Of a DNA stretch of 32,625 nucleotides, positions 1 through 32,625 are shown piece by piece. The position numbers and the translations under genes were made by a program. Within the stretch, counting starts at the first letter, position 1, and each line of letters starts with the position of its first letter. Source of the stretch: a virus; IMG/VR virus record IMGVR_UViG_3300005264_000031, positions 1-32,625 of that record; one strand, 5' to 3'. The notes under the pieces are model-generated. The model saw only the letters and a program-made list of their open reading frames with translations. It was not told the origin of the DNA and did not search any database.

Positions 1-104
1 AGAAGGGGTCAACTGCACATCGACGATCTGAGCGTCCGCGTCCGGTGTCAGTGCCGAACTGTCCAGTGTTGTGTCCGGGCGGTTGTCGTCGATGGCATCC
101 TGGA
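1..104. repeat. Terminal direct repeat, left copy (circular genome overlap)
   Basis: Bases 1-104 are identical to bases 32522-32625. The baseplate J reading frame stays in phase when the copies are merged (294 codons left of the join, 193 right of it). The simplest reading is a circular or circularly permuted genome cut arbitrarily inside this gene, with 104 bp of assembly overlap. A true short terminal repeat is less likely because it falls in mid-gene. Confidence 0.95.
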
Positions 105-882
105 CGTCCACTTCTAAGGTGCCTGTGGGGATACGGGCCACACCGCTTCCGGGTGCCACGAAGGCCACGTCCACAACACCGATCCCACGCCGTCCTGTGG
201 GGGAGACGGAGGAGGGGCCGTAAACGTAGCTCTTCGAGACACCGGTAACGGCGTTGACCCACCGGCGATAGTCGGAGAAGCGACCGCCGCCGGGCGGGTT
301 GCGAATGGCATCGAGAAGACGATCCAGGAGTTCTGCGTCGGACTCGGCGTCAAAACCATTGGACAGGCTCACCACCAGGGTGGCCTCTTCCTGGATGTTT
401 GCGGGGGCCGACTCAAAGGTAAGTTTCTCCGCGGCGTCTTTGTTTGCGTCGTCTCCTGTGCTGATACTTTCGAGGGAGACATCCAGGGTCCCAACCCCTA
501 CCGTCCCACCCTCGGTGAGGACATAACGGGTCCCGTCCGTGTGGGAGAGGGTCAACCCGGCGGTAACCGAGGCTCCTGCAAGGGTTCCAGTCACCTGCAA
601 AGCATCCGTCCCACTGGACTTCGTGGCCACCTTCCTGGGATTGGGTCCCAGGTAAATCTCGGCGTGCCGTTCCAGGGTGGCCGAGTCCATGGCCGTGCTG
701 GGGAAGATATCTTTCCAGGCGGACTCCACAGTGATGTGCAGCCCTCTTACGAGGTCCACAACGGCCTGGAGCATATCCCCTACCAGGGCTCCGCGGGACA
801 CCGACAAATCCGGCTGGAGGGTCAGGAAGTGTGCCTGTGCGAGTTCCAACAGCTCGGCATTGGTGGGTACGCTGATCGCCAT
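1..882 (-). CDS. Baseplate assembly protein J (Mu gp47-like), N-terminal 294 codons; continues at 32521
   Basis: This is the first part of a 486-residue protein that crosses the contig join and finishes at 31943. It starts at an ATG two bases after the gp46 stop and begins MAISVPTNAELLELAQAHF. Length and position (after gp45 and gp46, before gp48) fit the baseplate J / Mu gp47 family, the wedge protein linking the hub to the tail fibre region. The segment with two Pro and three Gly (residues about 205-215: RNPPGGGRFSDYRRW) matches the conserved J-family stretch before the second domain. No published ORF caller would see it whole in this linear cut. Family call is secure from context and motif; fine structure is inferred. 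Confidence 0.9.
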   Translation of the reverse strand, partial: MAISVPTNAELLELAQAHFLTLQPDLSVSRGALVGDMLQAVVDLVRGLHITVESAWKDIFPSTAMDSATLERHAEIYLGPNPRKVATKSSGTDALQVTGTLAGASVTAGLTLSHTDGTRYVLTEGGTVGVGTLDVSLESISTGDDANKDAAEKLTFESAPANIQEEATLVVSLSNGFDAESDAELLDRLLDAIRNPPGGGRFSDYRRWVNAVTGVSKSYVYGPSSVSPTGRRGIGVVDVAFVAPGSGVARIPTGTLEVDVQDAIDDNRPDTTLDSSALTPDADAQIVDVQLTPS

Positions 883-884
883 AA

Positions 885-1283
885 TTAGGGCCTCGATTTG
901 AAGGGGAGAACACGGAGTTTGATGTGTTCTTCCTCAGTCAGATAAATGAGCAATTCCGCCCCTACAAACCCGTCGGGCGTGGTCTCCAGGAGACCCTGTT
1001 CAAGGCGGAGAATCCTTCCTGTATCCGTGAGCGGTTTGAGGGCTTCACGACACATCGGTAAAAATTCCCGCTCGGCCTGCCCGACGGTCTTGATCGTGTG
1101 CAGCCGAGAACCCCGTTTGTCGTCCCGGTAATGCTCCCCACGCCGCCCAAAGAGCAGCACCAAAACCTCGGACTGCACCGTGCTGTCGAGCGTGAGGTTC
1201 CCGTTGTCGTCCACAACGGGGGAGCCGTCGTAGGTGAGGAAGACCGTTTGCTGGTCAGCATATTCCTGACTTCGTGCCGTCAT
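885..1283 (-). CDS. Mu gp46-like baseplate protein
   Basis: This 132-residue protein starts at an ATG that overlaps the gp45 stop (ATGA). The open frame runs further upstream, but that part lies inside gp45. The middle contains VLLFGRRGEHYRDDKRGSRL, which matches the family pattern of an early hydrophobic strand, a charged turn and a GSRL segment. It is expected to be a wedge component near the base of the tail, related in role to gp25-type proteins. It ends two bases before the J start codon, so the two are probably translationally coupled. The 45-46-47-48 order is the Mu order. Confidence 0.85.
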   Translation of the reverse strand: MTARSQEYADQQTVFLTYDGSPVVDDNGNLTLDSTVQSEVLVLLFGRRGEHYRDDKRGSRLHTIKTVGQAEREFLPMCREALKPLTDTGRILRLEQGLLETTPDGFVGAELLIYLTEEEHIKLRVLPFKSRP

Positions 1284-2170
1284 TTCACCTTCCCCTTTGT
1301 TGCAAGATAGGACCCCGCAAGGAACGTCTGGATGTCCAGGAGTAACTGGTTCAAAATACCATTGATGGCAACACAAGCTGCTGAGGCAGCCGTGGCAGCC
1401 GTGGCAGCCGCCGTGCTGGGGGCCTGTGCAGCCGGGAAGAGAATGGCCCATGCCGCAGCATTCGCCGTGTGTGCAGCGGCAATGGTGGTGAAGCTACCCG
1501 CCAGGACACCAAACTGAGTGACCATGCTGAAGAAGGCGAACGAGAAGGCGTTCAACAGCAGCCTGTTGGCCGTATCAAAAGTTGAACCCTTCAGGAGGAA
1601 ATCCACGGCAGTGGCCGCCGTCCCACCAACATGGGCAATCAGGCCGGGTATAAGATCGATGTCACCGGCTGCACCTGACTCAATTTCGACATTCCCGGAA
1701 CTGTCCATTTTGAATGTCGAGGTGTTTGCCCCACCGGCCGTTATCTCCACATTCCCGGAACTGTCCATCTCCAAAGTGGAGGGGTTGGACCCCCCTGTGG
1801 AGAAGAGCAGGTTCCCGTTGGGCTTCAAACGAAATGTGGGTTGACCCGTTCCCGACTTTCCGTAGAGGACAACCTCCTCAGCGTCCACTGAGGGTTCCTC
1901 AGTGCGGTTTGCCGTGGCCACCACCACAACACCCTCACCGGAACCTTCCGGCTCAACAGCGACGGCCTCAGTGCCCGTAGGGGGCCTGCTGGTCAGGCCG
2001 TGAGGATGCCACAGCTCGGCCGCCTCGAAGGTCTCGTCATCTATCCCCTCAAGTTGTGCGGTAAATGTTGACGAACCTCCGGTTCCCAGGGTCACCCTGC
2101 GGATGCCTGAACGGACCTTGGCCATGGCTTTGTCCACCTGCGTCCGCACCATGTCATTCAGTCGGCTCAT
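1280..2170 (-). CDS. Mu gp45-like baseplate spike protein
   Basis: The chosen start (296 residues) gives an ATGA overlap with the gp44 stop; an in-frame ATG four codons upstream is less likely. The N-terminal half fits an OB-fold spike protein. It is followed by short beta repeats, with DSSGNVEI occurring twice around residues 135-165, as in the triangular shaft of gp45/gpV spikes that pierce the outer membrane. The C-terminal third is unusual: instead of an obvious His-x-His metal tip it is hydrophobic and very alanine-rich (for example TAAATAATAASAACVA). Family call rests on order and on the N-terminal and shaft regions. Confidence 0.85.
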   Translation of the reverse strand: MSRLNDMVRTQVDKAMAKVRSGIRRVTLGTGGSSTFTAQLEGIDDETFEAAELWHPHGLTSRPPTGTEAVAVEPEGSGEGVVVVATANRTEEPSVDAEEVVLYGKSGTGQPTFRLKPNGNLLFSTGGSNPSTLEMDSSGNVEITAGGANTSTFKMDSSGNVEIESGAAGDIDLIPGLIAHVGGTAATAVDFLLKGSTFDTANRLLLNAFSFAFFSMVTQFGVLAGSFTTIAAAHTANAAAWAILFPAAQAPSTAAATAATAASAACVAINGILNQLLLDIQTFLAGSYLATKGKVK

Positions 2171-3222
2171 GCGGTCATCCACACCTGGGGGTACACTTTC
2201 AACATCGTCCTCGGCCCATTCTCGTCGAGAATGAATCGCCTGTTCAGGATAACGGCTTTGACGGAGGTTAGTCCAGCCGGTTCGTCAACCAGGTCTACCA
2301 GGTCCCCTGCCTCGAAGAGAGCAGGGGACGTTCCAGGTTGTGCCGGTACCCCGAAATGTCCTGGAACGGTATACTCGTAAACGGTTGCATCCCGGAGTCG
2401 TCTTTGTTGTTCGAGGGTGGCCATCTGTTTGGCCTGATCCAGTGTGCGAACGTCACCACTGACCAGGATAAGTGGACGGGCGGACGTGATGGTACTGTCC
2501 GTGATCGTGTGCTTCCGGTGGGAAGTACGTGCCCATGTGGTAGCGTCGTTGGCCCCTGTGCCTGCAACAGTGATGGTGGCGTAACGATCCCTCCAGGATC
2601 GGGATACCCGGCTGGTGTTGACGTTATTTTCACTCACCCGTCCCGATTTGGGAAGATACAGGAGAAGTTTGTGCTTGGTCGGGATGTTGTAATCTGGTCT
2701 CCCGATGTAGGCTTTCCCATCAGCGGAATACCAAACAATGACCCGTTCCTTCTCGGCCATCCGCTGGAGAACATCCATGATGGTCTCTCCCGGATCCACT
2801 TTGACACTCTTGTTGGTCTTCAACGCCGGGGAATTTGACAAAGCCCACGTGATACCCCAGGGGGACGACAGCGTCCTCGCCAGGGTCAACAGGGTGACGT
2901 TTTTGTACGTCCCCGGAGTGGCCGAGCAGTCCACAAGGGGACCAAACCCGTCCCTCCCCTGCACCGACAACGTAGCCGAGCCTGGGTTTGTGTCGTAAAT
3001 CGTATCGTCGACCCACCCCTGCATCACCACGGTTCCGTCCAGGGTCAGTTTGAAGGCGTCACCCGGACGAACACCTGTGGCCAAACGACCCAGTTTGTTT
3101 TGGGCCGTCAGGGAGAACATGTCCGAGGGCTGAATCAGATCGGATTCAACCTCCCAGGTTGACCACCCTGTGAGTTCAGTCTCGTTGACAAGCAGGCGAA
3201 TGTCCCGGACCCATTTAGGCAT
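2167..3222 (-). CDS. Baseplate hub protein (Mu gp44/P, late control D type)
   Basis: This 351-residue protein starts at an ATG overlapping the gp43 stop by 8 bases; an upstream in-frame ATG lies inside gp43. Features typical of hub proteins are an early line about the tail field (VRPGDAFKLTLDGTVVMQGW) and a middle region on sub-domain opening (SPWGITWALSN). The C-terminal segment resembles FEAGDLVDLVDEPAGLTSVK, the common ending before the conserved R-F-x-L-D-E turn. It should form the trimeric hub below the tail tube and carry the gp45 spike. Order between gp43 and gp45 supports this. Confidence 0.85.
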   Translation of the reverse strand: MPKWVRDIRLLVNETELTGWSTWEVESDLIQPSDMFSLTAQNKLGRLATGVRPGDAFKLTLDGTVVMQGWVDDTIYDTNPGSATLSVQGRDGFGPLVDCSATPGTYKNVTLLTLARTLSSPWGITWALSNSPALKTNKSVKVDPGETIMDVLQRMAEKERVIVWYSADGKAYIGRPDYNIPTKHKLLLYLPKSGRVSENNVNTSRVSRSWRDRYATITVAGTGANDATTWARTSHRKHTITDSTITSARPLILVSGDVRTLDQAKQMATLEQQRRLRDATVYEYTVPGHFGVPAQPGTSPALFEAGDLVDLVDEPAGLTSVKAVILNRRFILDENGPRTMLKVYPQVWMTA

Positions 3223-4102
3223 CGGGGTCTTCCTCAAAAACAGCGACCACGGTTCCGTGAGGGATTCTGTTAGGGTTTCTGATCCTGTTCAGGGCCAGGA
3301 ACTCGTCGAAGGCATCCATCCCGCCGGTCGCCTCACTCACCAGGAAATTCAACGGACCCTCAATCTTGGTGGTCTTGGGGAGGATTGTGGGTTTGGTGGC
3401 TTTGGCTGCGTCCGCCAGTTGTTGGGTCCGACGAGTCATGTGGTTGAGTTCTTTTACAGCCCGGCCTGCCACGTTGGGGGGATACGCCTGTTCGCACAGT
3501 TTGCGTGCCTTCGAGACCCTGGATCTGCACTCATTCATCTTCCTGTCGATTTCGGTGGCGGCATCATCCACGGCATCAACAACTTCCTCGGCCCGTTCTA
3601 TGGCCTTGTCGACGGCTTCCTCGGCCGCCTCCGCCACCTGTTCGATCTCATCCATGACCTTTTCGAGATCGGAGATGGTTTCTTCAACCCGCTCGGTCGA
3701 GGTTTCAATGCTGAACCCACCCGTGACCTCGGCGTCAGTGCCATCCTCAAGAACCTGAACATCCACAGTTGCCTGATCACGTTCCGTCGGATTGTGATTG
3801 ATGGTGATGTCCACCCGTGCCTGCCAGGAACCGAAGAAGGGATGTTCAAAGGTTCCTGCTTTGCCCGTATCAACCTGTTGCTGTAGCTCGGCCAGGTCCA
3901 ACAGGTAGTCGTCGCCCCTGAAAATGGCGGTGAACTGGGTGGGGCGGGCTTCACGACCCATGTCTTCCAGGTCTTCCCCTTCCCTGTAGGGGTAACTATA
4001 TCGGGCTCGACGCCGAAGCCGTGGGTCGGAGATCTGCGTCACCACGTCAAAGGTGACGCCTCTCCACTTGACGGTGGTCAGTCCTTGCAGCCAGGCACTC
4101 AT
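3215..4102 (-). CDS. DNA circularisation N-terminal domain protein (Mu gp43/N)
   Basis: This 295-residue protein begins MSAWLQGLTTVKWRGVTFDV, the usual opening of the family (short lead, then W-R-G-V-x-F). It continues with RRARYSYPYREGEDLEDMG and HPFFGSWQARVDI, both family-like. Residues about 155-240 are highly charged and Glu/Ala-rich, probably a coiled coil. The start ATG overlaps the tape measure stop (ATGA). In Mu-type phages this protein links the tape measure to the hub; the DNA circularisation name comes from old P22/Sf6-type annotation and need not describe its role here. Confidence 0.85.
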   Translation of the reverse strand: MSAWLQGLTTVKWRGVTFDVVTQISDPRLRRRARYSYPYREGEDLEDMGREARPTQFTAIFRGDDYLLDLAELQQQVDTGKAGTFEHPFFGSWQARVDITINHNPTERDQATVDVQVLEDGTDAEVTGGFSIETSTERVEETISDLEKVMDEIEQVAEAAEEAVDKAIERAEEVVDAVDDAATEIDRKMNECRSRVSKARKLCEQAYPPNVAGRAVKELNHMTRRTQQLADAAKATKPTILPKTTKIEGPLNFLVSEATGGMDAFDEFLALNRIRNPNRIPHGTVVAVFEEDPDA

Positions 4103-5721
4103 TGTGGTTTCCCTCTACCGGCTGATGCGGTGATGCCGTCGATCCCGGTTTTATTTTGAACCTCGACGTTGACCGTGAGTTTTTGCATTTCCCGTTCGTG
4201 GACACGGCGCTGTCGGGGCGTCCTCTCCCGGACATTCCCACGCTCCAGGAACTCCGGTTTGGTAAGGAACTCCGGTTCCTCTTTACGCAGGAAGGCAGGG
4301 CCTCTTGGGTCCACCAATCGAGTTTCCTGCGTTTTTGTCTCAATGGCCTCAAACTGTGCCTGCGTCCTCCTCTTGGCCTCCTCAGGGTTGAACAACTCGA
4401 AGAGGAAATCAGCAAGTTTGTCCGAGGCCCCTGTCACCCGGTCAAGGGCTGTACCAGCAGCCACCCCGGCACCGAGAGCCCCTATCAAGGGTCCAAGTCC
4501 TGCGGAGACAATCCCGGCCGCAGCACCCACACCTTTGAGGGACAAGATGGCGGTGGTGGCTGCACCGGCAAACTTCACTCCGAGAGCCCCCGAGACAGCA
4601 AGGGTGAGGGAGTTTGGCAAGTCCGAGGCAAACCACTGAATAAGTTTTCCACCGGACCGGCTAAGTTCAGAATCCAACTTCCGCATGGACTTTTCAACCG
4701 ACTCAGCTTCCTTTGCCACCCCCCCAATCCGACGGGCCAGTTGCTCGTCGATCTTGGTGGTGTCCCCACGGGCTTCACCCACCTTGGTCACCGTGGTTCC
4801 AACCCGGAACTTCCCGGCTGCATCATCGAACATGGACTTAAAAATACCGGCAACCCGAATAGACTCTTCGGTGAAGATGGGCTTCCCCTTCTTGTCCAGC
4901 AAGGTTCCCTTGGTGGACTTGATCACCTGAGCCATGATGGCGTCAATGTCTTTGAGGTTCTTGTTCTTGTCCAACACCTCAATCTTGAACTCTTTCTTGA
5001 GGATCTTGGATGCCTTGAACAAGTCCCTCATCAGGGCCATGGCCTGGGTCCGGGCCTCTTCTACATTTCCACCTGTGGCCTGCCCGGCAACTTGAAGCAA
5101 CGTCCCAAGCTGTTGGATGGCACGAGTTCCCTTGAACCCACGAGCAACACCGGCACCCAGGACGGAGGGGATAACTTTGGCCAGCTTCCGCATGGAAATT
5201 TGACCCTGGAGAGCCTGCTCGTTGAACGTGGTGATGCTCTTCAGGGCATCCTCGGGGGTCATGTTCAAGGTTTGCATCAGGGTCGAGGCGATGGTCGCCA
5301 GTTCCTGGAGCGGTGTCCCTGTGGCCTTTGCAACCTTGGTGAGGCCGTCCATGATCTTGCGGCCTTTGTTGACGATGCCTCCGAAGTCCTGGAACACACC
5401 CAGGGCCGCCAGGACATCCTCTTTGGCCACCCCGTAGGACTCGGAGAGACCCAGCATCTCCAACCTCATCCGGGAAGCCTCATCGGTGGTGATGCCCATG
5501 TCGGCTTCGAGTTGGCCAATGGCCTTGTCAAAGTCGAGAACCCTCTTGGCCCCGGCAACCAGGCCGATGCCTCCTACGACCCCGTACATACCCTGGAGAC
5601 CGGTGGACGCACCTCGGGCATTTTGACCCAGGCGCTTGACCAGGGTGCCCGTCTTTTTGAGCTTGGCGTTGACCGCCCGGTCACCTTTTGCGGTGACCTC
5701 CAGGGTGACCTTGCGAGCCAT
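4099..5721 (-). CDS. Tail tape measure protein
   Basis: This 540-residue protein has the layout of the phage minor tail/tape measure (TP901 core) family. It has a basic N-terminus, a Gly-rich turn near residue 45-60, a long helical region (about 60-350) and a hydrophobic Gly/Ala stretch at about 370-425 (for example SLTLAVSGALGVKFAGAATT). A charged C-terminal tail ends the protein. It sits between the assembly proteins and gp43, the expected place. It is short for a tape measure; at the commonly used figure of about 1.5 angstrom per residue it would suggest a tail near 80 nm, which is inference only. A long open frame on the opposite strand is a shadow. Confidence 0.9.
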   Translation of the reverse strand: MARKVTLEVTAKGDRAVNAKLKKTGTLVKRLGQNARGASTGLQGMYGVVGGIGLVAGAKRVLDFDKAIGQLEADMGITTDEASRMRLEMLGLSESYGVAKEDVLAALGVFQDFGGIVNKGRKIMDGLTKVAKATGTPLQELATIASTLMQTLNMTPEDALKSITTFNEQALQGQISMRKLAKVIPSVLGAGVARGFKGTRAIQQLGTLLQVAGQATGGNVEEARTQAMALMRDLFKASKILKKEFKIEVLDKNKNLKDIDAIMAQVIKSTKGTLLDKKGKPIFTEESIRVAGIFKSMFDDAAGKFRVGTTVTKVGEARGDTTKIDEQLARRIGGVAKEAESVEKSMRKLDSELSRSGGKLIQWFASDLPNSLTLAVSGALGVKFAGAATTAILSLKGVGAAAGIVSAGLGPLIGALGAGVAAGTALDRVTGASDKLADFLFELFNPEEAKRRTQAQFEAIETKTQETRLVDPRGPAFLRKEEPEFLTKPEFLERGNVRERTPRQRRVHEREMQKLTVNVEVQNKTGIDGITASAGRGKPQ

Positions 5722-5724
5722 GGT

Positions 5725-6129
5725 TTACTCCATTGCGTCCGGGGGCCAGTCCATTTTGACCTTGGATTCCTCCATGTGATGCAGGAGCCACGTCACGAAA
5801 TATGAACGTTCCCAAGGTTCAAGCCGGGTGCGAACCTCGTCCGAGGATTTAAACACCCGGTGTTCCTTTTGCCCTTTGCTCTCAGGGTCTACCACCATCC
5901 GATAGACCTGTTGGATTTCTTCTTCGCGAACCAACAGATCCCGGTTGATCAGGGCTTCCAGGCCGAGTCCTCTCTTTGCAAGTTCTTCCCGTGCCTCGAC
6001 CTCGCATTTCAGGGTCTCGTCACACCGGAGCATCAGGATTCCCACCGTGCGGCCCGTACCCGGCCATTTGACGGGGTGAACCTTGCGCCCTTTGGGGCTG
6101 TACTTGTCGAGCACCTTTACATCTGCCAT
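5725..6129 (-). CDS. Tail assembly protein, possible chaperone (between tube and tape measure)
   Basis: The 134-residue protein starts at MADVKVLDKYSP, where AGAGG lies about six bases upstream; an earlier in-frame ATG at 6165 lies deep in the preceding gene. It overlaps the preceding gene by 13 bases. The C-terminal half is rich in charged residues and ends with a Trp-containing helix (ERSYFVTWLLHHMEES). The slot between the tail tube and the tape measure is where tail assembly chaperones are found. I see no clear slippery site to fuse it to the upstream gene. Function is inferred from position only. Confidence 0.7.
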   Translation of the reverse strand: MADVKVLDKYSPKGRKVHPVKWPGTGRTVGILMLRCDETLKCEVEAREELAKRGLGLEALINRDLLVREEEIQQVYRMVVDPESKGQKEHRVFKSSDEVRTRLEPWERSYFVTWLLHHMEESKVKMDWPPDAME

Positions 6130-6689
6130 GCCAACCTCTTCTCTCGGTCTTGTTTGAGCACCCATTCCTTGAGGATTTCCTTGCGGCGCTCACCATCGGG
6201 ATATTTTTTCCCTACGTATCGGTTTTCAAAGGCCACCCGCAGGAACATGAACCAGTCCAATTGAGCCTGAGTAAGTTCCGGCAAGGCATTTCCGTAATAC
6301 TGCCCGGCACCCTGATCGCAATTATAAGCCACCAGGCCGTCATTTGCGACCTCCGGGAGATCGTTCATCGAACGGCGGATCCATTCATACAAACTGTCCG
6401 AGTTCTCAATGTTGGCCCGGCGTTGTGCCTGGTGTTGGTATGTCAACAGGTGTGCCAGTTCAAGGGGCGTCACAAGCCCGCTGAGGGACTTTGTTTCTCC
6501 AGGGGCACCCATACCCCTGGAGACCAGTTCAAGGGCCAGGACAAGCGACTGGGAGCCTGGAAGGGCTTCCTGCGATATCATCTCGGCAAGGTTGACCTGG
6601 GAAGGTGGGAGAGGGCGTAGTTTGACGGTACCGCCACCAGGCCATGGGGCGGTTATAGGATGGGCGAACTTGTAATGCCTGACATCCAC
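6117..6689 (-). CDS. Tail assembly protein, unknown family (possible first chaperone)
   Basis: The 190-residue protein begins MDVRHYKFAHPITAPWPGGG, two bases after the tube gene. The opening strand about a field or gain resembles tail assembly proteins that start with a short beta region before helices. The rest is helical and acidic to neutral, ending in KEWVLKQDREKRLAWQM. By position it is the counterpart of Mu gp41-type genes. No catalytic motif is visible. The role in tail assembly is inferred from its place in the operon. Confidence 0.7.
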   Translation of the reverse strand: MDVRHYKFAHPITAPWPGGGTVKLRPLPPSQVNLAEMISQEALPGSQSLVLALELVSRGMGAPGETKSLSGLVTPLELAHLLTYQHQAQRRANIENSDSLYEWIRRSMNDLPEVANDGLVAYNCDQGAGQYYGNALPELTQAQLDWFMFLRVAFENRYVGKKYPDGERRKEILKEWVLKQDREKRLAWQM

Positions 6690-6691
6690 AC

Positions 6692-7081
6692 TTAGCTGAC
6701 CGTGCGGCCCCAGGCCGTCATGGTCACGGAACGTTTGATGGCGTCCCCGTGGGTGGCTGCATCACTGAGGCCCGTGATCACAGCGGCCTCGTAGGAAATG
6801 GTCTTGCCATTTTCCTGCGTGATAACCACCGGAACCTGGTCGTTGTCCTCAAACAACTCGTCCAGGTCCGTGACGATGGCGTCGATCTGGCTCTCTCTCA
6901 CGGCGATATCGGCCGTGATGGTGTACACCACGTTCCCGGCGGCCACCCCGATAGGAGCGTTGTTTTTTGTCATGGCGTTGATCGTGGTGGCACTCTTGTC
7001 ACCTTCCTGATTCAACGTCTCGGCCTCAAACTCGACACCGTTAATGTCGAGGTATTCCCTGTCGATGAGGTCTCCGGCCAT
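6692..7081 (-). CDS. Tail tube protein (Mu gpM-like)
   Basis: This 129-residue protein follows the sheath gene, the fixed order in contractile tails (sheath, then tube). It begins MAGDLIDREYLDINGVEFEA and contains alternating polar and hydrophobic beta segments, ending with SVTMTAWGRTVS. GAGGAGAT lies a few bases upstream of the start. It should polymerise into the inner tube around the tape measure. A stem-loop sits between it and the sheath gene. Confidence 0.85.
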   Translation of the reverse strand: MAGDLIDREYLDINGVEFEAETLNQEGDKSATTINAMTKNNAPIGVAAGNVVYTITADIAVRESQIDAIVTDLDELFEDNDQVPVVITQENGKTISYEAAVITGLSDAATHGDAIKRSVTMTAWGRTVS

Positions 7082-7093
7082 CGGATATCTCCT

Positions 7094-7112
7094 CAGCCCC
7101 TGTTCGGGGCTG
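7094..7112 (-). other. Stem-loop between sheath and tube genes
   Basis: CAGCCCC and GGGGCTG pair as a perfect 7-bp stem around a 5-base loop, between the sheath stop and the tube ribosome site. There is no U-tract after it in the direction of transcription, so it is more likely a processing or stabilising hairpin than a full terminator. Confidence 0.5.
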
Positions 7113-7115
7113 TGT

Positions 7116-8585
7116 TTAGAAGGTGTACGTCACCTGGATTGCGATGAAGTGGGCACTCCGGCTCGGGCGGAACGGGGAACCCAGGTCCAGCCTATCAGGG
7201 TTCGTGGCGTTTGCCTGTGCCACGAACAGCCCGTTCTTGTTGTCGGTTTTGACGCCCTGGAGATAATCCAGGCTGTCCAACCGCATGGCTGTGGCCAACA
7301 TCACACCCACAGCTTTCTTGGGCGTGAGGGTACCGCTACGCCCCGCAGGGGAAGCGGTCTTGAGGGTTGCACCCTTGTACTTGGCGAAGGCCAGGATCAG
7401 GGCTTCCCGGTAGAAGTCCGCCTTCTCGACGATGGTGGTGTCCCACGCCTTCTGCTGGGCCGCGCCCGAACTGTGCTCCGTGTGGACGGACCTGGTGATG
7501 AGGACACGGGCACCCTGGCGAACGAACTTGGCAGGGGTCACGCCCTCATCCAGATCGGATTCCAGATCGGGATCCGAAGGCCAGGTGGTGGTGTCCACTT
7601 CCGGCTGGAGATACTTCAGTTCGTAGTCGTCCAGTTCGTCGCGGGCATCTTTCGAGGCACGAGCCGCCGCAAAAGCTGCGGCAACTTCCCACACCGGACG
7701 TGGGCTGTCGGGCAGGGAAAACAACTGGAGGCGCTTGCTGTCCTCAGTGTCCGCGATGGTTTGAGCCGTTGCACTACCTGACACGGTTGCCACGATGCCG
7801 ATGCCCCACCGCTGGTAGGTGGGGGTGGCCATCAATTCCATGTGAGTTTTGAGCACCGTAATGTTGGCCGTGCTCTCGGAACCCAAACAAATCAGGTGGT
7901 ATCGCTGCTCACCCTGGAGGGTGGCAAGAACCGTGACCGGATCGACGTCCGTGGCTCCTGCGGCAAGCGGGTCATCTGCGATCTCGGCGGCACCTCCACC
8001 ATGGTTAACCTGGATCCCCGGTACGTTCGTGGTGTCCACCCGGATTCGGATGGAATTCCCGGCGAGACCCAGTTCGTTGGCGTCCCACTGTGCCACCCCG
8101 GCGGCTCCGGCCGACACGCCGACAGGCAGGTTGTATTTGTCATTGTCGATCTTGGCGATGACATCGGTGGCCACGGATGCCGCGGCCGTACCATTCGCCA
8201 CGGCGACCTGGAAGAGTTCACCGGCCGCCCAAATGCGGATGACCCCGGCTGCGGTGGCGTTGCCGGTGAAGGTGCTGTCCAGGGTTGCCTGCCCCGTGCC
8301 CTCGTCGACGGACAAAGTGTACAACTCGATCTTGGCACTTGTGGTCAGGGCTGCCTGGACCATCCCGGCCATCACGGAGCCCTCACCGTAGTCGTCGATG
8401 GCACCTTCAATGCTCGTGGCCCGCCGGATTTCTCCGTTCAGGTTCTTTGAGGCACCGATGAGGAGCAGGCGCTTGGTCTCGGACGGAAGGCCGTTGACCC
8501 CACCTCTCCAGTCGACCTCCGCCTGAACGTCAGGGAGCTTCTGATCCTGGATCTCCAGGAATTTGATGGTGTGTTCGCCTGCCAT
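7116..8585 (-). CDS. Tail sheath protein (Mu gpL-like)
   Basis: This 489-residue protein is the contractile sheath. Length fits the Mu L family, and it begins MAGEHTIKFLEIQDQKLPDV with the expected early SETKRLLLIGASKNLNGEI strand. Later segments such as RQGARVLITRSVHTEHSSGA match the conserved sheath core, including an Arg-Ser-Val-His-Thr stretch. Its presence with the tube and the baseplate genes shows that the tail is contractile. The start ATG follows AAGGAGTAA by three to four bases. Confidence 0.92.
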   Translation of the reverse strand: MAGEHTIKFLEIQDQKLPDVQAEVDWRGGVNGLPSETKRLLLIGASKNLNGEIRRATSIEGAIDDYGEGSVMAGMVQAALTTSAKIELYTLSVDEGTGQATLDSTFTGNATAAGVIRIWAAGELFQVAVANGTAAASVATDVIAKIDNDKYNLPVGVSAGAAGVAQWDANELGLAGNSIRIRVDTTNVPGIQVNHGGGAAEIADDPLAAGATDVDPVTVLATLQGEQRYHLICLGSESTANITVLKTHMELMATPTYQRWGIGIVATVSGSATAQTIADTEDSKRLQLFSLPDSPRPVWEVAAAFAAARASKDARDELDDYELKYLQPEVDTTTWPSDPDLESDLDEGVTPAKFVRQGARVLITRSVHTEHSSGAAQQKAWDTTIVEKADFYREALILAFAKYKGATLKTASPAGRSGTLTPKKAVGVMLATAMRLDSLDYLQGVKTDNKNGLFVAQANATNPDRLDLGSPFRPSRSAHFIAIQVTYTF

Positions 8586-8588
8586 GGG

Positions 8589-8798
8589 TTACTCCTTGCT
8601 CCCGCTGTTGGCGGTTTTCTTGGATTTTTCCGAAGGCTCGGGGGCCTCCCGCTCAATCAAGTTGCCCTGGTGGAGTCGCCGGATAACCTCCACGGACATT
8701 TCCACCTCTTCCGGTTCGTCCGTGAAGTATCGTTCGGTCAGGCCCAACTTCTTGAGCCTCAAACCGGGTTTTGTGCTGACCCATATTTTTTTTGCCAT
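8589..8798 (-). CDS. Small gp38-like (DUF2635-type) protein before the sheath
   Basis: The 69-residue protein lies immediately before the sheath gene, the position of Mu gp38. It begins MAKKIWVSTKPGLRLKKLGL and has a short beta region, a basic turn (RRLHQGNLIERE) and a polar Ser/Lys tail, the pattern of the DUF2635 family. AGGAG precedes the start. The exact role of this family is not established; the call rests on position and the RRL-x-x-G-x-L-like turn. Confidence 0.7.
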   Translation of the reverse strand: MAKKIWVSTKPGLRLKKLGLTERYFTDEPEEVEMSVEVIRRLHQGNLIEREAPEPSEKSKKTANSGSKE

Positions 8799-8807
8799 CA
8801 GCTACTC

Positions 8808-9503
8808 CTATTCCGGGGCATCGTCAGGGTCATAAGGCCCTGCACCACCCGTGTCGTATGTCCAGTCCGTGTCAGGCACTGTATCGGCCGGAGGGTCGTC
8901 CCACACAATAGTACCATCTTCTCGGTGGCACACGCCAATAGTCTCCAGCGTCGTGGAGATGAGATCGTCGTAAACGTCGATCTCACGGGTGGCAACAATA
9001 TCCACGGTGCCAATGTAGAGACCCTGTTCAATGACTTGAGCCGGGTCAAAGTTTTCGATGTACACTTTGGAGATCCCGTCCACGTCCTGTAGTGCCCGCA
9101 CAGCCAGCCTGGAGGACCAGTCCTGTAGCTCCTCCACCCCAGGGGTGATGGTTGTGTCACTGTCCATGTCCCCTGCCCCTGACTGCCTCTTGATCCGGGA
9201 CTCAAAGTTTCCCGACAAGCACAGGATCCTGAACTTCATCTCGTGGTTGAACCGCCGCTGGGAGGCCGTGTTGGACTCCACACGCCCGGCACCATAGAAC
9301 ACCAACAAACCTGGAAGTCCTGCGTGGAGCCCCAGTTTGATTGTTTCCATGTCGGTGTCGTGGGCGATTCGGGCTATGGATTTCACACACCCCGTACCCC
9401 CTGCACCTGCACCACCGTTCTGGAACTCCAGATCAGCGAAGGCTGTCAGGATGGCCAAACAGGCATTCCGTGGGGTTGCCGACCAATGACCAGTGTCAGC
9501 CAT
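8808..9503 (-). CDS. Mu gp37-like tail terminator (DUF1834-type)
   Basis: This 231-residue protein occupies the gp37 slot between the completion protein and gp38/sheath. It begins with a polar segment and then FQNGGAGAGGTGCVKSIAR, followed by IKLGLHAGLPGLLVFYGAGR, matching the family pattern of an early strand and a Gly-rich turn. Related proteins cap the end of the tail tube and control length. The acidic C-terminus (PYDPDDAPE) is low complexity. Call is from order and pattern. Confidence 0.75.
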   Translation of the reverse strand: MADTGHWSATPRNACLAILTAFADLEFQNGGAGAGGTGCVKSIARIAHDTDMETIKLGLHAGLPGLLVFYGAGRVESNTASQRRFNHEMKFRILCLSGNFESRIKRQSGAGDMDSDTTITPGVEELQDWSSRLAVRALQDVDGISKVYIENFDPAQVIEQGLYIGTVDIVATREIDVYDDLISTTLETIGVCHREDGTIVWDDPPADTVPDTDWTYDTGGAGPYDPDDAPE

Positions 9504-9506
9504 GCG

Positions 9507-10058
9507 TCATCTCCACGGAGCTGCCATGTAATCCTCGATGATCTTTGTCAATCGAGGAACCTGGCTATCCGGGATAACCAGGAAGGGTCGGGCAGGGATC
9601 TTCGAACCGGGGTGTTTCACACTCTTTGCGTACTGGATGGTGCCGGAACTTCCCGCCCATCTCAGTGCCTTACCCGCTTTGGGCTTGATAACGTGGGGTC
9701 TTGTGCGGGCACCTTCCTGTTGGGTTTCCGCGTAGGGGGTCTTCGTTCCGACCTCAGCACCTCTCCTGTTGGTGGAGAAGAGGTTGTCGGCGTCACCTTT
9801 GCTCAGGCTGTTCAGGAGCCTGCCGCTGAGGTTCAGGATCTTTCCCGGAGCTTTCTTGCTGCGCCAGTTCCCGTAACTTCTCGTCCAGGACTTCCACTTG
9901 CGAGGGCGACCTTGCGACCGGAAGTTCTCACGGGCAATCTCCAACCCCTCGTTGCCTACACGATCCCACATGACCCGCATGTTGGCACCCCGACGTTCCG
10001 CTTCTCGCAAGGCAGATCGGAAGTCCCGGTCGTTGACCGTTATGCGGACACCACCCAT
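9507..10058 (-). CDS. Phage virion morphogenesis / tail completion protein (Mu gpG, P2 gpS family)
   Basis: The 183-residue protein has the family hallmark of a short early helix (EARENFRSQGRPRKWKSW) followed by KILNLSGRLLNSLS and a Thr-Pro-Tyr-Ala segment (GTKTPYAETQQEG). These correspond to the conserved W-x-P/K-S and K-I-L-x-x-x-G-x-L-x-x-S-I patterns. It is expected to help join head and tail. In Mu the gene lies between F and I; here it is between gp36 and gp37, so the order has been rearranged. It starts right after the gp36 stop (TAAATG). Confidence 0.85.
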   Translation of the reverse strand: MGGVRITVNDRDFRSALREAERRGANMRVMWDRVGNEGLEIARENFRSQGRPRKWKSWTRSYGNWRSKKAPGKILNLSGRLLNSLSKGDADNLFSTNRRGAEVGTKTPYAETQQEGARTRPHVIKPKAGKALRWAGSSGTIQYAKSVKHPGSKIPARPFLVIPDSQVPRLTKIIEDYMAAPWR

Positions 10059-10565
10059 TTAGAATTCTCCCAACGTGCCGTTTGTTGTGCTGGAAGGCAG
10101 GACAAACAGGTTTGTGGGACCCGAGTCGGTTGCGCCCATCTTGGAGCTTGCGGCTGGAGTGGGTTCCACACCCAAATCCAGCTTCCCCTGGTTGATCTTC
10201 TCCAGTTGTTTGACCCGCATCAGGTACTCGTCCTTGACGGCCTCGGGGAGTCCGAAGGATCCGTAACGTCGGACGTGCAGGTAATACACAGCCAGGGAAA
10301 TGGAGATGACGTTGATCAGGGAGCCGACAGGGGCGTCCATGGGCACGGCGTAACGAGCTTGGGCGTACCCGTCGATTTCACCGTCGGCCTTTCGGATGGC
10401 CTCGGTGATACGGGCTTGGGTGGTGGCGGTCTCGGCAGCCACACCCTCGTCGTTCGAGAGTGCCAACACCTTGACTGCGGTGATGGCACTCTCGATCTGG
10501 GCTTTGGTGCTGTAGGCCACGGTATCCTCGCTCTCAATGCCCCGTATGCGTTTAGCAAGGGCCAT
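10059..10565 (-). CDS. Mu gp36-like head-tail connector (DUF1320)
   Basis: This 168-residue protein lies directly after the major capsid gene, as Mu gp36 does. The helical region with the pattern AEIDGYAQARYAVPMDAP (here GEIDGYAQARYAVPMDAPVG) and the Tyr-Tyr-Leu-His-x-Arg-Arg stretch that follows are typical of DUF1320 adaptor proteins. The C-terminus (residues about 130-168) is low complexity, rich in Ser, Gly and Thr. It should sit at the head-tail junction. Confidence 0.85.
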   Translation of the reverse strand: MALAKRIRGIESEDTVAYSTKAQIESAITAVKVLALSNDEGVAAETATTQARITEAIRKADGEIDGYAQARYAVPMDAPVGSLINVISISLAVYYLHVRRYGSFGLPEAVKDEYLMRVKQLEKINQGKLDLGVEPTPAASSKMGATDSGPTNLFVLPSSTTNGTLGEF

Positions 10566-10590
10566 GCGGGGCCGTGGTTAGGTGGGGGTC

Positions 10591-10611
10591 GGGGGCTCCT
10601 TTAGAGCCCCC
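10591..10611 (-). other. Stem-loop after the major capsid gene
   Basis: GGGGGCTC and GAGCCCCC form a perfect 8-bp stem with a 5-base loop in the short gap between the capsid stop (10622) and the gp36 start (10565). No U-tract follows on the minus strand. It mirrors the hairpin upstream of the capsid gene and may control RNA processing or expression level. Confidence 0.55.
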
Positions 10612-10621
10612 AAACGTGCTG

Positions 10622-11524
10622 TTACACACCCACGTCGAAGTACATCTTCTGCCAGATCCCGTAGCCGTAACCACCCCGGTAATCGGCACCGTAGCGAACT
10701 TCACGGACGTTGAAGATCTGCTCGTCGTCCATCTTGTCCATGGCGGAGAAGGCCACTTTGCGGCGATCCTGCTTGATGAACGGGCGGGTCACGCCACGGT
10801 TGTCGAGCAGGCCCCAGTTCGTCTGGGTGGTCAGGCCGGGGATGATGATGACATCCACGAGGTCTTTGTTGGGGTTGGAGGCCCCGGAAGCCAGGCGGTC
10901 CACCTTCACGATCTCGTTGGCCGTGCCACGCTGGGTACTGGACGTCCACAGGTGGGTGGGGCGGATACCGAGAAGCTCACCACGGTCGTCTTTCAACTCC
11001 GTCATGTTGGCGTAGGCTGTCTCGAAGTTCGTCGCACTCAGGGCCGTGGTTCCACGGTTGGACTGGGTGCCGGAGGTGCCCTCGGCGTGGGTCGTCGAGA
11101 AAAATGCCTGGCCGTCGTAGGCCAACTCGGTGGACCCGTTCTCGATGAGGCTCACGAAGGAGTTGAAAACGTGCTTTTTGAACTTCTCGGCAAGGCCCAG
11201 AACCCGAGGCTGAATTTGACCAAGCTGGTCGTCCTCGATGAGGTCCAGGGGGCAGCGGAATCCATTGGCAAAGTTGGAGTTTTTGATGGAGATGCCCTTC
11301 TGGAGCAGGGCGCTCATTGGACGCTCGTCGATCCACTCTTCCATGGAGGGGTTTTCACCCAGCCAGTTGTAGTCCTCGATGGCTCCGGTGGAGTTCATTT
11401 CCATCATGAACATCATGGCGATGGCCATCAGTTCGTCGTCGTTGCTGATCTCTTCGTTGAAGAGTGCCCTGAGGCCACGGGTCAGCGCCCTCAAGACCGT
11501 CGGATTGGTTGCTACGAGTCCCAT
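10622..11524 (-). CDS. Major capsid protein (Mu gpT-like)
   Basis: This 300-residue protein has the length of the Mu T family and its typical features: an early line PTVLRALTRGLRALFNEE, then WLGENPSMEEWIDERP followed by a Lys-Asn-Phe-like strand (ISIKNSNFANGF). FFSTTHAEGTSGTQSNRG and the C-terminal GADYRGGYGYGIWQKMY also match the family (the last being the usual R-x-x-x-G-Y-G-x-W-Q pattern). It forms the HK97-like shell. It follows the cement protein gene and has GGAG 5-6 bases before the ATG. Hairpins flank the gene on both sides. Confidence 0.93.
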   Translation of the reverse strand: MGLVATNPTVLRALTRGLRALFNEEISNDDELMAIAMMFMMEMNSTGAIEDYNWLGENPSMEEWIDERPMSALLQKGISIKNSNFANGFRCPLDLIEDDQLGQIQPRVLGLAEKFKKHVFNSFVSLIENGSTELAYDGQAFFSTTHAEGTSGTQSNRGTTALSATNFETAYANMTELKDDRGELLGIRPTHLWTSSTQRGTANEIVKVDRLASGASNPNKDLVDVIIIPGLTTQTNWGLLDNRGVTRPFIKQDRRKVAFSAMDKMDDEQIFNVREVRYGADYRGGYGYGIWQKMYFDVGV

Positions 11525-11553
11525 TTGGATCTCCTTGTCGGTGGCGCTGTTTT

Positions 11554-11583
11554 AATGCCCCATCCTTTGTTGGATGGGGCATT
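11554..11583 (-). other. Stem-loop between cement and capsid genes
   Basis: AATGCCCCATCC and GGATGGGGCATT form a perfect 12-bp stem with a 6-base loop, in the 74-base gap between the cement stop (11599) and the capsid start (11524). The bases after it on the minus strand are A-rich, not U-rich, so a canonical terminator is unlikely. A processing, pausing or mRNA-stability role is possible. Confidence 0.6.
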
Positions 11584-11598
11584 AGGCCCCGTGGTTTC

Positions 11599-13137
11599 TT
11601 ACAGTTCCTCACAGATGAAATCGACCGAGTAGCCGTCTCCGGCCCCTCCACCACCCTCGGTGCAGGTGATGTCGGTGTCGAAATTCGCCAGCATGGCTGT
11701 GGTGCCGGGAGTTTTGTTCTCACCCGCCACGGCCGCACCCGTGATAGTCACGTCGTAGTTGGTCGTGCCGTCCGTCAGGCTGATGGTGCAAACGACGGCC
11801 CCGCCGGGAGCCGTCTCGGCGTTTGCAAAGGCGGAGATGACCCGGTATTTCCGGGGGAACTCCATATCTGTCCGCATGTTCACGGCACCACCACCGGGGG
11901 CTGCACCGTAGTAGCCGTGGATGATGAACATCCGACCACGGCTGCCTCCGACGTCGATGTCGTAGGGTTCGTCCGTGGCGTCGTCCATCAGCAGGTTGCC
12001 ATGGGTAGCTGCGGTGAACTGCTCCAGTTTCCCGGCGTACACGTCACCGGGGGTCAGGGAGACCGTGGTGACGTCGGACACGTAGAGGGGCTTGCCCACG
12101 TCGTCGTCCGTCAGGCCAGCGGCCGTCATGCGGATGCGACCCTGCTGTTTCAGGGTGACGCTCAGGTCACCGTCGGCCCCACCCGTGTTGTCCTGGGAGT
12201 CCATGGCCACACCGGCAAAGGCCACACAATCAGCGTCGTTGGCCCGGAGGGCGTAACCGTCGGCGTCACCGCCGATCAACTCACCGGCGGTGATGACCTT
12301 GTTGGCGGCCACGCCGAACTGCTTGCCCATGGGAACCTGGGAGGCCCCGCCGATATCCACGACAGCCACGGTGGCGCTGGAAAACTCGGCCAGGATACCC
12401 GCCGACATGCGGCCGGGAACCAGGGTGACGTTTGTGGCTGTGGAGACAAAAACTTCTTTGCCCACGTCCGCCTCGGCCAGGCCCGCAGCGGTGAAGCTGC
12501 GAACGCCGTCACGGGCGACGAAACAGTCGATGTCGCCGTTTGCCCCACCTGTATTGTCGGCCGCCTCAAGGGCCTGCCCGACAAACTTCACGGCGGTCAC
12601 GTCGTTGGCGGCGACGAGATATCCGTCGGCGTCCATGGCCACCAAATCGTTGGCGGCAATGACCTTGTTGGCGGCAACACCCAGGCTGCGGCGTTCATCG
12701 GCACTCTCGGAATCCGGCTGCGGGATGGCGGCACTGATGTCCACCAGGGCTTCGGTTGCCGAGGTAAAACGGACCAGCTTCCCGGCGTACTGCTCGGTCG
12801 GGGCCACCTGCACCGTCTGGTTGTCGGCCCAGTACAAGTCGACCATCTGGTCGGTGATGGCCAGTCCTGCGGAGACCATGGCGAAGATGCCACGGGTGTG
12901 GACCTGGACGTCCAGGTCTCCGGCGGAGCCGAAGCCCTCAGCCGTGGTATTGCGGACCTGGGAGTTGCAGATACCGACAAATTTCAGGGCTGCGGAATCG
13001 GTCAGGGCAACTGCGTAACCGGCGGCATTCACACCGATAGCAGTCCCTGCGTAAAGAGTGGTAGCGGCAGCGACGGGGTACGCGACGAGCCCCTCGTCAA
13101 AGGACTTGGCTTCTCGGTCAGCGGCGATGGCAGTCAT
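11599..13137 (-). CDS. Capsid cement/decoration protein with three tandem DUF2190-like repeats
   Basis: This 512-residue protein contains three related segments at about residues 17-137, 151-262 and 272-386. Each has a line like GVAANKVI, then a DADGY turn, an F-V-G or F-A-G strand (for example VKFVGQAL), a D-N-T-G-G-A-x-G-D stretch in repeats 2 and 3, a T-A-A-G-L turn and VYAGKL/AGIL strands. Repeat spacing is about 120 residues. This resembles the DUF2190 decoration fold, normally one domain per chain. A separate beta-rich domain (about 400-512) follows, with FPRKYRVISAFANA, suggesting an exposed knob. The call to a capsid role rests on the repeats and on its place between scaffold/protease and capsid. 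Confidence 0.8.
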   Translation of the reverse strand: MTAIAADREAKSFDEGLVAYPVAAATTLYAGTAIGVNAAGYAVALTDSAALKFVGICNSQVRNTTAEGFGSAGDLDVQVHTRGIFAMVSAGLAITDQMVDLYWADNQTVQVAPTEQYAGKLVRFTSATEALVDISAAIPQPDSESADERRSLGVAANKVIAANDLVAMDADGYLVAANDVTAVKFVGQALEAADNTGGANGDIDCFVARDGVRSFTAAGLAEADVGKEVFVSTATNVTLVPGRMSAGILAEFSSATVAVVDIGGASQVPMGKQFGVAANKVITAGELIGGDADGYALRANDADCVAFAGVAMDSQDNTGGADGDLSVTLKQQGRIRMTAAGLTDDDVGKPLYVSDVTTVSLTPGDVYAGKLEQFTAATHGNLLMDDATDEPYDIDVGGSRGRMFIIHGYYGAAPGGGAVNMRTDMEFPRKYRVISAFANAETAPGGAVVCTISLTDGTTNYDVTITGAAVAGENKTPGTTAMLANFDTDITCTEGGGGAGDGYSVDFICEEL

Positions 13138-13162
13138 AGTGTGCTCCTGTTATCCCGAGGGA

Positions 13163-13672
13163 TTAGGCGGTGACCCGGTTGTGCTTGTTGAAGACCTCGG
13201 TGGAGAGGCCCAGTTGGCGGTTGATCTCGGCCTGGGTGTCGTCCAGATCGACCTTTGGAGCGGTCTTCGGTGTGGGCGTGCCGTCACCGACAGGGGTGAC
13301 CCTGGGCATCGTGGCACTCAGGGCCGCAAAACGCTCGGGATCCTGCTTGGCCAGGTCCAGGTGGGCCTTGAAATGCTCGGTGTCGTCCCCGAGGATCTTG
13401 CCCTCTTTCTGGGCGGCCTTGACGGCGGACAGGGCCAGGGCGTCCTTACGCTCCTGTTCCCGGACCTGCTCGGCAGCCTCAAGGGCGGCCAGGCGGCTCG
13501 TGGTGGCGTCGGCACTCAGGGCCTTGGCCTTGATCTCGGCCAGGGAGGCGGCCTTGTCGTCGCCGGGGATGGCGGCACTCAGGGCAACGTGGTTCTTGAT
13601 GGCGTTTTTCACGTCGTCGTCCGAGGCGTTCTCGGAGAGGCCCAACAGGGCGATGAGGGCGTTCTTGTCCAT
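13163..13672 (-). CDS. Nested scaffold protein (Mu gpZ-like), internal in-frame start
   Basis: Inside the protease gene an in-frame ATG at 13672 opens MDKNALIALLGLSENASDDD. AGGAG lies nine bases upstream, a better ribosome site than that of the full-length start. The 169-residue product would be just the helical scaffold without the protease domain. Mu makes its scaffold Z this way from the 3' part of I, so the arrangement is known; here the sequence evidence is the strong internal ribosome site at the domain border. Confidence 0.7.
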   Translation of the reverse strand: MDKNALIALLGLSENASDDDVKNAIKNHVALSAAIPGDDKAASLAEIKAKALSADATTSRLAALEAAEQVREQERKDALALSAVKAAQKEGKILGDDTEHFKAHLDLAKQDPERFAALSATMPRVTPVGDGTPTPKTAPKVDLDDTQAEINRQLGLSTEVFNKHNRVTA

Positions 13673-14248
13673 GTTGTTGTGCTCCTGGTAAGGGTTGCCT
13701 GTAAACAGGCGGCCCGCGTCGTCACTGTTGGCTCGGATTTCTCCCAACTCCTCCATAAACGGATGGATAGTCAGGGCGATGCTACGGAGGCTCGCACCTC
13801 CCCATTTCCCGGTCACTCGATCAATCGTGTTGAACCGGAACTCCGCACTCACGTACCGGTATTCCTTGGCCTGGATATGGGCCAGGGCCTTCGCCGTGAA
13901 GTCGGGTTTGACGAAGAGTTTTGGGATACCGTCAACTTTTCGGAGTTCCAGATTTCCCGGCTCGACCCACCCGGCTGCGATAGCTCGGGTTCCATTCCCC
14001 ATGAAGCTGTCGTGGCCGTATTCGAAGGGTGTGGCATTCTTACGGGAGTTCCCGTAAGTCACCGCCTGATCGAGCATGGCCTCGGTGATCTCGAACTCAC
14101 CCTGCCAGTGACCTTTCCAGGCTCCTGTTTGCAGGACTTCAATATACCCGTCGAAATCTTCAGGGGGGTCGGCGAGAAGGGTTGTGGACAGATCCAACGA
14201 CCCAAAGATGAGAGTTTTTTCTTTCACGGTTTTTAGTTTGGAGTACAC
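13163..14248 (-). CDS. Capsid protease-scaffold (Mu gpI-like)
   Basis: The 361-residue protein has the N-terminal protease pattern of the Mu I family: IEVLQTGAWKGHWQGEFEIT, an early PFEYGHDS with the candidate catalytic His, and later YRYVSAEFRFNTID, where the Ser would be the nucleophile and downstream Ile-Ala-Leu-Thr-Ile-His-Pro is typical. The C-terminal half (from about residue 193) is a charged helical scaffold. The start is uncertain: GTG codons at 14248 and 14227 are both possible and neither has a strong ribosome site. An internal start makes a separate scaffold (see 13672). Position before the cement and capsid genes fits. Confidence 0.85.
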   Translation of the reverse strand: MYSKLKTVKEKTLIFGSLDLSTTLLADPPEDFDGYIEVLQTGAWKGHWQGEFEITEAMLDQAVTYGNSRKNATPFEYGHDSFMGNGTRAIAAGWVEPGNLELRKVDGIPKLFVKPDFTAKALAHIQAKEYRYVSAEFRFNTIDRVTGKWGGASLRSIALTIHPFMEELGEIRANSDDAGRLFTGNPYQEHNNMDKNALIALLGLSENASDDDVKNAIKNHVALSAAIPGDDKAASLAEIKAKALSADATTSRLAALEAAEQVREQERKDALALSAVKAAQKEGKILGDDTEHFKAHLDLAKQDPERFAALSATMPRVTPVGDGTPTPKTAPKVDLDDTQAEINRQLGLSTEVFNKHNRVTA

Positions 14249-14344
14249 ACCACGGGTCCGTCAAGTGCCTGTAATGCCTGCATATTTTGGTATGTGTGGG
14301 TATATGGATGGATTGTGGGGGTATCTGGGGGTATACTAGTGGAC
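14249..14344 (+). promoter_or_regulatory. Divergent control region with phased GGTAT repeats and a TATACT -10
   Basis: The gap between the protease gene (minus) and the plus-strand cassette holds four GGTAT copies at 14289, 14299, 14320 and 14330, spaced 10, 21 and 10 bases, i.e. on one face of the helix. A TATACT hexamer at 14332-14337 lies only seven bases before the ATG at 14345, placing transcription start close to the initiation codon, so the HTH message may be leaderless. No good -35 is visible, so an activator may be needed. The repeats look like an operator for the HTH protein encoded next; that is inference. Confidence 0.5.
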
Positions 14345-14539
14345 ATGGACACTAAAAAAAAGTTTCTGAGAACCGAAGATTTGGCACAAATCCTCCAACT
14401 ACAGCCGGATACGATTAGCAAGTGGAGACGGCGTGGCAGGGGTCCGAAGTACGTGCGGGTCGGTGGTGCGGTGCGTTATAGGCCCGAGGACGTGGACGCC
14501 TGGGTGCAGGCTGGTGAGGTGTTTAATGGAAGAATTTAA
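14345..14539 (+). CDS. Small excisionase/AlpA-type helix-turn-helix protein
   Basis: This 64-residue protein begins MDTKKKFLRTEDLAQILQLQ and carries the complete MerR-like excisionase helix-turn-helix. Helices 1-2 are about residues 9-30 (DLAQILQLQPDTISKWRRRG), followed by a wing (PKYVRVGGAVRYRPEDVDAW). It starts the only plus-strand operon and overlaps the next gene by 14 bases. There is no clear ribosome site, and a TATACT -10 lies seven bases upstream of the ATG, so it may be leaderless. It probably regulates its own divergent promoter or nearby genes. There is no integrase here to partner it as a classic Xis. Confidence 0.8.
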   Translation: MDTKKKFLRTEDLAQILQLQPDTISKWRRRGRGPKYVRVGGAVRYRPEDVDAWVQAGEVFNGRI

Positions 14540-14804
14540 GGAATGTGCTGAGTGTACCTCCAAGCCGGGAATGATCCAATTGTGCCCTTCTTGTTTGCAC
14601 AACCGGGATCTTATCGCCCGCCTGCAAGAGGAATTGAAGCAGGAGCCCCCGGTCTCCTACCTTATCCAAACCTACTCCTGTCCTGGTGGAGGTCACCCTC
14701 TTTGCAGATCCAACGACGGCAAAGTGTTGACGTGCCTCCTTCCGGGTTGTCGTTATCACGGCAAACAATACCGGGCACCCAGCGTTGTACTGGAGGAGAT
14801 CTGA
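14526..14804 (+). CDS. Cys-rich putative zinc protein
   Basis: The 92-residue protein starts at an ATG inside the end of the HTH gene (14-base overlap) with GAGGTG upstream. It has two cysteine pairs near the N-terminus (CAEC and CPSC within residues 7-26) and a second group near the C-terminus (CPGGGHPLC and CLLPGCRYHG). Such CxxC pairs usually bind zinc. I do not recognise a family. The TGA stop overlaps the next ATG by one base, so the two are coupled. Function unknown; a role in nucleic-acid binding or as a phage inhibitor protein is possible but not shown. Confidence 0.75.
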   Translation: MEEFKECAECTSKPGMIQLCPSCLHNRDLIARLQEELKQEPPVSYLIQTYSCPGGGHPLCRSNDGKVLTCLLPGCRYHGKQYRAPSVVLEEI

Positions 14805-15034
14805 TGAGTGACAGTTGGCTGGACGAAGTGGATCACAAGTGGAGCCTGTATCAGTGTCCACGGTGTATGCGGAGTTTCCGTGTCGAGGGGGCCACACGTC
14901 GGATACGAATCAAAACGATGGACGACAGGGTGAAGGCCGGGTGGGTTTGTGTTGAGTGCGATATCTCGATCAGGATGGAGGAGGGTCGCCCGACCCAACC
15001 GGCGTTAGAACGGTGGCGGGATCTACACCGTTGA
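14804..15034 (+). CDS. Small Cys-rich protein, third gene of the plus-strand cassette
   Basis: The 76-residue protein has a strong ribosome site (GGAGGAG about seven bases before the ATG) and overlaps the previous stop (TGATG). It has two CxxC pairs (YQCPRCMRSF and WVCVECDIS), a single zinc-ribbon-like unit, and a basic middle stretch (RRIRIKTMDDRVKAG). It has no recognised family. It ends just before the decayed HNH gene on the opposite strand. A DNA- or RNA-binding adaptor role is plausible; unproven. Confidence 0.75.
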   Translation: MSDSWLDEVDHKWSLYQCPRCMRSFRVEGATRRIRIKTMDDRVKAGWVCVECDISIRMEEGRPTQPALERWRDLHR

Positions 15035-15313
15035 ACCAGCCCCAGGTTCTTCTACTTTTAACATCACCAATGGTCGCCCGGCTTACACCATATTCAACGG
15101 CAATTGCCGTTTGAACTCCGCCGTCCTTGCGGATGGCCAGGACATCTTGTTCGGTGGATCTCCGTCGTTGTGGCAGCACTCCATTTTGTCTGGGCAGGGT
15201 GAGATGAAGGCGGAGAGGACAATCCGGGATACGCTGTGTGTTTTTGTCACCCCATCACGGCTGAGAACGACTTGGAGGTTCCGGGGGTCATCACACCCCC
15301 GGAACCTCCACAA
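14970..15313 (-). pseudogene. Decayed HNH homing endonuclease gene with internal deletion
   Basis: Two pieces in different frames belong together. The first (from about 15313) reads LQVVLSRDGVTKTHSVSRIV and then FISPCPDKMECCHNDGDPPN, the conserved core of phage HNH endonucleases with the metal-binding His-Asn-Asp. The second reads STEQDVLAIRKDGGVQTAIA then YGVSRATIGDVKSRRTW, the usual C-terminal helix-turn-helix. The normal linker of about 40 residues (R-x-x-N-L-x-W region) is missing and the frame changes at about 15163, so a deletion has fused them. The first frame follows the portal stop directly, with only a TTG as possible start. The 3' end overlaps the plus-strand gene ending at 15034. 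A perfect 16-bp palindrome, AACGGCAATTGCCGTT, lies at 15096-15111. Confidence 0.7.
15274..15309. terminator. Perfect 15-bp hairpin between convergent transcripts
   Basis: GGAGGTTCCGGGGGT and ACCCCCGGAACCTCC pair perfectly over 15 bp around the six-base loop CATCAC. It lies just past the portal stop (15326) and faces the plus-strand cassette ending at 15034, so it could end transcripts from both directions. Neither side has a clear U-run, so it is not a textbook intrinsic terminator. It overlaps the first codons of the HNH remnant. Confidence 0.55.
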
Positions 15314-15325
15314 GTTCTTCCAGGT

Positions 15326-16765
15326 TTAACCCTGGCCCCTCCCACTCAAGGGTTTCAAAATTGTTGTTGGATCCACCCCCCCAGGTAGTTTTCCGCCATA
15401 GTATTTCTCGGCAATATATTGTGCCGAGATCGGATACCCCATCGCCTGTGTGGTCTTGTCGATCTCGACCTGGGCACTCAGGTCTTCCAGCTCATCCAGG
15501 TCAAAGAACACACGTGGGAGAGGCCACTCCTCACCCAGGTTATACCGGACGAGAGGGGAGCACAGTTGCTCCTGGAGAGTTCCCGCCAGGCCCCCTCCTC
15601 CGTGCCCTGCACCGTTGGCGTCGAATTTGGCCTGGATGTAATCCTCGTCCTGGAATGCCTCTTTGGCGCTCCTGGCTCCCCGGTCACCCTGATCCACGGC
15701 CATAGTATTTCCTGCGATAGCCACGGCGATCTCCTCGTTGCAGTATCTAATCATCGCCGGGTGGGGAGCCACACCCCCCGTGCCGTGCTGTTCGATCAAC
15801 TCAATGGTGCTGTCCATCGGGATCATGGCGGCGTGATCCTTCCCCATGCGGAGGAGGGCGTTCCACAACGCCGCCTGCGCCTTCTCGTCGACCGTGTCGT
15901 CGTACTTCCCGATTCTCGGCGGGATACCGTAGCGAGCCAGCAGGGTGGCCCAGTCTTTGACCCCGTAAGTTTTAAACAGGTAGTGCCACGTCACGGATCT
16001 GAACATGGCTGCACGGGCCAGGGGCTGAGAGAAGGTTTTCTGCGTGTGGGCGATCCAGGTTCCGGCCACGAAATCCGCCAGCCTCTTGCCGTTCCAATCC
16101 GTGTCCGAGAGCACCCTGATATCGTCGGCATCTTGAGCGGCCCATTTTGTCGGATCCCCAAGCTGGAACTGCCACTGCGGCCAGTGGTGGAGACGATGCG
16201 GGAGCACCACCCCACCCTGGGTAACCCACTCGATCTGGGCCACAGCAAACGCTTTCCCAATGGCGTCTGTCAAATCGAAGAGACCGCCGTCGAGGTTTTT
16301 GATGCCGGGAAGGGCGGAACCTTTGTAGATCCCTCCCTGAATCGCAGCCCGACAAAGGTCAGCGGCCTGGACGGCTTTGGGGTCTTCTCGGTCCTGGGGT
16401 TCGATCCGCAGGGGGTTGCTCAGGACAGCCTGCCGACGGCGGAGGTACAGCCGCCCCACCCTGGGATCTTGTTCGACTTTCTCCCACAGCTCATACTGTT
16501 GGGAGGTGTCGCCCTCCTCCGCCTTGCGGAGCATGGTGCCGACCTTCTCGGGGGTGAGATTGGCACGAGCGTAACGGTCCGTGTTGTAATCGTCTCGCCG
16601 CCCGGAGACGTAGATCCCGTCGTTTGGGCGGGGTGACTCAGGAGGGGGAGCAGGTGCGGGTTCAAAGCCGTCCAGGGCTCGGGTAGCTTCCAGGGGGTTA
16701 CGTGTAATTCCCAGGGCTCTCAGGCCACGCTGGGCCGCTCTGCGGGGGAGATTTCGTAGTTTCAT
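15326..16765 (-). CDS. Portal protein (Mu gp29-like, DUF935)
   Basis: The chosen start (479 residues) is MKLRNLPRRAAQRGLRALG, with AGGAT five to eight bases upstream; an in-frame GTG at 16819 would overlap the terminase. The protein has the DUF935 pattern: an early RDDYNTDRYARANLTPEKV, a YLRRRQAVLSNPLRIEPQDR strand, HHWPQWQFQLGDP, AMFRSVTWHYLFKTYGVKDW and, near the C-terminus, a low-complexity Gly-rich turn (GAGHGGGGLAGTL). It forms the dodecameric DNA gate and binds the large terminase encoded just upstream. Confidence 0.92.
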   Translation of the reverse strand: MKLRNLPRRAAQRGLRALGITRNPLEATRALDGFEPAPAPPPESPRPNDGIYVSGRRDDYNTDRYARANLTPEKVGTMLRKAEEGDTSQQYELWEKVEQDPRVGRLYLRRRQAVLSNPLRIEPQDREDPKAVQAADLCRAAIQGGIYKGSALPGIKNLDGGLFDLTDAIGKAFAVAQIEWVTQGGVVLPHRLHHWPQWQFQLGDPTKWAAQDADDIRVLSDTDWNGKRLADFVAGTWIAHTQKTFSQPLARAAMFRSVTWHYLFKTYGVKDWATLLARYGIPPRIGKYDDTVDEKAQAALWNALLRMGKDHAAMIPMDSTIELIEQHGTGGVAPHPAMIRYCNEEIAVAIAGNTMAVDQGDRGARSAKEAFQDEDYIQAKFDANGAGHGGGGLAGTLQEQLCSPLVRYNLGEEWPLPRVFFDLDELEDLSAQVEIDKTTQAMGYPISAQYIAEKYYGGKLPGGVDPTTILKPLSGRGQG

Positions 16766-16796
16766 AACTTCATCCTGTAGGAATCCTCGGCGGATG

Positions 16797-18188
16797 TCAA
16801 AATCCGCCGCCCATACCACTATATCTACCTGCCGACACGGTGCGATATCCGCCCACAGGGGAGGTGCGTCTTTGGGGGTACAGATACAGATCTGCGAGTG
16901 CCTGTGTCGTTGCGTCCACTTGGTCGTCGTTTTCTGAGCCGGGGAACGCCGTCATCTCCGCCACGTATCCCCTCACCCACGGTGCCCGCTGGTAGTTGGG
17001 GATCCAAATATTTCCGGCCTCGAACAAAGTGGAGTGGGCATAACACCTGGACTCTTTGGATCCCTGTGGTGTTATCGGGATAAGACCTGGGATCTCGGCC
17101 TGGAGGGAGGAGAGAATCGCCGGGCCGTTTGCCTTGTCCTCGACCAATTTTCTTCGGGCTTGTGGCCACTTGGAAATTTGTGCCCGGAGTGCCTCTACAG
17201 TGCGGACAAAATCCATCCTGTCCCGCACCTGGTCCAGCAGGTAGGCGTTGGATCCTTTTCGCCCCCACACCTGCCCTACGACGTAGCTGGAGGATGACGA
17301 GTCCTTGAACGCCATATCCCAGGACAGGATGATTTTATCCAGATCCGAGGGTGGGTGGTCGTAGAATTTAAGCCATGCCTCGTGGATGATCGTGCCGCCA
17401 GGAGGCCGGGGATGTTGGCCGTGCATGGCATCCCACAGGGCCGGGGGCATCGACCTCCGCATCCTTTTGAGTGCCTCGACAGGGTAACGGCCGGGGCAAA
17501 GGGCCTCTCCCACGGCACGGCCCATGGGGTCGTTAGCCTCAGCTATCGCAGGAAGCACCACTGCATCCCATTCATCGGGGTACTGGGAGAGCAAGTACCC
17601 CGCCAGATCGTCTTCGTGCAGCCGCTGTTGGATCAGGATAATCGTGGCGTTGGGTTCGGCTCGGCTGCGGAAGGTCCCGTCGAACCACTCGTGGACCGTC
17701 TCCCGCTTGATGGTGCTTTGGGCTTCGTCCCAGGACTTGTGGGGATCATCAATGATTCCGAGGTGATAACCCTTTCCCAAAATCGGGCCGCCCACACCTG
17801 CGGAGACCATCCCACCACCTTCGGGTGTGGCCCAACGGTTTGTGGCCCTGACGTCGGGCCGCACGGAAGTGTGGAGTTCGGGCACCTGCTCAAAGGTGTC
17901 ACGGGTTTTTCTCCCCCACTCCTCGGCCAGCCTGGCACCGTAGGATCCCACCATAACGTGCCTTTCAGGTGCAGCCTCGAGGTACCAGGTGGGGAGATAG
18001 TGGGAGATCAGCCTGCTCTTGCCGTGGCGGGGGCTGATGTTGATGACCAGCCTCCCCCCACCAGGTTTACGGATGGCCTGGGTGACCTTTTGGGAAATAA
18101 ATTCCAGGTGCGGGTAAGGGATCCAGGGATCCCGTTGGGCCTCGCCAACGGCGGCGGCGAATCCGGGGAGGTTGTCGCGGGGGATCAT
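16797..18188 (-). CDS. Terminase large subunit
   Basis: This 463-residue protein has the ATPase Walker A SPRHGKS (residues 52-58) and Walker B GIIDDPH (about 144-150), then a nuclease domain with acidic residues at SWDMAFKDS (Asp291), LVEDKANG (Glu350/Asp351) and SENDDQVDA (Asp421/422 and 425). These are the expected metal ligands. It is the motor that cuts and packages DNA into the head through the portal. Its start overlaps the small terminase stop. All key motifs look intact. Confidence 0.95.
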   Translation of the reverse strand: MIPRDNLPGFAAAVGEAQRDPWIPYPHLEFISQKVTQAIRKPGGGRLVINISPRHGKSRLISHYLPTWYLEAAPERHVMVGSYGARLAEEWGRKTRDTFEQVPELHTSVRPDVRATNRWATPEGGGMVSAGVGGPILGKGYHLGIIDDPHKSWDEAQSTIKRETVHEWFDGTFRSRAEPNATIILIQQRLHEDDLAGYLLSQYPDEWDAVVLPAIAEANDPMGRAVGEALCPGRYPVEALKRMRRSMPPALWDAMHGQHPRPPGGTIIHEAWLKFYDHPPSDLDKIILSWDMAFKDSSSSSYVVGQVWGRKGSNAYLLDQVRDRMDFVRTVEALRAQISKWPQARRKLVEDKANGPAILSSLQAEIPGLIPITPQGSKESRCYAHSTLFEAGNIWIPNYQRAPWVRGYVAEMTAFPGSENDDQVDATTQALADLYLYPQRRTSPVGGYRTVSAGRYSGMGGGF

Positions 18189-18640
18189 TTTTCTTCTTCA
18201 ACGACTTCGAGCGGAGGGAGGGCCAGGGCGTCACGGGCCTCGTTACGCTGGTCAACCTGCTGCTGGACCTGGACCTTGACACCCACGGGGGCACCTTCGG
18301 GGCCGGAGACCTCGGTGCGGACGGTACGTGCCCACCTCTTGGGCCAGCGGCGTTCCATCAACGTCATGGGGGCCTGCCAGTGCGGGGCTGCTGCGGAGAC
18401 CTTGCGGTACAGGTTGACCTCCCCCTGGGCCTCAGCTTCTTTTACAGCACTAACAAAATCAGCATACTTCCCGGATTTGGCCGCTTTACCTCTTTTCATC
18501 CAGCGATAGAAGGTCATCTCCGAGATAATGCCCGCCCAACATATTTCCCTGGGCAGCCCTTCGGCCAAAGCGGAGCAGATCTGGTCTTGAGTTTCTGGGG
18601 TGAGCTTCGTGGGACGACCCGGTTTTCCTGGTTTTGGCAT
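18185..18640 (-). CDS. Terminase small subunit
   Basis: The 151-residue protein begins MPKPGKPGRPTKLTPETQDQ and has a helix-turn-helix (about residues 20-50: ALAEGLPREICWAGIISEMT, then FYRWMKRG) followed by a central helical region and an acidic tail, the usual DNA-recognition and oligomerisation layout of small terminases. It overlaps the large subunit start by four bases. It should recognise the packaging site. It heads the morphogenesis operon. Confidence 0.88.
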   Translation of the reverse strand: MPKPGKPGRPTKLTPETQDQICSALAEGLPREICWAGIISEMTFYRWMKRGKAAKSGKYADFVSAVKEAEAQGEVNLYRKVSAAAPHWQAPMTLMERRWPKRWARTVRTEVSGPEGAPVGVKVQVQQQVDQRNEARDALALPPLEVVEEEK

Positions 18641-18672
18641 GTTTTTAGCCCCTGTAATGTGTTACCGGGGTC

Positions 18673-18685
18673 ATTGTAGCACGTT
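18673..18685 (-). promoter_or_regulatory. Possible extended -10 before the terminase operon
   Basis: On the minus strand TGCTACAAT (an extended -10, TGn plus TACAAT) lies about 33 bases upstream of the small terminase ATG. The -35 region is poor, which is compatible with an extended -10 promoter or with activation. Weak evidence; transcription could also read through from the genes upstream. Confidence 0.3.
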
Positions 18686-18708
18686 TTTTTGGGGGAATGT
18701 GGGAGGGG

Positions 18709-18939
18709 CTACTCTTCGGCCAGCATCGTACCCACCAGGTGGGCCAGGTAGGTCTCGGGGTAATTGAGCTGTTCCAAATCCACCAGGGAGAGATGCCTGG
18801 AGATTTTTGAGGCGGGCGTAAGGAGGGTCACCCTCACCTCCTGTTTGCGGAGGTGTGTGCGGATTTCAATTCTCAGGGGCTCCCCTTCAGGGCGTTGTCT
18901 CTCGAATTGTTCCCGGAGAATTTTGTCGAACGGAATCAC
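18709..18939 (-). CDS. Small protein, unknown, GTG start
   Basis: This 76-residue protein is best started at the GTG that overlaps the previous stop (GTGA). The frame is open further upstream, but that part lies under the preceding gene. The region PLRIEIRTHLRKQEVRVTLL is beta-like and ends in a helix (YPETYLAHLVGTMLAEE). No family recognised. It is the last gene before the terminases and shares the leftward early operon. Confidence 0.65.
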   Translation of the reverse strand: MIPFDKILREQFERQRPEGEPLRIEIRTHLRKQEVRVTLLTPASKISRHLSLVDLEQLNYPETYLAHLVGTMLAEE

Positions 18940-19139
18940 TGCTGGTCCCGCTTCGCCAATCCGGCACGGACGGCGGCGTCTTTGGATTCGAGGAGGTGTT
19001 GGAGGGCGACCGCCGTTTGGGGGCCGGGCACCTTCGCGATTTGATGGGCCAGGGCGTGGAACGGTCGGGAAATCTCCTGTAGGGGGGCAGGGAGATGGTC
19101 GAATTCGAAATACCTCAGGGCATGGGGTTTGGCAGGCAT
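18936..19139 (-). CDS. Small helical protein, candidate Acb2/Tad1-type hairpin
   Basis: The 67-residue protein begins MPAKPHALRYFEFDHLPAPL and continues QEISRPFHALAHQIAKVPGP, then AVALQHLLESKDAAVRAGLA. AAGGAG lies upstream. The layout is an F-x-F/Y-H start, two amphipathic helices linked by a Pro-Gly turn, and L-x-x-L-L-E-x-K-D-A-A-V-R-A. This resembles the short helical-hairpin proteins annotated near Acb2/Tad1 (cyclic nucleotide sponges against CBASS and Thoeris). Similarity is suggestive, not diagnostic; the Trp-Ala-Asn-Ala pattern of authentic Acb2 is replaced by Lys-Asp-Ala-Ala-Val-Arg. The protein family itself is common in phages. Confidence 0.6.
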   Translation of the reverse strand: MPAKPHALRYFEFDHLPAPLQEISRPFHALAHQIAKVPGPQTAVALQHLLESKDAAVRAGLAKRDQQ

Positions 19140-19189
19140 GTTGTTTTTCTCCTTCTTGTGTGGGCAAAGTTGCGGTTGAATGTTGTTTT

Positions 19190-19226
19190 GACCCCGAAGT
19201 TACCATCCCAAAGTTACTTCGGGGTC
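19190..19226. other. Perfect 11-bp hairpin in a leader
   Basis: GACCCCGAAGT and ACTTCGGGGTC form a perfect 11-bp stem with a 15-base loop in the 110-base gap before the Acb2-like gene. A short T-rich run follows on the plus strand only, so on the transcribed (minus) strand it is an upstream leader hairpin, perhaps attenuating or stabilising. Confidence 0.45.
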
Positions 19227-19249
19227 TTTCTTTGTGAAAAAACGGGATT

Positions 19250-19522
19250 TCAAACTTCCAAAGTTGCGTGCTCGATGCGGTCCATCTCCATCTGGTCCTC
19301 GGCGACCAGGATGGCGTGGCTCACCACTTCACACAGGGTGTCGACCTGAGGTCCATCCTTGGTCCCGAGGTCGTGGCGGCTGAGAGGGTTCAGCCCTTTG
19401 ATGGCGGGGACACACTGGCCCATGTCCACCCGGTAGAAATAGTGCGGCTCGACCTCAACCAGGGCACGGTAACAGGGGCGTCCCTCGTGGGGGGCATCCA
19501 TCACGATAACTCGGGGGGTCAT
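19250..19522 (-). CDS. Hypothetical protein
   Basis: The 90-residue protein starts at an ATG overlapping the previous stop (ATGA). It begins MTPRVIVMDAPHEGRPCYRA and continues VEVEPHYFYRVDMGQCVPAI, a beta-rich beginning, ending in a helical segment CEVVSHAILVAEDQMEMDRI. No family recognised. Its place among small regulators in a leftward early operon gives no further clue. Confidence 0.6.
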   Translation of the reverse strand: MTPRVIVMDAPHEGRPCYRALVEVEPHYFYRVDMGQCVPAIKGLNPLSRHDLGTKDGPQVDTLCEVVSHAILVAEDQMEMDRIEHATLEV

Positions 19523-20052
19523 GCGGACACCTCCTTTGCGGGCTTCCAATCCCGGGCGACCCACAGGGCGTCTTCGCCGGGGAGGTTGGGGTACTGTACC
19601 ACCAGGCCCTGTGCCACCAGGGTAAGGACGTGTCGGCTGGTAGACCCGTTACCCACCCCTACCTCAGGTATGAGTCCATTTTTGGACCAGGGTTTAATCT
19701 TGAGCAGTTCATAAATCATGTTGCGGGTCACACCGGGTTTCCGCTTGGCGGCTTTGCCGCCGGGGGTCTTGGTGCCCTTGGCCCGTTGGGGAGATTTTTT
19801 GAACTCCAGTTCCAGTTTCTCGTACTCCGGGGTGCCAACCTCGGGACGGGGGGCATCCTCTTCCAGGGATTCCCAATACTCCCAGATGTCCACAGGTCCC
19901 TCGTCAGGCGTCTTGTCCTCTTCCGTGGGCTCCGGGGTGCCCTCGTCCTCTTCCCACGGCTTCTCCTCCTCATCCTCCGCCAACAGGCGGCGGACATCGG
20001 ACATCAGGGAGTCGATCAGGCGGAGTTTCCGGTATATCTCGGAGCGGTTCAT
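19519..20052 (-). CDS. Winged-helix protein with acidic linker
   Basis: The chosen start (177 residues) has AGAGGAG seven bases upstream; a longer open frame above it belongs to other genes. The N-terminus is a helix (RSEIYRKLRLIDSLMSDVRR), followed by a Glu/Asp/Pro-rich linker (about residues 25-65). The C-terminal half has a winged-helix pattern (NMIYELLKIKPWSKNGLIPE, then STSRHVLTLVAQGLVVQYP). It probably binds DNA as a regulator. It overlaps the HTH gene upstream and the 90-aa gene downstream. Confidence 0.65.
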   Translation of the reverse strand: MNRSEIYRKLRLIDSLMSDVRRLLAEDEEEKPWEEDEGTPEPTEEDKTPDEGPVDIWEYWESLEEDAPRPEVGTPEYEKLELEFKKSPQRAKGTKTPGGKAAKRKPGVTRNMIYELLKIKPWSKNGLIPEVGVGNGSTSRHVLTLVAQGLVVQYPNLPGEDALWVARDWKPAKEVSA

Positions 20053-20219
20053 TGGCTTCTCCTCTCTTCCGCCAGCTTCTCCACGGCGTCTTTGTTGTGG
20101 AGCCACAATTTCTGGTGGATCTGCACGGGCTCCGGGAGGATGCCTTTTTTCACCCAGGCTCTCAGGGTTTGGGGTGTGATCCCCAGGATTTTCACGGCCT
20201 CGCTCGTTCTGATCAGCAT
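20049..20219 (-). CDS. Small MerR/AlpA-like helix-turn-helix protein
   Basis: The 56-residue protein, too short for many gene callers, reads MLIRTSEAVKILGITPQTLR and then AWVKKGILPEPVQIHQKLWL, a complete MerR/excisionase helix-turn-helix with its wing. GGAGG lies upstream, and a strong promoter sits just before it (20249-20276). The stop overlaps the next ATG (ATGA). As first gene after the promoter it is a candidate autoregulator of this operon. Confidence 0.75.
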   Translation of the reverse strand: MLIRTSEAVKILGITPQTLRAWVKKGILPEPVQIHQKLWLHNKDAVEKLAEERRSQ

Positions 20220-20242
20220 GATGTTGCCTCCGTTGTTTGATG

Positions 20243-20294
20243 GTTATAACTATAACACCGGGGCCGGGGAGGTCAAGGGTGAATTTAATTTTCG
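20243..20294 (-). promoter_or_regulatory. Strong sigma-70-type promoter P1 with UP-like element and overlapping inverted repeat
   Basis: On the minus strand -35 TTGACC (20271-20276) and -10 TATAGT (20249-20254) are separated by 16 bases, with an A/T-rich TCGAAAATTAAATT block upstream (20282-20294). GTTATA and TATAAC form an inverted repeat around the -10, a possible operator. The element drives the HTH gene at 20219. It is nearly identical to P2 at 22857-22908. Confidence 0.75.
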
Positions 20295-21250
20295 AGGCGG
20301 AATCCGGTGGAAGCTGCCTCGTAGTCGTCCCATGCGGCGGACGCTTCTTCCAGGTCGTCCACAGGGGCGTCCTGTACGGCTTCTGACGGCTTTGCCGGCT
20401 CCACAGGGGTATCGGGTGCCTTGAAGGTCTCCGGCTCGGCAGGAGGCGTGACAGGTGCCTCCAGGTGCTCCGCCACCGTAAGACGTTCCCCATAGGGTTC
20501 GTCCTCCAATCCTTCCCGCAACCAGGCGAGCCACGCATCATTACGGTGGCTCAGGTCGCCTGCTGCAAGATCTTTCAGGATCTTCTGCAGGAGCCCACAG
20601 GGATTGGTCACCGCTTTCTTCCCTGACTGGTGGTGGTGGTGGACCCTGTGCACCGCCTGCATGACGATCAGATGCCCCACAGGCACGTCCTCCGCCAGGT
20701 CACCCAGCACCTCCACCACCTTTCCGGACATGGCCATCAGGGTGGTGGACCCCTCCACCCTCCGAGGCAACTGACGACTCCAGAACAGGGTGTCCCCGAA
20801 CAGGTCGAGGGCGTCGAGCCACTCCACCTGCTCACAGGTGAACCGGTAGGGGATGGCTTCCAGGTTCTTCCCGCGGGATTTTTCCTCCATCTCCTTCTGC
20901 GGCATGGGGATGGTCCCCGGCCCCTTCAGCCTCCCATACAGGGCTCTGTACGACTTCAGGTGCTGTTCATCCGGCACCCCCAACCCAGCCACTATCAAGT
21001 GGTTCTGTCCATTGGACCGCCTGATCTTCCCGTCCTTCGCCAGGTCTCTCAGGAGATACTGCATCTTCCTCCTGCTCACAGGGTTGTTCTCCGAGATAAC
21101 ATTCAACAAACTGCCCGTATCCACTGACCTGGGATAAGCCATTCCCAACACCATCAGGATCTTCGCCTTGGCAGGCATGGTGGTGTCCCACAGGAGATCC
21201 AGGAGCCCAGGCATCCGATGATCGAATTCTTTTTTCTTCTCGTCAGGCAT
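20285..21250 (-). CDS. Replication-type winged-helix protein
   Basis: The chosen start (321 residues) has GGAG eight bases upstream and overlaps the previous stop by 8 bases (ATGCCTGA). The N-terminal region DTGSLLNVISENNPVSRRKM and QYLLRDLAKDGKIRRS is a winged-helix pattern as in phage replication initiation proteins. A middle helical region with HRVHHHHQSGKK and an acidic Pro/Glu-rich C-terminus (about 255-321) follow. Repeats that look like iterons lie just upstream in the adjacent ORF. No helicase or primase motifs are visible, so initiator-type function is inferred from fold and position. Confidence 0.6.
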   Translation of the reverse strand: MPDEKKKEFDHRMPGLLDLLWDTTMPAKAKILMVLGMAYPRSVDTGSLLNVISENNPVSRRKMQYLLRDLAKDGKIRRSNGQNHLIVAGLGVPDEQHLKSYRALYGRLKGPGTIPMPQKEMEEKSRGKNLEAIPYRFTCEQVEWLDALDLFGDTLFWSRQLPRRVEGSTTLMAMSGKVVEVLGDLAEDVPVGHLIVMQAVHRVHHHHQSGKKAVTNPCGLLQKILKDLAAGDLSHRNDAWLAWLREGLEDEPYGERLTVAEHLEAPVTPPAEPETFKAPDTPVEPAKPSEAVQDAPVDDLEEASAAWDDYEAASTGFRLEN

Positions 21251-21623
21251 TTCGATTCTCCGGGTCCGGGTGCGGGGCAGAAGGAACAGAAGCAGAAGAG
21301 GTCCCTGCCGATTCGCAGCCACCCGGTGGAAGCAGCCTGCTGCTAACGCAGGGATCCGTTGCAGTCAGATCGTTTGGCAGCCAACCGTTGAGACAGGTAT
21401 CTGTTTTGGTGGGGTACAAAACCCCAGGGGTGGGGCTCAGAACCCCAGGTGCTTGGGGTTTTGTACCCCAGGGGTGGGGCTCAGAACCCCAGGTGCTTGG
21501 GGTTCTGAGCCCCATGGGGCTCAGAACCCCAGGTGCTTGGTGGGTGTAACTGTTCAGGTGTTCAGTTACACCTGAGAGGGGCAAGGTGCTTGATTTATTC
21601 GGATGATATGACAGGATTTCCAT
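21243..21623 (-). CDS. Repeat-containing protein overlapping the candidate origin
   Basis: The 126-residue protein starts at MEILSYHPNKSSTLPLSGVT with AAGGAT a few bases upstream. Its middle is built from repeated turns such as APGVLSPTPGVLYPTK and GLRTPSTWGSEPHPWG that directly mirror the DNA repeats at 21411-21540. The rest is Pro/Ser-rich. It overlaps the next gene by 8 bases. The repeats are periodic in DNA, not in codons (they shift frame), so the sequence may be constrained at the DNA level with the ORF as passenger. Coding status is plausible from the ribosome site and overlap; function unknown. Confidence 0.5.
   Translation of the reverse strand: MEILSYHPNKSSTLPLSGVTEHLNSYTHQAPGVLSPMGLRTPSTWGSEPHPWGTKPQAPGVLSPTPGVLYPTKTDTCLNGWLPNDLTATDPCVSSRLLPPGGCESAGTSSASVPSAPHPDPENRNA
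21411..21572. repeat. Iteron-like repeat cluster, candidate replication origin
   Basis: A 25-base element beginning GGGGCTCAGAACCCCAGG occurs three times at 21432-21456, 21476-21500 and 21516-21540 (starts 44 and 40 apart). A 40-base unit is perfectly repeated at 21421-21460 and 21465-21504. The boxes GGGGCTCAGAACCCC and GGGGTACAAAACCCC recur in both orientations, making a perfect 15-bp inverted repeat with an 8-base loop at 21476-21513. A 10-bp hairpin follows at 21543-21572 (GGTGTAACTG / CAGTTACACC). Adjacent to a winged-helix initiator candidate, this looks like an origin. Confidence 0.65.
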
Positions 21624-21687
21624 ACTGTTATCCTTTGGAACCCCGCTCCTGGATGCCCTCCTGGCGGGGTTCTTCTCGTTTGGGGGG

Positions 21688-21876
21688 CTAGCCCTGCACC
21701 TTGAGACCCAGCCTGACAGCCAGGTTGTCCAAATCTTCCTGGTCATACAACCAGGTCGTCTTACCGAGTTGGGTGTAGGGGAGAACTCCCATCCGGGAGA
21801 GACCCCTGATAGTGCGTGTGTCGCAGCCCTGTCCCAGATATTTGGCAGCCTGTTTGGTTCCCATGATTTTCTTCAT
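21688..21876 (-). CDS. AlpA/excisionase-type helix-turn-helix protein
   Basis: The 62-residue protein begins MKKIMGTKQAAKYLGQGCDT and carries a MerR-like helix-turn-helix (residues about 6-30) then a wing (VLPYTQLGKTTWLYDQEDLD). AAGGAGGAG lies five bases before the ATG. It has its own promoter with an operator-like palindrome (21903-21931) and lies first in the replication block, so it may autoregulate that block. Confidence 0.75.
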   Translation of the reverse strand: MKKIMGTKQAAKYLGQGCDTRTIRGLSRMGVLPYTQLGKTTWLYDQEDLDNLAVRLGLKVQG

Positions 21877-21902
21877 AGTTGCTCCTCCTTGTTACTTGTT
21901 GA

Positions 21903-21931
21903 GTTGTACCCGCAATTGCGGCACGAGTCAA
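21903..21931 (-). promoter_or_regulatory. Promoter P3 with a 12-bp operator palindrome in the spacer
   Basis: On the minus strand -35 TTGACT (21926-21931) and -10 TACAAC (21903-21908) are 17 bases apart. Between them lies the perfect palindrome CCGCAATTGCGG (21910-21921), exactly where a repressor would block polymerase. It drives the AlpA-type gene at 21876. Confidence 0.6.
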
Positions 21932-22026
21932 GCCCCCATCTCAAGGTATTTGAGAATTTCCCGGAACATGCCCTCAGATGCCCCGTAAGCGGCTTTGTTT
22001 GTTGGGGTGTCTCTGCGTGCGGGGGG

Positions 22027-22061
22027 AAAATAAAAAACCACCCGGCGGCTTGCTGGGTGGT
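22027..22061 (-). terminator. Rho-independent terminator after the lipoprotein
   Basis: On the minus strand a CCACCC...GGGTGG stem (22038-22060, loop 11) is followed by TTTTTTATTTT (22027-22037). It lies about 25 bases past the lipoprotein stop (22084) and ends that unit before the replication promoter. Confidence 0.85.
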
Positions 22062-22083
22062 CCGGATTGGAAGGGGTGGTTTG

Positions 22084-22656
22084 TCAGGGGATCAAGCTGT
22101 CTTTGTTGTCCGTGTCCGGGTCGAGGTGGAAGAAGATCGTCAGGTAACAGGCTTCCTGTGTGTCCGGGTCCAGCATCTCACCCTCGTAGAACCCGAGGAC
22201 ACCATCCTCGAAGGCCGAGAGGAACACCAATCCCCGGAGCGTATTTCCAGGTAGTGGTTGGGTCATTTTGAAGCACATGTCCTGGGTGCATTCCTCCAGG
22301 TGACTCAACACTCCGTTGGTGAACGTCACGTTTACTGTGTTCTTGGGGGGGACCTGGAAGGTGAACGAGAGTTCCTCAACCTGATCCTCGTGCATTTTCA
22401 CTGTGGCAGCACTCCCCTTACGGATTGCCGGGATTTTCGGGGCCACCGTCCCCATCCCGAACCCCTGGTAGCTGTACCGATGGTAGGCCACCATGAAGTT
22501 GTTGTTTTGGACCTTGGGGGAGGTCTCCTGGGTTTTTCCTCCGTCAAAAATGCCGGGCCGTGGGACTCGGCTGTCCTGGACAGGCTCTTCCGGGTATTCA
22601 CCACCGCAGCTTGCCAGGGTCAAGGTCAGGATAATCAGGGTCAGAAGGTTTGCCAT
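22084..22656 (-). CDS. Predicted lipoprotein, candidate moron product
   Basis: The chosen start (190 residues; GGAG six bases upstream) gives MANLLTLIILTLTLASCGGE, a signal peptide with a lipobox (LASC, Cys17). The mature part is beta-rich with two Cys near CTQDMCF and no recognised domain. Lipidation and export point to the cell envelope, e.g. superinfection exclusion or a change of host surface. It sits alone with a 43-aa gene between its own promoter (P2) and terminator. Function is not known. Confidence 0.75.
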   Translation of the reverse strand: MANLLTLIILTLTLASCGGEYPEEPVQDSRVPRPGIFDGGKTQETSPKVQNNNFMVAYHRYSYQGFGMGTVAPKIPAIRKGSAATVKMHEDQVEELSFTFQVPPKNTVNVTFTNGVLSHLEECTQDMCFKMTQPLPGNTLRGLVFLSAFEDGVLGFYEGEMLDPDTQEACYLTIFFHLDPDTDNKDSLIP

Positions 22657-22696
22657 GCGTCTCTCCACATGCCCCCCTTGCGGGGGGCGGTTGGGG

Positions 22697-22828
22697 TTAG
22701 ATTTGGAAGTACCGGTAGATGACCCGCCGTATCCACCACTTGCTGTGGTACGGCTGCATCTTACCGCAAGTCTCACACACATCCGGCCTGCGGGGTTGGG
22801 GTTTGAAGGTGTGTCCCTTAGTTGCCAT
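22697..22828 (-). CDS. Small 43-residue peptide with a CxxC pair
   Basis: It reads MATKGHTFKPQPRRPDVCET and CGKMQPYHSKWWIRRVIYRY, with CETC and a basic, aromatic C-terminus. GGGAG precedes the ATG by six bases; an in-frame ATG at 22849 is also possible. It is too short for many callers. P2 lies directly upstream and the lipoprotein follows after 40 bases, so they form one unit. Confidence 0.6.
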   Translation of the reverse strand: MATKGHTFKPQPRRPDVCETCGKMQPYHSKWWIRRVIYRYFQI

Positions 22829-22852
22829 GTTGTCTCCCTTGTTGTTCATGTT

Positions 22853-22908
22853 TATAATTATAGCGATACTAGCGGGGAGGTCAAGGGCAAATCGGGATTT
22901 ATTTTCGA
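22853..22908 (-). promoter_or_regulatory. Strong sigma-70-type promoter P2
   Basis: On the minus strand -35 TTGACC (22879-22884) and a consensus -10 TATAAT (22857-22862) are 16 bases apart, with an upstream A/T-rich TCGAAAATAAAT block (22897-22908). CCCTTGACCTCCCCG and the TCGAAAAT block are shared with P1. TATAATTATA at the -10 is palindromic. It drives the 43-aa peptide and lipoprotein. Confidence 0.85.
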
Positions 22909-22930
22909 TTTCTTTGGGGGGAAGGAAGGG

Positions 22931-23626
22931 TCAGGCGGAGAGGATGTCGAGGATGTCCCACTTCTTGAACTTGGGCACAGGCGGAGCCACAAACCCGAGG
23001 TCGCATCCCAAGAACCTGCGACTGCAACTCAGGGCCGCTGTGAGGACGCTGTAGCCGCCCGCAGCAGGGTCCAGCACTATATCCCCTTCCAGGGTCACGG
23101 CCTCTATTAGAGCCCGCTGTAGGCGCTCAGGTTTGGCGTGTGGGTGCCCGCCCCTGATAGCCCTCTCCGGCCACACATCAGGGATGTTGTGTTTGGTCCA
23201 CACACCCTTGGCCCGTTTGGGAGATTTTTGGAGCACAACCAGGTACTCGGCCTGTCTGCGGGTTCGGTAACCCATCCCGAACAGGCACTTGTCCCAGGTG
23301 ATGAGGTCCACGCGGTTCAAGGTGCCGAGCCCTGCAAGCAGGTCTTGGAGTTCTCCGGAGACCAGGATGAACTTGTCAATCCACAAGAACAGGTGGCCGC
23401 TGGGTTGCAGCACCCTCTCGATGTGGGTGAGGAACTCCCTGATGGCGGCCGTGTCCATTTGAACGAGACGAACACGACCCTGTTGTCGAGCACCTTCGTT
23501 ACCGTAAGATAATTTGTCGAGGATGCCCCGGTACTGAGGGTCAAAAAATATCGCCGGGATGGTCCCGGTCTCTACCTGAGCAAGTAGGTCGAGGCCATTC
23601 ATTTCCTGTGTGGTGTTGTATTTCAC
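22931..23626 (-). CDS. DNA methyltransferase, catalytic (DPQY) protein
   Basis: The 231-residue protein begins MKYNTTQEMNGLDLLAQVET at a GTG that overlaps the previous stop (GTGA). It has FFDPQYRG (residues 27-34, the DPPY-type catalytic motif IV), HPHAKP (161-166) and VLDPAAGGYSV (184-194, SAM motif I). FLGCDLG (205-211) follows. Motif order (IV then I) suggests the beta class of N4/N6 methyltransferases. It lacks a recognisable target-recognition domain; two upstream ORFs may supply one. Confidence 0.8.
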   Translation of the reverse strand: MKYNTTQEMNGLDLLAQVETGTIPAIFFDPQYRGILDKLSYGNEGARQQGRVRLVQMDTAAIREFLTHIERVLQPSGHLFLWIDKFILVSGELQDLLAGLGTLNRVDLITWDKCLFGMGYRTRRQAEYLVVLQKSPKRAKGVWTKHNIPDVWPERAIRGGHPHAKPERLQRALIEAVTLEGDIVLDPAAGGYSVLTAALSCSRRFLGCDLGFVAPPVPKFKKWDILDILSA

Positions 23627-24102
23627 GGCAGCACCTTGAAGTACCTGCTTGCCCCCACAAAATCCCCATTCAACTCAGCCACAGGGCACCCAGGGACACA
23701 ATCCCAATCCGGCACGGTCTCTTTGCCGGATGCGTCGGCGTATCCGGCAGGTGGGCGTGGCCTGGAGTCGGAGCCGTACACCTGTTTGCTGCGACCTTCC
23801 GGGTGGCCCTGGAAGTTGGTGCCCCTGACCTTCTTCTCCCCGACCAGATCGCACTCAGGGAGATGTTGGAGAATTAAATTTGTGGGGAAGCGTCCCCCGG
23901 AATTCTGCGGGTTGATCACCCGGTTGACCACCCCGTAGAGAGGGGAGTTGGTACGGGACGGACCGAGTGACCTGTCGGGACCCTGGGGTCCGGAGATCCG
24001 GCACCCGTCGATGTTCAGCACCCCCGTCCCGTGTTTGAGAACGTTGGCCGCCACCGAGTTACCCGCTGCAAGAGGCTTACGAGCTATGTGGATGACGATC
24101 AT
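23623..24102 (-). CDS. Methyltransferase-related fragment B
   Basis: The 159-residue protein starts at MIVIHIARKPLAAGNSVAAN, an ATG overlapping the previous stop. It contains VLKHGTGVLNIDGCRISGP and GRFPTNLIL, segments found in the middle of phage DNA methyltransferases, and ends FVGASRYFKVLP. It lacks DPPY and SAM motifs. It closely resembles fragment A just upstream, so it is one of a tandem pair. Probably a recognition subunit or remnant. Confidence 0.65.
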   Translation of the reverse strand: MIVIHIARKPLAAGNSVAANVLKHGTGVLNIDGCRISGPQGPDRSLGPSRTNSPLYGVVNRVINPQNSGGRFPTNLILQHLPECDLVGEKKVRGTNFQGHPEGRSKQVYGSDSRPRPPAGYADASGKETVPDWDCVPGCPVAELNGDFVGASRYFKVLP

Positions 24103-24407
24103 GGGGTCACTTTGAAATATTTTGGGAACTGGGACGAAGCCTCCTGTGTCAGGATCAAATTTGTGGGGAAGCGTCCCATGATTCCCGAGCCGGAGGCGGC
24201 GTGGTAGGTCACACCGAAGGCCGTGCCCGCTCGGTCGGGGTGACCCTGACACCGACCCTGCTCGTCCCGACGATTACAGGTGGTGCCACCCCCCTCTTCC
24301 CCAATCCGACACCCGTCGATGTTCAAACCGCCTGTCCCATGCTCGGTGACGTTGGCGGCCACGGTGGGTTCCGAGAGGGGTTTCCTGGCTACGTGGATGA
24401 CGATCAA
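24099..24407 (-). CDS. Methyltransferase-related fragment A, TTG start
   Basis: This 102-residue protein is best started at a TTG (overlap TTGA with the amidase stop) with GGAGG five bases upstream. It reads LIVIHVARKPLSEPTVAANV then TEHGTGGLNIDGCRIG and ends GRFPTNLILTQEASSQ. It is a shorter copy of fragment B. No catalytic motif is present. The TTG aligns with the ATG of fragment B, which supports the start. Confidence 0.65.
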   Translation of the reverse strand: MIVIHVARKPLSEPTVAANVTEHGTGGLNIDGCRIGEEGGGTTCNRRDEQGRCQGHPDRAGTAFGVTYHAASGSGIMGRFPTNLILTQEASSQFPKYFKVTP

Positions 24408-24868
24408 GGCAACCTCCAAACAATCCCGGCACAAGACAGGGCACGGACGAACCTCTCATCGAACCCCGGCCCTGGATCCTTCTTCTTGGGGTTCAAATCG
24501 CTGTGGCGACACCACCCTGACAGGTTCCCGTTGGCGGCAATTTGAAGGGCTGCAATGGCACGGGCGAATTCGACCAGCTCCGAGACGGACCGTGGGTCCT
24601 TATCCCAAGGGCCAGGCATCTCTAGCCCCCACCAATCGTTGGCCCTGGAAGCGTGTTGGGCTCTCAGATCGAGGGGAACTTGCTGGACCAACTCCCCGTG
24701 GGTGGAAGACCAGGATAAGTGACAACTGTATTTGTTCCGGGCGAGCCACTCGGCAACCCCCGCCCCCACGGCACCTGAGTGGATCACGATTCCGGTGGGG
24801 GTTTTGAGAGGTTTGAATTTGGGGATTTCGGAATCCGGGTATTGGATGAAGCCAGGTAGCCAGATCAT
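24404..24868 (-). CDS. Endolysin: N-acetylmuramoyl-L-alanine amidase (Amidase_2)
   Basis: The 154-residue protein has the amidase-2 pattern: GIVIHSGAVG (His30, zinc), SCHLSWSSTHGELVQQVPLD, WGLEMPGPWD and RHSDLNPKKKDPGPGF (His122, Lys129/130 and Asp131 in the place of the usual Cys). It should cut the amide bond between muramic acid and the peptide stem. No signal peptide is visible, so a holin would release it. A holin candidate lies at 25103. It overlaps fragment A by four bases. Confidence 0.88.
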   Translation of the reverse strand: MIWLPGFIQYPDSEIPKFKPLKTPTGIVIHSGAVGAGVAEWLARNKYSCHLSWSSTHGELVQQVPLDLRAQHASRANDWWGLEMPGPWDKDPRSVSELVEFARAIAALQIAANGNLSGWCRHSDLNPKKKDPGPGFDERFVRALSCAGIVWRLP

Positions 24869-25106
24869 TACAATGCCCCCGACGTTCGATCTGATTCCGG
24901 ACCCATCCCGCGTCCAAATTCAAAGAGTCACAGATCCAAACAAAACACCCCGGATCCGTGGATTCCGTGTGCAGCCAGTGGCGTGCCGACGCTGCGACGG
25001 CCACGACTTTTGATCGTGTGTTTTTGGCCGCCTGCCGGAGGACCGCGACCCACAGATTTACACACGGGTCGAGGTCGACATCTGTCGTGTTGCGACGGTC
25101 CCTCAT
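24600..25106 (-). CDS. Phage hypothetical protein; true end probably near 24868
   Basis: The first about 82 residues look like a compact protein (DLDPCVNLWVAVLRQAAKNT, then GCFVWICDSLNLDAGWVRNQ), a pattern I know from phage genomes but whose function is unknown. The start overlaps the holin stop and has AGGGG upstream. As sequenced, the frame continues 267 bases across the amidase gene. One extra G in a run of five (24876-24880) would instead give ERRGAL followed by TAATG, coupled to the amidase start. So the long form may be a one-base assembly or mutation artefact. Confidence 0.55.
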   Translation of the reverse strand: MRDRRNTTDVDLDPCVNLWVAVLRQAAKNTRSKVVAVAASARHWLHTESTDPGCFVWICDSLNLDAGWVRNQIERRGHCNDLATWLHPIPGFRNPQIQTSQNPHRNRDPLRCRGGGGCRVARPEQIQLSLILVFHPRGVGPASSPRSESPTRFQGQRLVGARDAWPLG

Positions 25107-25330
25107 TCTTGCCCCTCAGCGCCCTTCTCAGGCGCTTTGGGTGCCGGGGAACCCCACAGGATACCTGACGAGGTCAACGTCCGCAGGAGAGCCATCAGGG
25201 CCGCTGAGACGACCCCTGTGGCCGTGGTGCGGGTCAACTCACCTGCGAGGTAAGCTTCGACCAACGTGAGCAGGAGGATAAGCACTGCCGTCCATAGGGT
25301 CTTACTGCGTAGTGGGTGTTTGGTGGGCAT
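25103..25330 (-). CDS. Holin candidate
   Basis: The chosen start (75 residues; GGAG eight bases upstream) gives a short basic N-terminus, two hydrophobic segments (TLWTAVLILLLTLVEAYLAG and TATGVVSAALMALLRTLTSS) and a polar C-terminus, the usual small holin layout. It lies four genes upstream of the amidase in the same leftward unit. It would form the membrane hole that releases the endolysin. Confidence 0.7.
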   Translation of the reverse strand: MPTKHPLRSKTLWTAVLILLLTLVEAYLAGELTRTTATGVVSAALMALLRTLTSSGILWGSPAPKAPEKGAEGQE

Positions 25331-25344
25331 GGTAGGTCTCCGTG

Positions 25345-25614
25345 TCATGGTTGTGTGTTGTGCAGCAGCCGCCAGTGTGTGGCGTCGACACAGTAGGTCC
25401 ACCCGGACCACACCTTCCCGTCCTCAAAAATGGCCACATCGGGCCGATCCCAGTCTTTATGCCAGGTCAGGATCAGGACGCCGTCCGGTGGCATCTCGCG
25501 GGACGCAAGGTGCCACTCCTCGTTGTCGGGCAGCACGCAACCGTCAGGCACGAGGATCTCGATGGCACTGCATGTTGAGCAGTTATACAGGCCGTGCGGA
25601 GTGCATAGGGTCAT
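25345..25614 (-). CDS. DUF551-like small protein
   Basis: The 89-residue protein starts with GGAG eight to nine bases upstream. It reads MTLCTPHGLYNCSTCSAIEI and then MPPDGVLILTWHKDWDRPDV and VWSGWTYCVDATHWRLL. The order MPP-D-G-V-L-I-L-T-W, then W, then T-H-W fits DUF551-type proteins, which are common in phages. Role unknown; a CxxC pair is present. Confidence 0.65.
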   Translation of the reverse strand: MTLCTPHGLYNCSTCSAIEILVPDGCVLPDNEEWHLASREMPPDGVLILTWHKDWDRPDVAIFEDGKVWSGWTYCVDATHWRLLHNTQP

Positions 25615-25677
25615 GGGGTGGTCTCCGATTAGGTTACACGGAGATCGTACCCGGAGAGGAGGGGAACTACAAGGGGG

Positions 25678-26016
25678 TTACACCGTTGCCAGGTACGCCT
25701 CGTTTGTACCCGGATTATAATGGATCTGGTATTCCACCTCGTTGGAATCCGTCAGGGTGAAGCCATCCTGACTGAGCGTGCAGTCTTGGATCGTGGTGTT
25801 GTCGGCGCTGGACACCCCACAACGTTCCGACCAGGAAGGGACGCTCTCGACGAGTTCCCACTTCACCTTGCCGTCTCCGTCCGAGATGGCGTGGAGGTAG
25901 AAGACGTCCTGCGGGGGCGCAGTGTCCTGGTAGCCTCCGTCACTGTAGGTCCAGTTGTGCAGGCAGTGCATGACTGCGGTGGGCATCTTGGGTACGGGTG
26001 ATTGACCGTTTGCCAT
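25678..26016 (-). CDS. Hypothetical protein with GAGG ribosome site
   Basis: The 112-residue protein begins MANGQSPVPKMPTAVMHCLH and is followed by NWTYSDGGYQDTAPPQDVFY and beta-like strands, ending QIHYNPGTNEAYLATV. The open frame extends upstream but only through another gene. No family recognised. Position in the lysis/late unit is its only context. Confidence 0.6.
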   Translation of the reverse strand: MANGQSPVPKMPTAVMHCLHNWTYSDGGYQDTAPPQDVFYLHAISDGDGKVKWELVESVPSWSERCGVSSADNTTIQDCTLSQDGFTLTDSNEVEYQIHYNPGTNEAYLATV

Positions 26017-26021
26017 TCGTT

Positions 26022-26609
26022 CTACCTCTTCTGTGAGTTTGTTTGTGTTTTCAGGTACGGCACGAAGCCGCCCACCAACGTTATGAAGGTGATAGCATGG
26101 AACAGCCGCGGGCACAAAGCCCAGAAGGTTTGGGGGCGCAGGTGCAGCACCTGCGCCACGGACAACCCTGATGAGGTCGCCCCCAGAACTTGGCCCGGTC
26201 CCGGATCCTGACGGAGCCACCAAAGAATACCAACACCGGACCACCCAAGCCCGGCAAGTTCGAGCCACACGAACCTGAGAGAGAAGACACCCATCCATCT
26301 CTCCACACCCACGTAGTATCCGGCGGATGCCAAGGTGACGATGGTGGTGAGGCAGGCAACCAGGAGCGTCCAGCGGCCCCGGTGAATGGCCAGAACGTGC
26401 GCCTGGTACCAGGACACCTGTAGAGCGTCCAGGGCCATCCAGACGACGAGAGAGGCCCCTGTGTGGGGGAGAAGCGTCCACCGTAGCGTATCACTCAACC
26501 AAATCCAGGTAAGAAGAATGAACAGCGGGCCGTCCTTGTTGAGGATATCCCACCGCAGGAAGGCGAGAACGGCCGGAATTCCAAGAAGTAGCAGGGAGAG
26601 GAAATCCAC
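26022..26609 (-). CDS. Membrane protein with about six spans
   Basis: This 195-residue protein is strongly hydrophobic, with about six predicted spans (e.g. FLSLLLLGIPAVLAFLRW near the start, WTLLVACLTTIVTLASAGYY, and ITFITLVGGFVPYL near the end). Basic loops between spans suggest an inner membrane location. It is not a typical small holin. It could assist lysis or modify the membrane. Confidence 0.65.
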   Translation of the reverse strand: MDFLSLLLLGIPAVLAFLRWDILNKDGPLFILLTWIWLSDTLRWTLLPHTGASLVVWMALDALQVSWYQAHVLAIHRGRWTLLVACLTTIVTLASAGYYVGVERWMGVFSLRFVWLELAGLGWSGVGILWWLRQDPGPGQVLGATSSGLSVAQVLHLRPQTFWALCPRLFHAITFITLVGGFVPYLKTQTNSQKR

Positions 26610-26610
26610 G

Positions 26611-26958
26611 TTATTTGGAGGCTTGCTCGACGGCGGGCCAGAACTTCACGAGGGCCGTCAACACCGTGCCCAACAAGACCAACAAAGCAACGATAACCGA
26701 GGTCTTCATTTTGGCCTCACGATCCTTCCTTGCCAGGACTTCCTTGAGCCGATCTTCCCTGGCCTTGGCTTCTTCCGCCTCCCTCTTGTCCACCCGTTTG
26801 ATCACCCGATCAAACCCCGCCTCCATCACTCCCTCCAGGTTCTCCTGACCCTGTTCGAGCAGGGCAGTCGCCGTTTTTAACTCGGCAATATCACTCTCTG
26901 CTGTCTTCAGGCGTGTTTTGATCTCTTCCAGTGCTTCCGCTGCTTCTTCAGGTGGCAT
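26611..26958 (-). CDS. XhlA-like coiled-coil membrane protein
   Basis: The chosen start has GGAGGGG upstream; an earlier ATG at 27030 would add a charged lead. The protein has a coiled coil (EEIKTRLKTAESDIAELKTA, heptad-like), a charged stretch and one C-terminal membrane span (SVIVALLVLLGTVLTALVKF). This matches the haemolysin XhlA type, which anchors to the membrane and works with holin and amidase. It begins the lysis region. Confidence 0.65.
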   Translation of the reverse strand: MPPEEAAEALEEIKTRLKTAESDIAELKTATALLEQGQENLEGVMEAGFDRVIKRVDKREAEEAKAREDRLKEVLARKDREAKMKTSVIVALLVLLGTVLTALVKFWPAVEQASK

Positions 26959-27054
26959 GATAGATGTCCCCTCCCTTTGGGGTTGTTTGGGTTGTGCAAC
27001 ATTTTCCCGCTTTTCCCGCTTTTCATCCATCTGTCTTGCCACCCCTGATACGTG

Positions 27055-29649
27055 TCACTTCCAACTTACCGCTGTGATCTGAATAGCCTCCAGCACCACA
27101 CCACCTGCCAAGGTGTCCGGCGGGTCGTTCCCCACCCTGGAATCCCGAGACAGGGCAAAGGCCACAGTATTCCCAGGTACCAGGTCGCTGATATCGACCG
27201 ACCACTCGAAGGTTTGTGGGACTGAGGTAGTCCCCGCCGTCTGGACTATTGCAGTCGACGTCTCGGCCACGGTCCCGTCCATAGGGTCCCCAGGAACGTG
27301 CTTTGAGATCAGCAATTTCATCTCAAAATTCCCACCCGTGGTCTCAGGGTAAATATCGGCCTTGATTGTGAGGGGGTTTGAGGTGTCCGTCCCTTCCAAA
27401 ATTTCAAAGGCCCCGCCTGTCCCGTCCAGGGAGTTGTTGGTGAATTTGTTCCGAACAAAGCTCAGGACGATGGTGCTGCTGTAGTTCAGATCCTGTGACG
27501 TCGGGGTAAGGCCGTTGACCACCTGCATGGACGCCAGGTTATAGGCGTAGGGGAATGGTGGGCGGGCGGTTCCAAAATACTCATTGAACCCGTCGTTGTT
27601 GACCTCGAACCTGTGGGTGTGGCACTTGATTTGCTGGATGGTCGGGGCCGTCGTAATGCCCGTGACGATACGGAGGCGCACCCAGTATTTCGTGATCCCG
27701 TTCAGATCCTTGGTGGCCCAGGACGCCATGGTCATGTCGAACCGGGTTTGCTCGGATGCCGCACGTTCCAGGATGGTGTTGGCGTACTGCTCGTAGGGGT
27801 AATCCCCCTCGGTCGCCATGTGGTTCACCTCGACCCAGGCGGCACCGTTCCAAAATTCCAAAATGATCGCCCCGGCTCCAAGAACCATGGCGACCGTTGA
27901 ACTGATTTTGAGGCCGGGGAAGGTGTAGTCGGAACCCACATACATGCAGTTGCCCGCCGTGACACCGGGGAACGCCACGAAGGTGGACCCTGTGGGGCTT
28001 TGTGCCACGGAGGTTTGATCGGCCCACGTCCCAACTTCCAGGTTGGTGTTGGTGAAGGTGTTGACCCCCCAGAAGTAGCTGTCCCCACCACCCAGACAGG
28101 ACTCTTGCGGGTTCTCTTTGGAACCGACGTGGAACTCACCCAGGACGTTGAAGCCCTCATCGCCTGCGGTGTCACTGAGCATGGACCCCAGGAGGGTGCC
28201 TGTCGCCATGCCGGTGATTTTCTCCGGGTGCATCCACGAACCGGACACGCTCAGGGATGATGTAGAAGCCTCAAGGACAGCATCCTCGGTGCAGTCCACA
28301 GCACCACCGGAGGTGAAGATAACGGTCCCATTTGCGCCGACCCGGATTCCTACGGCGGCGTTGTTGATTCCGACCCCTGCGGTCAAGACCTGAGCGCCGT
28401 TGCGACAGTTGATGCCGTTGGTGACGTTGGGGGACAAACAAGAACCCGGCTCCACGGCCATCACAGCACCTGCACCGTCCGCCAAAATCCAGTTGGTCAA
28501 GGTGGGGCTGTCCGGGACCTGGAATCCTTCTACAGTGGTCTCGGTGCCAGCATCCGCCTGGATACCGGTGGTGCCTGAGCCGCCAGTGATGCTGCACTCC
28601 CGCAGAATAATCCCCAGGCCCCCTGACGAGGAGTTCCTCCACCCGATATCGCAGTCACGGGTCCGGCAGTCGTGAAGCTCACAGTCCTCGGAGCCGGCGG
28701 CGAAGACAAACCCGGAACTCCCGGAACCGCTGGCATCACGTACCTGGAGACCCACGATGTCCTGATCCTTGCCCAGGATCAAACCGTTTGACCCGGTGTT
28801 GTTGCAGGTCATTCGGGTGTTCTCGTGCCTTCCAGGACAGTCCATAGACACGTAATCCGGCAGGGTGACGGGATTGTCCTCGGCGTAGTCGCCGGGATAG
28901 ACGGTGACCAGAAGTCGGTTGTTTGACGCTGCGATGGTAGCCGCATGGGTCATGGCATCCTTGATGCTATCGAAGGAATAGTTGACCCCGGTGGTCGTGA
29001 CCTCAATCACGTTGTCGATGCGGTTATTGTGCCGGACGGACACGAAGATGGTTCCCGCTGAGGCATCGGACACCAGCACAGTACCGACTGAGACCACCTG
29101 GTTTGGGGTCACGGGAGGCACGTCCGTCAAATCTCCAGCTACCGAAGCATCCAGGTAGAGCATGTCCCCGATGCTGTAAGCCCCGGTGTTGATGTCCCGA
29201 ACCTGCCCTTGGACAGTGACAAGCCCTGTGGCATCAATGGTGATATCGGCGGTGGCAACCCCGATGGTCGCTTCCGAAGTGGCAAGGGCATCGGCTCTTG
29301 CCAGCGCCACGGACACGTTGCCGTTGAAGGCCCCGCTCAAATACACCACGTCGCCGTTGTTAATGACCCCGGCGGTCTTGTTGACGCACCTGACATGGAC
29401 TTCCTGGCCTACCTGGAGAATGACGTCCGTGACATCGGTGACAACGCTCAGGGTGTGATCGGAGGAATCCCAGTAGACCAGGCCCTCAGCGGGGGTGGGT
29501 GCGGGCAATCCGGTGGTCAGTTGGATATTCTGGAAGCTCGGTGTTGAAGTTGCGGACCCCTCAACCGTTGGGTCGGGATAGGTTCCACCGAGGCCGCCTC
29601 CGGCAGGACCGGAAGGTTTGCTCGACGGTGCTTTCCTCTGAATTCCCAT
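27055..29649 (-). CDS. Tail fibre/spike protein with beta-helix and fibre repeats
   Basis: The 864-residue protein has the GLGGTYPDPTV fibre motif near residue 18-30, a beta-rich region about 90-200, and a right-handed beta-helix-like region (about 230-480; e.g. GFVFAAGSEDCELHDCRTRD). Its C-terminal part (about 500-864) is a separate beta-rich head. It overlaps the small virion gene upstream (TAATG). By position (after gp48) it carries receptor binding, possibly polysaccharide cutting. No catalytic residues can be named. Confidence 0.8.
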   Translation of the reverse strand: MGIQRKAPSSKPSGPAGGGLGGTYPDPTVEGSATSTPSFQNIQLTTGLPAPTPAEGLVYWDSSDHTLSVVTDVTDVILQVGQEVHVRCVNKTAGVINNGDVVYLSGAFNGNVSVALARADALATSEATIGVATADITIDATGLVTVQGQVRDINTGAYSIGDMLYLDASVAGDLTDVPPVTPNQVVSVGTVLVSDASAGTIFVSVRHNNRIDNVIEVTTTGVNYSFDSIKDAMTHAATIAASNNRLLVTVYPGDYAEDNPVTLPDYVSMDCPGRHENTRMTCNNTGSNGLILGKDQDIVGLQVRDASGSGSSGFVFAAGSEDCELHDCRTRDCDIGWRNSSSGGLGIILRECSITGGSGTTGIQADAGTETTVEGFQVPDSPTLTNWILADGAGAVMAVEPGSCLSPNVTNGINCRNGAQVLTAGVGINNAAVGIRVGANGTVIFTSGGAVDCTEDAVLEASTSSLSVSGSWMHPEKITGMATGTLLGSMLSDTAGDEGFNVLGEFHVGSKENPQESCLGGGDSYFWGVNTFTNTNLEVGTWADQTSVAQSPTGSTFVAFPGVTAGNCMYVGSDYTFPGLKISSTVAMVLGAGAIILEFWNGAAWVEVNHMATEGDYPYEQYANTILERAASEQTRFDMTMASWATKDLNGITKYWVRLRIVTGITTAPTIQQIKCHTHRFEVNNDGFNEYFGTARPPFPYAYNLASMQVVNGLTPTSQDLNYSSTIVLSFVRNKFTNNSLDGTGGAFEILEGTDTSNPLTIKADIYPETTGGNFEMKLLISKHVPGDPMDGTVAETSTAIVQTAGTTSVPQTFEWSVDISDLVPGNTVAFALSRDSRVGNDPPDTLAGGVVLEAIQITAVSWK

Positions 29650-30005
29650 TACTGGCTCCTCACCCGCCCCACAACAGTTGCCGCAAGAACACCATCGGCT
29701 GACACACGTTCAAAGGCGATATACCCATCATCCGCCCCGGTGACCACGACGTAGATGGTCGCCCCCGCCTCGATGATGAGGTTCTGGGCGGCTGTGGTAT
29801 GCAGGGCCACGGACTTGTCACCCTGGGCAACGTAAATGTCCTGTGCCCTGGCCCGAAGGGCGACCAGGATGGGGATATTTTTCTCCTCCCCCAACGTCGT
29901 GGGGGTGATGTCCAGTGTGTCCTCGGCGGCCAGGGAATCGGCAATGACGGTTGCTCCGATGACCGGGTTGTTGGAGAGCAGGTCCAGATCTCTTGCGTTG
30001 GGCAT
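29649..30005 (-). CDS. Small virion or fibre-associated protein
   Basis: The 118-residue protein begins MPNARDLDLLSNNPVIGATV and is beta-rich throughout (for example GATIYVVVTGADDGYIAFER). It overlaps the fibre start. Its size, place and strand pattern suggest a small structural or chaperone-like tail component. No family recognised. Confidence 0.6.
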   Translation of the reverse strand: MPNARDLDLLSNNPVIGATVIADSLAAEDTLDITPTTLGEEKNIPILVALRARAQDIYVAQGDKSVALHTTAAQNLIIEAGATIYVVVTGADDGYIAFERVSADGVLAATVVGRVRSQ

Positions 30006-30016
30006 TGTGTTTTTCC

Positions 30017-30586
30017 TTACGGGGTCGGGGTGATGGGCTGGTACTCGACCCGAACACCGTGGATCTGATCGTTAATGGTCGCCCCCGTGATCTCCACCCA
30101 GGACACCAGGTCATCTGTAAGGGTGTAAGGTGCTGCCGGAGTGAGAACGATGGAGTCGTAGCCACCGTTGTTGACGGCTGCTACCGGTCCGGCTTGAAGT
30201 GCGGAACCCACAGGCCCCGTGGCTGCGGTGTCGAACTTGACATCGTTCGTGTACAAATCCGCTACCATGCTAGGGACACCTGTGTTCTGGACCTTGACCA
30301 CCACCTCGTTGACGATGGATCCATTTCCGCTTTTGTGGTTGAGTCCCGTGAGGATGAACGAAATCTTCGAGGTTTGGACACAGATCCAAATCGGATGCAC
30401 TGTGGCGATGCTGTTATCCACCCAGTCCGCCACACCGGCAGTCTCCCTCACAACAGGGGGACCGAGAATGGCTTGCCGGATCCTGTGCAGGTCCACAATC
30501 CTGTCCTGCTCCTCGTTGTCCAGGTTCGAGGGAATAACAGCTCCCGCAGCAGCGGTTACGAGTTTTGCGTCAATCGGCCATACCAT
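30017..30586 (-). CDS. Tail-associated protein, unknown
   Basis: The 189-residue protein begins MVWPIDAKLVTAAAGAVIPS and contains beta strands, ending VEYQPITPTP. It overlaps the lipoprotein-like gene start (TAATG). Position between gp48 and the fibre suggests a fibre connector. Function not shown. Confidence 0.55.
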   Translation of the reverse strand: MVWPIDAKLVTAAAGAVIPSNLDNEEQDRIVDLHRIRQAILGPPVVRETAGVADWVDNSIATVHPIWICVQTSKISFILTGLNHKSGNGSIVNEVVVKVQNTGVPSMVADLYTNDVKFDTAATGPVGSALQAGPVAAVNNGGYDSIVLTPAAPYTLTDDLVSWVEITGATINDQIHGVRVEYQPITPTP

Positions 30587-30762
30587 TATTTACTCCAGGT
30601 ACTTTGGTCGTAGGCTTCGCAGTCCCACCGGGTCATTGTAACAGATACGTCGTCGTCGGAACAGTTCAGGACGGTGACCATCCTCGGTTCACCACAACAC
30701 ACACCAACAAAGGTGGCCACAAGGCCACCCAGGAAGCTGCGCCTGTCCGTCCGGGCACTCAT
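30586..30762 (-). CDS. Small exported protein with twin-arginine and Cys motif
   Basis: The 58-residue protein starts in an ATGA overlap with gp48. It begins MSARTDRRSFLGGLVATFVG with Cys22-Cys23, a twin-arginine-like pattern (DRRSFLGG) and a possible lipobox (VGVC). The rest is acidic. An exported lipoprotein in a tail gene cluster is unusual and could serve in superinfection exclusion or as a spanin. Tat export is inferred from the motif only. Confidence 0.65.
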   Translation of the reverse strand: MSARTDRRSFLGGLVATFVGVCCGEPRMVTVLNCSDDDVSVTMTRWDCEAYDQSTWSK

Positions 30763-31943
30763 AGCGACCAAATGTCCCGGTCGTACAGCGAGTACGGGTC
30801 GTCCCATCGGGCGGCGTCACTCTCCCCGATAATCCCCAACGTGTGCCCGCTCTTGGCCCGGTCCAGCATCAACTGGGCTTCGTCCAGGTTGTAGGTGCCG
30901 GCATCCGTGGGGTCCCGATGCACGAAGAAGAAGAACTTCTGCGTCTCCTGCCCGGCAACGATCAATTTCAACGGTGTCTCGATGATCTCGACGTTGTTTT
31001 CCTGCTTGTCGTACTGTTTGTAGATGTCATCGATGTCGATGTGAGCCGCATTCAGGCCCACGCCGTTTCTCGCAAAAATTCCCGCGTACCTCACAGGGCG
31101 TTTAAAGGAAGGGTTCGGGAGAGTGATCAGGGTCGTCATGGCCCCCAGGTTGGGACCGTATTTGAACGAGAAGGTGTCGGACTCGATATCCCTGCTTGCA
31201 GAAATCCAGTAAGGATACGCCGGGATGGCGACCGTGTGTACGGCTACCTGCAGGTCGTTGTTGATCAACCGGGTGACCGCCAGGGTACGGACCCCGGCCC
31301 CATCCTGATAAGGCCCCCACAACCAGGCGTTTTCTTCGTCCGAATACAGGACGATCCCGCAGTGGGTGTCGTTGTTAAGGCCATCCCCCAGGAGTTGCAC
31401 CTGAATTTCGTAGGAGTCCGTCTTGTCAATGAGGGGGAGCAGGAGGAGGTGCTGGAGTTTCACCAGGCTGTTCCACCGGCTGTCTCCGGCCGTGATGGCT
31501 ACACGGAGACGGGTGGTGTCCTCATCATCGGCACCCGTTCCTCCGGGGATAATGGTGTATCTCCAGGAGACATCCCCTGCGTCGCACTCATCTTTGAAAT
31601 TGTATTCCGGGTTCAGGAGGGGAGCGAGGACGGACCGAATCCCAAACAGGCGGACCCCAATGGCCAACCGCCACCGGGACACCAGGGCGTCTTGACGCTC
31701 CTTGTTGGTGGCTCCTGTGGCGTTGGGGGAATCAAGGAGGGATTCCCACTCATCCAGGCATTCTGTGGCCCGGTGGGGAGTGGTTTGCAATTCCAAAGAG
31801 TCCGTTGTCTCTTCGGTGTTTGCCAGGAGGGAAGCCAACGCCTCGGCCCACGAATAAATGACCCCGCCGGGGGAGATATTGTAGGCCCCAGGAGGGAGCA
31901 TGGCGAGAAGCCAATCACGATACTGTTCAATTTTCGTGGCCAT
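30759..31943 (-). CDS. Mu gp48-like tail protein (DUF2313) with jelly-roll insert
   Basis: The 394-residue protein has the DUF2313/YmfQ N-terminus (IEQYRDWLLAMLPPGAY... and LLANTEETTDSLELQTTPHR) and C-terminus (LDEAQLMLDRAKSGHT, then DDPYSLYDRDIWSL). Between them, about residues 165-320, is a beta-sandwich like region (for example YAGIFARNGVGLNAAHIDID) resembling LamG/concanavalin folds. It joins the J protein (TAATG-type overlap at 31943) and should be a baseplate wedge tip. Confidence 0.8.
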   Translation of the reverse strand: MATKIEQYRDWLLAMLPPGAYNISPGGVIYSWAEALASLLANTEETTDSLELQTTPHRATECLDEWESLLDSPNATGATNKERQDALVSRWRLAIGVRLFGIRSVLAPLLNPEYNFKDECDAGDVSWRYTIIPGGTGADDEDTTRLRVAITAGDSRWNSLVKLQHLLLLPLIDKTDSYEIQVQLLGDGLNNDTHCGIVLYSDEENAWLWGPYQDGAGVRTLAVTRLINNDLQVAVHTVAIPAYPYWISASRDIESDTFSFKYGPNLGAMTTLITLPNPSFKRPVRYAGIFARNGVGLNAAHIDIDDIYKQYDKQENNVEIIETPLKLIVAGQETQKFFFFVHRDPTDAGTYNLDEAQLMLDRAKSGHTLGIIGESDAARWDDPYSLYDRDIWSL

Positions 31944-32625
31944 CAGGTGGGTCTCACTGTCAAGCAGTTGGGGGAGGTGCTTATCGGATAAATGATGAGA
32001 TCTACCGTACCACCCACACCATGGTCCGTCGGCACCACATTGGCAGCGGGGGTCACCACGGTAACATCCTGCACCCCCTGCACGCCGCTGGTCTCCCCGG
32101 TCTCAGCAACCTGGTAGATCAGGGCCGCTGCAAGGGCGTTAACCCTCAGCGTGTCGTCCCACACCTGGTTTGGGTCGGCGGATGCACCCTTGGCAGGACC
32201 CAACGTGTCCATGTAAGAGATCACAGCAGCCAGGGCTCCTGAACTGAGGGGGCCACCAGGCCATAGCGGGTTGGTGATGAGGGGGACATTGGTGGGTGTC
32301 GTTGTCACCCGGATTTCGTCCCCACCGGATACCGGACCGGAACCTGCCGTGTACAGGTCGGCCACAAGGAGTTCTCCGTTCACAAAGACTCGTGCGGAAC
32401 CCTTGGCCGCAATGGCGGCCTGGAGTGAAGCATTTGACGCAGTGAGTTCGATCTCACTGGAACCGGCATCCCACCCCTCGACCGTATCCGCAGCCCCCGT
32501 CCAGTCGAATTCGTATCCCGGAGAAGGGGTCAACTGCACATCGACGATCTGAGCGTCCGCGTCCGGTGTCAGTGCCGAACTGTCCAGTGTTGTGTCCGGG
32601 CGGTTGTCGTCGATGGCATCCTGGA
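31943..32625 (-). CDS. Baseplate assembly protein J (gp47-like), C-terminal part across the join
   Basis: This is the rest of the J gene begun at 882, with codons 295-487 lying at 32521-31943 (positions 32522-32625 duplicate 1-104). It contains SSEIELTASNASLQAAIAAK, the usual J domain strands, and ends NCLTVRPT. It overlaps the gp48 start. The join is in frame. Confidence 0.9.
   Translation of the reverse strand, partial: QDAIDDNRPDTTLDSSALTPDADAQIVDVQLTPSPGYEFDWTGAADTVEGWDAGSSEIELTASNASLQAAIAAKGSARVFVNGELLVADLYTAGSGPVSGGDEIRVTTTPTNVPLITNPLWPGGPLSSGALAAVISYMDTLGPAKGASADPNQVWDDTLRVNALAAALIYQVAETGETSGVQGVQDVTVVTPAANVVPTDHGVGGTVDLIIYPISTSPNCLTVRPT
32522..32625. repeat. Terminal direct repeat, right copy
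   Basis: Identical to 1-104, marking the circle closure; see the left copy. Confidence 0.95.

Follow-up and report, generated by a model that had tools for sequence, protein, structure and literature searches.

The window analyzed in this study (32,625 nt, positions 1 to 32,625 of IMG/VR record IMGVR_UViG_3300005264_000031) encodes two short proteins, A and B, that very probably belong to a widespread phage family of detached target-recognition domain (TRD) modules. We judge it an evenly balanced proposition that they serve as recognition subunits of a DNA methyltransferase, with the product of the gene that follows them, C, as the likeliest partner in this phage. A comparison of the record ends revealed an exact direct terminal repeat of 104 bp (positions 1 to 104 and 32522 to 32625), and a baseplate-J-like open reading frame (ORF) continues through the end-to-start junction; together, these features indicate that the whole genome is present, in circularly permuted form, with a length of ∼32,521 bp. 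ORFs for sheath, tube, tape-measure, and terminase proteins (the structural genes named by reading and the terminase by search) identify it as a myovirus, and its size is small for a myovirus with a sheath and tape measure.

The three genes lie consecutively on the minus strand, downstream of a gene for an N-acetylmuramoyl-L-alanine amidase-like endolysin (positions 24404 to 24868, minus strand; PHROG 880 endolysin, 7e-4; Amidase_2, 4.1e-5, a match that falls under the curated cut-off). Each gene shares 4 bp with its neighbor: the amidase stop and A start overlap at TTGA (24404 to 24407), the A stop and B start at ATGA (24099 to 24102), and the B stop and C start at GTGA (23623 to 23626). The coordinates given in an earlier sequence-only reading are borne out. 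A GGAGG motif (24413 to 24417, minus strand) provides a ribosome-binding site for A within the 20 bases 5' of its TTG codon (GGGATTGTTTGGAGGTTGCC). No clear ribosome-binding site was seen in the sequence upstream of B, and expression of this gene therefore probably relies on translational coupling. The gene after C (22084 to 22782, minus strand) is lipoprotein-like (LTLIILTLTLASCGG), and a small membrane protein gene (25103 to 25411, minus strand) precedes the amidase; with these genes around them, A, B, and C appear to be embedded in a lysis cassette.

Module A (24099 to 24407, minus strand; 102 amino acids, TTG start) and module B (23623 to 24102, minus strand; 159 amino acids, ATG start) were assigned as free-standing TRD modules from their translations, PHROG 3008 matches, a module profile, and their place in a phylogenetic tree. 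The landmarks of A are MIVIHVARKPL...LNIDGCRI...GRFPTNLIL...KYFKVTP (aligned as LIVIHVARKPL), and those of B are MIVIHIARKPL...LNIDGCRI...GRFPTNLIL...DWDCVPGCPV...GASRYFKVLP. Neither protein had any match in a Pfam search, the HsdS/Methylase_S domain included, and no close relative of either was found, the best having ∼46 to 60% identity over parts of the sequence. Few relatives emerged when A, B, or C was used as a single query sequence, and alignments and start-codon DNA patterns were required to find more. Both proteins matched PHROG 3008, annotated as DNA methyltransferase, over the first ∼85 positions only (4e-12 and 4e-10), which upholds the original impression of a likeness to the central part of phage methyltransferases. 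A profile of the free-standing modules, constructed with the rows of the window left out, recovered B (6.9e-29) and A (2.1e-24) as the sole matches among all six-frame ORFs of at least 30 amino acids in the window, and none of 1,000 shuffled copies matched.

Both modules begin at a copy of strand VIII that fits the pattern [MVL]-x-[VI]-[VI]-[TH]-[VIL]-ARKP, and in the alignment both keep the blocks LNIDGCRI and GRFPTNLIL and a terminal [RK]YFK, with A lacking the ASR that precedes YFK (and thus a DxGGASR ending). Motif IV and motif I are both absent from the A and B ORFs, in agreement with the initial description of the two as lacking catalytic motifs. Of the fused phage methyltransferases, they represent nothing but the segment that separates the catalytic half from the AdoMet-binding half. 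As this segment sits between the catalytic halves, which is the place of the TRD in many beta-class enzymes, we labeled it a TRD, and its position suggests that it probably reads DNA sequence. A structure prediction for B alone had a mean pLDDT of 59.8, with the first ten residues at ∼36; within this low-confidence model, the unfolded first ten residues would be consistent with a strand that becomes ordered upon contact with a partner. A search of solved structures with the module profile gave no match.

The reference point for these proteins is the fused phage beta-class N6/N4 methyltransferases (PF01555; mycobacteriophage PopTart gp63; PHROG 3008/67), in which a DPPY half is followed by an 'EPIVVARKPL' strand, a variable segment containing LNIDGCR and GRWPANLIL, an ASRFF motif, HPTVKP, and a DPFxGSG half. 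The likeness is to the middle segment: A and B align to ARKPL..LNIDGCR..GRWPANLIL..ASRFF, the stretch flanked by motifs VIII and X, but whereas this segment lies covalently between both catalytic halves in the fused enzymes, A and B are genes of their own with their own start signature. The predicted model of one fused homologue (L058) has a confident core that matches the beta-class N6/N4 methyltransferases CcrM (6pbd), M.RsrI, and M.PvuII, and its middle (TRD) segment was modeled poorly. In the huge phages LR745208 and LR756508, the methyltransferases are fused or degenerate at the places read.

The detached modules have a start signature of their own. Of 37 free-standing hits, 32 carry threonine or histidine at the second residue ahead of ARKP, compared to 18 of 131 fused hits (threonine in all 18 and histidine in none); one contig contributes several partial copies to these counts through overlapping loci. 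The start residue is mostly valine or isoleucine in free-standing modules, where fused methyltransferases have the proline of 'EP'. We also constructed a tree of 80 TRD segments taken from fused enzymes, free-standing modules, and TRD-plus-motif-I proteins, in which one branch (98/97) has 42 fused-enzyme TRDs, one TRD-plus-motif-I row, and one free-standing call on one side and 31 free-standing modules, 4 TRD-plus-motif-I proteins, and 1 fused TRD on the other. A and B both fall on the module side, A near a module from a Myxococcales metagenome-assembled genome (MAG) and one from contig G006, and B elsewhere; the deep branches on this side are weakly supported. The tree position, the start signature, and the matches to the window-free profile thus indicate that A and B derive from a shared module pool and are not leftovers of a local enzyme. 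The proposal that they are decaying remnants of a local full-length methyltransferase, which had been named as grounds for rejecting a functional role, is disfavored by the tree position, the start signature, and the intact core motifs, although functional loss remains as a rival and is weighed below. Their separate positions in the module tree rule out a recent tandem duplication, and the earlier description of the pair as duplicated is not retained.

Free-standing TRD modules were identified on ∼12 other contigs, mostly from large phages and up to 536 kb in length, where they form part of split methyltransferases composed of three kinds of genes: DPPY halves (N), AdoMet-binding halves (C-half), and one to eight tandem TRD modules (T). 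The N proteins extend from the DPPY of motif IV through strand VIII, the C-halves carry motif X and AdoMet motif I with a degenerate N part, and the T modules start exactly at a second strand-VIII copy (MI[VI]I[T/H]VARKPL) and end at ASRFFKQV. The 125.7-kb contig G001 (IMGVR_UViG_3300025669_002088) has 6 N, 6 T, and 1 C-half; in this array, a 449-amino-acid motif-I protein, degenerate at the DPPY position, precedes six DPPY halves, which terminate at or near 'WEPFLVGRKPL', and six TRD modules, which begin at 'MIVITVARKPL' and in most cases end after 'ASRFFKQV'. Contig G002 (CALEMP010000141.1) has 6 N, 8 free T, and 1 T fused to the C-half as a TRD-plus-motif-I protein, and the 536-kb contig G006 has 1 N, 1 T fused to the C-half, and 6 free T, of which one lies apart at the contig's far end. 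The same split theme recurs in G003 (436 kb) and G031 to G037, and G012 encodes a single polypeptide with two TRDs in a row (a fused N-T-T-C-half) together with one free module. Exact 4-bp overlaps join 23 adjacent gene pairs in G001 to G004 and G006, including most neighboring modules, and the ATGA overlap found between A and B also joins most modules in other phages. Among the matches examined from 50,697 annotated phages, which were mostly fused mycobacteriophage enzymes, there were no free-standing modules and hence no named, isolated phage that carries one.

N and C-halves adjoin the modules in every other contig with enough context, the exceptions being the window and G030. The window genome lacks both a separate DPPY half and a separate motif-I half and has only C, which carries both motifs. 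On the 152.5-kb contig G030, six intact tandem modules (L312:5526-9315) lie between primase and DNA polymerase genes, and no DPPY half, motif-I half, or PF01555 gene was detected anywhere on this contig; it has no terminal repeat that we could find, and this genome may therefore be incomplete. Modules are also joined to other catalytic types: in G004 (L205:6817-9459, an 880-amino-acid ORF) and G005 (L206:9420-11039, a 539-amino-acid ORF), an amino-methyltransferase-type TRD module is fused in frame, N-terminal to a C5-cytosine methyltransferase, with the fusion in G004 interrupted by an intein-like insert, and a T module in G004 overlaps a complete PF01555 methyltransferase by 4 bp. The multiplication of T modules suggests that one catalytic set could be re-aimed by exchanging recognition subunits. 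On a general level, we tentatively suggest, at just short of even confidence, that phages run a combinatorial multisubunit beta-class methyltransferase in which a few N and C-halves work with interchangeable modules, that the methylated motifs change by gain and loss of small genes, and that the modules move between phages and couple to unrelated cores such as C and the C5 enzymes of G004 and G005. Outside the phage contigs, a 112-amino-acid free-standing TRD module (L210:8004-8342) lies at the end of a contig with otherwise bacterial-looking genes in a Myxococcales MAG (CAITYF010000157.1), and a different contig of this MAG ends with a second fragment.

The gene that follows B encodes a complete small beta-class DNA methyltransferase of 231 amino acids with a GTG start (C; 22931 to 23626, minus strand), as judged from PF01555 (1.4e-14; 55 bits against a cut-off of 26.7) and a family alignment. 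Motif IV precedes motif I, with DPQY at residues 29 to 32, HPHAKP (motif X), and DPAAGG at residues 186 to 191; the DPQY and DPAAGG noted at the outset are thus confirmed, and by these motifs C is a beta-class enzyme with predicted methylation activity. The impression that it has no evident recognition domain is contradicted by a stretch of 26 to 30 amino acids between motif VIII and HPHxKP that it shares with its family and that carries the conserved pattern W[TN]xHxIPDVWxEK. Since this specificity segment is typical of the family, C should work alone, and we found no support for viewing it as a crippled enzyme that needs A and B. C is a normal member of a family of small phage and metagenome methyltransferases (L016, L017, and L215 to L229; FFDPQYRG...HPHSKP...DPAAGSYSV), to which it is 42 to 60% identical by local alignment, and it is the only member with TRD modules directly upstream. 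None of 17 relatives had a TRD module within 6 kb, no free-standing TRD module occurred on any of the 17 contigs, and 16 of these lacked any TRD match, with the remaining one carrying a separate full-length methyltransferase. Conversely, no C-family protein was found on the module-array contigs, whose matches were all weak and fell in the shared motif-I end. A search for sister phages through terminase relatives recovered none with modules.

Within the complete window, PF01555 and module searches identified C as the sole PF01555 gene and A and B as the sole TRD modules. With a complete genome and C as its sole detected methyltransferase, A and B would act with C, with a methyltransferase from elsewhere, alone, or not at all. 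Our main proposal is that A and B are recognition subunits that work in trans with a DNA methyltransferase, C being the most available partner. T modules would use the strand-VIII copy and the ASRFFK end to dock on a catalytic core, with the variable middle reading DNA, and C would be the core bound by A and B. Several T modules would allow one core to methylate several motifs, and A and B may thereby widen the set of methylated sites in phage DNA and protect it from restriction. A pairing with C is favored by the shared operon with 4-bp overlaps, by the location of C in the position that DPPY halves hold behind TRD modules in the arrays, by the absence of any other detected partner in the complete genome, and by the joining of modules to other catalytic types elsewhere. 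On the other hand, 4-bp gene overlaps are common in phages, B has a low-confidence single-chain fold, the specificity segment of C is intact, and the distribution of modules and C-family proteins across contigs means that the pairing has been seen once. With relatives of C living without modules, we regard the partnership as plausible and unproven. Of the initial idea of one enzyme with exchangeable recognition subunits, the exchangeable subunits are the best reading in light of the module arrays, but a single enzyme formed by A, B, and C is unproven, given the 16 module-free contigs with C relatives, the lack of C-family proteins on array contigs, and the apparent self-sufficiency of C. Nothing favors the alternative idea of an anti-restriction set beyond ordinary protective methylation.

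We consider it unlikely that A and B are nonfunctional cargo, that is, genuine modules from the large-phage pool that are inert without N and C-halves, with C an independent orphan methyltransferase that lies downstream by chance. This would fit a complete genome that has no catalytic half other than C, an enzyme that looks self-sufficient and whose relatives live without modules, and the short length of A (102 amino acids) with its missing DxGGASR ending, and at ∼46 to 60% identity over parts to the best relatives, decay after a recent acquisition and upkeep are indistinguishable. Yet there are two modules, both are open, both start at the module boundary, and both are coupled to their neighbors; in addition, A has a good ribosome-binding site, the conserved core motifs of both are intact, and G030 retains six intact tandem modules that are likewise without a detected catalytic half. 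G030, with its modules and no detected halves, would also fit a service to a split or related catalytic core supplied by the host, by a prophage, or by a large phage infecting the same cell, on which A and B would dock to redirect it toward protecting the DNA of this phage. The conserved module edges point to a common docking interface, and related fused or split cores exist in many phages and bacteria, but fused cores already carry a TRD of their own and the G030 genome may be incomplete, so that we hold such service in trans to be quite unlikely.

The existence of modules without detected catalytic halves, in the window and in G030, could be read instead as a sign of DNA-binding proteins that act autonomously and, without methylation, mask sites from restriction or for regulation, and TRDs bind DNA by definition. 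We view this as very unlikely, as N and C-halves adjoin modules in every other contig with enough context, isolated TRDs usually bind DNA weakly, and B alone has no confident predicted fold. The remaining explanation, a sequencing or assembly artifact or a frameshifted remnant of one full-length methyltransferase, is extremely improbable. Some array ORFs in G003, G004, and G034 do look frameshifted or interrupted, but two complete TRDs in a row cannot arise from one methyltransferase by frameshift, the window contains no N-half sequence, A and B belong to the free-standing group of the tree, and both the start at the module boundary and the 4-bp overlaps recur in unrelated contigs.

Several known systems share features with A and B and the phage arrays. 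M.AquI and M.EcoHK31I are naturally split C5-methyltransferases made of two polypeptides, and in M.AquI the split falls within the variable region (PMC3404938). The phage enzymes resemble these in dividing one DNA methyltransferase over separate polypeptides, but M.AquI and M.EcoHK31I are C5-cytosine enzymes in which each part is present once, whereas the phage arrays are amino-methyltransferases with three kinds of parts in which the recognition part is multiplied. In the type I HsdM/HsdS systems such as EcoKI, a separate specificity subunit is encoded by overlapping, translationally coupled genes, and subunit exchange alters specificity (PMC3510504). A and B are similar in that they would provide a separate specificity subunit and show gene overlap, but no HsdM-type partner was found beside them, the genome search being for PF01555. 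HsdS also differs in fold, having two TRDs and conserved helices. Multispecific C5-methyltransferases, as they are represented in a later source, carry several TRDs for one catalytic core on a single chain (Trautner et al. 1996, cited in PMC12707154). By that account, their TRDs share a polypeptide with a C5 core, whereas the phage modules are separate genes, and the nearest analogue among our contigs is the fused N-T-T-C-half protein of G012. We found no description in the open-access papers covered by our searches of detached TRD arrays or of a beta-class methyltransferase in three kinds of genes with a multiplied recognition gene. The principles are therefore each known singly (split methyltransferases, HsdM/HsdS, and multi-TRD enzymes), and their modular beta-class combination is apparently undescribed.

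If our proposal is true, these modules would represent an amino-methyltransferase counterpart of swappable specificity subunits, in which genes of 100 to 220 amino acids could re-aim a shared enzyme. This would suggest how large phages resist many restriction systems at low genetic cost, would account for many ORFs annotated as 'hypothetical' or 'partial methyltransferase' in huge-phage genomes, and could supply small recognition parts for programmable DNA methylation.

Two further features of the wider methyltransferase family were observed. Intein-like inserts occur at one identical site, between W-x-YG and SGFPKS, on several unrelated contigs (L005, L039/L209, L201, L313, L324, and L326), and they are also found in stand-alone DPPY halves. 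In a 484-kb huge phage (LR756508.1; L324:2551-7878), tandem methyltransferases include one 339-amino-acid copy that has no DPPY and a degenerate motif I, and this copy may represent an intermediate stage linking tandem fused enzymes to split modules.
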